From Sporopachydermia quercuum (lineage: Eukaryota; Ascomycota; Sporopachydermiomycetes; Sporopachydermiales; Sporopachydermiaceae), in assembly GCA_001599295.1 (NCBI GenBank), contig BCGN01000002.1, positions 372,001 through 436,000 of the forward strand: 64,000 bases of DNA, given 5' to 3'. The translations under genes and the position numbers were made by a program. The notes under the pieces were generated by a model. It ran no database searches, had not been told where the DNA came from, and was given only the letters and a program-made list of their open reading frames with translations. Of this stretch, positions 1 to 64,000 are shown one piece after another (positions within the stretch are counted from its first letter, which is position 1; each line of letters starts with the position of its first letter).

Positions 1-1148
1 TGAGAATGCATATATTTAGTAAAAAGTCTTTCTTATCTTGATCTTCTACTTTTTTAGCTTTGGCTTTCATTAATGGCATTTTGATGGTTCTGCTTAGTCT
101 CAATTCTTCAAGTAACTGTCGTGATTCAGATTCTATCGAACAATTGTTCCGATAAAGTGGCTTGATTCTGTTGCTGAAGAGGAAATAACCTTTTATCGAC
201 ACTTATAGTTTCTTGATGATCATCCAACTAAGTACCATGTTTTATCTCGTAATTTCCTTTTCCCCTTGCACTGAACAATCAAGGGTTTCCCTATAGAGGC
301 TAGTTAAATATATAAAAATTCTTGCTGATGATTCTTGGAGAAGTAATGAGAAAATCCTTAACCAATTCTTATTTGGATCATGAAATTCAGAACTAAAGCT
401 TATCAAGTTTGGACCATCAATATCTGTGTTATAAATTGTTTAGTAATTATAGTTTTCAGCATTTCAACCACATATGTCATAATCCCTATAATGTTTATTA
501 ATATTCGTTTATGTAAAAACGTGGAAGGTTAAAAATTAAGGAACAAAGTTTAAACAATGGGGTTACATTACAAAAAGAAAGAAAAGAAAAAAAGAGTTAT
601 TTTTATGTTAGTTTTAGGACGTCATCATAGAAACCAAATTCTTTTGAAGCTGAAACTGACTTTGCTCAGACGATTATTGATGCTGCCTGGGCTGTATGTA
701 TTATTGCTGCTTAAATTATTGCTCCAGTTAAGGGTTTAAACTCCATTTTAATAGTGGATGGATCTCTATTTCAATGATTTATTTTGTGGGGTTTCCTCAT
801 AATGCAAAGTTTCGGACGATTACGGACAACATTCACTGGGACACACATACCTGGACAGCTTATATGACAATAGCCCGAATAATAATATTTTGATCTCTTA
901 ATCCACGTAGTATTTTTCTATATATGATAAAATAGCTACATAGGTAAATAGANGTATATTGGATTTAGCCTGTTATTTATACTAAGGATTAATTTATTTA
1001 TGTTCGTCGTTCAGGAGCGAAAACAGAGAAACACTGGTCAGTTCAATCTTGTCCCTTCTCCGATGAGTATCCGACAATTCTATTACATTCTACAATTGAA
1101 GGCTCCAATATCTTTCTATTCTATTACCAAGGAAGACAGTAAGTATAC
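1..1148. other. Gene-free AT-rich tract at window start
   Basis: No reading frame here resembles a known protein. The longest is a low-complexity Leu-rich stretch of about 60 codons near 557-739. Another frame of the same bases (about 640-760) is partly open and less biased, but I could not place it in a family. One isolated ambiguous base lies near 952. The tract borders the copia-type relic that follows. Confidence 0.6.
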
Positions 1149-1487
1149 TTAAAGGCACAACGCTTGTAGAGGAATAGAGGAGCATTGTTGGCTTGCAATA
1201 TCAAGTATCCTCAATGTTGATTGATTTTTCTGCACCTCCATTTTGGAATGATAAAGTGAGTATAGGACAGTTAACTGATGAGGTGTGCCTTGGGAATTGA
1301 GAAATATATTCAAATTGTTTGTCTTAGAATATAATATATTGCAGTTGAACGGACGGATCTTATTCATTTTTGAAAACACAAATGCTACAAAGTTTTCAAA
1401 AGTATGATTTATCGAAGTCTTACAATTTTTTCTTTCTTTTTTATTCTTTACCTTTAAGAGAGTAGAGAGAGGATTGTCCCGAAGCAT
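1149..1487 (-). mobile_element. Ty1/copia-type retroelement relic (integrase fragment)
   Basis: About 80 residues of this minus-strand stretch follow the pattern of the copia-family integrase core. A phrase equivalent to the canonical G-x-x-HQLTxPYSPQQNG block is visible (here GTPHQLTVLYS), followed by the ERKNRTLLDMARSML-like helix and a downstream LP. The fragment is isolated, with no convincing long terminal repeats or adjoining protein domains in frame. It is a broken, strongly diverged piece of an old element. Confidence rests on the order and spacing of the motifs, not on a database match. Confidence 0.65.
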
Positions 1488-1980
1488 AATGGCTCAGTAC
1501 TATACACTTTGTTGATAGGCTGAATCACTGAGTATTATTTACACAGCGTCTTGTGTTGTATTTTGTCTCAAGTCCATAGACCTTCTTTTATTCTTCATGT
1601 AATCATTGTTTCAGTCATTAAGATCGGTAAAGCAAACATATTCAATATCAAAGTAAACACTGAAGCTCTACTTGGTAATTTTTAACGAGAAATTAGATTT
1701 CTTATGGCATTTAGTAAATTATAGATATCGTCTGAGAGATTAGTACCAAGCTCGATTCTTTTATTTTGTCAGGGATGACTGAGAAGTACGATACCACCAA
1801 TACCTCTCGAAATTTGTATGTCGGTAGGAATCTCGTCACTTAATAGCTCTAAATTGTTGGTGGGATAAGTGGTTGGCCAGGATCAACCAAAAAAGTGTTA
1901 ATTGGGTTGTAGTCTTCAGCTTGAAATATATTGATCCTTGATTGCAATGTTGAAATTTTTGTTCAACTACGCAGAATGAG

Positions 1981-2139
<159 letters not shown>

Positions 2140-4805
2140 CATTCTCGATATGGGAAACCAGCCATAAATATCCCATAAATAGTCGGTGGTAGATGCCAAA
2201 CACAGAAATCGACACTATATTAAAAATTAAACTACAAAAGAAATTATATGGGAGGTGTTCGACAAGCTGGAAAGCTGTGGTTCGATCCTTCACATCATTT
2301 TCACGAATGGCAGGAGTGCCGTGCTACTAGCAATCGATAATTATACAGACGGCATCGGGGGATATATATATATATATATAGTTATTGAAGAAGCTCAGAT
2401 TATGATGTTTACTGATCAGATTGTTGTAAGTATGGAATTAGATGTCAAAGTTTCGATCAGATTGTGTATCCAGATTGTAATTGATATTATATAGAGACAA
2501 GTGTATTGCTGATCCCTCAAACGTGGGCAGGCAGTACTTAATAAAAGAAGGATTATCTCCTTTTGGAAGGCAATCCTTTATCATTATTTTTGTCTAACTA
2601 CTTGTTTTGTTACTCGACATCATATTTGTTTTTACGAAAATCCAAGCTCGAAGCACAGTATTATTTTTATTCTTAACATGAAAATGTATTGCTTTGAGGA
2701 GGTATGTGGATACCGTGCGCCCCTTGACTTCGCTTCTACAGATACTGCTTATGAGAAATTCTATAAGATTNGGAAGTTCATTGGTGAAACTAGAGCTCAA
2801 TTCCGTGTCCACTAAGACCACGAGAATTTGAAATTCTAGGGGTAAAACGTCAGCAGTGTGTTTTGGAGGTGTCTGAACACCCTGTTTCAGAATATATAAT
2901 CAAAATGGGAAGTACTGAATTTGAAGTTGATGCATCTATTAAGAGAAAAGAGCATTGATAATAGTGTTACCATATTAGTATTCTTTTCCCCAGTCACTTC
3001 TCGATTTATTTCTCTTAGAATACTCTTCATATATTATACAATAATTGAGTATTATAATTTTCTCTGTTCCTATTTTCTTATACATAGAGCTTATTGTATT
3101 CCTGTCATATAGATATTAAGATTACCTGCTCCATTGATGATACCGATAACACATACCAATGATATGTCATGTCATTCGCATGTCTAGATATCATTCTGAT
3201 TGTCACCTCCAGCATTCATGTATTCTAAGCTGGTTGGTACACATTTCTCTCATGCTCTTATTGGTATGTTACTGCTAGCTGTGGGGTTTTGAAGAGTTTA
3301 TAAATATCATGCAACAGATCAATATCATAATCTAAGTTCACCATGAGAATACTATATTATACTATACTGACAGTCTAATTTTTCTAGTATTGACTGAGAA
3401 AAGAGAGAAGTTCAAATACGTGTGTTGCTAACATTTTCGTGCAACTTGCCAGAACTTACTGGAACATACTAGAACTTCCCGACCTTTCCAGGATAGTCTT
3501 TAACAACATATGATATGATATACAAGAAGAGTACCTCAGATTATTGCGGATTCTCTGGATATTCCAGTTTATTCTAAGAACCGGGGATTTGTGCTCCTAG
3601 ACTTAGGTTTCCCGATAGATCAAAAGAAAAGAAGGTACATGAATAAGGCCAACACCCTACGTGAACACACACACATTTCCGTCGAGCCAGCTGTAGTATC
3701 TCATGGAGCTAACCTTTAGTACTGTTTTCACGGTATCTTTAATCTGAGTAACAGTACCAATTTTGGCTAACAGTATCCTCTAAACTATTCTTGACTTTTC
3801 TCTAACCCACCGCACTTCTTTCTGCCGTGGAATGTGTAGCTCTATGTCAAGTCAATTGGAGACTGCTATTGGCTGTAAGTTACCGTTTGCTGGGTCAGGA
3901 TGACTCTGTGTTGAAGGTAGTAGTGTATGGACTCATGCCAAGTTTTCATCCGTACTCTGCAACGACTGCACTGCAGTTGGTACATACAGATTGGACACCT
4001 TTTCTCATTCATGCGAGACTGGGTAAGAAACTCATTTCAGCCCAGGGAGTTGGTAGTTAAAGATGTCCCGCTCGGATAATGGTAGGAGTATTTTACAATA
4101 GTATACTTGGTCAGTTCCTCTGTGAGCGTAGTAGTAATATTATTAATTTACCGTTCTCATTTGCCCATTAGAAAATGTGTCTAAGCAGTTCGATCGAATC
4201 ATTTAGGAGAACAATCAAACTTTGTAGGCCAGCTCTAGACTTCATGGGTGGTGACCTTGTCCTGGAGCGAGTACATGCAACTCTTTTCCTTCGTATAGAT
4301 TATTTCAATATTCCTTTGGACAGTGGTACGTGATATCGTCCGAACTATGATATGCTTTAACTCTATGAATATAAGTGGGTATACTTGTTCCCTGCAAAAA
4401 AACCTTGTTCCAACAATGGCTATTGCTGGTACTGCAGTACGGTATTAATTATATATAAGAACACATATCATATAATGTTATAATAATGGGTCAAACAAAT
4501 TAAATAATAAATCCAATGAAATTGAGAATACAATATTTCTAACAATTAGATGATAAAGGGAACTTGGAATATAATCAATGAATGTTGGCCTATCCCTCAA
4601 GAGACGTGACCACCATTGGTAAAACAAATTATTTGTTAAATAATTCGATACAGTCCTCACCATAAAGCCTGTTGTATTAATTAATGTTCAGGATCTCAGT
4701 CAGTTGCTTATTTCTAATGCTATGCCATCTTATGAAAATTCCTTCCCGGATTCCACTTCTTTTGAGATCCTACTTCTTTTTCAATGTTATCTCGTGTTAT
4801 GCATA

Positions 4806-4865
4806 ACCACTTGTCGGAATACCACTAGTCGGAATACCACTAGTCGGAATACCACTAGTCGGAAT
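4806..4865. repeat. 15-bp tandem repeat, three full units plus partial ends
   Basis: The unit CGGAATACCACTAGT occurs three times in a row (4815-4859). A partial unit with one mismatch precedes it and a partial CGGAAT follows. The unit is a multiple of three, so a short open frame runs through it (Arg-Asn-Thr-Thr-Ser repeats). Nothing shows that this frame is used. Confidence 0.9.
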
Positions 4866-6146
4866 GGGTCTTCTCAACTTCTGAAGCTATTGATGTGGAT
4901 CCTTTTACAGAGGTCTTCCCGCCTAGTTTTGAGTCCTTTGTCTTTCCTGTTTATACATTGCCGTCGTTTATTTCCTCTTCGAAAGATGAGCCTAAATCAC
5001 CATCCGGTGGGTGAGGTTAATAAGAATTGGGGATGTCTAAGTCTAGTAATTGTAGAAATAATTCAGAAAACACAGGAAATTTCTGAAATTTCACCGAAAT
5101 AAACACAGAATGTGGTACTACAATTCAAAATCTAACATTTGGCTGGGCAGTAGACCGAGATCTAATATATGGATATATTAAAGAGGACTATGTCCTTACC
5201 CTTACTTTTAAGGTACAATTTTGGAACACTTGGAAAGCCGAATTTTGGGTTTCGTTATATCATTCTGGCATATCATATTGTCCGGCAAGTTCAAACCATC
5301 AAGGCATTGTTTGATCTTCACTTTCGAGTATTTGATACCTCATTCTACATATCTTTTGAATCAGAAGGAGACCTGCTGAGGAAAGTTGCAGGCTAGGAAT
5401 TGTTGGGCATAAAAGTGTTAGAAAAGTAAGAATATTCTTACAATTTCCCTGTGCCGCATTTATAAGAGGTAGATGTAGTACCAAACTGTTTGTCCATCTT
5501 GTAGTTGTTAAATAAACAAAGTCAATACTGGTAGACATATGGGACACCAGTGCTAAGGTGGTACTGCAAGCTGGGCTCATTCAAGTCAGGAGTTGTTTAA
5601 ACACTTCTGTAGATTGATAGAAANACCGTTAGAAGACAGTAAAACTCTCTTCCGAGAAATATTCCAGCTTTAGACATGTTTTTCATAAAGAAAGATTGAC
5701 AAAATCTTTGGGTCTTAAATAACAGCTCTATTTTTATCAATGATCAGTAGATCAATCAATCTCATCTATATAAAACCTAGATTGCAAACTCAGAGGTACT
5801 TCTGGATAAAGCAGAACCAAGTATTGCATTATGTATTTTCCATTATAAACAAAATCTTTTAAACCATAAAGAAATTTCTTCGAATAAAGTGCAGCTCGGG
5901 TTTGGCAACAATCCTCAATACCGGCTGAGTACTTCATATTTATGCTCTTCTTTAGGCCACTATTGAAGAAGACCGGTGGTGGTATCCATCTATTTGATCC
6001 CAAAAATGAACTGGGCGGTCATTGAAACGAAGATCGCTTCATCCAATCGATCCAAACAGGTTGAACGAAGGACCAAAAATCCTAAATCGTAAGGACATGA
6101 CGGCGGTCGATATTCTTTCGGAGGAGGCGAAGAATGGGAGGGGAGG

Positions 6147-6164
6147 GTGTGTGTGGGGGGGGGG
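6147..6164. repeat. GT run followed by G10 homopolymer
   Basis: A short GT run leads into about ten G residues. This is unusual in so AT-rich a background and prone to length error. No gene is associated. Confidence 0.85.
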
Positions 6165-9100
6165 CAGCTTAGGACCAAGGTCCGTTGAATAGGTGTCAAA
6201 ATCTCTCTCTATAGCTTTTTTCGTTTCTTCTAATCCTGCGATACGAATTGCTTGATGGTATGGTATCATCAGGAACGAAAGAACCGGTTTCACATTCTGT
6301 AGAGGTATGCAGTTTTGAAGCAATGTACATGAGAAAGCTATATAGATTACTTAAAGGTGAATTACATACTTTTTCGCAGACACATTCGAAAGCGTNCGTA
6401 CAAGACTTCGCTTCAAGACAATTATATAATAAGTGGAATCAACTGAACCACACAATCATCAGATTCCACTGGTTCCTTCCGTCAGAAGAGAAGGGAGGTG
6501 ATGCCGACATGGATGCAAAAAATTGAGGAGACCTAGACTTCGTTTCGTATTTTGAAGTCAGTGGAATCAATTCTTTCGGCCCTCCCCATATCTTTTTTTA
6601 AGTTATGAGATGAGTAATTCTTAAAAATTGAAAGCATCTCTTTAGATCTGCGATTTTTAGATCCATCATAGAAAAGTAATAACAAATTATATTACGATCT
6701 ATTGCTCAAATGTTCGCTGTTGATGATTAGGAGTAAGAGGAAATAATTTATTATTGTATATATGGGTAGTCAGTCAGTTATAAGTACCTACCAGTGCATG
6801 TGAAGATCATACAAATTAACTCTTCACTATATAGAATATTTATAGAACATATATAAATATATATATAGAAAAAGACTTGAGAGGAGGCTTGTTCTCATTC
6901 AAGTACTTTCTTTTTCTTTTGATCCTGTGGGGAAAACCTAAGTTTCGGATCACAAACTGATAGTGTGGTACTTAGAATAAACTGGAATACCCAGAGAAGC
7001 CGCAAAAATCTAAGGTATTCTTCTTGTGTATCATATGCTGTTATAGACCATCCTAGAAGAGGCGAGAAAGCTCTAATATATTCCAGAGAGCGCAAGTATC
7101 TTGCATGAAACTTTCTAGTATCCTTAAGAAACTTCCAAAACCGTAAATAAAGTGTTCTCAAGAGCTGGAAAATAATCCAGAGCAATGTGGTGGATTTTTG
7201 GACTATATTCCTCTATACTTCCACAATAATTTCTTCAAATATTGTCAATCGGTTTACTACTGCAAGACCACCTTTAAGAGCCAAGGGTGAACAATAAATA
7301 ATAGATCAATGGTTCAGTTTCTATCAATTCTACTACTGTTGTTATACGTAATTGAGTGATGTGCGTTACTGTATATGGTTTGTCACAGCAATTGAACTAT
7401 ATTGTCCGAATAGTTTTAGTCGGAACCTTTATAAAGGACCAATACTAGGAGGTTGGTTGTGCAAGTTAAGCATTCATTAAAGGATTTTGATTTCACTATT
7501 ATGAAAGATTTTCCAAACGGAATGTCAAGATCGTCAATATCGTTTAATCAAAAATGCGATTCTATCTTCCATTTTTGTTACAGATTGATTGATTATTATC
7601 AAACCTATCGGCTATTAGAATTGCATTTTATCGATCTTACTATCTTGGATTAAGCATGGAGAATGTAACTTCTTATATGGCTAAATGAGACTATTATACT
7701 CTGAATAATATATGAATCCTTTCTCTACCTAAATTAGGAATTACTAGTAAATGAATTATATGATATATAATATAATTATAGGAATTCTATAATTTCTAAT
7801 ATTAAAATAGAATTGAAACCAAGTTTACTCTACTTTAATATTAATTGTATATTATATTTATTTGAATTTATAAACTAAAAGGATCAGGAGTAAATGAATC
7901 AATTTTGTTTGATATTTTTCTTGTTTGCTATTTGATTATTTTCCGTTTGACACTTGAATTATTATCTGCTATTCGTGCGCTATAAATAAACGCAAAGAAT
8001 AAAAAGTAGGCCTATAAAGAAATGAATTAAAACATGTCGAAAGTGACGGTTCAGACACCGTTGTTCACAAGCGCTTCAGTGGTCCTGGCAACTTTACCGA
8101 GGTTGAGGAATCCGTTTATTTCACTCGGAACCTGAAGAAACATTTTATTGTAAGGGTTATAGATTATCGACCGGTGGAGCTCCTAACTGCACTGATCCCT
8201 TTATCAGATTTGAAGGCTGCAAAAGAGATGTTTCATATTTTAGAGAGCTTGGACTCAATATCATCAGAGCATAATCAATCAGTTGATAATAACGCAAGGA
8301 ATACCTCAGAATGTATGCAATTCCTTCAAGAGGCAGGATATATCTCATACACGATGTAAATCTACCTGAAACTTTCATTGGTCGATATGAGCCAGCTTTT
8401 TCGCTGCTTACTTCAACATATTTCGCAATAATTGATGTAGATATTTGCTAATTGTGCAAATTTGCTTTTTCGCTACCACTGCCGCCCTTCCTAGCTTTTG
8501 TCTGTACGGTTTACTCTGAGCCTTCCTTCTATGAGTATCTGGAGAATTTTTAAACAGCTTTTCATGGCATCCAATGCCATGTACATTTATTCTCAATCCA
8601 CAGGATTCAAGGCAAGAAGTAAAAACTGACGGAACACTCCTTCCTGATGTTTCATATCTACTATGAAATTTGTCATCGGCGATGTATTGGGTTCATTTTC
8701 ATTCATAGCTATCTAGAGTTCACCAGATGCTACACGAAATAGTTTATCGAGACCAATTTCTCGGATATTTAAAGATTTACCAGGGTTGATTCTTCTCTCT
8801 AAATGACTCAATGTGTTAAATAATGAAAGTTAGTATAATCTGGACAAAGTCACAATCTAGATTTCACTGGTAGAGCAGAGCAGCTCCTGGACTCAATGAC
8901 CCCAGTTCACAAGAGTTTGTTACTAGTGATCCCCATTGTCACCTTTCTGCACAACTAGGTGTTCTTACAAGGTGTGATATCTACGAGACAAATAACAGAT
9001 GATTCATGGATCACCAAATTGATGCATGATTTGACAAGTGTTGGATCAAATAACAGCATGGCATTTATATTAGAACAGAGTGCTGGTTCAATTAATTCAA

Positions 9101-9533
9101 ATAAAAATTTGAATGAACTGATTCGGTGCGCTTTCAAATTCACGATTATGTCAAGAAACGCTAAGATATTCTACTTGTTCCTCATATAGTTGGTTCTACG
9201 AAATCGACTGCCTTACTGACAGTTATACCCGCTTTCGGTATTCACCTGTGAATAATGAGGAAGAACTGGACCTATTGATAGATAAGTTACCTCCACCAAT
9301 GACATTTTGAATCAGAAGTTTTCTTTAAAAAGCTATTGCATTCTTGTGCAATAGGGCCAGTGAATAGATACCATACATACGCTACACTTAACTCAGCTTG
9401 TTTTTTGATTGAAAGTTGAACTAGAACCTCTCTCCTCGAGATGTTATACTTTTTCCGTGGACTATTACTATTACTATTATTTTTACGTACCTGAGCTCCG
9501 TATCCCTTTAAAAAATGCGTAGCCCTAAAAACA

Positions 9534-9557
9534 AAAAAAAAAAAAAAAAAAAAAAAA
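9534..9557. repeat. A24 homopolymer
   Basis: Twenty-four consecutive A residues are followed by an A-rich tract to about 9660. It could be the tail of a retroposed sequence, but no LINE or SINE body is recognisable upstream. Confidence 0.85.
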
Positions 9558-10864
9558 GAAAAAAGAAAATTAGATAGAAAAATAGAAATAGAAAAAATAA
9601 ACAGAAAGAGTAATGGGATTAAAAATAAAGAAAAAGTAAATCATAGTGAAAGAACTTCATTTCATTATCAATCGATTCTTTACCTATTTATTTAGTCTCA
9701 TTATAACTAATCAATTGTTATTCCAGTATGATGGATGCATCGGCAGTACATTAATTTGTGGATATCCATCGGTGCACTGAAAAAAATGCATTCGTATCTA
9801 GAAACCAACCTTTATTGAAGGAAAAGAATTCTGGTGCAGGTAGAGAAGAGAGTATTGGGACAAGGAATAGTAAATGTAAGTTGAAATTTCAAAGAAAGAA
9901 TAGGATAATACAGAGGTAAACAGGTAGTCCGCGCCCAATGCTGTTGTCATGCCTGCTCGCTATTAGGTTTAGGCATTGCTAGTGTATTTGTTAATCCTTC
10001 ACAACCATCATTCGGAAAGACGCACTTGGTCATATGACGCAAATAAATGATGAGCTTTACAACATAACATACAAATACCTTTTTTCAGGTAGCAATTGTA
10101 GGTTCAATCCTGATTTCAACAATGACGTTTTATATAGAAAATTGATATATTCCTTTCTAAACATTCATCAAGCTTGATATATAATATAATGATACTCAGT
10201 ATTTTATGATAATTAATCACATATTTTCCGAAATGGGATTAATTATCTTTTCCGATATTAGTACGATTGTAAATAACGGAACCAACATATAGTATCCGAT
10301 ATTCAACACTCTCACCAGATATAACTTCCGTAATCTCGACGGTTTTCATCAGTGGAAAAACTGCTCAAATCGTCTACCTCCTTGATTGAGATAGTAATAG
10401 AAATATTATAATTGCAACTGATCCATTGCAACTGATAAAAGGACTTACTAAGAGACCCTTTGTTTAACCACAAGAATTACCTGAGGTACAACAGCATTTG
10501 TTGTAAGAATAACAATTCGTGCTAAGCGATCGGCATTGGTTCAACTGGGATTAAATAAACGCAAAAGCTTGGAGAGCTTAGGTTTAGTTAGGGATACTTC
10601 GGCGAGAAAAATAAAAAAATATTTCATTATGTATCTCCTAAAAATATCGATTCTTCTTTATAAAAAGTTTATGTCCTGGATATCTAACACGGTTACTAGT
10701 AATCTACTTAAATATAGATAATTTTTTTAATTCGTCAATAAAGAATAAATCATACCTAAGGTATGATACATGAAGGAAGTATATGTACTGTTCATTTCGA
10801 TCTTTTTCCGAAATTGAATAACAAAACTGTCTCATACAATACGAATGGCAACTACTTTTAACAT

Positions 10865-11887
10865 TCAAATCTCTTGAAGGGCAATCGTTTGTGCCACTGA
10901 ACGAGAAGTATCAAGGTCCACACCATAGTTGTTGCCATCATCACTAACACGGTTGAAAGCATCGCCTTCTGCTGTTGGAGCCACATTTGCACCTGACATG
11001 GACTCGATAGCACCAGCTGATGGCATGAATATGACCTTGGAATTGGAAGACTTTGCCATTTGCTGCATAGCTTCTAAGTATCTGATTTGCATAGCAGGCT
11101 TTGAAGCAAGAATATCGGCAGCCTTTCTCATTAATTTGGCACTTTCAACTTCTGCTTTGGCACTGATGATTTTGGATTCACCAATTCTCTTTGACTGAGC
11201 TGCCATGGATAATGATTCTTGCAGTTCTCGAGAGAGTTTCAAGTCTTTGATCAGAATTGACTCAACTTTGATACCCCAAGAATTAGCAGTTTCGTCAATA
11301 ATCTCTTGAATTGCCTTTGCCACTTCTTCTCTACGCTCGATTGCGTCCTGCAAATTCTTTGATCCAACGACTTGTCTTAAAGTTGTTTGGGTTCTTTCAA
11401 CCAGCGCTGATGTCACGTCAGTAACTCCGAATTGTGCTTTGTGAGGAGATGTTATATGATAATAAACCACAGAAGTCAATTCAACGTTCACGTTATCCTT
11501 TGTCATACAGCTTTGGCTGGGAACTTCAATTATTTGAATTTTAACATCCACAGTATTCAATTTCTCAGTCAAAACATTAACGTTCACTAACCCAGGATCA
11601 ACAGCCTTGTAAAACTTTCCAAACCTCGTCACAAGGCCAACAGTACCTTGTCTAACAGATTTATAAGGGTTCGGAAAACAAACACAACAGGGGACAGATC
11701 CTAAGGTACCGAGAAGACTCCCGAGACCATGCATAAAATTACCATAAATGCCACCATCTGGAGTTTCCATTGTATAATTATAAGAGGCCTGCATATCTTC
11801 CTTTCTTATTGGTTCCACAATGACCGGAATGTCGGGAACGGTTGCATTGTTTCGAGCTTTAACTTGGTCAATATCCTCGTTTAACAT
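10865..11887 (-). CDS. Stomatin-like SPFH/prohibitin-domain membrane protein
   Basis: A 340-residue stomatin, a membrane-scaffold protein that oligomerises on one face of a bilayer and organises lipid microdomains. The N-terminal 50 residues look disordered. Residues about 47-78 form a Gly-rich hydrophobic hairpin ending in a Cys cluster (Cys67, 68, 70, then FPNPYK), the usual palmitoylation and membrane-anchor site of fungal plasma-membrane stomatins. The SPFH/band-7 domain runs from about 75 to 260 (QGTVGLVTRFGKFYKAVDPG, then the VERTQTTLRQVVG and ALxLRYLExMQ-like segments). The Cys-rich hairpin suggests plasma membrane or endosome rather than mitochondria. Relatives are the Candida SLP2/SLP3 proteins; Saccharomyces has no clear counterpart. 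The ATG at 11887 gives a complete protein. A 14-bp tandem repeat lies about 430 bp upstream. Confidence 0.88.
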   Translation of the reverse strand: MLNEDIDQVKARNNATVPDIPVIVEPIRKEDMQASYNYTMETPDGGIYGNFMHGLGSLLGTLGSVPCCVCFPNPYKSVRQGTVGLVTRFGKFYKAVDPGLVNVNVLTEKLNTVDVKIQIIEVPSQSCMTKDNVNVELTSVVYYHITSPHKAQFGVTDVTSALVERTQTTLRQVVGSKNLQDAIERREEVAKAIQEIIDETANSWGIKVESILIKDLKLSRELQESLSMAAQSKRIGESKIISAKAEVESAKLMRKAADILASKPAMQIRYLEAMQQMAKSSNSKVIFMPSAGAIESMSGANVAPTAEGDAFNRVSDDGNNYGVDLDTSRSVAQTIALQEI

Positions 11888-13214
11888 AGCTGCTGTTTTA
11901 TAGAAAGGGCTCTTTGGTTTTCCAGTGAGAATGCTTGTTGGAGAATTACTGACGGGTATCTAATATCAAGTGAATTTTGTGAATTTTTGAATTCAAAATA
12001 CTTTCCGCTTGTCCAAAGGCAATTGTTTGATTAATGAGAGGAGAACTTTTCATATATATATATATGCAATACAAGGCATATAAGCAAAAACAAAATCAAA
12101 TCAGAAAAACAAACTACTGAGGAGATATTGCTAATCAAGAAAAACAGTTAATCAAGATAAAATGTAATTGTTTACCTTAGGAAAACAGTAAATTGACGGG
12201 CTCTAATAAATTATTAAGTTTTCAGGTTCAAAATAGCTAAAATTGCACGGCTACCACGCTAATTGTGTTAAGGTTTCTAAACGTCGGTCTAAGTAAGAAA
12301 GAGTAATGACAGTATAAAATGTCAACAAGTGAATGTCAACAAGTGAATGTCAACAAGTGAATGTCAATCAAACATGTTTTATTACAGCCTACATAACACA
12401 TCAATCAATTGATATAGTTCACATTTTATTATTGTTATCTTGTGGGTTTATGATCATTTATTGAACTCGCTCCTAACAATAGAAATCAACAAGCAAATCT
12501 TTCTTATCTTACAGGGTTAAAGTTTGGAGGCGATGGTTGTGTTAAATCTCTAAGTAGAGTAAAATGACGTGTGCATAAGATTACACTTCAAACTTTACGT
12601 CAAATGTGTCCAATATCAGGATATGGAGAGTTTGTTATGATGATTTCCTCTTTGTCCTAGGCATGAGTTTCAACGGTGCTGTCCTTAATTAATCACGATT
12701 GTGTCGATGATTGGACTAAGTTTTATTTCATTGTAGCAATGCCTACAATAGGCTCTCCATACTCACTATTTAACCTCAATTGAGATGACCTTCTAATAAT
12801 TACTGGAATCCAATAAAATTTGATAAAGATCATTCATAATGTTTGAATTTCAGCTTTGTAGAGTAGTCTAAACGGTTTCTTGAACAAAAGTAGCAATATA
12901 TCTATCCACTGGTAACTAACGCTTAACGTATCGATGAATTAATGGTAGCAAATATCATGAAATACTCGGTGGTTTCACTGCGTTTCGAGGTGTGGTCTTG
13001 GAAACAGAAACAAAAACAAAAATGGTTCATCAAGTCAGCCATATGGGTGGCTGCGCGAAGGATTGAGGAGTTCTAGCATATTGGGTTGTTACAAGATTTG
13101 GTTGACTTCCACCCGAGACAGAGAGACTTGCTACTATTATCATACATTGTAGTACTCATCCTACTTAAAAATTCTCCATCGGGCAAGTAATCCTTAAAAA
13201 ATTTATATACAAGA
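11888..13214. other. Intergenic, stomatin upstream region
   Basis: No gene found. The stretch holds the stomatin promoter, a short TA run near 12052-12064 and the 14-bp tandem repeat. The distal part is the 3' flank of the mitoribosomal gene. Small open frames here carry no recognisable motif. Confidence 0.6.
12321..12367. repeat. 14-bp tandem repeat, three units
   Basis: The unit GTCAACAAGTGAAT is repeated three times without change (12321-12362) and then begins a fourth time. It lies about 430 bp upstream of the stomatin ATG. Perfect identity between units implies recent expansion. A regulatory role is possible but not shown. Confidence 0.92.
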
Positions 13215-14057
13215 TCAAGATCTAAACTCTTTGACTGAAATGACACCACTGTTAGAAGAAGCCTCGAACTTCCCTTGATCTGTGGGAAGCGCTTCTAAGA
13301 CAGAATCCATATACGACTTTTGGTCCACAACAGTTCTATTTTTCTCATGCTTGGTGTAATCGAGTTTGCCTGCCAAATACCCACATTTTTCTTGGTTTGT
13401 ATAGTATTGGATAACTTTTCTTCTGATAGGTCGGGCTTCTAGTGGTACACGTCCGTACTTTCTAAGAAACCAGGTTGGCTTCAAGTGGGCTTTTAAGCTC
13501 AAGGTACTGAAATATTTTGATGTAAACTTAGCGCCAGTTTTCTCAATAGCATTAATAGCTGGAGACGTCGCTTTAGTTGCTTCAATAGAAAATGGAACGG
13601 TATAATTTTCCTTTCCATTACCTAGAATTTTTATTCCATCATGTACCTTCCCAGTAACTAACCCTAAGTCCACCATATGCTTCATGTTCAAAACAGTGGA
13701 AGCATCCTTAGGCTCTAAGGGGATCCTTCCTAGATCATAAAACTCTTGAATGCGGGCTAAATTCAATTCCTGATAGTCAGGTGCTTTAATGTTCTTAAAT
13801 CCTCGTTTGGGGAATAATTTCGTGATTGGTGTCTGACCACCTTCAAACCACAAACTAATACTTTCCCGGGCTTTCTGACCCTTTTGACCTCTACCAGATG
13901 TTTTACCCTTTCCACTCGAAGGACCCCTACCAACCCGCTTTGCGTTCTTCAAGACGCCAGGTACCTCACGTAGGCTCCCCATAATACTTGAGTAACATCT
14001 CAATGCTGCGGGGGCCAGCAAACTCTGAGACCTACATGCAACAGAAAATAAAGACAT
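13215..14057 (-). CDS. MRPL10: Mitochondrial large-subunit ribosomal protein uL15m
   Basis: A 280-residue homologue of bacterial ribosomal protein L15, a component of the mitochondrial large subunit. The N-terminus is rich in Ser, Arg and Ala (SVACRSQSLLAPAALRCYSS), as expected for a matrix presequence. Residues about 42-64 carry the family's Gly/Lys/Arg-rich loop (GRGPSSGKGKTSGRGQKGQ), followed by FEGGQTPITKLFPKRGF, which is diagnostic of L15. The C-terminal extension beyond the L15 core, including a KPTWFLRKYGR-like segment, is typical of the fungal mitochondrial protein. The ATG at 14057 is the only plausible start. It stands divergent from ARP1 across about 1 kb. Symbol follows the Saccharomyces orthologue. 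Confidence 0.9.
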   Translation of the reverse strand: MSLFSVACRSQSLLAPAALRCYSSIMGSLREVPGVLKNAKRVGRGPSSGKGKTSGRGQKGQKARESISLWFEGGQTPITKLFPKRGFKNIKAPDYQELNLARIQEFYDLGRIPLEPKDASTVLNMKHMVDLGLVTGKVHDGIKILGNGKENYTVPFSIEATKATSPAINAIEKTGAKFTSKYFSTLSLKAHLKPTWFLRKYGRVPLEARPIRRKVIQYYTNQEKCGYLAGKLDYTKHEKNRTVVDQKSYMDSVLEALPTDQGKFEASSNSGVISVKEFRS

Positions 14058-15085
14058 TTTGTGATGAGGTATATTATCTTCAGCGCTAGAACTCTACCCC
14101 ACTATCAGCCATAGTCCCTAATCACGTAAATGTACACAAATCTCTGTATAAAAGATAATCTGATTCAATCATGTCCTAAAATTTTATCAAAGATAAAGAA
14201 TGGGATGATTGGTATATTAATACTAATTGATTTGGCAAATTTTCCATTTACCTGCCTTGACCATTTGAGGTTTTTGGGTGTAGTCTCACTACAACCACAA
14301 TATCCTTCTTAAGAATAACCCCCATACTATTTGGAGATCTTGTACTTATACGTTCATGCATAAAATAACATCTACATAATTTGAAGCGATATGGATAAAA
14401 AACTGTACATCTGAAACTATGAAATTAAATTCCTACTAATGATTAGTTCTTAATTCAAAATTACTAGATAATCACGTTTTTCAGTATGACTTGCCTTGCT
14501 TACAAGTTTCAAAGTCAGAAGAGATGTAAAGTAGCCACCCAAAATTGTCATATAAATTGCGCATGGTTGTGCATAGGAAACTGCCGTAGGTTAGTCAAGC
14601 AGAGGAGAATTTCCGAATCATCATCTATCATTTCATTAATAATTGCCCAGTTACAAGTTTTCAGAACAACGTTTGACAAATAGCGAAGCTACATTTTACA
14701 CATATGTTATTCGATGAGTTTATGCATTCTATGGTCAAATTTCAAATGTTTCTAGTTTTGTATCATTGTGATGTAAATTAATGTTCCAGACGTATCCTGC
14801 TTTTCGGCACAGGTGCATACATTATGCACAGCTATGCACAATTATGCTTGCCCGACGTACTTTGGGAAGCATTGTTTTTGTTTTTTTGGACCACGACATA
14901 TAAATCAGTATAGCTACAACATTTGACTTGTTCGATTTGATTGTTTATACTTTTTTTTAGGGAAATTACTTTGTTTGTGCGATAATATCGGCCGTTTTTG
15001 AAACTTATGTATTTTCTCTGTATTTCTCTGCCCTTGAAACTTGGAAAGCAGTTTTAGTTCAGCTGGCTTGAAATCAAGATTCTTA
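14058..15085. other. Divergent intergenic region between MRPL10 and ARP1
   Basis: About 1 kb holding two outward promoters. Short open frames occur (for example around 14130-14312 and 14486-14683), but none resembles a protein family. No other feature seen. Confidence 0.6.
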
Positions 15086-16300
15086 ATGGCTGAATCGTTC
15101 CTCAATCAACCAATTGTCATAGACAATGTGAGTATTCTTCTTTCGCAATTTTGACTCTGTCTTCCTTGGCAATTTTTAACACGGTTCAAAAAATCTTAGG
15201 GTAGTGGTATTATGAAAGCAGGGTTTGCAGGGGAGGAGCATCCACGAATTATAATTCCGTCATTGTTTGGGAGACCTAAGTATAAGCGAGCAATGGCAGG
15301 TTCCATAGAAGGGACACAATTCGTAGGTGATGTGGCTCATAAACTGAAAGGATTGTTAAGACTTCATTATCCTATTGAACATGGTATAGTAACAGACTGG
15401 GATGAAATCGAATCTATATGGTCAGCAATAGGATCTAACTTGAAAGTTTCATATGAAGATCATTCATTCCTCCTAACAGAATCTCCATTAAATCCAATTA
15501 ACAACAGAACAAAAATGGCCCAGGTATTTTTTGAAACATTCAACGTACCGGCACTCTATGTTTCTATACAAGCAGTGTTGGCACTTTATTCTACAGGACG
15601 AACAACGGGCGTTGTGGTGGATTCGGGCGATGGCGTAACACATACAGTACCTGTGTATGAAGGCTTTTCTCTTCATAACGCTATTAGTAGGATTGATATA
15701 GCTGGTAGAGATATTACTGAACAACTACAGTTCTTACTTTGGAGAAGTGGGCATAAACTCCAGTCGTCGTCTGAAAAAGAGATTGTTCGTGATATAAAAG
15801 AAAAGAATACATATGTTTCATTGCATCCTAAAAAGGAAGAGAGAGAATGGAGTTTGTTGCCAACGGATAATAGTAAATCAAAAGGGTCAACGTATACACT
15901 CCCAGATGGAAAAGTGGTAAATCTGGGACAGGATTCTTTCAGGGCTTCAGAAATCTTGTTTGATCCCACGATTATAGGCTCGGAAGATCGGGGCATTCAT
16001 GAGCTTGTACTGGACTCCGTAGGGAGAACTGATCTGGATTTGCGATCAACTCTTTATTCTAGCATAATTCTATCGGGTGGTACAACTCTTTTGAAGAATT
16101 TCGGTGAAAGATTACTGAATGAATTGAAAGCGGGTACACCAAAGGGCACAAAACTGAAAATATTTGCACCACCGGAAAGAAAATATAGTGTGTGGATTGG
16201 TGGGTCGATTCTGGCAAACCTAAGTACGTTCAAACAATTATGGGTAACCGCGAATGAATATCGAGAGAATCCCGATCTGATTCACACAAGGTGTCTATAA
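15086..16300 (+). CDS. ARP1: Actin-related protein Arp1 (centractin, dynactin filament), spliced
   Basis: Exons 15086-15127 and 15200-16300 encode 380 residues, close to the Arp1 norm of about 380. The 72-bp intron starts GTGAGT and ends TTAG, and joining restores the actin phosphate-1 loop, VIDNGSGIMKAGFAG. Further actin signatures are the second phosphate loop (VVDSGDGVTHTVPVYEGF), the adenosine loop (IILSGGTTLLKNF) and WIGGSILANLSTFKQLW near the C-terminus. Residues such as QFVGDVAHKL and RGLL-like KGLLRLHYPIEHGIV fit the Arp1 branch better than actin itself. Arp1 forms the short filament at the core of dynactin, which couples dynein to cargo and cortex for nuclear positioning. It converges on FUR1, with about 130 bp between the stops. 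A CTG codon at the invariant Leu of GGSILA supports CUG = Leu. Confidence 0.92.
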
Positions 16301-16432
16301 CAATCATAGTAAGGAGGGGAAGTAAGCATGTACATTAACAACAATTATTTAAGAACCATCAAAAATTCATTTTAGCAACTATAGAAGTTCAACTTCTTGC
16401 ATATGTACTAAATCTCACCGAGACCATTGCTC

Positions 16433-17165
16433 TTAAATACAGTAGTACCGATCACCAAAGTCCCCAATTCCTGGGTAAATGTACTTTTCTGCAGTTAATC
16501 CTTCGTCGATCCCACCAACGATGACTTTGATAGAAGGATACTTCTCAGTAAATGTTTTAATCCCTTCTGGCGAGGCTAACAAGTTTAAGAAAAAAATTCT
16601 TTCAGGTAGCACACCTCTGGATAAGAGTACTTCCACAGCCATCATAGCGGAGCCTCCTGTTGCAAGCATAGGATCAAGAAGAAAAACGTATCTGTCAGCG
16701 ATGTCTTCTGGTAGCTTCTCGTAGAATAGCTTGGGTTGTGCGGATTCTTCATCCCTTTGAATAAGGATCTTCCCAATTCTTACACTTCGACAACAATCTC
16801 TCAATCCTTGTTCCATAGATTCGCCAGCTCTCATGATTGATACACCACATATTTTTCCTTGGAAAGATACGCCAGAGTATTCTAACCCTACTGGAGTTTC
16901 CACAACTTCTTCTTTTACAGGCAAATGATTGAGTCCTTCTTCCACGAGTAATCGAATGATTCTGTCAGAGTAGAAGATGAAGTCACTTCTCGAGGTCTTT
17001 TTATCTCTGATTATACTATATTCAATGTTAGTACGTTATGATTGCATTACATTTCGGCATTAATTAATCTTTGATAAACCTAACAACTTTTACATACGTA
17101 AACAAACCTTTCAATTGATTTGTTTGATGTAGCAAAACAACGTTTGCAGGTAAACTAGAAGCCAT
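16433..17165 (-). CDS. FUR1: Uracil phosphoribosyltransferase, spliced
   Basis: Exon 1 is 17165-17098 and exon 2 is 17015-16433 on the minus strand, 216 residues in all, exactly the length of Saccharomyces Fur1. The 82-bp intron has a GTATGT donor, a perfect TACTAAC branch site and an ATAG acceptor. Splicing gives QLKGLFTIIRDKKTSRSDF, matching the Fur1 N-terminus. The enzyme makes UMP from uracil and PRPP in pyrimidine salvage and activates 5-fluorouracil. Visible motifs are SIMRAGESMEQGLRDCCR (uracil side), the PRPP loop FLLDPMLATGGSA and the C-terminal GDFGDRYYCI. An ATG further down would remove the substrate-binding N-terminal part, so the spliced start is preferred. Confidence 0.96.
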
Positions 17166-17222
17166 TTTCGAGTTTAGAATGATTTTATTTTTTCGTGAAG
17201 TGATTCAGTATTCCGCTTACAT

Positions 17223-17570
17223 TTGAGACCATCTACCAATCGAAAACTTTCTCGAATATTTTCAGGTGCGATCGATGTAGACTTTCTTGCGAAAGAAAAA
17301 ATAAAGAACCGGCACAGCGAATTGTATTGTCTAGGCGTTGATCTTATTAGTAATAAAAATCAATATGTAATTCAGACCCGAACTTCTGAAAATATTATTA
17401 CAAGAGGGCCATGCAGCTGTATTTATCGTCTATTTGAATTAACGACCGCAAGAGAAATTAGTGATAAGAGTCCGCAACTCAAAACGGTAGCTCATTTCTA
17501 TAAGGAAAGTGATTCTTATTTCTATTTTCGGGGTGGTAAATTAGGTTTCCATTGCCGAAAAGAGGTTTAA
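17223..17570 (+). CDS. Open frame without ATG, possible exon of a small gene
   Basis: This 115-codon open stretch contains no ATG and begins only 58 bp from the FUR1 start on the opposite strand. The translated sequence is not low-complexity (for example ELYCLGVDLISNKNQYVIQ and a Tyr/Phe-rich tail ESDSYFYFRGGKLGF), which suggests real coding. A short ATG frame lies just upstream (about 17179), and a pyrimidine-rich AG stands at about 17275. A two-exon gene beginning MILFF is possible, but its donor would be weak. I do not recognise the family. It could also be a relic. Confidence 0.28.
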   Translation: MRPSTNRKLSRIFSGAIDVDFLAKEKIKNRHSELYCLGVDLISNKNQYVIQTRTSENIITRGPCSCIYRLFELTTAREISDKSPQLKTVAHFYKESDSYFYFRGGKLGFHCRKEV

Positions 17571-17682
17571 CATTGAACCAAGATATGAGATGAGTTGTAG
17601 GGCTGAAATATGCAAACAGTTATTCAGCTATTCATAAAAGAATCAAAGAGTAACCGCATTGATAGTAATAATGTTTATAGCT

Positions 17683-18513
17683 CTATTCATGAGCGCCGAA
17701 AGTAGACCTGATTTTGTGCTTGGCCTTGTTACGGAAGGATTTATTGGTGAATATGCTGCGGTCATCAATATCAGGCACTAACAACTCTGTCGATGAATTG
17801 AGATCTTCAATTGCCTCTTGATTTGTGTTGAGAAGCTGTGGTTGCATATTATTCGGCTTCCAGGGTCTTGAAGAGCCTTTTTTGCATTTATCAATGGCTT
17901 GTCTGATCTTCTGCTTGAGTTTAGCTCTTCTCCCTTCTGGTGCGGGTTGAATTTCAATATTGAAATCGTATTTCTCAAGCTCTGAAAGAAGATTGTTCTC
18001 GTTTTCTTGTCCCATCAATAGTGAAGTTAGTGTAGTGCATCTACTTTGAGGGCTGACTTCATTGATAGATGGTGATCCAGTTGAATGATCTTCCCTTTTT
18101 GAGGGCTGGTATTCTTCTGTGTTGAGTTCCGTTTGCCTGGCCGTTTTCCTGTTGAAGATGTCTTCTGAGCATTCGAGAAAGTCTCTGAGATTAACCGCGT
18201 GCTCATTTTCGTTGTTTGTGAGTGAGGTTTTTATATGCTCCTTTTCCATGTGGTTGTATGATAATTGCTGCGATCCGGTTTCTGCTAAAATCCCTGATAG
18301 ACATTTTGCATCATAATCTGACGTGCCTGTGATACTCAATGCGGAAGAAGATTTCAGTAATGAACATGCCTTCCAGATCATACCTCTGTTAAGAAAACGG
18401 AACTCTGACTCTTTACATTTGATTTCTTCTCCAGATCCTTGCGACGGCGTCCACTCTTTGGTTATTTGGAAGGGTTTGCTGAGCCCATCTTCGATAATAC
18501 TACTCATCTGCAT
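17683..18513 (-). CDS. Unknown 276-residue protein
   Basis: A full open frame with ATG start, rich in Ser, Asn, Glu and Lys, with no recognisable globular domain. The first half looks disordered. A Leu/Glu-rich segment (MGQENENNLLSELEKYDF) precedes a strongly basic stretch (RRAKLKQKIRQAIDKCKKG) and a basic C-terminus (NKAKHKIRSTFGAHE), which could bind nucleic acid. Codon use looks like the neighbouring genes. It is flanked by the ATG-less frame above and by CCE1, all with separate promoters. I do not assign a function; a fast-evolving nuclear or DNA-repair accessory protein is one guess. Confidence 0.65.
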   Translation of the reverse strand: MQMSSIIEDGLSKPFQITKEWTPSQGSGEEIKCKESEFRFLNRGMIWKACSLLKSSSALSITGTSDYDAKCLSGILAETGSQQLSYNHMEKEHIKTSLTNNENEHAVNLRDFLECSEDIFNRKTARQTELNTEEYQPSKREDHSTGSPSINEVSPQSRCTTLTSLLMGQENENNLLSELEKYDFNIEIQPAPEGRRAKLKQKIRQAIDKCKKGSSRPWKPNNMQPQLLNTNQEAIEDLNSSTELLVPDIDDRSIFTNKSFRNKAKHKIRSTFGAHE

Positions 18514-19133
18514 TTTTCTTGTTTCTCCTGTTACAATTTATCTTGACATTAGTCAGAATGCGTGTCCTTATGATATCCCATCAATTTTGTATGTCTATAT
18601 ACTTCTTACCTGGGTAAATAGAATATTAAAATGCGTTACATTTCCTTATAATAAATAGATTATCTGTTTGGTTCTATATGCGATCCCACAGCAGTTAGGT
18701 GATTGGGGTGTTCACCCTTGAGTTTGGTTTATCTGTAGCCATTGTATTTAGTGTACTTGAATTTGGACCACAAACTTGAATTAACAAGTCATATTTGATG
18801 TTTGGATTTCACTTCGTGATTTAATCCCAAGTCACCAGATCATTTACAAGTATCTAGTATCCTGATTACATATAAATAGAAGCATCAATCTAATTAAAAT
18901 CTCTTTTGTCGTATACAGGTATGTAGGTTTTGTTGCAGTCTTTTCATATCAATCTCATTTTTGTGACTTGTGTTATGTTATTCTTTGGGTCCCAAGTTTG
19001 TGTGATACCCATATTTGGAATTTCTCAATGCAGTTGTGGGACATAGAATATCTAGCTTAATCAATTCACTTGACAACTCAACCAAATCATCAGTTTAGCA
19101 CTCTAAGTGAACTATTAACAAAGCCATAAAATC
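18514..19133. other. Intergenic, divergent promoter region
   Basis: About 620 bp between two divergent genes. No reading frame, RNA gene or repeat recognised. Confidence 0.6.
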
Positions 19134-20341
19134 ATGGGCTATAAAATGAAAAGGTTGTTTGCATATCTATTGAAAACGAAAAAGGATAACCTTCAAAAGA
19201 TATGCTTTCACAGTGGGATTCGTAAGTGCAAAACGATATTAGAAGGTGAAGAAGGGCAATACAATTTTTTATGAACAAGCAGAAGAACTAACCCACGGTA
19301 ATTATTATTCTTTTTGTTTTAATTTTTATAGAGACCACTGGTAGGAAAGGTTCTCTTGCTGAGAAAATTTGTGAGTCATTACTCAAACAAAAGAAATACG
19401 ATGAATTAAAGGGGATCAACGGTCCTGGTCCTGGAACAATACTGTCCCTCGACATAGGGCTTCGTAATCTTGCATTTTGCCAACTTACCGTACCTAGCAA
19501 TAATGATATGGAAAACCTACAAGTAACGATTACTCAATGGACGAAAATTGATTTGACAAAGCACATAATGTCGATTGACTTGGAGAGTCTCTCACGTTTC
19601 GCATATGAATTCGTCGAATGTTTAATAATTAGGCCAGAAATTAAGCCAGACATAATGTTAATTGAAAGACAGCGATTTAAATCAACCAACAATTTTGCTG
19701 TACCTGAATGGATAATAAAGGTAAACACACTGGAAATATTACTAATATCAACACTAAACTGCTTGAAGAAACTCGGAATATGCAATACCAAATACCATTC
19801 GGTATCCCCCAAAATGAACAAGTTTTACTGGGATCGTCAAATAAAGACAATGACATTGGATCTGGAAAAGTCTAATGATCCCAAAACAACAAAGATTAGA
19901 CTTACAAATCGATGGCTTCGGGAACATGCACTTCCATCGAAAGAGAATGTTCCACCTATAAGACTTCCTGTACTCGATGACGATATACGAGCTTTTATAC
20001 TTCAAAATACTATTGAGAGTTCTAATCTGCAGCAATCGCGCAGACTCTTCCATGTTGTCAAGCATATGCAAAAAAATTTTGATAAGACTGATTTAAATAT
20101 AAAGTATCAAAAGGATGGCCAACCAGATCAACCCATCAAAGGAGACGATTTGGCGGACTGCCTCTGTCAAGGCCTTGCTTGGTTACAATGGGATCGCAAC
20201 TTAAGATATTTTTACACGCTTACAGAAGAGTTCTTACACAAAGAAAAGACATCGGATAGTCCCAAGAAAGCATTGGAAGAGCAATTCGACGTCTTATTGG
20301 AGCATTATATAGAAGAAATAGAAACGTATCGATTAGGCTGA
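19134..20341 (+). CDS. CCE1: Mitochondrial cruciform-cutting endonuclease (Holliday junction resolvase), spliced
   Basis: Exons 19134-19221 and 19332-20341 encode 365 residues. The 110-bp intron has GTAAGT, an AACTAAC branch site and ATAG. The spliced N-terminus (FAYLLKTKKDNLQKICFHSG, then TTGRKGSLAEKI) has the look of a SAP-type DNA-binding motif, as in fission yeast Ydc2. The RNase H-fold nuclease follows, with the first catalytic Asp in ILSLDIGLRNLAF, the catalytic Glu in IMLIERQRFKS, and the late Asp pair in GDDLADCLCQGLAWLQW. The enzyme resolves four-way junctions in mitochondrial DNA and so aids nucleoid segregation. The downstream ATG at 19508 would delete the first catalytic Asp, so the spliced model is needed. 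Confidence 0.88.
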
Positions 20342-20873
20342 CATTGATTAGTTACTATGTGTTAGTACTTCTTAAGCGAACGCTACTTAGTCAATTCAGA
20401 ATAATTAAATTGACCTTACCTATCTATGTATCGTTTAATAATCTTCTTGTTTAGACATTATGAGTAGATTGGATATATGATTTGTGTATATATATACTAT
20501 AATAGTGGGCGGGCATTGCATTGAATGAATGTTCATCCTCCTTGTGGCAATTAAATACACTTTCAGATTATGTGATACAAAATTTCCCTTCAGTTGACAC
20601 CCACATATTACAATTGGGTTACACATCAAGTACCATCTCCAAATGTACTAAGGATAATGTGTATCGAAATAAAGCTCCCAATTTCAATTTAACTCCGTTC
20701 AACTTGATTTTATAATCATCAGTAACAACAGTAAGCTTGCAGTAAGTGATCAACTAAGATATCTTAGTTGAAAACAGGTATCATCTGGCAGCAATCTCTA
20801 TAACGGACGAAGAACCAGCAGCGATCCTCCAACCGCCAGTTCTTTTACAATAGCAGTAACAGCAAAGAAGAAA
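20342..20873. other. Intergenic between CCE1 and SEC11
   Basis: About 530 bp serving as 3' flank of CCE1 and promoter of SEC11. A short TA run lies near 20487-20500. A 64-codon open frame at 20521-20715 has no recognisable motif. Confidence 0.55.
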
Positions 20874-21479
20874 ATGCAACTGAAAATAAGGAATACCTTG
20901 ACACAGGCATTGAATGTTCTGTTGATATTTTCAACGTCATTTATGTTTTGGAAGGGTCTCAGCGTTGTGACGAATTCTAGTTCACCGTTGGTTGTAGTAT
21001 TATCAGGTTCTATGGAGCCAGCATTTCAAAGAGGTGATATCTTATTTCTATGGAACAGAAGTGATAGAATTAACGTGGGTGAAGTTGTTGTTTATAATAT
21101 CAAGGACAAGCAAATCCCTATCGTTCATAGGGTCTTAAGGGAACATTCAACGTAAGTCTTCTATTTTCAATGGTTGTGCAGTAAATGATTAGAACTATCA
21201 TCATATTTGAGCGGAGAAAGTGGATATCTCATTACTAACAAATTTAGTCCAAATTCTCAATTGCTGTTGACAAAAGGTGACAATAATCCTGTCGATGACA
21301 TTAATCTTTACGCTCACAATCAAATGTACTTGGATAGACAGAGGGAAATTGTAGGTAGTGTGAAAGGCTATATACCGAAAGTTGGGTATTTTACAATATT
21401 ATTGACGGAAAATCAATATGCGAAGATTGTTCTATTAGCAATATTAGCGATTACCACTCTGATTCAAGGTGAGGAGTGA
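20874..21479 (+). CDS. SEC11: Signal peptidase catalytic subunit, spliced
   Basis: Exons 20874-21151 and 21212-21479 encode 181 residues (Saccharomyces 167). Sec11 is the Ser/His/Asp protease of the ER signal peptidase complex and removes signal peptides on the lumenal side. An N-terminal membrane anchor ([18 protein letters not shown]) precedes the catalytic-Ser box [18 protein letters not shown] (Ser46), the His box QIPIVHRVL (His85) and the Asp box [17 protein letters not shown]. The C-terminus is hydrophobic, as in the family. The 60-bp intron starts GTAAGT, but the only frame-preserving acceptor is TTTGAG, with no clear ACTAAC. The AG before it leads to a stop. The splice product keeps the family sequence, with a slightly longer insert before LLTKGDN. 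Confidence 0.9.
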
Positions 21480-22397
21480 TTCAAACGGAGAAATACAGTA
21501 GCGTGAGGAGATTAGTTAACGGTACCATTTTGGGGCTTTTTCATCGTGGTGACGTTCGCTAGTGTAGTAGTATATATTTCACTATATCTTTTAATGACGG
21601 AACGGATATATCAAATATAGTCATCGAACCAGAAAATTCACAAGTGTGTCTAGTAGGTCTGATGGAATGAAGGGGGNCTATCAAATTATTGACAAATGAG
21701 AAATGATATAGAAGTATAAGTCAATTGGAGAATATATTTAGCTCGATATTTAATGACTCCTTTCAAATGGTATGTACTCCACAGTAAGATCTTCTCGTCT
21801 GCTAGATTTTATCAACGCTAGTGATAATACAATCGTTCCATTTATTTGTTTTCAGGCAATTTGTGTGAAGAGGTCATCATACACTTAATAGTCAGATACC
21901 CATAAAAGCATACGCATTCGAAATTCTTGTGACATGCAAAAGTACTACTCATTCTATATGTAGCCAACGAAAGGAATCATTCAGATCTCATCCAATTAGA
22001 GATTCAATAAGAATAATTAACAATGACACAGTAGAATATAAATTGTTTTATGCTTTACCCAATTAACTATTATAATATGCACTTTCCTTGAATCATCCAG
22101 ACACTTCGACTGTCTTCCCCTGCAATATTTCATACGGAGACATTGTAGTGAGGTTGTCTTCAGACAACCCCCATTGAGGGGTCATACTCTTTCTCCATCC
22201 CTAGTGAGATCTCAAACTATACTTCCATCAAATAGATTGATTGGACTACAATAGAAAGTAAATCGGGCAAAAACAACAACTAACTGGGTTGTTTCCTGTC
22301 GCAGAAGACGAAAAGACACATATAAAAGAATAAAATATGAGATAGTCTGTCCAAAAGATCTGCAAACTTGAAGCTTGAACTCCCACTACCCGAAATT
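21480..22397. other. Intergenic between SEC11 and the mitochondrial membrane protein
   Basis: About 900 bp with no supported gene. One ambiguous base lies near 21677. The 3' part is the promoter of the next gene. Confidence 0.55.
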
Positions 22398-23144
22398 ATG
22401 TATAGTCTTGCCAAACGAAACTGCAGTCTGACCAGCAGGAGAAACATAGACGTTCACTCTAACTTACTGCACCCTAGACTTCAAACGAATATTCGACAGA
22501 TGAGTTCTAATAACCAAGAAAAGAAGAACGTATTTACAAATCGAACTGGGTATTTGAAGAAAGGAATCCAGACCGTAAGGGCACATCCCATTTGGCCCGT
22601 ACTGATTGCCCTAACGCTTTTAGGTTCTCAGTTGATACATATCATTAATAAAAAAACTGAATACGAAGACATGACTAGAGTTTATAATCTGAGGATCAAT
22701 GTTCTAAAAGAAGTGATAGAACGACTGAAAGTAGGGGAGGAACTAGACGCCAATGAAGAATTGAGAATCGTTAATGAAACTTTCCAAAGATATAAAAGAG
22801 GAGTAAAAGGTACATCAGCGGATAAAAACGAGTTTGCAAAAGCCATTAAGTTGTCTGAGGTCCATGAAAGTCAATCAACTGAGATTGAAAATGAAGAGCT
22901 AAGTGCTCTCTTCAAAAATTTTGCTGAACCAGATAAAGGTATGCGAAATCAGAATACAGAAATTGAATCACAACTAGAAAGAGGTTCGATAAATGGTGAT
23001 GTTGGAACCACAACCCAGAAGCAAGTAGCAGACATACCATTTAACTATCCTGTCGAGGAGGAAAATGACGTAGCCGGTACGACTTACAGAAAAGCAGATA
23101 TGAAGGGTGAATCTGATAATGAAAACTCAGTGAGATTTTTATAG
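22398..23144 (+). CDS. Probable mitochondrial inner-membrane protein, INA22-like
   Basis: The ATG at 22398 gives 248 residues. Residues 1-35 are basic with few acids (MYSLAKRNCSLTSRRN), fitting a matrix presequence. One membrane segment follows at about 66-82 (WPVLIALTLLGSQLIHI), then a charged helix or coiled coil at about 88-125 (NVLKEVIERLKVGEELD). The C-terminal half is acidic and polar. This layout recalls Ina22, an assembly factor for the F1Fo ATP synthase peripheral stalk, especially the helix with VIxRLxxGEExD. I lack an alignment, so the assignment is tentative. An in-frame TTG 30 bp upstream is not a likely start. Confidence 0.5.
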   Translation: MYSLAKRNCSLTSRRNIDVHSNLLHPRLQTNIRQMSSNNQEKKNVFTNRTGYLKKGIQTVRAHPIWPVLIALTLLGSQLIHIINKKTEYEDMTRVYNLRINVLKEVIERLKVGEELDANEELRIVNETFQRYKRGVKGTSADKNEFAKAIKLSEVHESQSTEIENEELSALFKNFAEPDKGMRNQNTEIESQLERGSINGDVGTTTQKQVADIPFNYPVEEENDVAGTTYRKADMKGESDNENSVRFL

Positions 23145-23466
23145 ACTAATCACTTATGGATTGATTTCACTAGTAATATTATGTAAATATACTAAAAACT
23201 ATTTCTCGATATTGTATTCGTAACCAGAGTGGTCAAATACTGGACCATCTTTTAGAGTAGAGACCGGATGTAAGAACGGTGGATGTAAAAACGGTGCGTT
23301 TCAGTACCTATCACTTAACAACATATCTTCCACCAATTACGGATTATTGTATCATGGTTCCCACACATTCTTTCCTGAAAGTGAGTTGCACATATATGAT
23401 TCTTTAAAATTGTAAAATAACATTCAATATACAAAATACAATCTCCACTCATCAATTTGTAGTAAT
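23145..23466. other. Convergent intergenic region
   Basis: About 320 bp between two convergent stops, AT-rich, presumably carrying both polyadenylation signals. Nothing else seen. Confidence 0.55.
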
Positions 23467-26397
23467 TTATTTAGTTTCTGATGGTGGGTTTGATTCTCTT
23501 TCACCAATCCCTGATTCTTTATCTGTTGACTTGGTTTGTGGTTCACTTACAGTTCGATCTTCAGTTCTAATAGGAGAGAGATCACCATCGTCAGAAGATG
23601 AGACTTCCTTATCTTTTGTTTCTGCCGACTGTTTAATTTTATCGTCAGTTTTTCGATCTTCTAATGAAGATCTCCCCGAATCATGCGTCCCTATTTTTAT
23701 GGCTTTTCCTTGAGGTAAGTCGGGATTCAGTCCTGGAACTTGTGATATAATCATTTCAAATTTCTCCAAAGCTTTTGCGGCTTGAAGAAATCCCTTAGCA
23801 GAAACTTTGAGTATCCACCTATAATTGAATATTTGATCTTTGAAAAAAATGGACTCTTCAGTTTCTTCGTAAACATAATAATTATCTTTCTTTTGTTCTT
23901 CTTTCAGAGACTTGTCCATGGGTTTCTGAGATTCACCACTCCATGATACTTCTTTGGCAATATCTTCACCACTAGAAGACTTTAAATTGTCTGTCTCGAC
24001 AGAGGTTTTAGCAATAGAGGCCAAAACTCTCTTCTTTGATGTGACATATAACAATACAGCGAACGAACCAATTAGTCCAAAATTTGATGTTGCCGACGAA
24101 TGCCAAAATGATTGAATATGCTCTGGTTTTAAATTTCGCACAAATTCAATAGCTGCTATCAATCTAGTACGCGCGGCATGCCGACAAACATTTGTTAGCT
24201 CTTCAGGAATAGACTTGCCAGAAATATTTCCTCCTCCCATGCCTGAGTCGTCCATATCCAAAGCAGAGGAACTCCAATTATGAGCTTCTGTGTCGGATAT
24301 AACTGTGATAATTCTCCGATGCAACGTGATTTCTGTTGCAAAGTAGGCCAAATGAAGATATCCATTACTACATAATTTCCTTGTTTGAATATTATCCATT
24401 CTCAAACTCTGAGGTAAGTTATGATAAAACTCTCTTAATCTAAACTGGAGAGGTTTGGCAACCGCAAGAACCTTTTCGACTTCATTTACCTCTTTTAAAG
24501 CTTTCATGCTAAACAATCTGTCAAGTATATCATTGAGTATATGAGATAGAGAAACCATACACTTGAAAAGTAACCTACCATTCTCAATATCAACAGATCC
24601 TTCTTTTTCATTATCCATTTCAGTAGTCGATTTTTCGGGAAAGTCCTCGTCAACTACTTCCCCAACTAGCCAGTTATCATTTGAGCTTATATGAGTAGGT
24701 CGACCACTAATTAGCGACAACCATTTATCTTGCAACCATACAGCCCAAGCAAGTCTACGTCTAAGTCCCCTCTCCCATTTTGGTAGTCTCCAATCAGAAC
24801 ACTCTTTTCCCAGCCCAAGCTCTTCAGCTAATGCGACTACTTGACAAGATATAATCCAAGCTTTGCTATCATCGGGAAAGCATTGCAGCAATAATAAACC
24901 TGCTTGTACAGCAGATAATTTCGGTCTTTCTATAACTTCAGAATATGTCTTAACAGCAACCTTATGCAATATTTCAACGTCGGGCTTCGGATGGGTACAC
25001 AGCACAGGATCGTAATCCCACCAGTAGATTCCTAAGGCATATACTGAAGCCAATAAAGGGGCAGAAAATTCTCTGTGTGTTCTAGAATATTTCTCAAGAA
25101 AAACTTTCTTATGAAGAACGGGAAATGACGGATGAACTATTCTGAAAAACAAATCTATTAAAGCCGGTCCAAATGGTGATACAGTTTTTTCCACTATATC
25201 TAAATCTTCTATTGATTTCCTGTATGTTGCCTCCGAATAATCATCCCTCAAAGCGAATATAGCATCAGATGCCACCTTTCTAAGAGAAAATGTGGATGAT
25301 AATTTAACTTGATCTACCCTATCAAAAACTCCTGTATTTAGTACTTTAGTGTCATAAACCGAAGTTGGTCCAACATAAAAAGAAGATCTAGGATATTGTA
25401 AGGATAATGTTTTCTTTAATAACGAATGCCCTTGCAGTTTAGAATAATCTGTAACAGGATCAACTTCTCTGATCTCTTTCTGAGATATTGTCCTTTCGAA
25501 ACCGGAGCCATTCAGTTTAACTTTCTTCAGAGCCTGAGATTGAATTTCTGAACCTGTATCTCCCTTCTTAGTCAAATCCAAGTAAGTACAATGTATTCTT
25601 CTCTGTTTACACTGGTGACAACTGTCGGAATCTGGTTCCAGTACACATTTAGTTTTCCTTCTCCTACAGTTGTCACAAGGGCGAGTTTTGTTTTTCCCTC
25701 TCTTTCTGAATTTTGATTTCAAATCGTCTACTAATGTGCTGGATGATGGTGTTAGCGATTTGTAGTCAATTGTTGTGCTGTTATTTACCTGCGGAGGTCC
25801 ATCTATCGTCATATTGTCCTTCACAGTACCAGCAATTATTAGTTTCTCGGAAGAATTGCTGAGAGAAGAGAAATTGCTAGGAAGAACTGATGAACTGATA
25901 TTTACGCACTTTTGTTCTGATGTAGCGTTTGTAGCACCATGGATTCCATGGTTATTAATACCGAGACTATGAGGCGGTTGAGGTTCGTTTGATCCTTCAT
26001 TTGAAACAGATGGTTCATTCATAGGATTGATCATAGTCGGAGTCATACCAGGAGGGATATTAAATGGCATTTGATGAGAGTGTGGATGTGATTGAGGATG
26101 AGAGTGAGTATGGGAATGAAACTGGTATGTTTCCTGAGGCGACATCTGAAAACCAGTATATACAGGTTGCATTGCCATGTTCATATATGCGTTATTCACC
26201 ATGTTGGGGTGCATGGGATGAGAATTATAACCAGGAAAATTTCCATAGGTAATCCTGGGTGGGATATTGTTAGGAGATTCATTTTTTATATTTGTGCCGT
26301 TCCCATTGCTGTTATTTTGAACAACCTCATCATCTATTTCTGCATGACCGTGGTTGATCCCAGTACCTGAATTGTGGTCGGACAAAGGTGAAACCAT
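23467..26397 (-). CDS. Zn2Cys6 transcription factor, DAL81/UGA35-like
   Basis: A 976-residue fungal zinc-cluster regulator. The six Cys are 241, 244, 251, 260, 263 and 270 (Cx2Cx6Cx8Cx2Cx6C), preceded by a basic stretch. The N-terminal 230 residues are Asn, Pro, Ser and His rich, with a His-alternating patch at 94-108. The fungal-specific regulatory domain covers about 330-760, with phrases such as FYVGPTSVYDTKVL, IVHPSFPVLHKKVFLEKY and LSAVQAGLLLLQC. These resemble Dal81, the co-activator for nitrogen-source genes (GABA, urea, amino-acid permeases) that often works without its own zinc cluster contacting DNA. The C-terminus is acidic and Ser-rich. The ATG at 26397 follows a T-rich leader. 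Family certain, orthology likely but not proven. Confidence 0.8.
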   Translation of the reverse strand: MVSPLSDHNSGTGINHGHAEIDDEVVQNNSNGNGTNIKNESPNNIPPRITYGNFPGYNSHPMHPNMVNNAYMNMAMQPVYTGFQMSPQETYQFHSHTHSHPQSHPHSHQMPFNIPPGMTPTMINPMNEPSVSNEGSNEPQPPHSLGINNHGIHGATNATSEQKCVNISSSVLPSNFSSLSNSSEKLIIAGTVKDNMTIDGPPQVNNSTTIDYKSLTPSSSTLVDDLKSKFRKRGKNKTRPCDNCRRRKTKCVLEPDSDSCHQCKQRRIHCTYLDLTKKGDTGSEIQSQALKKVKLNGSGFERTISQKEIREVDPVTDYSKLQGHSLLKKTLSLQYPRSSFYVGPTSVYDTKVLNTGVFDRVDQVKLSSTFSLRKVASDAIFALRDDYSEATYRKSIEDLDIVEKTVSPFGPALIDLFFRIVHPSFPVLHKKVFLEKYSRTHREFSAPLLASVYALGIYWWDYDPVLCTHPKPDVEILHKVAVKTYSEVIERPKLSAVQAGLLLLQCFPDDSKAWIISCQVVALAEELGLGKECSDWRLPKWERGLRRRLAWAVWLQDKWLSLISGRPTHISSNDNWLVGEVVDEDFPEKSTTEMDNEKEGSVDIENGRLLFKCMVSLSHILNDILDRLFSMKALKEVNEVEKVLAVAKPLQFRLREFYHNLPQSLRMDNIQTRKLCSNGYLHLAYFATEITLHRRIITVISDTEAHNWSSSALDMDDSGMGGGNISGKSIPEELTNVCRHAARTRLIAAIEFVRNLKPEHIQSFWHSSATSNFGLIGSFAVLLYVTSKKRVLASIAKTSVETDNLKSSSGEDIAKEVSWSGESQKPMDKSLKEEQKKDNYYVYEETEESIFFKDQIFNYRWILKVSAKGFLQAAKALEKFEMIISQVPGLNPDLPQGKAIKIGTHDSGRSSLEDRKTDDKIKQSAETKDKEVSSSDDGDLSPIRTEDRTVSEPQTKSTDKESGIGERESNPPSETK

Positions 26398-27782
26398 TAT
26401 ACCAGTTGTATTTGGTTTACTTCTCCTTTTTTTTTTTTTTTTAATTTGAATTCTCTCTACTCTGGCATTTATCTATCACGTTGACATTAATATCGACTTC
26501 AGTGCCATACTCGATCAATACCCTAAAACCTGCTTCAATAATAAATGCCCAACCGACTATATCCAATACCAAATGTACCAAGAGCGAGAACTGATTGAAA
26601 GATCAAAGCACTTACTTGGCAGGTGATATCGCTAATGATAATTTCTCCAGGAAGCCTGACTAACTACCTACCAGCCAACGTCTCTAAACCGTTTCTTTAC
26701 TTCTAACAAATCAAAGCCACAGTTGTTTGCTGTAAGCTATTTTGCTTATTGCGTGACTGATATTGCTTGATCAACTCTTAGATTGGTTGGTTAAATGAAA
26801 ATTCCGATCCTTTAACATGGATTCCCTTCTCCTAACTGAGTATCACAAGGAAAAGATAAATTGGTTGTTCAAAATGCGAATAGCCAACTGCACAGAAGAA
26901 AGAATATGAAATAAGTTAAGCGGAAAACAACTAGTAATATCAATTGGTCGATTATGATTTCACTGACTAGAAATGTCAAACAGCAATAGCTGAACAGTCT
27001 TTTTCCACTTGATTTTTGTAACAATAATATACTTCTTTCAATACGGTGATTTACTCACTTATTCTTTTGTTTTATTCTTATATTCATTTATTCTTTTTGC
27101 TACAATTAACTTTAACTATTTACTTAACTCGTTTAGACACTTAACTTGTAGTAGTTGCCGACACACAGATTTCTAGATGGGAGTATCTAATACTTGTTTA
27201 GGCAAGCAAAGCCGCTCTCGAGCGAATTACTCAATGAGCAAGGATAAGACAACCACAACATGTTCTGAGAAGAAAGCAAGAAATATATTACAACTTACGA
27301 ATAAATTATCCTAATTTTTATTTAAAGAAATTGCTTTGAAAATCCTAACGACTATCCCTTGCTGCCTTTATTACAATATCACTTTGTTGACAATGGAATA
27401 TATATGAACTGTTTGACTTGGGGCACATAAAGTAGGGAGGTGGTTAATAAGTAGATACGGTACAAACAGGAGAGGACAGTGAAGATTATATCAATAATGA
27501 TGCTTTATTTATGAGATCGAGCAATTTGAATATTTTGATTGACTGAATGAGAGGAGACAGCTACACAATAATAATAAGGTTAATAAACCTACGTAAAGAA
27601 AAACATTCAAGTCTTGTCACAATTCTACAAACAATATACTTAGAAAAGAGTTGTTCAGCTTAACATAAATATTCATAACTAAATATTGATCGAAATATAA
27701 AGATAGACTTTGAATCTATGGTTATAATGCACTAAGACACTGAAGATATACACACTAGTTGACACAAATTGATACTTGTCGC
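26398..27782. other. Intergenic, upstream of the zinc-cluster gene
   Basis: About 1.4 kb. A run of about 17 T on the plus strand near 26430 lies just before the zinc-cluster ATG (poly-A in its 5' leader). The rest shows no gene. It is long for this block, consistent with a regulated promoter. Confidence 0.6.
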
Positions 27783-28634
27783 CTAGTCAAAAGGAGTAAG
27801 GTAAGCTTCAGCAACAAATCTAGCCCGTGCATTGAGGAAAAGTTTCATCTCTGATATTTCCTTATCAACTTCCTCCATGAACTCGATGATGAAATCAACG
27901 AGCTTATGTTTAAGCATTTGCTCTGTATGAACATTGGTAACTAGAAAAGAGATATCATATCCAGGTATTGGTTTCCGTCGTAATATATAGAATGCTTCTG
28001 CTCGACCAGTCAAAAATCTTGTAAACTTGTGGACTAGAATGGTTTCAATCTCATCAGCTTGTTTAATCTTAATTGAAACACGAGTTGAGTTGATACTTGG
28101 TTCAATTAACACTTTTTCATTTTCGTTTCGAGCAATCACCATAGGATTCAACAAAACTTCAAGAGTATCCCTTTGAGTAGATGTTAACATTATGAAACAT
28201 GAAACAACGTCCCAATTATGAATAGTGTCAATAGGAATGTATAATAATGATAAGAAAAACATACCGTGCTTCAATTTCTGGTTTATTATGTCTCTCGACA
28301 GTTTGTGATGGGAAATCTTCTAAACATAGTGCCGCAGTCAATGAACTACGAACAGCAGTTAAATAAGGTCTTAACGATTGAGCCTAGATAGTAGTATAAT
28401 GTTCCGGTCTGCATCATCAAAAAACACGATTGGTCATATACAAAGAGTCACAGACATTATTTTAGTCTCATTTCCCTGGAACGTAAAGTTCCCAAACTCT
28501 TTAAGCAAGCGTGTTAATTGATTCATGATGCCCAAGGAACCCCCAACTCTGTTAGAAATACATTCAAGTACCAAGTTAATCAAACTAAAATCAGATACTC
28601 CAATTAGCCAGTGCTGCTTTCATTTACTTACCAT
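27783..28634 (-). CDS. ARC19: Arp2/3 complex subunit ARPC4, three exons
   Basis: Exons on the minus strand are 28634-28632 (the ATG alone), 28383-28265 and 28170-27783, 169 residues in all (Saccharomyces Arc19: 171). Donors are GTAAGT and GTATGT; acceptors are CTAG and AAAG. Intron lengths are 248 and 94 bp. The spliced product begins [20 protein letters not shown] and continues into [57 protein letters not shown] and [20 protein letters not shown], all near-invariant in ARPC4. The subunit holds Arp2 and Arp3 in the actin-branching complex used in endocytic patches. It stands divergent from PRP40. Confidence 0.94.
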
Positions 28635-29372
28635 TTTGATCCTTCAGTGCGTAAACAGTCAACTATCTTCGTTTTGGGAAATTTCTCCAATTAAACCAAC
28701 TCCTACAATATAAAGGCAGCTTCCAACTTATATGTGGTCCTTACGAAGGAGTATTCAATAGTCCATCAATATTTCTGACACCTTACCTATAAAGTCCCAG
28801 GAAATGCAGTAAATTAGGGATACTTGACAATATCTTGAGAAAAATACTTTCACCTATTCTAATCAGTTTGGACTCTGTTAATAGATAGATCATACATCTC
28901 GGTTCCTTCCTTATGCCTCCCTTCTCTTTGATTATTATTGTTCTCAGTAACCGAAATATGAATAGACTTCGATCTCTGGGAATTATAGGGGGGTTACCTG
29001 CGAGATCACTTATCAACTTATCCAGCGAAATAACGGGAATATTCTGAAGACTTTTTTGAGAGATACATTACCCGGATTTATATGAAGAGGAAATAAATGT
29101 AAAGCGATGATTATATGGAAAACCTTGTAATTATGAAGAAAATCAATTAACTATATGTATAACGAGTAACTAGCGAGAGGGCAGTTCATTGAACGTGACT
29201 TAATATCTGTTTGAAAAGATTATTTGCTCTACCAAAGATATCACACACCTTTGCTCTTCTTATTATAAGAGCATATTTGATTATTGGCTCAAATCTGAGT
29301 TATCGGTAAGACTCGGGAAGTAAAGTTAAATTGTAAATCAGTCTCAGAAAGATAACAAAGTTGATCATTATA
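28635..29372. other. Divergent promoter region ARC19 / PRP40
   Basis: About 740 bp between two start codons. The minus-strand frame at 28783-29016 has no motif. No repeats. Confidence 0.55.
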
Positions 29373-31310
29373 ATGGCTTGGGAAACACATCAAGATGAAG
29401 AAGGTAGAGAGTATTTCTATAATCCAGAGACTCAGGTGTCGACATGGGATAAACCAGAAGAGCTTATGACTTCGCTGGAAAGGGCTTTGTTATTAACCGA
29501 CTGGAAAGAGTATAAATCAGAGGAAGGCCAGATTTATTATTACAATACTAAAACAGAAGAAAGTGTATGGGAAATACCAAAAGAAGTTCAAGCTACAATA
29601 GATCAGCATTCAAAAAGTGCTGGACAAGAAATTGAACAAGAAGATTACATAAATAAAGCACGAAAGGGTATCACATCAGTATCTGAATCTGGTGATAGAG
29701 ACAATGATTTTGATGGTCAGAATCCTTATGTTGAGCGTGGGAACCCTTTTAGTAATAACAGCCAACTTGTCATTAAAGGACTCGCTAATTTTCTAACAAA
29801 GAAGGCTCAGGATGGTAGTGAGAATGTACAGAAATTCAAAGATATGCTTGTACGAGAAGGGGTTGATCATACGTGGACGTTTGCAAAAGTCATGGATAGT
29901 TTGATTGGCAATAGCGAGTATTGGCTATTGAGCGATTCTCTCAAAAGAAAGGAAATTTTTGAGGAATATCTCAAAGAGCTCACAGTAACTGCTTACAAAA
30001 ATGCACATGAACGAAGAGAGCAAATCAGGAGTGAATTTGGTGAAGCTTTAGAGAAGCTAAAAACTGAAGGTAAGATTAAATATTATACTCGCTGGAGAAC
30101 TGCGAAGGAAGTACTGAAGGATGAGAAGATTTTCAATGATACTTCAATCCCTTTGTTATTCAAGAAGCACATATTTGATGATTATGTTTCAGAATTGCGT
30201 AGCGAAAGAGAGAAGGTATTGAAGCAAAAGAAAAAATCTGCTTTAGATGGATTCATTCGAATACTCAATCTTCCTGAGGTTAATCTTAATGTGTACTCAA
30301 CATGGGGAGAAACCTTGGAGAAGTTTTCTCAAACCGAAGAGTTTCTTGCACATAAAAAGGATTTATTTAACAAGAAGTATGTCAATAAGCTAGATTTACT
30401 CCACGCATTCGAGGTGGTTATTGAAGAAGGTCTAAGGAGAGAGTACTTCGAGAAAAAGTCTCAATTAAAGAAACAGCAACAAGTAGAGTATAGTAAGAAT
30501 CGTATTGCCTTTGTCAAACTTCTTAATGAACTGAGAAAAGGAGAAATCATAAATATGAAGACAAAATGGGTGGATATATTTGACAGTTATTTGAAAAACG
30601 ATCAGAGTTTTATAAATTTATGTGGGCAACCAGGTTCAAACCCATTGGAACTATTTTGGGACATTATTGAGGAAGAGAGACAAAGTTTACGGACAAAGAG
30701 AGAACTTGTGCTGGATTTATTCTTATCATCACCTAAAATGAGTGAATTCAGAGTAACTGAAGATACCACACTTGATGAATTTTTAATGAGTATCACTACA
30801 GCGTTATCGGACTCAAAACTTGGAACTAACTATTCTGTGCGTGACTTCAGTTCAAATATGCTGAAAATTATATACGAGAGCCTAAAAGAGTCGAGTCTAG
30901 AACATCAATCAGTAAATATTGAGACCGAGAAAAGAATGAAAAGAAAACAGTATGAAGATTTTAAATCCGCATTGAAATACCTTGTAAAACCGAGAGTGTT
31001 GACTTCGGATGATAGGTGGAATGATATCAAGCCTTTGATCGTCAACACAAGAGAGTATCAAGTTCTTCAAAGTGATTTACTAGCAGAAGAAGCTTTCAAA
31101 GATTACCTTAATATGTTACAAAAAAGAGCTGCGCAGGAAAGAGAGTATAAGAAGAGGGTAGATGATCGTGGGGAAAAGCAGAATTTCTACATGAAGGATT
31201 CATACCGTGGTACTCATTCTGAGTATCTTACAAAGCCGCTACCGTACAACGTGATCCCTGGCGCGTCAGGTGAAGTAATATCAGAGTCTGAAATGACCCT
31301 AGACTATTGA
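29373..31310 (+). CDS. PRP40: U1 snRNP splicing factor Prp40
   Basis: The ATG at 29373 gives 645 residues. An in-frame TTG 12 bp upstream is ignored because MAWETH is the family start. Two WW domains open the protein: residues about 1-30 (WETHQDEEGREYFYNPETQ, then W) and about 42-71 (DWKEYKSEEGQIYYYNTKT, then W-x-x-P). Repeated FF-type helical domains follow from about 125 to 580 (for example TWTFAKVMDSLIGNSEYWLL and STWGETLEKFSQTEEFLAHK). Prp40 sits in the U1 snRNP and bridges 5' and 3' splice sites through the branch-point binding protein. Its length exceeds Saccharomyces Prp40 (583), partly through a basic C-terminal tail. An intact U1 factor agrees with the many introns seen here. Confidence 0.94.
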   Translation: MAWETHQDEEGREYFYNPETQVSTWDKPEELMTSLERALLLTDWKEYKSEEGQIYYYNTKTEESVWEIPKEVQATIDQHSKSAGQEIEQEDYINKARKGITSVSESGDRDNDFDGQNPYVERGNPFSNNSQLVIKGLANFLTKKAQDGSENVQKFKDMLVREGVDHTWTFAKVMDSLIGNSEYWLLSDSLKRKEIFEEYLKELTVTAYKNAHERREQIRSEFGEALEKLKTEGKIKYYTRWRTAKEVLKDEKIFNDTSIPLLFKKHIFDDYVSELRSEREKVLKQKKKSALDGFIRILNLPEVNLNVYSTWGETLEKFSQTEEFLAHKKDLFNKKYVNKLDLLHAFEVVIEEGLRREYFEKKSQLKKQQQVEYSKNRIAFVKLLNELRKGEIINMKTKWVDIFDSYLKNDQSFINLCGQPGSNPLELFWDIIEEERQSLRTKRELVLDLFLSSPKMSEFRVTEDTTLDEFLMSITTALSDSKLGTNYSVRDFSSNMLKIIYESLKESSLEHQSVNIETEKRMKRKQYEDFKSALKYLVKPRVLTSDDRWNDIKPLIVNTREYQVLQSDLLAEEAFKDYLNMLQKRAAQEREYKKRVDDRGEKQNFYMKDSYRGTHSEYLTKPLPYNVIPGASGEVISESEMTLDY

Positions 31311-31431
31311 TTTCAGCTTATATGTGTATACTATCACCGATCTCATACACTATTCCTTTGTGAATTATGCTTTCTAGGGGACTACATGTTACTAGCTTAT
31401 TAATGTAATTGATAGATATATTGTAGCGTAA

Positions 31432-31827
31432 TCAACCTGAAGATACTGGAGGTATGAAAGAAATTTCAGAACGATTGCGAACTTTAACACTGATGTCCTT
31501 GAATATTCTCACTAGTTCTTCGTACTCCACATGAGAAGTCCTTTCGTGGATCTCAACATATTCCAAATCGATCGCTATTCCACATGTCGACATGACATAC
31601 TTTAGGAATCTGTTATCGGCATTGTGTAGCTTATCCAGCCCGTTCAACAAATCCCATAGCTTGATAGTTAACTCAGGTGAGGTAGTTGTCCCCTGGGGAA
31701 GATTATCTGAAGATATCCTGATTGTATCGTCCTCATTATTTATTATATGAACTGTTTCTGAATCTGTATCTATTATTTCTTTCATGGGCCCGAAGTAATC
31801 TAAATCAATCGAAATAGCTGTGAACAT
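31432..31827 (-). CDS. Unknown 131-residue protein
   Basis: An ATG-started frame encoding an acidic protein with well-mixed composition and likely alpha/beta fold: FTAISIDLDYFGPMKEI, then PELTIKLWDLLNGLDKL, then VEYEELVRIFKDISVKVRN. The frame stays open about 40 bp upstream of the ATG, so an upstream exon cannot be excluded. It converges on PRP40, with about 120 bp between the stops. I do not recognise the family; a small subunit of a complex would fit its size. Confidence 0.6.
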   Translation of the reverse strand: MFTAISIDLDYFGPMKEIIDTDSETVHIINNEDDTIRISSDNLPQGTTTSPELTIKLWDLLNGLDKLHNADNRFLKYVMSTCGIAIDLEYVEIHERTSHVEYEELVRIFKDISVKVRNRSEISFIPPVSSG

Positions 31828-32218
31828 GTTGAGTATAGTATAGTATACCTCCCAACTACCAAGAAAATATTGGTATTAGTGTTTTGTAGATATTCAACGA
31901 AAGAGAGCTATTATAGTGGAACAGTGCATGTTTGAACTTCGTGGATTAAGCTCAAAGACTCAATGAAAAGAATCAAATAAACTATACAAATGTTATACGT
32001 AGGTAGTTCTATCTCTTACAATTCCAAGCCTTAAAATACCATACACGAATCTTGCCCTTGTCTTGACAGAAATGCTATAATATAATCATGAAGTTCTGAG
32101 GAATGAGGGTATAATGTAATTAGTATAAGAAATCATGGAGAGAGAGAGAAAGTTAGATAAGATCTGAGTGAAAAAATAGAAAAGAAAAGACAAAAAAAAA
32201 TATCTATGAAAAAGAGAA
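31828..32218. other. Intergenic before tRNA-Cys
   Basis: About 390 bp. It ends in an A-rich tract that is the T-rich 3' flank of the tRNA on the minus strand. The T5 at 32209-32213 (minus) probably terminates RNA polymerase III. Nothing else seen. Confidence 0.6.
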
Positions 32219-32290
32219 AGCTCGCAATCGGAATCGAACCGATAACCGGCAGATCTGCAATCTGATGCGCTACCATTGCGCCATACGAGC
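32219..32290 (-). tRNA. tRNA-Cys (anticodon GCA)
   Basis: A 72-nt cloverleaf on the minus strand. The acceptor stem GCTCGTA pairs with TGCGAGC (one G-U), with discriminator U as expected for Cys. The D arm has GGCGCAATGGTAGCGC, the anticodon stem-loop is CAGATTGCAGATCTG with GCA in the loop, and the T arm carries GGTTCGATTCC. There is no intron. The box A and box B promoter elements lie within these arms. A T run just after the gene serves as terminator. Confidence 0.96.
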
Positions 32291-33284
32291 TTTGGAGTTT
32301 TGTTACTGTCCGATCATACATCATTCAGTAAAATAAAATGAATTTTAAGAAAAATTGAAGAATTGTATTAGAATTCTTACTCTTTTCCCTTCTTCTCCTT
32401 CTTCTTAGTAGTAATCAGAAAGAAAAGAATGAGAGNAAATAAACAGCGAGGTAAATAGTATAAATATAAAACACATATAGGTATACTAAATAGTTAAGAT
32501 GGTCACGTTATAGTCATATGTCATGAGTGATAAGTAATGTATGGCTTGGTTACAGTCTCTGTTTTCACTCCTAAGTATTCGACCACTGAGTTAAAGACAT
32601 ACTTAGCATCAACCTAAAACTGCTAATATTGCTACTAAATTACATTACATATTTTACTATATTCAATTTGTTTATTTATATGTTACTATGCAACCTAATA
32701 ATGACCCGACAAACAATAGTTGGACAATATCTGGAGTGTCATGTACCTACCTACCTGAAGAGATAACTTGGGTTTGAATCATGTGTACTTAGACCTACTC
32801 TATCAACTACTTGATTCGTTTGGGTGCTAAAGAAAGTTGTTAACTGTTCTTTTTCTTTCAATTTGATTTTGTTGAATGAAATCCTTTAAAAAGCCACTTG
32901 TTATAACTTATGATCATTACTCTTATACACATGCTCAATTTCTTTTATATATCTATCAATCATTCATGGCACCAAACAGCTAGCTAATGATCTAGGATTT
33001 CTCACCCTTTCCATAGATCATTCAAACTTGCATATTAATGCATAAACTTTATCCTTAAAGTGTTTTGATTATTCCTTTTCTGTAGATCGTATAGGTTATC
33101 CTCATTCTTACTTTCTTTCTTCATTTTTATTGATTTATAGATTAGTCTGGAGTTCTTCGAACTCTTTAAAGTACTACGGTAGAAGAGTCAAGAGTCAATT
33201 GGAATATTCAAACCCTTCAAAAAAGACTGAATTCATTCCAAATAAATTTCCAGCTGGTTCATTGTCTCAAATCATCACAGGGCA
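32291..33284. other. Intergenic between tRNA-Cys and the VIK1/CIK1-like gene
   Basis: About 1 kb with no gene. One ambiguous base near 32436. The last 200 bp are T-rich and then A-rich, as expected for a yeast promoter and leader. Confidence 0.55.
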
Positions 33285-35593
33285 ATGAGTTCAAGTCGAA
33301 TACCTATACCAACAAACACTCCCAAACGGAGAAGCCTGGTTGATATAACTAACAGCGCTGGGATTACGATCTCATCCATATCAAAACCCGGAGATTTCAA
33401 ATCACAAATGAAAAACTTTGAGACGGTTTCTGCAAGTAGTACAGTATTTGATGGTTCTGATGAATTGGAAAATGACCAGAGGCTGAATATGTATGACAGG
33501 GCAGAGCCTGGTCCAACATTAGGAGCACCTCAAAAAGCTCTAAATGCAATTTCACAGGCAGCAACTAACATCAGGATAAAAAGTCAAGATCTGAGAAATA
33601 ATGTGGAATCAAATGTATACAGCCAACTAACGACTCCGTGTGTGGCAAGATCAAAGTTAAATAATGGATTCCGTGCATTGTCCTCTGTCAGGAAAGACCA
33701 AAGCGCTGAATCAATCTCACGTTATACCACAGACAATTTTAGTGCAGTGTTGAAAACCATGGAAAAAGAAAGGAAAGACGGAATGGATTTGTTAAAAGAT
33801 TTTCTTGATTCACAGGAAAAAGAGATTGAAGAGCTGGTACAAAAATGCGAGAGTTTGGATAGGGGATTATTAGGGGCCGCAAGCAAGAAGCGTGATCTGG
33901 AGGATGCTATTTTCAACTCTGAAAACGAACTTGTGATGTTGAAAAGTAAAAAAAATAGGGCCGATTTAGAAACAGACAGAGAATTCATGGAATATAGGGT
34001 GTACGAGGATAAAAAGCTACAACAGAAACAGAACGAACTATCAGTGGAATTGCAGGAAATACAGAAAGCTCTGATAGATGCGCTGAATAAACTAGAAGCA
34101 GAAGATGATAGTGAGTTTAGTAAGCAAAAGGATTTACTGACCAAACAACTAGCAAAGTTAAATGATGAGTTATTTCAACAGAGACGGGCAGTTAATGAAG
34201 CAGTAAGCTCAGAGAGAATGGTACATAAGAATAAGCTTTTGGATCTAGATACCCTGCTCAACTCGACAAAACAAGCAGTTCAGTCTGAGTTTGACGAAAT
34301 CAGCTTGACATCCCAGGAAAAACTCAACGAGCTCCAACAATTATCTATGGCTTTGGATAATCTTTTGACAGAGTTTTCGGAAAAGGCATCTAAGCTGAAT
34401 CATCAAACTCATGTTCTTCGTACATTTGATGATGAAAGAATGTCATTAGAAATGCAAGTGCAATCTTTACGGAGCTCTCTGAGTGAGGTACTAGAACAAG
34501 AAGGTGTACTAAAAGAAATGGTAAAAGAGTCACAGGACATTTTAGACACATTTGAGAGCAAAATATATAAAGAAAAGATAATACAGCATAGATTACAGTA
34601 TTTGATACGTGACTTGAAAGGTCACATACCTGTTTTCATAAATTTAGAAACTTCGAGTGAGGTAGAAAATGAAACTGAAATACTTCTTTCTGATCTGAGC
34701 ATTGAGGATCAAAAACAAGACCTCATGCTTAAAGGTTCTGAACAAACTAAATCATTCAGATTTGATTCAATAACAGTTAATGATAAAGGAACCCAATTTT
34801 GTTCAAATATTGTTGGACAATTGGAGCTAGGTTTCAATGGATGTAATATATGTTGCGTTATAATTGCAGATCCTTCTAGTAATTTACTAGCTGACAAGGG
34901 CGAACCATTTTTGATTTCTGTACAACAAAAGCTTGATGAACTAAAAGATAGATTCCGTGTCAAAAATACTGACATTCATCTATCTTGCAAGAGTGTATGT
35001 TATGAAGGCGAATTTAAGAGGATTACAACTGATGATGAGAACAATGAATTAGGCCTTGATTGTAAGAATAGGTCTGGCCTGAGGTTATATTCTTTGTTTT
35101 CTGATGCAACAAGTCAAGAATTTTGTTGGGACATTCTGGTGAAGAAACCGGAAATGGAAGAAGCAAGTGTTAACCAGGTAAGGTTTCTGATTATTCCTAC
35201 AAAGCAAATTGATACACTTGTATCTCTTATCGAAAATCAGACAACTGTATGTATTCCTTTTTGAGATTGATAATATTACGTTATCAGGTGGAACAAAGAG
35301 GGAAATTTCAAATGTAGCCAGGGACCCAAAAACTAACATTGCGGTAGGAAAAAGTAATGGGTACTTGGCAGACATTGCTGAAGGCAAAGCTATCAGTTTT
35401 GCTATCAATTTCTGTTGAAAATGAAAGTGAGCTAATGAATCTCCTCTCGATTGGTTCAAAGGTATGTGAATTCTAATTCCTAATTAATTTGTAAAAAAGA
35501 TGGCACTTTTCTTTTGTATTACCCTAATAAAACTAACATGTTTCTTAGATTTCAAGTTTTCCAATGCCAATGAAGTCCTTGAAATCGTTGTAG
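33285..35593 (+). CDS. Kar3-associated Vik1/Cik1-like protein, three exons
   Basis: Exons 33285-35246, 35348-35461 and 35549-35593 give 706 residues. Introns of 101 and 87 bp both have GTATGT donors and ACTAAC branch sites (before GCGGTAG and TTTCTTAG). The head is basic (IPIPTNTPKRRSLVDIT), a long coiled coil spans about 145-455, and from about 490 the protein follows a kinesin motor fold: FDSITVNDKGTQ, then NGCNICCVIIADPSSN where motors have NVCIFAYGQTGSGKT, then IHLSCKSVCYEGEFKRI. The nucleotide P-loop is absent, as in Vik1 and Cik1, which pair with the minus-end motor Kar3 through a motor-homology domain that cannot bind ATP. Exons 2 and 3 supply the last strand and helix (LSVLLSISVENESELMNLL). 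Without splicing the frame stops at 35264. Vik1 versus Cik1 cannot be settled. Confidence 0.8.
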
Positions 35594-35600
35594 AGCTCTT

Positions 35601-35620
35601 TGTGTGTGTGTGTGTGTGTG
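35601..35620. repeat. TG dinucleotide run, ten units
   Basis: A (TG)10 tract stands just after the stop codon of the last VIK1/CIK1-like exon, probably within its 3' untranslated region. Confidence 0.9.
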
Positions 35621-35884
35621 TTTGCATGTATTTTAAAACGTTTTGATGTGGGATGGGCAGGTATTAGTAAGACAGGGATTTATTTATAGTATAATAACAT
35701 TATAACTACGGTTACATAATAATGGTGCTTATTCGATACCAAATTAAGTAGTTAGCGCATAGGTAAAAATAGTACAGTAATCCGTGCCTTTGATCCGGTC
35801 AACTTGAACAATCTACACTGATTGTTTACAGTATATGATGAATGTAAAATATTACATCCGATCTACCACAAATATATGAATTAA

Positions 35885-37485
35885 TCAGTTTTGAACTGAA
35901 AGTATGTCGTAAATCAGTCTCTTTAGTTCTTTCTTTGTTCCTAGAGTGTTATCTTCGACTTGAGGTTTTGTAGATATTGGTTCGGAGCTGTCTTTTGTTC
36001 GTATAGCAATCGAAGAAGTTGGTTGGGCATGGACATTGTGCGGTGTCGTGAACATAGGATTTAGGGACGGCTCTGATTTTATAGGAGCCGGAATATCATC
36101 ATCTATCAGATCCGATATCGGGTTCTTCTTGTTGCAGCATGTCCAGTCATCATCATCATGAAGCATAGTCGAACTTAGCTTTGTCAAGATACCTGAACGT
36201 TCAACAATTGAATACGGAAAGAGTTCTGTTGAATTATGGAAATCTTCTATTGTGATCAAGACAGACTCCTTCTTGTATGTCTCTTTTGCTTTCTTATTCT
36301 GTCTGTCTTTTGTTGACAGCTTAGTTGTAGTACGAAGTCCTGTATCTTGATCCACTAAAATCGAGAATTTGTTAGACTTTCGTATCCTCACTGTTTCAAG
36401 AGTTTGATACAATAAGTTCTTTAGGTGATACTCTAATCCAAGAAGCATTATCTCAGTAGCATTTTGGCCAAGCCCACCTAATAGGCCATGCTCTCTCAAT
36501 ATACCTAACATTCTTTCTCTTAAAGCATCATTATCTGGCAACTCAAACGTTTCTGACGCTAGTGGTGCTTGATAGCTATGAATGATATCTTGTGACCAGT
36601 TGATGAGACCACCTCCCGCAGAGATCTTTTCCTTGTCGCTGACAATGGGTATTTTAGGTACCAGTTCACGTCTTGCTGTAGCATAAGCACTATCGAAATA
36701 GTCAGGATCTTTGCCTGAGTTCTGCAGATTGTTAGTATTCACATAAATCAAGGTGTATGAAGCAATTATTATAAGATAAATCTATCTAAATAATTACATC
36801 TTGTGAGTAACTAACTTACTTCCTTGATTAGCTTTATTCTTTTCCTTTCTCTGACTGGCAATGCTAAAATATCTGTTTTTACCCGTTCGTATTGGGTAAC
36901 TGCCTTATTTGAGCCTCTATCCTTCCTCTTCTTACCAAATGCATTGAATACGGATGAACTATTAGATGATTGTGGTGGGTTTCTGAAGGCATTTACTAAA
37001 TTTGCTAACAGAAACTGGTTATGCATTCGAACCGTACGGGGGTTTAGTATATCTGATAAAGAATCTTTCAGTTCATGTCGTGTGAGTTTACCTACAGAGT
37101 AATGTTAGCTTATAAACCCCATAAAACCTCCGACAATAAAGGTTCTATTGTTAAGCTTGCATAGAACTATTCACTTACCTGTTAAGAATTTCTGTAAAAC
37201 CGTATGATACTCCTCCCAATTTTTTCCCAGTGCTCTTTGAAACTCTATAGTAATTGACTCTATGTCTAGTCTTTTAGGAACTTGGGGTTGCTGCTTTGAT
37301 AGCTTTGACGCGTTTGCAAGATTTAATGCGCTTTGACTCGATGCAATATTTATTGGATTGATAGACATAGCACCATTTGTTACTGAATCCTGATCCATAC
37401 CTCTATCTGCAGCAAAATTATCATCTACCAAGTCGGATCCTGGTGCAATGGGGCTACTTTGAAGAGGACTTGACATTGTTTGCAT
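35885..37485 (-). CDS. HFI1: SAGA complex subunit Hfi1/Ada1, three exons
   Basis: Exons on the minus strand are 37485-37179, 37091-36820 and 36721-35885, giving 471 residues (Saccharomyces 488). Introns are 87 and 98 bp, with GTAAGT donors, GCTAAC and TACTAAC branch sites, and GTAG and GCAG acceptors. Joining gives KFLTGKLTRHELKDSL and, at the second join, IKEN SGKDPDYFDSAY without a break. Early residues (IEFQRALGKNWEEYHTVLQK) are the Ada1 family start. The histone-fold region lies in exon 3 (DALRERMLGILREHGLLGG, then ATEIMLLGLEYHLKNLLYQ) and is known to pair with Taf12. Hfi1 is a structural core subunit of the SAGA co-activator. Confidence 0.92.
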
Positions 37486-38337
37486 CTTAAAATTGAATGA
37501 ATGATAACTCTCTCTTGCTCAATATCAACTTAGTCAAGCGACAGTGAGCCTAATATTGTATACAGATTGCTGAGATAGTTTTCAGAATCTATCTCGGCGT
37601 TATCTTCTAATGTAAAGATTAATGTTTGATAACTACGAATATTAATTGCTTATATGAGTTCATTTGAGATAGATTAACACCATAAGCTACCCCAGGTTAT
37701 TTGATACTTTCAATCCTTTGCACTAATGATTGCACAATTCAATCTTGAGATGAATAACTAGTTTCACATCTCCATTTGTCTTTGAGAACACCCAAACAAC
37801 TTAAAATTAAATAACTATATAAGCTTTCATTTCCTAATTTAGTGTACCTGCATAATACCACATATGACCACAGGATATTAATTACATTTGATCACATAAA
37901 CGTTGATAGTTGAGTTGGCTCCAAAAACCTTTCATCAATGTGTGGTGTTATAAACAGCCATTCCAGCATAAGAAGGGAATAGCTTGTATTTTAAGGTAAT
38001 GATGAAGATGTTTAGAACTAGAAATTATATAAAGGAATATTGCTAGAGTTCGTAGTAATCGAATATTTTTCTGATATAATCCGGATTATCAGGCTCAACT
38101 AAGGCACAAAAATATAAAATGTATGATTGTATTTTCTTGGATGGCTATTCATATTGTACACGGTATAAATTATATATGGGGTAATCAGTAAGACCTAAAA
38201 TAATAATACACTAGATTCATAAAATTTCATGGTTTCTCTTGCATGAAGGTCTCCCTGTTCTCTTTATTCGTTCGCTTACTTCTTCTCTCTGTTGACTCTT
38301 TTTTCATTCAACCTTATATTATCAGACCACATTCTAT
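37486..38337. other. Intergenic between HFI1 and the Cut12-like gene
   Basis: About 850 bp. It is the HFI1 promoter and the 3' flank of no other supported gene on the plus strand. No repeats or RNA genes recognised. Confidence 0.55.
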
Positions 38338-40374
38338 TCAAGCATCCATCATGGTAATATCTCGAACAGAGGATTGGTCAAGGACAGGCTGACCCTCATC
38401 GATTTCACCTTTGACAGATGACCATATCTTACCAGAGCGAACTGAAGAATCAAAACGGTGCTTAAATGGGAATGATGGCTTATCTGGGACAACGTTTGGA
38501 GGAATATCAGAGAGAACTGTGGCTCGTGAGTTCCCACTTGACTTCTGAAGGGGACGGACAAAAGCAGAGTTCACATCTTGTTCCTGGGGTCCGTCACGAT
38601 AGATGTTCGTTTTCCATCCATTTTTCAAACCGGGTGCTCGGGCATTAGTGTTGTCGGCGTTCAGTTTCAGTAAATGGATGTCTTTTCTCTGGTTATCGAT
38701 AACATTCTGTAGTTCCATGTTTTTACGTTTTGCATCAAGATATTCATTTTCCAGGTCTCTTAACTGTCTTTCTAAAGACCGTGTCAATAACTCACTAGCT
38801 AGTTTTGTTTTATCATGTTTACATTTCTCCTGCTTTAGAATATCCAACTGCGATTCTTTTTGCTCTAGCAACATTTCCTGTTGTTTGATCTTAGACTCCC
38901 GCACTTCAAGCTCAGTTTGGAACATGATCTTTTTTTCCTCGTACTTCTTGATGAACTGTTCTTCCATATACCTATTACGTTCCTGAGATTGCGAAAGCGT
39001 TTTCTGAAGTTTTAGGACTTCTTCCGATCTAGCCGACGCAGTTTCTGTTATGATAGATAGCTCAGTCTTGAGTTTTGCATAATTCTCATCTATATTACGC
39101 CTATTCCTTTCTGTTATTTCACTTTTGACCATTTCAAGTTGATGAGCTAGTGAGCCATTGTCTCGACTTAACTCAAGATTCCGAGATTGGAGTAATTCTA
39201 ACTGGTTTCTGAAACTTGCTGCTGTTTGAGTTGACATCTCTGTTTCATTTTTCGTCTGACTTACCATACGTTGCAATTGATTGATGTGATTTGCTTGCTG
39301 TTCCATCATGTGTTTTGATTCAATCAGTTCTTTTTCCAATCCAGTGTTCATATGATATTGGTCGACGTATTTGATCTCAGGAAACACTGGCTGCTTTATT
39401 GTCTGAACATATTGTCTATATAATCTATCGTAATATATCAGAAGTTTAGTATTCTTTCGTATTTCAAAATTAAGCTGGGATTCTAAGTCGATTATCAGTT
39501 CATTCTGCTCCTTAGCAAACTTATAGTAAAACTCCTTCTCTTGGGCTATCTCATATAGTTTTGTAGAATCATTGATCTGTGATCTTTTTTTCTGTATGTT
39601 ATTAGAACCATTCTTATTAGTGATCTGAAGAGTCGGTATGGAACTAATACTCTTATTATTGACCTCAGACTGAAAATTGCCAACTATTTCACTCAATTTC
39701 TGTTTCTGTATGTATACCTGCTGTAAAATATTCGAAAGCTTCTTTTGGAATGGGTCTTCGAGCTCCAACATCTCAACTATTTCAGCAACAGGTTTTATAT
39801 CAGAAATCCCTGAAGAAGTACCGCCTGTAGTATTACCGGTTTCCCCAATCAGAGGATGATGTGGTCTATCTATTTTCTTCTCTCGAGAATTAGAGTCTAT
39901 CGGGTTTTCATTTACTTTGCCAATTAAGTTTTCAGTTTTCGAAACCCAAGGACTAGGAAACTTTCCTGGATAATCGACAGCTAAACCGCTCTTCGAGTTT
40001 CTACTATATTTGGTTCCATATGTTGTCGATACGTCGAACAGTGCAGTCGCATTCTCATCCTCATCATTCTCGCCTTTTTCCTTGTCAGTAATGGGCAGTA
40101 ACTTGCTACTTTCATTGAAACCTTTAGCCCAAGAGACTGTTTTCAGTTTACTTGCTGTTCCTGGGGTTTTGAGAATGCCTCCATTTAGTGTTCGAGTCGG
40201 AAGTCGTATAGGTGTTGAAAGTTCATCGAGATTTTTTGCTTGTGGTTGAATTATACGATCTCTAGCTAATACAGATGATAATCTGCGCTTTACGTCATCT
40301 GAAAGATTTCTGTTGTTCTCTTTTTCCGGTTTCTTTCTTGGGAGTTCAATCATGGTCGCCGAATTAATTGTCAT
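38338..40374 (-). CDS. Cut12-family spindle pole body protein
   Basis: 678 residues from the ATG at 40374. Near residues 65-80 it carries GGILKTPGTASKLKTVSW and near 130-144 GLAVDYPGKFPSPWVSK. Both are hallmark phrases of the fungal Cut12 spindle-pole family (usually ILxTPGTxxxRRKxVSF and CPGKFPSPW). The rest is dominated by coiled coil from about 200 to 570, with a Ser-rich tail. In fission yeast Cut12 anchors at the spindle pole body and promotes polo kinase activity at mitotic entry. Saccharomyces has no obvious orthologue. A second ATG lies seven codons in. The family call rests on the two motifs and coiled-coil layout, not an alignment. Confidence 0.72.
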   Translation of the reverse strand: MTINSATMIELPRKKPEKENNRNLSDDVKRRLSSVLARDRIIQPQAKNLDELSTPIRLPTRTLNGGILKTPGTASKLKTVSWAKGFNESSKLLPITDKEKGENDEDENATALFDVSTTYGTKYSRNSKSGLAVDYPGKFPSPWVSKTENLIGKVNENPIDSNSREKKIDRPHHPLIGETGNTTGGTSSGISDIKPVAEIVEMLELEDPFQKKLSNILQQVYIQKQKLSEIVGNFQSEVNNKSISSIPTLQITNKNGSNNIQKKRSQINDSTKLYEIAQEKEFYYKFAKEQNELIIDLESQLNFEIRKNTKLLIYYDRLYRQYVQTIKQPVFPEIKYVDQYHMNTGLEKELIESKHMMEQQANHINQLQRMVSQTKNETEMSTQTAASFRNQLELLQSRNLELSRDNGSLAHQLEMVKSEITERNRRNIDENYAKLKTELSIITETASARSEEVLKLQKTLSQSQERNRYMEEQFIKKYEEKKIMFQTELEVRESKIKQQEMLLEQKESQLDILKQEKCKHDKTKLASELLTRSLERQLRDLENEYLDAKRKNMELQNVIDNQRKDIHLLKLNADNTNARAPGLKNGWKTNIYRDGPQEQDVNSAFVRPLQKSSGNSRATVLSDIPPNVVPDKPSFPFKHRFDSSVRSGKIWSSVKGEIDEGQPVLDQSSVRDITMMDA

Positions 40375-43300
40375 TATCAACTCAACATTTCTTGTTCAGT
40401 TTATATACTTCCGAAAAAGAAAATTAAAACATCAAGCAAAAGCAAATAGTGGTGAATAAATCAGTACTCCGTGAAAGTGAGCGTTTCACTTCTTTACAAA
40501 TGATCTGGCTCAAAGTGATTCAGTTCTTTGTCAAAGGGTTGATTAAATCAAACAGGATTAATGATAATCCTAGTCAGCTTGTGTAGCAATGTCTTTTGAA
40601 TTTGCAAATTCGTATTATCAAGTGAAAATCTCGGAAGCTCAATTACAATTTATAGTTTTAGTTATATGAATGTTGAAACAAACCAGACATATGTGTTACT
40701 ATGGTGTGTTATTGATGTTAGGTAATGTAATTTGAGTTTTATATTTTTATTTGTAAGGCCTGATAGTAATTTGATACTAATCAGTAGAAATATAAACACA
40801 TTTTGTTGTCATGACAACCCCATCACGTGATTATAGATAAATGATTATGTAATCATTGGTATTAATCCACCAATAAGGCGAAGCATAAGAATGGGACAAT
40901 CGCTGGTATCAAGGAGAAATAAACCATGACCGACTTAACTTTGAAAGTACGAAATTGCACGATAGTAACAGGAATGAAATTAGAATTAGAATTAGAGGCA
41001 TAAAGTCAAGTTCTTCGGAGGTTGAATAAGAACGATTCCATCATCTAAAATATGAGTGTCTTATCTGCATGATTGTTAAGCATTTTTGAAATGATAAAGA
41101 AGTCATTTCCATCGTTGAGGTGAATAAAAAACGAAACAAAAAAAAAATTTCTTGAACTCGACGTCTGCGAACCTATACTCTTTATCTCATTAGTGCCGTT
41201 TCAATATAAGACTAAATGATGCGCACGGTGTTATTGTTCAGTCAAAGCACTCCTTTTAAAAAAAAATCCCTAGTACTATTTCAGCTAGTTTTTGTTTTAT
41301 CTTGTAACAAAAGTTGTCCCTAAAAGAATGTGGCTTATCACTCGTACATTCTTTCCGGAGATCTATAATCAATCTCTCACAAAAAGCTGATAGCAGGAGC
41401 TTTTTATATCAATCAAAGGCAATTGCTTACCCCGTAACTTAGAAGTTTATTTTTCTTCGTTCGCGCTAGTCTCAATGAGGAGATTACGAAGTAGGGAATT
41501 GACAAGATATAAGGTTTAATTTAATGTCACCTAAATAGAGTATATACTATACACGTACCTGTAATGGGTACCTAAAATTTCAGTTGCCAGATCAAATATT
41601 CGTTTATCTTGTTCAGGGCTTTTGATTTAACTCTCGTCCTTCTTTTTNCGCTATAGCATACGTTTGAATGAAAAGAGATATGTAGTTATCTTCAGCAAGA
41701 ATCAACTAAGCCATTCAGTTCACTGCAGAGATCACACAGACCGCGTGTATGCAACAGCAGTGTTTGATTGACTATAGTCTATTTAGTTCAAGGGGTTGTA
41801 TCATTGCATTATCAATGGTATCAGGGAAGCAAGCTAGCCTAAATGACGAATTGTATAAATAGGAAGAATGGTACGGTTTTATGGACAGCACACTAAACGT
41901 CACAGTAGCGGATCATAAACCAACTAACTTGATAAGAAACCTTAGTGGTATAATTCAGATGAAGTATATATACATATATTTTTCTCTTAGTAATGCTATG
42001 AGTACCAAGTTTCAGTTCATTCAAACAAAATTAATGTTATGGCAGACTTATGTTCTTTAAAACCAAAGTTTCTATCAAACCAGGTGAGGCTACCTGACAT
42101 TACAAACTCTTCATTATTTCCATCCTCAAGCGTGACCATTCTACTTCCAAGTAGTATATAACTTTTTTATATTTTTCTTTTTTTCAACTAATTCAAATGA
42201 ACGTGTTAAAATCCAAACAAAAATCAGAACAAATTCATCATACATTTATTATTGCAACAACTGTTACTTGACTTGTATTCTTTGGAGTCCCTATCATTTG
42301 AAACGGAGTTAAGGTTCATCCAGACTGCCCCATAGGGATACCATACTTTTTATGGTTATTTTTCCATTGAGTTATTCGCTAAAACCTAATTCATTTCCTC
42401 ATTCTCTCGTTGACAAAAATTAAATGGTTTTCAAATCAAAACCAATTAGATCAAATCGGTAATGTCAACCAATTTATTAAAGTAGGATTTAGTTAGCGCA
42501 GAATTTTGGGCTTTTGCTGACAAAGAATTGAATCAACATTCAATAAATGTTGAAGACCCATCCCTCATTATGTAGTTGGGTTCAAGCTCGACACACAAAC
42601 CCCCATTGTTTGTGTGGTTAAATTAAGTTTTATATACAGAAGGAGTACCTAGATATAGAGTAGAGAATTGGGATATTTCTAGGAGGGGATTGCGTACTAT
42701 TTTGAAGTGATTCGGCTAATTTTGTGATGCGAAATTCTCACTAGCAGTGTTCCTTGAGCAGGAAAAAACATAAATAAACAAGAACATTGATCTAGTTGTA
42801 TAAGGTTTATCGTTAACTGCCTTTCACAATAAACGTGACAATTCAGTTGTAGATGCTCTTTCTTTAAAAACCCAGTTATAATAATCATTTCCAAATATCT
42901 CCATGGTTACCAAATCTTTGAACTAGTGATATTGCCATTATCTTTTTTGCCGTAATTGGACATTTTTTGGACATAGAGAGTTCGTCTACCATTAAGATTC
43001 TTGGAAGAATTAAGATGGACGCTATACCATTTTTATGATTAATCATGATTCTGACTAAAAGTAAGACTTTCACTATTCATTGTCTTGAAGTCCCTTGATT
43101 AACGAAAAAAATAGTTTACAATTGACATCAATCATTTGGCAGTTTAAATTGTAAGATATCACTACTAGCAGTTATGATTGATACGAAATACATCAAGCAA
43201 CACAACAATAATTCTGGCGATTTTTCGTCTATGACTTGACAAATCTGTGACAAATAAATATTGTAGTGTTACGTAAATTCAACAATCTATACATCATCCA

Positions 43301-44554
43301 GAATACTAAAGACCCCTAGCATTCAGCGAAGATCAATGTAAAAAAATCAGAACGGTAATTATAAAGTAGTACATCTCGTTGCAAGTTTAGTTTAGATGTT
43401 ATGTCATTGGACTAATTTTACCAATTTTTATTGCTTAAACAGAAATAACAGAAAGTAGGACAATTAGATGCGATTTTCAGTTAGTTAGTCCAGTGGAATC
43501 TAAAGTCAGACAAAAGTTGTCCGTCATATTTATAGAATTTTAGACAGAATGGTTTACGCCATGCTATCTGTAAATCTCACGACCTCTGTGAAGATTCTGC
43601 AAAGGTTAGATGAGTGGATATAGTTTGGAATTAGACTACTAGAACAATTACATATATATAAATTGTTCTTAAAATTCGATTCTTTGAGACAAGTAGTAGT
43701 GATGAGATAATTACTTTGCAAGAGATGTGATCTTTATCAAAAGGGGACAAGGGAGGCTTAGCGATTATAAGAACATGTATCTGATTACTCTTTGTATTTC
43801 CAATAGCGTTGATAAAATGCATATTTTATTATTTTCAGTTATTCTGCGATTTCACCTGTCGCTGGTACTTTTCCAACAATGTTTATTCTATTAAAATAAA
43901 AATTGAAATAAACTCCGTTTACTTAGGTTCACCATACATAAGAATAAACAACCGAAGGGCCCATGCTTATAGATCAATAAGAATTATATCTATATTTTTG
44001 TTATGTTTGGTCTGTAGTTTATGATTCAACTGTTTCATAAATGTATAGGAATTGATTATCACTTAACGATCTAAAAGCGTAAATATTCTACATCGTACTA
44101 ACAAATAGAAAGGATTAATCAAGCTTGTCACTACGATAGCTTCTGAGCTTACGATAAGATTCTCTATACTATTGAGATGAAGAAAAAGAACCGTTGAGTT
44201 AGTACGATGTCTAAAGACCTAACCCCCATCATTGAGAAGATGCAACCCTACACGTTCTGAAACAGTAAAACCCATTCAATTGCGTAACCATTATTAAAGC
44301 TTAAACGAACGCATAATGGGCATAATATAATGTGCATAATGTGTCCAACAACATGCTCAATATTTCTGGCGCGGTGGGACGCAGATTTATGCGCTACTTC
44401 CTTCTCTGAGGAACGCTGGGAGGAATAGGAAAAAGAAGGGAACTCGTTTCTTGAATAAAGGACTTCCAAACTACAATGGACATCATCATGAGGTTGCGCA
44501 AAGCTCATGCTCCGATTGAGATATCGCCCGTGATATCAGGAGCATAGTAATTCA
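40375..44554. other. Gene desert
   Basis: About 4.2 kb without a supported gene. Minus-strand frames near 42697-43073 and 43631-43822 and plus-strand 43809-44024 show no motif. A minus-strand frame at 44248-44508 (86 codons, ATG start) lies directly downstream of the transposase relic and may belong to the same element. One ambiguous base near 41648. Confidence 0.55.
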
Positions 44555-45545
44555 CCTACGTAAAGGAAAAAAGTCGTCCTTTTAAAACTTTTATTGATCT
44601 CTCGACCACCATCCTATGTCTGGAATGGATTAAATTGAAATATTCCTATTTGTTTGCAGGATCATCAGATCCTTTCGACCACTGATTAAGATAATATGGA
44701 ATTCTCCGATGTGGGGAAGGTACCTTGGCCGATAGACGATAGCCTGCATCCTCAAAAAAATAGTTGCTAGGGACATTGAATCCCTCAGTACACAAAACTT
44801 CTAGTACATGCCTTTCATGAGCTGAACCTTCGCACCCAGCTTTGACATACAGAAACTATTGATTGAAAACCACCAGAACGTTTATCGACCCAAAAGCCAT
44901 TCTATTCCTAAAGACTTCCATATTGCCTTTGATATTGACTGGAGCATGAGTTCCATCAAGTGCACCCAAACTATTACGAAGTAAAGGTGATTCTTTGCCA
45001 AACCATTAAANCTGAAACGGGTAAACTAATCCATTTTATCGCAAATTTCCTAAAGTACTTACACATCTTCCGGATGTAGGATCACCTCCGCCCTTCAATC
45101 TATGGGATCTTTTAGCATCCTATTTGAGTATCCATGTAATACAAACAAATAAATCGCTAGCTCCTCACGGGCTGTTACAGATTTAAATCTCCAAGACCGA
45201 AATTATATAATTTTCTTCTCAAATCATAAGTGTTATTCTATTCATATGCCCTTTCTCGTCAAGCTACCATAGCTTGCAAGAAGATTTGTAAATTAAGGAT
45301 TACCAAATATCCACTTGTAAGATTTCCCTTTTCCAGCTCTTCTTTACTTTCGAAGCTCGATGACAAGTTCAATGATTTCAACTACCCTGGCACATCGAAT
45401 ATAGAACCCGATATTGTCGTTGCTATTGTGTTGATCAATATCATCCTCCAGAAACTCATCACCGGACGAGGAACCACTTTCGGAACCCGAAATTCCGGAC
45501 TGCTCAGATATTATATCTGCTTCAAATTCAATGAGTATCTTTCAA
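44555..45545 (-). mobile_element. PIF/Harbinger-type DNA transposon relic (DDE transposase)
   Basis: Minus-strand pieces in different frames match successive parts of a Harbinger transposase. From 5' to 3': an acidic Ser-rich stretch (45345-45540) as in many family N-termini; AREELAIYLFVLHGYSNRM (about 45100-45186); LGALDGTHAPV with the first catalytic Asp (about 44862-45003); YVKAGCEGSAHERHVLE and FFEDAGYRLSAKV with the second Asp (about 44655-44860); and MVVERSIKVLKGRLFSF with the catalytic Glu (about 44555-44619). At least three frame changes and several stops separate the pieces, so no transposase can be made. The order and the intact D, D, E positions make the family call firm. Terminal inverted repeats and the usual 3-bp target duplication were not located. 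One ambiguous base at about 45011. Confidence 0.8.
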
Positions 45546-45749
45546 ATCCACCGCTATGCTCAAGGCAGACCAACTAGCGTTATTCTCGCTTTCTGCGTTC
45601 GGCCAGATTAGCGCAGGCAATTGGAGGCCTCCTCAACGAATTTTTCCCATTCCGAATCACCATTGACATCGGCCAAGAACCGACACGAGTGAAGTAATCG
45701 TGTCAGGAGCGGTGACAGCTTTCAATCCGCAAGCACCATTAAATAAATA
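45546..45749. other. Short GC-rich spacer between transposase and GST relics
   Basis: About 200 bp, less AT-rich than the surroundings. A minus-strand frame reads VNGDSEWEKFVEEASNCLR and then stops. It may belong to either neighbour. No family recognised. Confidence 0.4.
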
Positions 45750-46670
45750 TCAGGCTTGCGAGCGGACTATCTCGAATATCAGAAGCGTGGAAAGTGGAAA
45801 GTGGACGACAGTTGTTCCCGCATACGGGTCTTCTTTTTCGATCGCGACTTCACGCGTTGCCAGTGTTACCAGCTTGCATTTGACGGGAACACAGCCATAA
45901 TCGGTCGGCGTTACGTCCACGAGAGCGACTGCGCTTAATCCAAGAGGTTCAAGCGAATCAACGACCTTTTCACTGGAAGACTGGCCGTGTCTGGCAATCG
46001 CGATAGCATCCTCCCGTGTGATCGGTGTTGGCTCTCCTGTCCGGTAAGGCGGACACGTTCTTCCCATTGGGTCAGGTGAGGCAATTGAGAGAATATTTCC
46101 TCTGTCGCGCGCACGAATAATCGGGTTGTCCATAGTTGCGCATATCTTTCCATATCTGCGAGATTGGGAGAGTCTCTAACCCAAAGCGGTCTTTGATCCG
46201 ATAACTGTTTGTCGATTATCGCGCGATGTGACGGCAATACCGACAGGAGACAAGGGATTTCGCCATCAAGCGCATCAATATCCATGAATGACCTGAAGTA
46301 CTTTTTCCTGTCCTGCATCAGCTCGGGAGGGAAAGACCTCTTGCTGTCGCCGATGGCAAGCCCCGAACACACCGTCAGAAGGTTGCGGTCAGTGGAAGAA
46401 TTTAGGGTAGTGCATATTCCGTAAGTCGAATCTGGAAAAAGGGTCTTTTCTGAGAACCGCCTTTCAAGTTCCTCAGCTATTAGCTGGAAATTACAATAAA
46501 TATCGGTGTCTATCTGCGTTACCGGAGTTTTCCGATACCCGCCTGTTAGAGCGGTTAGTTTCGGCTTTGGCAAGAGGATTTCCGCATCAAACGATAGTCA
46601 TGACTGACTTTTGTGGCAAGGACCAACAGAACTTTTCAGTAAAAGGCAATGATGCAAAACGATGCGGCAT
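45750..46670 (-). pseudogene. Decayed glutathione S-transferase gene of bacterial type
   Basis: Minus-strand pieces cover the whole length of a two-domain GST-family protein common in proteobacteria. The start near 46670 reads towards IVLHHC (family ILHHYPxSPFSEKVR), then in the next frame FTEKFCWSLPQKS, then PKPKLTALTGGYRKTPV, DIYCNFQLIAEELERRF and LFPDSTYG (frame to about 46040). After another frame change come GEPTPITREDAIAIARHG, VDVTPTDYGCVPVKCKLV and TTVVHFP to a stop at 45750. The thioredoxin-fold part with TPV/IYC and the C-terminal VTVTPDDYG-like domain are both visible. At least three frameshifts make it non-functional. Base composition is clearly richer in GC than flanking DNA and codon choice differs from neighbouring genes. 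Horizontal acquisition from a bacterium is the likely origin. Misassembly is a less likely alternative. Confidence 0.78.
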
Positions 46671-48723
46671 CACTTCAGTCATTGTTGCAATACAGATTAT
46701 GATGTATTAGAGTATATTATAATAATGAAAAGTTTGTATTTGTGAGCTTTTTTATGGCCTAATAGCAATCAAGTCAAGAGAACTTTGATGCTAGTAAATA
46801 AAGGTTCTAAATAGATCCTGAATTGAGTCTTGGTGTAACTATGTTAGTTACCCGTCCTTTGAAGAAATTGATGAAAATAAGGAGGTAAAAAAAACTAAGA
46901 CAGTAGAAAATAAGAAAATATGCAGTTAAACAATGGTAAACAACGGACGCTATCTTATTGAATTTGGGATATTTCCCAATATGATATTACAGAGATTGTA
47001 CAATCAAATAAGAGTTTCTCCATATTATTTTACTAACCTCTAACTACCATGACCATTCCTTAATCACCGGCTATCTACGTAGAATTGTAAATTGTCTCTC
47101 GGCTTGTTTTGAGCCACTTCTGTAATGAATAAGTTTCTACTATATTTCACAATGAACAGTAATTGTATCTGCCCAATTAAGTCCATTGACCTACTTAACT
47201 GGTAAATATGTCACGTGAATATATGGGACATTTTTTGTTACTATATGGTAATTAACCCTTAACAACAACCACCACCAACACCAAAGTTCAATGACATCAT
47301 GGCAAACGCGTACTATTAGAGATTAGAATTCTCTGACATTCCCGTGGTTGAGCTTTTTGTCGTAATACTAATTAATTAATATTCAAGACAAAGTTGCCTA
47401 TACAACGGACACATTATCACCTCATGAATATATAGAGCGATGTAAGCAAAGAATGTTTCAATCATAATGGAATTAATTTACATTGAATCGCTGTTAAAAT
47501 AAGTTGGATAAAAAATGTATCGATCCTTGATGAGCAAAATAGTAAACTAAGTGTCTAGAATTGAAAAGGAAGATGGAAAGAAGAATTAACACCTAGCCAA
47601 ATATTAATCCCTGAGTTTTATTCTAAGATCTATGCGAATTATTTATGATTTGATTTGTCCGAAAATTTGAGATTATATAGATTCTCCTAAAATACTTTGC
47701 TTGAATCTTCCTAAGTACTCCTTAAAAAAATGAATGAGACATAGTTAAGCTTTAGAAAGCTTAACTAAGTAGTTCAAGCAAACTTTGTAGGAGTCAAATG
47801 TATTTTATACATTTGGAATTTTAGTTACTATCAGTACATCACGTACCTAGTTTCACTAATATTTTAGTACGCTTCGATATAGCTTTGGCGCGTTGAAAGA
47901 TTAACGCTATTGTTAATATTTCAACAAACTTATAATAAGAATTTTAGCATTTCTGAAGCTTCTTTAAAGTTTGGACTATATTCTGTATCCACCAAAACTT
48001 TAGGAATAGAAGATCTCCATAGCGATTTTTGATGCAATTGAAATTAATTTTGTTTGAAGCTCAAAATACTTGAAGTTCATATTAATATAATTCTGTTCCC
48101 ATTCCAAAGAATTCTTCATCACCTCGATAATTGAGTACTAGAAACCTCTTCCTTTTGTTTCTCATTCTTTCAATAACTCAAAGTCACAAAGAGGTATTCA
48201 ACAACCTGAGAATTCTCATTGATTGTATGTCACAAATAAGAGTTGTATTTTTTTTCCCCTTCACTTGCTAGATCATACATTGGTTTTTTGAGAGCTTTCC
48301 AATAATTGGGAAAAGCTGGTATAGTCAAGACATAAGTACCAGGGGTTTCAATCAATGATTCATTCGTTCACTAATATTACAAATTAATCTATTCACTCGC
48401 TTCTTTGAATCATCTTGAAACATTCTCTACCTCGAATTAGATCTGATATTGTAATTGCATTCCTTTCGTTTCATTTCCTGATCTATACATGATTTAATGT
48501 TCATGCTATAGTTCTATAATTTTCAAACAATTTGATTAATTTCCCCCTTCTTTAGACTTGCATTTTTGGTGGATTTTTGTTGATTTTCTTTTTCTATTTT
48601 TCATTTACATGGGCAAACTTGGTTTTGGGTTAGATATCATTCATTAAAACTATTACTACTTGTATTTCATCAAGGAAGATAATTTGAGCTAGCATTTAGA
48701 CATAACGGTCGATATTATACATA
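46671..48723. other. Intergenic, long upstream region of CLN3
   Basis: About 2 kb of AT-rich DNA without a supported gene. The last 250 bp contain three short upstream reading frames (48489-48497, 48497-48511 and 48609-48647). T-rich tracts near 48240-48260 and 48540-48600 fit a large regulated promoter and long leader. Confidence 0.55.
48609..48647 (+). promoter_or_regulatory. Candidate upstream ORF (12 codons) before CLN3
   Basis: ATG GGC ... TAA, 12 codons, ends 76 bp before the cyclin ATG. Two still shorter ATG frames lie at 48489-48497 and 48497-48511. Saccharomyces CLN3 has a translation-limiting upstream ORF, so the parallel is of interest. The transcription start is unknown, so it is not certain that these lie in the mRNA. 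Confidence 0.4.
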
Positions 48724-50346
48724 ATGAAATCCATTGATTCAGGTTCACGATCAAAAAAGGCTGTTAAGCTTGAAATGATAGAACATGAAAAGAACTCTAT
48801 GTTGATTAGAGAGTATGCAGAAGACATTTTCGGTTATGTTCACGAGTTGTCTTCTATCACAAAATCTGATCCAGTTATGATCGATCAGCAACCTGAGATA
48901 CAGTGGTACATGAGATCTTGCCTCTTAGATTTTTTATTGGAAACTCATCTCAGTTTTCATTTGCATTCACCTACGCTTTATTTGTCCATTTCAATTCTTG
49001 ATCGATACTGTTCAAAACGAGTTGTTTATAAAAAGCATTATCAGCTTGTCGGCTGTACCGCGTTATGGATAGCTGCGAAGTATGAGGATAAGAAATCTCG
49101 TGTTCCCACTTTGAAAGAACTAAAAGCAATCTGTGGTGATGTTTACGATGAAGAAATGTTTGTTCAGATGGAAGGACATATACTTTCTAGTCTTGATTGG
49201 CTTATTGGAAGCCCCACGATTGACACCTTTGTCTCTGAGATTCTAACCACTTATTCCAATAACTTTCCCCATTTGAATAATCAATCAAGTACAAGAAATC
49301 TGTCAGTTTCTGTCTCATCAGCTATGATCAAATACTTGTGTGAGATGACGATGTACTATAGAGATTTCCTCTTATTTACACCCTCGACGATTGGACACAC
49401 AGCTTTGATCCTCTGTAATGAAGTTAGCAGCTTCATTCATTCAAATCAGTTTAATCCTTCTGTTATTGAGATTCCATTGAGTTCTTTGATCGAGAAGGAA
49501 GTATCAGATAAGCTAGAAGAACTTTCTTTAAAAAGACCAACTGAAAATGGGATTGAAGATGTTTTTGTCGATCCTGAAGATAGGAAGTCACCTTTACAGA
49601 AATGTCTCGAGAGGTTTTTGAGTATCTTGGGTGAGCCTTCAAGAGTGCTAAGTCATAAATATTCCCGTGATTCAGTTTCTTCTATGGTACAAAAGTATCA
49701 TGCTGCTATGAGAACTTTTATAGATGAAACGAAAGATGTGACTATCCAAGTTCATAAAATGAATTTGATGAATGCACAACTTGAAGTCGCAGCCCCAAGA
49801 TCAAACTCGGATGCTGATCTTTATATGAGGAAGACAGGTATGATATCAAATCAATCTACTGAATCACTGGAAGTTTATCGAAACGCAATCAATAGACCTG
49901 GAAACTGCATTTTGCCACCTTCGCCCGCGTCGGCAACCAACTCCCCTGTGGTACCTTCCTTTCCGAATGGATCAAGATTGACAAATATGAATCACTATAG
50001 CTATCAACCACCACCACAGTACGGTGGTCCAACATCAAACAGCCGAACAGAACCCCAAGTTACTAAAGACACTTATATTTCTCCACCGTGTACTCCTGAT
50101 ATGGTGTTTTTGAATCAACAGAATCAAAATGCCTCGAACAACAATGTTTCTTCGACAGGAAGAGTAGCGCAGCCTTGTTTTTTCTCTCAAAATGGCTCAA
50201 GGTATCAACCTAAAAGCGTGGAGTCTTGGTTTAAGGACGTGAATCAAAGTGGAAGAGTTAAAATGAACAGAAATATGACCGTTGATGGCCCTTTGGATAT
50301 GAACATGAGCAACTACGGATATAGAGAGATTAACATAAATCTGTAA
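48724..50346 (+). CDS. CLN3: G1 cyclin, Cln3-like
   Basis: 540 residues with an N-terminal cyclin box at about 50-165. [60 protein letters not shown] and DEEMFVQMEGHILSSLDWLI match the Cln3 group, notably RVPTLKELK-x2-C and the DE(E/D)MFxQME phrase. The C-terminal half is rich in Ser, Pro, Asn and Thr (LPPSPASATNSPVVPSFPNG and ISPPCTPDMVFLN), as expected for a PEST-type degradation region with CDK sites. Cln3 activates Cdc28 at Start in response to growth. A cluster of small upstream reading frames may limit its translation. A filamentation-type G1 cyclin paralogue is the alternative. Confidence 0.87.
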   Translation: MKSIDSGSRSKKAVKLEMIEHEKNSMLIREYAEDIFGYVHELSSITKSDPVMIDQQPEIQWYMRSCLLDFLLETHLSFHLHSPTLYLSISILDRYCSKRVVYKKHYQLVGCTALWIAAKYEDKKSRVPTLKELKAICGDVYDEEMFVQMEGHILSSLDWLIGSPTIDTFVSEILTTYSNNFPHLNNQSSTRNLSVSVSSAMIKYLCEMTMYYRDFLLFTPSTIGHTALILCNEVSSFIHSNQFNPSVIEIPLSSLIEKEVSDKLEELSLKRPTENGIEDVFVDPEDRKSPLQKCLERFLSILGEPSRVLSHKYSRDSVSSMVQKYHAAMRTFIDETKDVTIQVHKMNLMNAQLEVAAPRSNSDADLYMRKTGMISNQSTESLEVYRNAINRPGNCILPPSPASATNSPVVPSFPNGSRLTNMNHYSYQPPPQYGGPTSNSRTEPQVTKDTYISPPCTPDMVFLNQQNQNASNNNVSSTGRVAQPCFFSQNGSRYQPKSVESWFKDVNQSGRVKMNRNMTVDGPLDMNMSNYGYREININL

Positions 50347-52704
50347 CCTGACTTATATGATTAATGAACATAATTTATATGATACTATATTTTACATCAT
50401 ACTTAGGCGCTATGTTGATTGCCTGTGGTTACACCACAACCACTAAGTAAGTGCTGGGTTGTCATTAACCTAACCTGTGTATGAGTAAATTACAATGTTA
50501 ATTGGGACGGCATATATGACTTTGATCGTAATCTCCCTTCATATATATTAGTAAGTAGTTAATTGTTTTAGCTTTGAAGGTTGAACTTCTAGGTTATTAT
50601 ATCCCTACCAGATTCATTTCTTACTACATGAATAATCATGGCTCGAAAAGGATTCGCATACATCAGATTAAGGTATACAGATATTTATCAATCGAATTTA
50701 GCTATTGTTGACAACATGGAGAGCTACTCTCGCTCTTCTTCTAAGAATAGAGTTTCACTAACCCCAATCCGGTAACTAGGAAATTTGATCGAACAAACTA
50801 AACCTGAACTAAATTAGACTAAAGAAGGGCTATAGGGAATCTCTATTTTTGGATGAAGATATATATTCCTTTATACTACTGTGGGAAAAAAAGAAATTGA
50901 AAAATTGAAAAATGCTAAAAGGGTAAAAACTAACAAAAAAAGGTTTTCACACCGTTCTATTTTTTGTTTATTTATAGTGCTAGTCATTTCATAAAAAGAT
51001 TTAAGCAATTGTTAATTCTGGGGAAATGATGAACTCTAGCCTTCTAATGGCACATATCTCAGTCTCATGTTAGTGAGCTCGACGCTTCTTCTCATTTCAG
51101 GTAGAGTTGAGGTGGAGAAATGAATTTGTCGGTGTGTCTATTAGGAGGTTACTTGAATAGAAACCTGGAGGGTAATAGTTATCATTCTTAGGTTTGTCCA
51201 ATTGGTTAGGTTGCATTTAAAGTTCTAAAATAGTTCTATATAGGATATCGATATCCTATTAAGTCAGGTTAAAAGCAAGTAAGTTTGACTGTCTGAGTAT
51301 TCCGAATATTAGATAAATTTTGACAAAGTCGACTGAAGAATAAAGTTGCGTATGCAAGTAGAAAAGTAATAATAGAAGGTTGAAAGAATGTTTGATCCAC
51401 TTGCTTTTGTCATTGGTGATGGATTTTACCGAGAAGACCACAAGTCACTATGTATAGCGACTAGTACATATATATCTATGTATTTATCTATACATATTAG
51501 TTCCCCATCAACAACGCCAGAAACAGTCGATACATATGCTAGGCTATAACTAATTGAATATCTCAATATTTCCAATATGCTCCAGTAACATGTTAACCAA
51601 GGTACATGCGATAGAATAATTAAAAGGTAACCTGTTGCCAGCTAATACAGCGAAGAACATCGATTGACTACCTCGCGAGATCCGCTTGAGGAATGAGAAT
51701 CTCAGATGTCAGGAACAAACTGCAGTCGATTTTTAAAAACAAGGATTCAAAATCAGGTGAATTTAAGCACACTTCATTGCTTATCCTTAAATATTCTTTC
51801 ATTGAACAAAATATGCAAACACAGGTATTAATGATCTGTCTCACTAAGGTTGCATACCATGTAATATCATTTCATCCCATCCAATTCTGAACCAAACATA
51901 ACACCTAGCATTGCTCGCTATATATTATACATTCTAATTAACTCATTTTTAGTGACTCTCGTTAGCCTTTAGGTTTAGTGTCTGAAATACCTGACTAATG
52001 CTCTAGAGGATACAATTATTACTAACTTTGTCACGTAAAGTTGTCTAAAAAGCTTTGTACCATTTTTCTACTATTTGAATGCCGAAATGCCCGGATATTA
52101 CAGATGAGAACATCCAACAGTAATAATAGTTAAATTTGATATACATGCAATAAGTGGTTGAAAGTATTCATGTTTGAAAGAGCGAGTACTACATTCATAG
52201 ACAGTTTCATCATTATCATTTATACCTATACAAAGGTATGCGTACTTTAACACATTGGAACGCTCATGATAATTACATCATGATAATTACATCATGATAG
52301 ATGACAATATAAAAGAACAAAGAAATCTAAAGTGGGATATTATTACTAATCTACTAAAGCTAACAGGCCAAGAAAGCGATGATACTCCCAATAAAGAAAT
52401 CAGGTAAACAACCATAAACAACCAATATCAAATATATTTAGAGTATTGACATGAATATAAAAGATGAACTCGTACTAGATCAATTCAGTAGAATACTAGA
52501 ATAAACTTTCAGATTTTGAAGTAGATAACGAAAATGATGGGTCAATTCCAACTATTCTCAAATGATGAGATAAGTTACAACCTACCAGCGATCACGTTGT
52601 TGAAAAGCTTGTAGATAATAATTAAATACAATCGCCTTCTTTTGTTAACGCAACAAAAGAAACCGAAAGAAGGTACATAGAAATATCCGGAACTTGAGCC
52701 AATA
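50347..52704. other. Intergenic with small unplaced open frames
   Basis: About 2.4 kb. ATG frames of interest are 51693-51890 (opens MRISDVRNKLQSIFKNKDSK) and 52294-52407 (37 codons, MIDDNIKEQRNLKWDIITNL). The latter could be extended by a 40-bp intron (52404-52443) to 56 residues, but that intron is shorter than any other in this window. A 14-bp unit ATCATGATAATTAC is repeated about 2.5 times at 52263-52299. No family recognised. Confidence 0.45.
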
Positions 52705-53469
52705 TCAGATCATAACAGGTATATGACCGAGCGTACTATGACCCCCGGTATGCTGGATCAAAAGAAATCTTTTCTGTGTGACATTGCAATGATACATACT
52801 TTCCCGTAAACCTATGTCACTAGGCCAATCAACTGCAGAAATGAAACTGCTAATACATGACGATTTCTCCTTTGAGATGATTCTACACTGTGCCTTATTT
52901 CCTGTGGGTTGGGACGGCACCCAACCCAATCCAAATTTCGAACAATCCCATGATGTATCTTCGTTACTGTAAAAAGACACTGTATTGACGGCTAACTGGC
53001 GGATGGTTTCAGCACGATCATAAAGCCACTCTATATCATCTTCCAAGACAAGGCAGAGCATTTTTCCACCGTCATTGCAACGCTGAATGACATTAGCATA
53101 TTTGGTTCTGTATTCTAAGTCATCAATCTTTCTATCACTATTTGGCTGTTTGATTGCTTGTGCATTCTCATATCCGAACTCATTGACGGCATACCTGATA
53201 TTAGGGTAGTGTTCTCTGTCCAATGAACAACGAGAGTCGTTGTGAACTATGGCATTAGGGAAGTAAGAAAGAATAGATGCAGTTTTCCGCTGGCAACTTT
53301 GTGTAATTATATGAACATCGAATCTTGAATCGACAATCTTTTCTGCTTCTATATGACCAACCGATAGCAGATAGTTCACCTTCCGACATATTACAACCAA
53401 ATAAACCAACAAAATAACAAGTAAACCTGATATTAGTGTACTCAGTTTTTTAGACGTTAAGAAAACCAT
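52705..53469 (-). CDS. Type II membrane glycosyltransferase-like protein (PGAP4-like)
   Basis: 254 residues from the ATG at 53469; an in-frame GTG 30 bp upstream is ignored. A short cytoplasmic head (MVFLTSKKL) is followed by one membrane segment at about 10-30, then a lumenal domain. LCLVLEDDIEWLYDRAETI (Glu-Asp-Asp at about 143-145) is the kind of metal-binding acidic motif seen in PGAP4/TMEM246-like transferases, which add a side GalNAc to GPI anchors in animals. The C-terminal LLIQHTGGHSTLGHI also recalls that group. Several Cys could form disulphides. The substrate in yeast is unknown and the family call is tentative. Confidence 0.55.
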   Translation of the reverse strand: MVFLTSKKLSTLISGLLVILLVYLVVICRKVNYLLSVGHIEAEKIVDSRFDVHIITQSCQRKTASILSYFPNAIVHNDSRCSLDREHYPNIRYAVNEFGYENAQAIKQPNSDRKIDDLEYRTKYANVIQRCNDGGKMLCLVLEDDIEWLYDRAETIRQLAVNTVSFYSNEDTSWDCSKFGLGWVPSQPTGNKAQCRIISKEKSSCISSFISAVDWPSDIGLRESMYHCNVTQKRFLLIQHTGGHSTLGHIPVMI

Positions 53470-54424
53470 AGTCAAGCGAACCCTTATCTGATAATACACA
53501 CTGCTCCTAAATCAAAGGACAGATAAAACATATACTCAAACATCAATATTTATGTTCGAAAAATTACCGGTTTGCAGACCCGTTCAATCATCTGTGGTAT
53601 AGCCTCTTTCCAAGAATAGATTTAATAGTTACAAGATATAATACATTAAATATACTTATGTGTTAACTAAAGGATTGCTAGCACAATGTTGTTAGATTAT
53701 TTATCCACAGCTTGATATCATTTTCAGACGCTCTAGGTCCTGTTCAAAGCTAAACAAAGTAAAACCTGCCAGTACCCACTTGGATGAAGTCACATGAAAC
53801 TTGTTTAATTATTCTTTACTAAGACTACTGAATTGCTCAAATGCAGTAGCAAACAATTAGGACGAGTTCTATCAAATAAAATTATCAATCAATATGATTG
53901 ATGATTCGTTTGTCCTCAATGATAATTGATCTTAAATATGGACTTCCGGGCTTCAGGGTTATTATTGGTTCATTATTAAGGCAAAGCAGTAAGTAGTTGA
54001 CATTATGGCATAAGTTAAAAAAAGTGTATCACAATCAGGTACCCTTTTCGGTAAAAAGGTCTTCTCACTAACTTTGCTTCCTAAACCTCCATTCATGAAG
54101 CCTTCTTGAGAGTCGCACCGCACCGTGATGAGTTCCAGTCTTCGTTCCGATCTCAGTTTCTTTCTTTATATTTCTCTATATTAAGATTAGCTTTGCCATC
54201 CTTGAAGATGAATGGGTGTTTGCCACCATAGAACCCCAGAATGGACAAAACTTTATAAATGACCGAGAATATAAATACAAGAAAGCCTGCAAAAGGTGTA
54301 TTAGTATTCTTTCGCTGACATATATGGTATCTATTCAATAGCGAAAAGATCTACAGAATAAACTGACGACTGAAATTACTCTAGAATTCAAGAAATTTAT
54401 ACAATTTAACACAAATTAGCAAAA
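53470..54424. other. Divergent intergenic region before MIX17
   Basis: About 950 bp holding two promoters. A minus-strand frame at 54153-54338 is described separately. An exact TTTGCCACC (reverse of the Rpn4/PACE site) lies at 54219-54227, inside that frame. Confidence 0.5.
54153..54338 (-). other. Possible terminal exon or relic of a small membrane protein
   Basis: The minus-strand frame has no ATG. It reads a membrane-like segment (FAGFLVFIFSVIYKVLSILG) followed by a polar tail (YGGKHPFIFKDGKANLNIEK) and a stop. Just before it stands TACTAAT and then a pyrimidine-rich CAG, the pattern of a 3' splice site in this genome. No good donor with an ATG exon was found between here and MIX17, so it may be a relic or chance. 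Family not recognised. Confidence 0.3.
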
Positions 54425-54871
54425 ATGCCTAGATCATCAAGAAGATCCGCTCCATCCAGGGCTCCTCCACGTCAGCAAACCAGATCAGCACACACTGCTG
54501 CTGCCCCAGTTGCAGCAGCTCCACCACCTGTTGCAGCTCCACATGCTGGTCAAGCACGCCAACCAGGTTTATTTGCTCAAATGGCTTCCACTGCTGCTGG
54601 TGTCGCTGTTGGTTCAGCTGTTGGTCATACAATTGGTGCTGGTTTAACTGGTATGTTCAGTGGAAGCGGTAATGAAGCAGCTACCCCAGCTGACCAACAA
54701 GCCATTGCCCCAGCCCAAGCTCAAGCCTACGAGAGCAATTACGCCAGAAGCTGTGACGCTGATGCTAGACAATTAACTAAGTGTTTGGGAGAAAACAACG
54801 GAGATATGCAAATCTGCGATTTCTACCTTCAACAACTCAAGTCATGTCAAGAAATGGCCAAGCAATACTAA
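54425..54871 (+). CDS. MIX17: Mix17/CHCHD2-10 family twin CX9C protein
   Basis: 148 residues. The N-terminal 50 residues are Ala, Pro and Arg rich (MPRSSRRSAPSRAPPRQQ). A conserved hydrophobic Gly/Ala helix comes next (STAAGVAVGSAVGHTIGAGL), then the C-terminal CHCH domain with twin CX9C motifs (CDADARQLTKC and CDFYLQQLKSC). It is an intermembrane-space substrate of the Mia40 disulphide relay, related to human CHCHD2 and CHCHD10 and linked to cristae and respiratory function. The ATG follows an A-rich leader. Codon use is biased (GCT, CCA, GGT), consistent with strong expression. Confidence 0.95.
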   Translation: MPRSSRRSAPSRAPPRQQTRSAHTAAAPVAAAPPPVAAPHAGQARQPGLFAQMASTAAGVAVGSAVGHTIGAGLTGMFSGSGNEAATPADQQAIAPAQAQAYESNYARSCDADARQLTKCLGENNGDMQICDFYLQQLKSCQEMAKQY

Positions 54872-56510
54872 ACAATACCAGAGACTTATTGAAAGAAATT
54901 GCATTTTTTGGTGTTTCTATCTACCATTATTATTGCTCATAGTCTAATAACAGGTATAAAATGATTTCAATGTGTGGAACAAAAGGCTGAGCATTCCACG
55001 TGCCTTTCTCGTTCTCACATTGAAGAAGGTACTGGTTTTAGAGCATACTGGAATATTATAGAATTTATTTTCTTATTTATTTAACGATATTTTTCATGCT
55101 AGACCTCATTATTATGTGAGTTTCTTTAAGATATTCAACCATTCAATAGCTTCTGATCTAAAAGACTGTATTGAAGTGAAGCACGGTAATTAGTTCTCTC
55201 GGTACTCTTCAATTCTGTAAATAGTTCTACATTTAATTTATATCCAAAGGCTCTCTTTCAGTGTTCTAAGTTCTTTCTTCTTCAAAGTATATCTTTCCCA
55301 ATTTTTTTATGTTTCTCTGAAAAAGATACCTCTGCTTCAAGCAATAACCAACTTCTGTAATTAGGTACATTAATCAAACAAGTTACCGCGGATGATCACC
55401 ACTTCTTTCCAACTCATTCACCATCTAATTAACTAAGCATCTATCACATATGAACCTTTCTATATTCTTCTTCAACAACAGTTCCCCGTGTTCTTGTGAT
55501 TGGTAACTCTATTACATAAGAGAAAAATACCTAACAATGATTGGAGCATCAAATATAATCACATAATCAGGAAAAAATACTTGATAGTACTACAAAATGG
55601 TGTTCAGGTGTTGCACTAACTCATTTTGGTTCACCCTCGTATCTTTTAGCGGGGGTATCGCAAGATATATAGATATTCCTTTCCTCAAGAACCAAATCCA
55701 GCCTATAATATTCATCCATTTTCTGTTTGCTTTTTATTTGACAGATCCCGAACTCATTGAGAAGAGATAGAGTGAGAAACCGATACAGGTAGATACGGAT
55801 ATGAAAATAGCTGACCATGAGTCTAAAATAAATAACAAGTTGCTATAAAAATCTTTAAATATTTATACTTGTCCTTTCAAATAAACTTAGAAATATATCA
55901 ATTGTATATATCTCATAATCTGTTACTCATAGTAAGGTAGGAAATCCAATCAGTGAATCGCCATAGTAAACCCAGGAACGCATAATAAATGAAAGGTGGG
56001 AAAATTCCTCATAGAATTAATTTTAATTATTAGTAAAAGTATACCTCTCAATGAAACGTTATTTGAAGGTAGGAAAGAATAATTAAGTGATATCGGGGAA
56101 CAACTACGGGTTTAATTCATTCTATTTGATTGTGGATAAATAATTGAAATTACGAAGAGGTTTGATCATTTATAACGATAGATTATTCCTACTTTCTTGT
56201 TTGCTGCAGTTCGAAAATCTTGGGTATTGATTGCAGAATCACTCGTAGTTACAGACAGACAACGAACAAACAATCAGAACTAACGAAATTTTGACTAGAT
56301 ATTTATTCAGTATTTTTTGCTATTAGATAATATTGAAGCCAAAAAAGATACTAGGATCAAGTAAAGGTTCAATACTATTATAATAGGACATTAAAACCAA
56401 ATCATTATCAGTTCAACCTTTTTGCATTTGTCTGTTGATAACACTACAGCTATCGCTATCTGTATAAATCAACGATATAACCTATTTCCAGCTCATTTTA
56501 CCTCAGCAAT
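54872..56510. other. Intergenic between MIX17 and the complex I gene
   Basis: About 1.6 kb. One minus-strand ATG frame of 65 codons (55621-55818) is not recognisable. No RNA genes or repeats seen. Confidence 0.55.
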
Positions 56511-57923
56511 ATGATGTCCTCAGCTCGTCTACTGAAATCTATCAAGCCAATACGCTTTAATAGCAGATTTCTGAATAGCTCGTCAACCCGATTTCTGTCA
56601 TCCACAACATTACGAAAAGCTCAAGCTGAAGAACCAATTCTACATGCACCTTCTACAGTTGAATCTGCTTTAAGTGCTGGCTTTCCAACCACTATTTCTG
56701 AAGATCTTAACACACAAAATCGTGATAATGAAGGAGGTAACGCAACTCAAAACACCAAAATCCGTCATTTCACCATCAATTTCGGTCCTCAGCATCCAGC
56801 TGCTCATGGTGTGTTGCGTTTGATTTTGGAATTGAATGGTGAAGAAATTATGAGAAGTGATCCTCACGTTGGTTTACTACACAGAGGCACTGAAAAATTA
56901 ATTGAGTTTAGAACTTATATGCAAGCCTTACCTTATTTTGATCGATTAGATTATGTTTCCATGATGACGAATGAACAAGTGTTTTCTTTAGCTGTAGAAA
57001 AGCTACTCAATGTTGAAGTTCCTATTAGAGCTAAGTATATCCGAACATTGTTTGGTGAGATTACAAGAGTTCTTAACCATTTAATGTCTGTTTTATCACA
57101 TGCTATGGATGTTGGTGCATTGACTCCTTTCTTGTGGGGATTCGAGGAACGTGAAAAGCTTATGGAATACTATGAAAGAGTTTCAGGTGCTCGTTTTCAC
57201 GCTGCTTATGTTCGACCGGGTGGTGTCTCACAAGATATCCCTGCTGGTTTATTGGATGACATTTATATGTGGGCTACACAATTTGGTGATCGTTTAGATG
57301 AAACCGAGGAATTGTTGACCGATAACAGAATCTGGAAACAAAGATTAGTTGATGTTGGTGTTGTCTATGCTGAAGATGCTTTGAACTACTCTTTAAGCGG
57401 TGTGATGCTTCGTGGCTCTGGTATTCCTTATGATATCAGAAAGAACAGACCTTATGACGCTTATGATTTAGTTGATTTCGATGTTCCAGTTGGTGTTAAT
57501 GGTGATTGTTATGATAGATATTTATGTCGTATGTCTGAGTTCAGACAATCATTAAGAATCATTGAACAATGTATTAATGACATGCCAGCTGGTCCTGTTA
57601 AAGTTGAAGATTGGAAGGTTTCTCCTCCTCCAAGACAAGCCATGAAATCAGATATGGAATCATTAATTCATCATTTCTTACTATTTACCAAGGGTTACTG
57701 TGTTCCACCTGGTGAAACATATACAGCCATAGAAGCTCCCAAGGGTGAAATGGGTGTATATGTTGTTTCTGATGGTACTGAACGTCCTTATAGATGTAAG
57801 ATTAGAGCACCTGGCTTTGCTCATTTAGGTGCCTTTGATCACATCGCCAGAGGTAACTACCTTGCTGATGCTGTCGCCATTATCGGTACCATGGATTTGG
57901 TGTTTGGTGAAGTTGATCGTTAA
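56511..57923 (+). CDS. NADH:ubiquinone oxidoreductase (complex I) 49-kDa subunit
   Basis: 470 residues, the NDUFS2/NuoD family. The first 35 residues are Ser/Arg rich ([20 protein letters not shown]), a mitochondrial presequence. The mature part shows [80 protein letters not shown] and the C-terminal [20 protein letters not shown], then FGEVDR. This subunit lines the quinone site of the hydrophilic arm, including the HPAAHG loop and the Tyr of YMQ[10 protein letters not shown]. It is nuclear-encoded, which shows that the organism has proton-pumping complex I and so is not a Saccharomyces relative. Strong codon bias suggests high expression. Fungal names include NUO49/nuo-49. Confidence 0.97.
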
Positions 57924-58583
57924 AGCATTTGTCATTGGGTAGGGTATTGAAATTGAACATGTCCTACTTTATTTTGTAGTTTGTTCATTATCGTATGATT
58001 TATATTTTCCTTGTCTTCTTGCTTCCCATTTGTTAGAATTGTATGGCAATTATTGTGATTACTGGAATATGATTGAGTTCTTATCTTTCAATTCTGAATT
58101 CAACGAGGATGTCATACTAAAAGCATACTGATATTAAATTCAGTACCGTTAAATTATATAATGCTTTACTTTAGAATTATTTTCTTCCCTTATTTTTCTT
58201 AAGTTAGTTCAGTTATATGGTTTATCGCACTATTATATAAAGCTTTTCTATAGTCGAGGTTAGATAATCAATCAATTGTTTGAATAAATCCATTCACTGT
58301 TTATATTGCTATCCTTCACCAATATATTTTTGTAACCGCGGTATATAGTCATCACAATATAGATTAAGAGAGAGCTCTATTATTAATATAACCGAAGAGT
58401 TTATAGTAAAAAATAAGATCTAGTATTTCAGTTTTTATATTATATAAATTCTTCTGCATTTTTTACTGGCCAACTAAACATCAAGCTATACTATACTCAT
58501 ATCTTTTATAGTCCTCTCACTACCAATTATAATTTTAATGCACGTACGCTAGACACTTCCACCCCAGTTTTACCAGACATCTA
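57924..58583. other. Convergent intergenic region
   Basis: About 660 bp between the convergent complex I and TOP1 genes, very AT-rich, holding both 3' ends. No other feature recognised. Confidence 0.6.
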
Positions 58584-61284
58584 TTAGAACCTCCAATTAT
58601 CATCAGCAGATTCTATTGCCCACTTAAACTTCTCTCTCAAAGTCTTCGTGAATAGTTTCTCTAAAGGTACTCCAAATTTCTTGCTGAACATAACGGTTAA
58701 TCTGGGATCAATATAATTCATCTTAGATGTACCTAAAGCAACTTGCGAGTTGTCTTCTTTGTCTTTTAGTAATAACTTAGTATTCTCAATTCTTTGCTCG
58801 ATCTTTTCAACTTGGGCTTCAAGCTTTTCAACGGTTGCTCTTTCATTCACTTCAGGTTTGCCACCTGAAAGCTCTTTGGCATACTGTTTCTTCAGATCAT
58901 TAACACTTTGTAGTCTTTCTTTCAATTCACTTTGAGGCAGTTTTTTCCCACCTTCACTTTCAAGTTTCTCATTTTCCTTCTCAAATTTCTTTCTGATTTT
59001 TTCGTCTTCACGTTTGATGATAGTATCATGAATATCGGCAATTTCTTGTTGGCTCAATTCATCAATATCGTCGAAGTAGCCCTTCTTCCTCCTCATCAAT
59101 GTCTTATCCAATTGAAGCATCATTTTTTTCAATCTCATTTTATTCCATTTCAATTCAGCTATCTTATCACTAATCTTTGCGACGGATGTCTCGTGATTCT
59201 TAGAAACTGTCCTCTGATGATTACATAAAATAGCAACTTCTCTATTAGCAGCGTTATATCTGACGATTTTTTCGTTAACGGTACCTTCATTAGGAATCAA
59301 ATCCAATTGTTCCTGGAAAGTCTTCGATGCATTGAAAGTACGGAAAACCTTTGCAGTTAAACCGGGCATATAATTCTGTAAATGCTTATTCAGAATAGAT
59401 GGATCTAGACGATCAAAAATATCATCACCAGGTTCCTTTGGAGGCTTTTTAAAGATCTTAAGATTCTTAAAAACTTGCCTGTCAACAGCTACTTCTTGGT
59501 AGTATCTAATGGAGTCTTTACCCAAAAAGTCAAAAATAACAATATCAGGTTCTCTCAAAGTGATATGTTCATATCTTAATGAACAACAACCTACAGTATC
59601 AGCTTGATCGTCACCTTTTTCACCACCAGCTCTCAAAGCCAAGACATCAATAAGATATGTAGCTGTGGCCATTTGACGATTCAACATCAGCTTGTCTTTC
59701 AACATTTTTCTGTAATCAGCTCTGATTCTATCAACGTGGTTTTTCAATTGTCTTGCTGTTTCAAATTTCTTGAAATCACTCATTCCTTTCAGACTAGAGC
59801 TTTGGCCCAACATAACATACTTAGTATTGTCATTAATATTTTCTTTCCACATTGCTAACCATGACACTGTATTATCATGTTGAACTTTAGACCAACGATG
59901 CCCTTCAGGTGGTTCAGGTACTTTTGCCTCTTTTCCTATATTAATGGTAACTTGTTCAGGAACAACTCTACGTTTCAATTTTCCTGTCTTTGGATGTTGA
60001 CCACGTCCTCTGAATAATCCCGGAGGTTCGATCCGGAAATTACCAACGAGTTCCTTTCTTCCATCAAGAATACAAGTTTTATAATTCTCTTCTAACTTAT
60101 CCTTTTCGGCCTTAATCAACTTCTTTTCAGCTGATGTCATTGCTTTCTTTTCTTCTCTTATTTTCTCGTGATGTTGGAAGATCAAGTTGAAATCACATTT
60201 AATGAACTCTTTAATGACATCATAAGGCCCTTTACTTTCTTTCAATACTTGACGGAAATCATGAAAGAAGTTTTTCTGAAAAGTTGGATTTCTAGCATGA
60301 TCGGTGTTCAACATAGCACCAAAGAAATTAGCAACTTCCTCGGCTTCCATAGGTAATGTAATTGGTTGGTTATCATATAGTAGCTTCACATGCGAAGGGA
60401 GAGGTTCATATGGAGGTGGGAATAAAACACCATTATGTTCCAATGTATTCCATTTCACAGTACCATCATGTTGTTCAGCTTCCCACCACTTGAAATTTTC
60501 TGTTTCTTCTTCGTCGTCATTACCCGAAGTCTCTTCCTTTACAGGTATTTCCTCTTTGATTTTAGATCTTCTTGCAACAGCTTTGACAGGGGTCACAGGT
60601 GAACTTTTACTAGTATTTCGAGACGCAGCAGCAGAATTTATTGCTTTGGATGATTTTTTTGCTGGCTTTGGTGGAGTCTTCTTCTTGAGGTTAGAACTCG
60701 CATCACTTGCAGCTTTGACACGCTTTATTTGCTTGATTTTCTCGGACAAAGGTTTCATATTCTCATCAGAATCTTCCAACTTTACTCTCTTCGTGGTATT
60801 TTTTTTTCTGTTCTGAGAAGTTCTTATACTCTCACTAATGTCACTTTCGCTATCTTGAGCTTGACTACTTAAACTTGCCTATAAACAAAAAAGTTAGAAT
60901 GAATGACTTTCTTAAACCGAACACAGGTTCAGTCAATCGCTTGACAATCTGTTCAAGTTTTGATGATGGATTGATCAAATATAGAGACATACTAAAGGTA
61001 TATTTTCATCATCAAATTCACTCCTAACATTGGCGCCTGAATTGAATTATATTAGTATCAATTCTACAAATTATTGAAAGGAAGAAAAAAAGCAGAGCTC
61101 AATAAAGTAATGGAAACATATCACCTTCTCATTATACAACCGGAACATCAATCAAATTAATGTCTCCATATTAAAAATAGAGATGGGGCTATGCGCATCT
61201 GATATGCCACTACCTTAATTATACTAAACACTTACCAGGAATAAGAGATGCCAAAGACATCTCATCATCAAGTTGAGATGACAT
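58584..61284 (-). CDS. TOP1: DNA topoisomerase I (type IB), three exons
   Basis: Exons on the minus strand are 61284-61236, 61036-60993 and 60878-58584, giving 795 residues (Saccharomyces 769). Introns are 199 and 114 bp, with GTAAGT and GTATGT donors, TACTAAT and TTCTAAC branch-like sites, and TCAG and ATAG acceptors. Splicing yields [20 protein letters not shown] and an acidic, Lys-rich N-terminal domain. The core has [52 protein letters not shown] and [20 protein letters not shown]. After a basic coiled-coil linker, the C-terminal [14 protein letters not shown] supplies the catalytic Tyr753. The enzyme relaxes supercoils through a 3'-phosphotyrosine link in front of polymerases. No ATG-started single-exon version includes the N-terminus. 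Confidence 0.95.
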
Positions 61285-62765
61285 CTTGATGAAAACTTTT
61301 TGCTGATTTCCAGTATATTTGCTTGATAATAAATTATAATTTCTTTCAGAAAGGTGAATATCTCTGGTGAATCTAAGGCTATTGAAACCAGCAATAAGTC
61401 TCAAACGTGGATATATTCTCAAAGAAAACAGCTTAATTTTTACCGTAGTTGATGTAACAGACGTTGATCCGATGAAATCGGCGATGACTTGTATTTCCTG
61501 AACCCAATATATTGTCTTTCTGTCTAATCTTTTTCAACAATAAATCAACTAATCAATAGATGCATGAATTGTTCACTCAATAATAGAAGACAAGATATCG
61601 CACAAAATTTGAGATAAGGCAGATAATTAAGGGTAAATCGATTAATGAATCTTCACTTTAATCAAAGCGACCCAACAATTACTACTACTCTTTACTACTC
61701 TTTACTTCTCATGAAGTGAAAATATTCAGCAGATCACTAAGTTCATATAGTACATATAGTATTCTTGCTCTTCTTAACATAAACGGTAACCAGTCGACAC
61801 TAAAACAGTTACCAACTATCTCACCATTACGATAGTATTTAAGGCGCTTAGTAGTTTTCAAACTGACCGAAGCTCCCTCTCAGGCTTTAGTAAGGAAATA
61901 TTTCATTGCTTGTTTCTCTTTACAAAAGAGAATAAAATTGAATGGAAGAGAGGACATGTAAAAAGACTGAGTTGAAGGCTGGAAGTTGATATTGTATACC
62001 TGAAAATGGATAGACACATGGTATCCGGTTTTGCAGTACGATTATTTCCGTTTCACAGAGGACCTTAAATCTCATCTCAGAAACTTTTTTCGTACTATCC
62101 GAGATGAGATGTGAAGCGTTAACGTATTTCCGAAGACATAGAACATATTTATTGCCGATTTGGGAAAAAACGATATTAAATTTACCAAACAGGTAACAAC
62201 TAAACATTTCGAGGATGCTTCTGACAGAAAAAAAGATGTTTGATGTTTGATTACTTATTACGAAAGGTAGTCAATAAATTGATTAGAAGCCCTGATAAAT
62301 AGTAAACTTATTGGAAAGTGGAAAAAGTTCAATTAAACTTCTTGATTTGGTAATTATTGGAGATTAGTATTCATTTACATCAACAAATAACCCTTTTGAG
62401 CTTTTCTTTATCCACTCCTGAACTAATTATATGTGGAAAAAGGAAGATATCTTATAATCTTATAATATTCGTTATTATAGAAAGGAGCAAATGGCCTATC
62501 ACTTTCTTTGGTCTTTGTCTTTTTTATACAAATTCTTCCGAGACTCAAAGGTACAAGGGTTCTTGATCTTGTTTTCAATACGGAACTATCAATTGCAGAA
62601 AGCAAGTCCTCTACTCAATCATTAACAAAAATTACTACCGCCTGGACAATTGGTTATCAATAATCTGGATTGAGCATAAAATTATAATTAGTCAACTACT
62701 AAGACTCTAAGTATTATGTCAAATTGACTATCATAATTCCAAGATATCTCTAAATTTTCAACATT
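61285..62765. other. Divergent promoter region TOP1 / CDC5
   Basis: About 1.5 kb. Open frames at 61920-62207 (minus) and 62357-62566 (plus) carry no recognisable motif. A direct repeat ACTACTCTTT occurs near 61684-61704. No RNA gene seen. Confidence 0.55.
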
Positions 62766-64000
62766 ATGATTGATCCGAGAATTGATGCATTACGAACAAT
62801 AGAGAACCAAGAGTTCAACTCAAAGGCTCATTATGCTATCCCTGATAGCAAGTTCTCAACAAGCAATGTGCGAACTATAGCTACACTTGATCCTTCTGCA
62901 AATAATAATGCAAAGGGTATTAATGATAATCATTTTCCTTTCAGGAGCAGACATGGTCAGGATGAAAATGCTCGTCAAGCTGAGAAACCAGCTAAGGCCA
63001 GATCAAGCAAAAGAAAGGAAAAACTTTCTGCTCTTTGTAAAACTCCACCATCGATTGTAAGAAATCCCAAAGGTCAAGACTATCAAAGAGGTATCTTCCT
63101 TGGTGAAGGAGGATTTGCTCGTTGCTTTCAAATGAAAGATGACGAAGGACAAATATATGCTGCTAAGACTGTTGCAAAAGCGTCATTAAAAGGTGAGAAG
63201 ACAAGAACAAAACTGTTATCAGAAATAAAAGTCCATAAGTCTTTACATCACCCTAATATTGTTCAGTTTATTGATTGCTTTGAAGATGACGTTAATGTTT
63301 ATATCTTATTGGAAATTTGTGCCAATCAATCATTAATGGATATGTTGAAAAAGCGTAAGAGACTAACTGAGTCTGAAACCAAATACTTTTTGATTCAGAT
63401 TATTGGCGCAATTAAGTATATGCATAGTCGAAGAGTAATTCATCGTGACTTGAAACTTGGTAATATCTTCTTTGATGATAAGATGAATCTAAAGATTGGT
63501 GATTTTGGTCTTGCAGCTGTTCTTGCAGATGATTCTGATCGTAAAAGAACTATTTGCGGCACGCCTAATTATATTGCTCCGGAAGTTTTATATGGCAAGG
63601 AAAAAGGCCATAGCTACGGAGTGGATATCTGGTCTATTGGTATTATGTTGTACGCTTTGCTCATTGGCAAACCACCTTTTCAATCTAAGGACGTGAATGA
63701 AATCTATGAAAAGATTAAATATAATCAATACACATTCCCAGCAGATATTGAAATCTCAGAAGATGCTGAAGATTTAATCCGAACAATTCTTAGTACCAAA
63801 CCTGAAGATAGACCATCCTTGAATGAAATAATCAACCATAGTTTCTTCAAACATTCTTTCCCTGCAAGAATGTCTACAATTTCTTTGACAGGAACACCGT
63901 CAGCGGTTGATATCAGCAGTCAAGATTCAATAATGAATCTTAACAGAGCGTTAAGAAAAGCTGGTCTTTCATTAACTGATGAAAATTCCAAGGATCCTGT
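62766..64000 (+). CDS. CDC5: Polo-like kinase Cdc5, N-terminal part (runs off window)
   Basis: The frame from the ATG at 62766 stays open for 411 codons to the end of the window. A disordered N-terminus of about 105 residues precedes the kinase domain: G-loop LGEGGFARCF (about 113-121, the polo-type G-x-GGFA-x-C), Lys134 in YAAKTVAKASL, HRDLKLGN (Asp228), DFG at 246-248, and T-loop RTICGTPNYIAPEVL with the activating Thr262. The domain closes near residue 363 (LNEIINHSFF). The polo boxes, which target the kinase to primed substrates at spindle poles and the bud neck, should lie beyond the end. Cdc5 drives mitotic exit, cohesin removal and adaptation. It is divergent from TOP1. Confidence 0.94.
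   Translation, partial: MIDPRIDALRTIENQEFNSKAHYAIPDSKFSTSNVRTIATLDPSANNNAKGINDNHFPFRSRHGQDENARQAEKPAKARSSKRKEKLSALCKTPPSIVRNPKGQDYQRGIFLGEGGFARCFQMKDDEGQIYAAKTVAKASLKGEKTRTKLLSEIKVHKSLHHPNIVQFIDCFEDDVNVYILLEICANQSLMDMLKKRKRLTESETKYFLIQIIGAIKYMHSRRVIHRDLKLGNIFFDDKMNLKIGDFGLAAVLADDSDRKRTICGTPNYIAPEVLYGKEKGHSYGVDIWSIGIMLYALLIGKPPFQSKDVNEIYEKIKYNQYTFPADIEISEDAEDLIRTILSTKPEDRPSLNEIINHSFFKHSFPARMSTISLTGTPSAVDISSQDSIMNLNRALRKAGLSLTDENSKDP

Follow-up and report, generated by a model that had tools for sequence, protein, structure and literature searches.

The window (the whole 64-kb stretch of DNA that was analysed) carries on its minus strand a gene of the glutathione S-transferase (GST) family, readable at full length in a six-frame reading from an ATG at 46,682-46,680 to a stop codon at 45,752-45,750. 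The N-terminus lies in frame 0; the reading continues in frame 1 (LTALTGGYRKTP...IYC, open from 46,597 to 45,938) and returns to frame 0 for the C-terminal region PTDYG...VVHFP...RSQA, which ends at the stop, so that the protein is covered by two frames and a short third-frame stretch near the end. The gene (45,750-46,682) is disrupted by two frame changes, one near 46,590 and the other near 46,040, neither of them compensated. The longest open piece (45,938-46,597, minus strand) has 220 codons; GST sequence can be read in roughly the first 186, and the remainder are out of frame; the other piece (45,753-46,175, minus strand) lies in a different frame and represents the C-terminal region from about 46,037 on. 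These two overlapping pieces are the only ATG-initiated open reading frames of at least 120 amino acids between 40,374 and 48,724. Several long conserved genes elsewhere in the window are open, which makes gross base errors an unlikely cause of the broken frame. Judged from its reading frame, the GST copy is a pseudogene, from which no product would be expected.

The N-terminal GST domain profile PF13409 matches the main piece at E 0.055 (14.5 bits, below the cut-off of 25), and no C-domain GST profile matched the yeast pieces themselves; in the Acetobacter relative described below, the C-terminal domain is recognised by GST_C (25.1 bits, cut-off 20.7) and GST_C_3 (22.7 bits, cut-off 21.6), with GST_C_2 marginally below its cut-off. 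The preliminary description had called the DNA richer in GC than its surroundings, and this is confirmed by the base composition: the two 1-kb bins holding the gene, at 0.436 and 0.424, are the top two of the 64 in the window (next 0.415), and nine of the ten 100-bp bins from 45,600 to 46,599 lie at 0.47-0.57 (one at 0.39), followed by bins at 0.40 and 0.27. The assembly of the window contains eight isolated single Ns, for example at position 45011.

The surroundings had been taken for a gene desert. Comparison with the rest of the genome replaces that claim: in the assembly the GST segment interrupts a dead DNA transposon at about 43,809-46,951, other copies of which occur at five loci without the insert. 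The sequence 43,500-45,760 matches nine further places at these five loci, every match ending at or before 45,546, and the copies there are 69-80% identical to that in the window. When the whole window is compared, a second match resumes in each of the five loci, at 46,686-46,688 in three of them and at 46,691 and 46,700 in the others (46,686-46,700 overall), about 4 bases from the ATG at 46,682. The gap between the two matches is 8, 10, 14, 34 and 61 bases in the other loci versus about 1.14 kb in the window. Bounded in this way by the other transposon copies, the entire foreign insert spans 45,546-46,686 (no strand assigned). Aligned with its flanks joined, the window copy is short of about 7 transposon bases at the site of insertion, and a target duplication is not apparent.

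The left arm of the degenerate transposon (43,809-45,545, minus strand; copy comparison and profile search) consists of an inverted terminal repeat and transposase remnants, and the right arm (46,687-46,951, minus strand; copy comparison) lies upstream of the transposase and carries the other inverted terminal repeat. The two repeats, 43,809-43,836 and 46,906-46,933, are 28 bases long and 86% identical, and other copies carry them at their ends too. The family, with its inverted terminal repeats, was seen at six loci including the window (43809-46951; the others are L032, L033, L034, L036 and L037), and in two of the five other copies the middle of the element contains about 0.7-0.8 kb that is absent from the window copy. 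A related copy (L032:1472-1930) matches the DDE_Tnp_4 profile PF13359 (33.7 bits, cut-off 24.8; 3.5e-8). The window's own transposase pieces had no Pfam match alone, though pieces of the GALDGTHAPV type look alike. DNA transposons with a Pfam DDE_Tnp_4 transposase are labelled PIF/Harbinger, and the element probably belongs to this class; it resembles PIF/Harbinger DNA transposons in the PF13359 match of the related copy and in its inverted terminal repeats, and differs from them in that the copies seen here are degenerate, with neither an intact element nor the 3-bp target duplication of the class established among them.

A tblastn search of 72,556 plasmid records with the yeast GST found seven matching records. 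The closest was from Acetobacter ascendens, matched in two pieces at 66.9% protein identity (E 8e-27), and the other six stood at 27-33% identity; a Rhodobacteraceae plasmid match had a tblastn E of 9e-26. A second plasmid search again gave seven records, with Acetobacter alone close. The A. ascendens plasmid is also the only record matched at the DNA level (blastn, E 5e-118; 76.8% across 59% of the query), and in a local alignment 462 of 601 columns (77%) are identical, covering 45,698-46,293 of the window (minus strand) and running about 50 bases beyond the common stop codon. These two matches and the six-frame reading bear out the original proposal of a full-length GST-family protein split over frames. 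In the tree alignment, the yeast and Acetobacter proteins are 70% identical over 173 columns. The plasmid, pAP1447-1, is typed as conjugative (relaxases MOBF and MOBP, MPF_I). Its gene, annotated "glutathione binding-like protein" (WP_087636480.1, NZ_CP021525.1 45,291-45,818), shares with the yeast copy the 77% DNA identity, the stop codon and the 3' flank of about 50 bases, but it is without the N-terminal half, whereas the yeast copy is full length and frame-broken. The A. ascendens coding sequence (4010-4537 of the fetched locus L002) covers just the C-terminal portion of what is a longer gene, and upstream of it within that locus there was no match to the N-terminal half of the yeast copy.

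Filamentous fungi have GSTs of this general type, so a native fungal gene chancing to resemble bacterial ones has to be considered. The 77% DNA identity to Acetobacter, which includes 3' non-coding DNA, speaks against it, as do the yeast's own GST_N_2 genes (five matches in the genome, three over the cut-off), which are too distantly related for the GST piece to find them. The main piece and its DNA are single-copy in the 16.4-Mb, 12-contig yeast assembly, where nothing else matched the piece even at E 10; the comparison with fungal GSTs that the preliminary description had proposed covers this yeast genome only. A native origin is scarcely conceivable on these grounds, and we rejected it.

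The 3' end of the gene has further bacterial counterparts. A 122-base 3' relic, 99% identical to the A. ascendens sequence, is present in four of 397 Acetobacteraceae genomes, Gluconobacter thailandicus and Novacetimonas maltaceti among them. The yeast copy is identical to the Gluconobacter/Novacetimonas relic at 86 of 119 columns, and the similarity extends to an inverted repeat beyond the gene (45,680-45,706, minus strand). In G. thailandicus this repeat folds at -27.9 kcal/mol (z -4.1, none of 200 shuffles as good). In the yeast copy the hairpin is weak and by itself falls short of significance (z -1.5; 17 of 200 shuffles do as well), and the A. ascendens copy has not kept it (z 0.2, 112 of 200). 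The repeat resembles a transcription terminator, and what is left of it in the yeast may be the remnant of such a bacterial element. Because the similarity reaches beyond the stop codon into the inverted repeat, non-coding bacterial DNA was carried over along with the gene. Beyond the hairpin, the end of the insert (45,546-45,679, 134 bases) is GC-rich and has no match in the plasmids or elsewhere in the yeast genome. The relic of G. thailandicus and N. maltaceti lies in a 3-kb block (L012 4617-7599, L013 125-3119) that is 98.4% identical between the two, which by its sequence appears to be a recent exchange between the genera Gluconobacter and Novacetimonas.

All other relatives are distant. 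GST relatives occur in 14 of the 397 Acetobacteraceae genomes and in eight of 391 genomes of a second, overlapping set for which 95% completeness was asked (seven of these eight were already in the first), none above 36% identity. Among 385 alphaproteobacterial genomes, 37 have relatives at E 1e-20, the best at 38%, and the distant relatives from the Acetobacteraceae and alphaproteobacterial sets together range from 28 to 38%. At the genus level the DNA search covered Gluconobacter, where one of 26 genomes matched through the 3' relic. Genome contigs searched with the yeast GST piece gave 102 pattern matches, none of them confirmed, and with the Acetobacter protein 75 pattern matches, 11 of which are relatives (nine from Pseudomonadaceae at 29-36% and two 20-residue relics). 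None of five viral contig matches was confirmed as a GST relative and no relative was found in phages, and a phage origin of the segment was rejected. A full-length close donor gene was not found among the genome contigs, the plasmids, the 397 and 391 Acetobacteraceae genomes or the 385 alphaproteobacterial genomes. The two-domain GST-like proteins of Proteobacteria, of which 4kf9 and 3ic8 are solved examples, have in common with the yeast copy the LTGGYR-TP and DIYC motifs, the N- and C-terminal GST domains and the C-terminal tail, and 4kf9 matches residues 5-186 at E 2e-13, but these proteins are only about 30-38% identical to it.

A quick tree was built from 46 rows: 44 distant relatives, the Acetobacter copy and, as the only fungal sequence, the yeast read-through. 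It joins the yeast and Acetobacter copies with an SH-aLRT of 100 on a long common stem of 1.23, as the preliminary proposal of a bacterial gene would have it; the yeast branch measures 0.31 and the Acetobacter branch 0.047, and the composition of the yeast row was flagged as odd. Within this sampling, the closest relatives of the copy are bacterial and its place in the tree is among bacteria. The truncated A. ascendens copy and the three-prime relics narrow the likely donor to the acetic acid bacteria.

A bacterial contaminant or an assembly chimera might also put such DNA into a yeast contig, and the single Ns of the assembly, eight of them in the window, could be read in its favour. However, the insert is short (about 1.1 kb), lies mid-contig (contig C2, 417.5-418.7 kb) and is frame-broken, no near-identical bacterial match was found, and the flanking sequences make up the two halves of a single yeast repeat that is continuous at five other loci. 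A contaminating or chimeric join is very unlikely in the light of these observations and was rejected. In the assembly the segment sits inside a yeast repeat, and it is probably physically integrated in a yeast chromosome.

The gene broken in this way has not diverged as neutral sequence over its entire separation from Acetobacter. The yeast and Acetobacter copies differ at 30, 27 and 61 sites at codon positions 1, 2 and 3, and dN/dS is 0.25 (bootstrap 0.15-0.37; 176 codons), well away from the value near 1 of neutral evolution. The yeast read-through has no in-frame stop. Together, the low dN/dS and the lack of stops indicate that most of the divergence arose while the sequence was constrained, whether in bacteria or in the yeast. 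Among columns conserved in at least 80% of the 44 relatives, departures confined to the yeast copy number six and those confined to the Acetobacter copy none (p 0.03), and among columns conserved in 70% the counts are eight versus one (p 0.04); looser cut-offs give 9 versus 3, 10 versus 4 and 12 versus 6, which are not significant (p 0.15-0.24). The yeast-only departures at the 80% cut-off match the expectation for a gene released from constraint. In a simulation of neutral change over 300 codons, the chance of zero stops is 0.05 at 10% change and 0.025 at 13%. With no in-frame stop present, the neutral change accumulated since the gene was inactivated is therefore bounded at roughly 10% and the loss of function is fairly recent, although dating by stops gives an upper bound only. 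An earlier statement that the transfer was not ancient, made from compositional contrast, thus holds in part: the loss of function is limited in this manner, but neither this bound nor the compositional contrast alone dates the transfer.

The constraint might have been exerted in the yeast, where the GST would have served after transfer as a functional xenologue and died recently. This is possible, though we do not hold it to be the probable course. It would account for the dN/dS of 0.25 against the Acetobacter copy, the absence of in-frame stops, the longer yeast branch and the third-position GC (GC3), which is 0.49 in the yeast GST versus 0.64 in the Acetobacter copy with no such gap at codon positions 1 and 2; the transposon 5' region also lies immediately upstream of the insert, which leaves about 4 bases ahead of the start codon. 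A lower-GC donor lineage diverging within bacteria, however, would yield identical numbers. The GST shares its strand with the transposase. In a more specific scenario, a bacterial coding region joined almost precisely at its start codon to the transposon 5' region in transposase orientation would have been transcribed from the transposon promoter and held under purifying selection in the yeast, its third positions drifting to yeast composition, until it was recently lost. If true, such an expression trap would be a natural example of a promoterless bacterial gene gaining expression on arrival in a eukaryote, but we consider it unlikely. The nearness of the start codon to the transposon end may be chance. 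Distant bacterial relatives start with equal spacing, for example MSEIILHHYPESPISEK versus MTEVMPHRFASLPFTEK, a regularity that is partly built in, because the script that chose their starts took whichever methionine lay closest to the expected distance.

The GST could, alternatively, have been broken in a bacterium before transfer. Its acetic-acid-bacterial relatives are themselves debris, namely the N-terminally truncated A. ascendens copy and the 122-base relic in four of the 397 genomes. Since the yeast gene is complete at both of its ends, and no bacterial sequence found shows either frame change, we find prior breakage rather unlikely and infer that the gene was broken in the yeast.

Taken together, the bacterial relationship, the DNA match beyond the gene end, the position inside a repeat and the broken frame are, within the limits of the assembly, direct readings of the sequence, and they support the view of the preliminary description that a horizontally acquired bacterial gene has decayed here. 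It is proposed, with considerable confidence, that the locus is a relic of bacterial DNA passed to a yeast, in which a transposon copy took up acetic-acid-bacterial GST DNA at the site of a break, the frame of the gene being lost later. The donor piece, now 45,546-46,686, would have been DNA of an acetic acid bacterium, probably plasmid-borne, with the complete GST gene and the downstream hairpin, and a conjugative plasmid may have served as the vehicle. Capture presumably took place by end joining at a break within the yeast transposon copy, at the cost of about 7 transposon bases and without leaving a visible target duplication. Two later frame changes would then have turned the gene into a pseudogene.

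Concerning the host, the paralogue letters at CTG codons in nine chaperonin genes are hydrophobic in 92 of 138 cases (11 S/T, 6 A/G, 29 other), and the mostly hydrophobic character of these sites shows that CTG is read as leucine in this yeast. Among solved structures, NUCM of 6gcs, from Yarrowia, comes closest to its complex I 49-kDa subunit. The yeast probably belongs to a lineage other than Wickerhamiella/Starmerella.

Most reported bacterial genes in yeasts are old survivors. Here the DNA still aligns at 77%, non-coding sequence from the bacterial 3' flank can be made out, each junction is located to within a few bases, and other transposon copies reveal the landing site. The locus thus offers a tractable example of a transfer that failed to last, with a candidate vehicle (a plasmid gene of fermentation bacteria), the landing site and the decay in one place. 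The kind of event is already known, and this is a clean new case of it; no report of this GST gene was among the literature matches listed. Horizontally acquired insertions, one of them adjoining a segmental duplication, are described from the Genolevures yeasts (PMC2715888), and DNA has been transferred from bacteria to yeast by conjugation in the laboratory (PMC3772842, PMC4958254). A 2026 study of the Wickerhamiella/Starmerella clade reports no acquired protein above 70% identity to its putative donors (PMC13376923). A close parallel is the working SUC2 and ADH1 genes of Acetobacteraceae origin in Wickerhamiella/Starmerella yeasts (PMC5897096), which share with the present locus the direction of transfer from Acetobacteraceae to yeast; those are working metabolic genes, whereas the gene described here is a single broken one inside a transposon.
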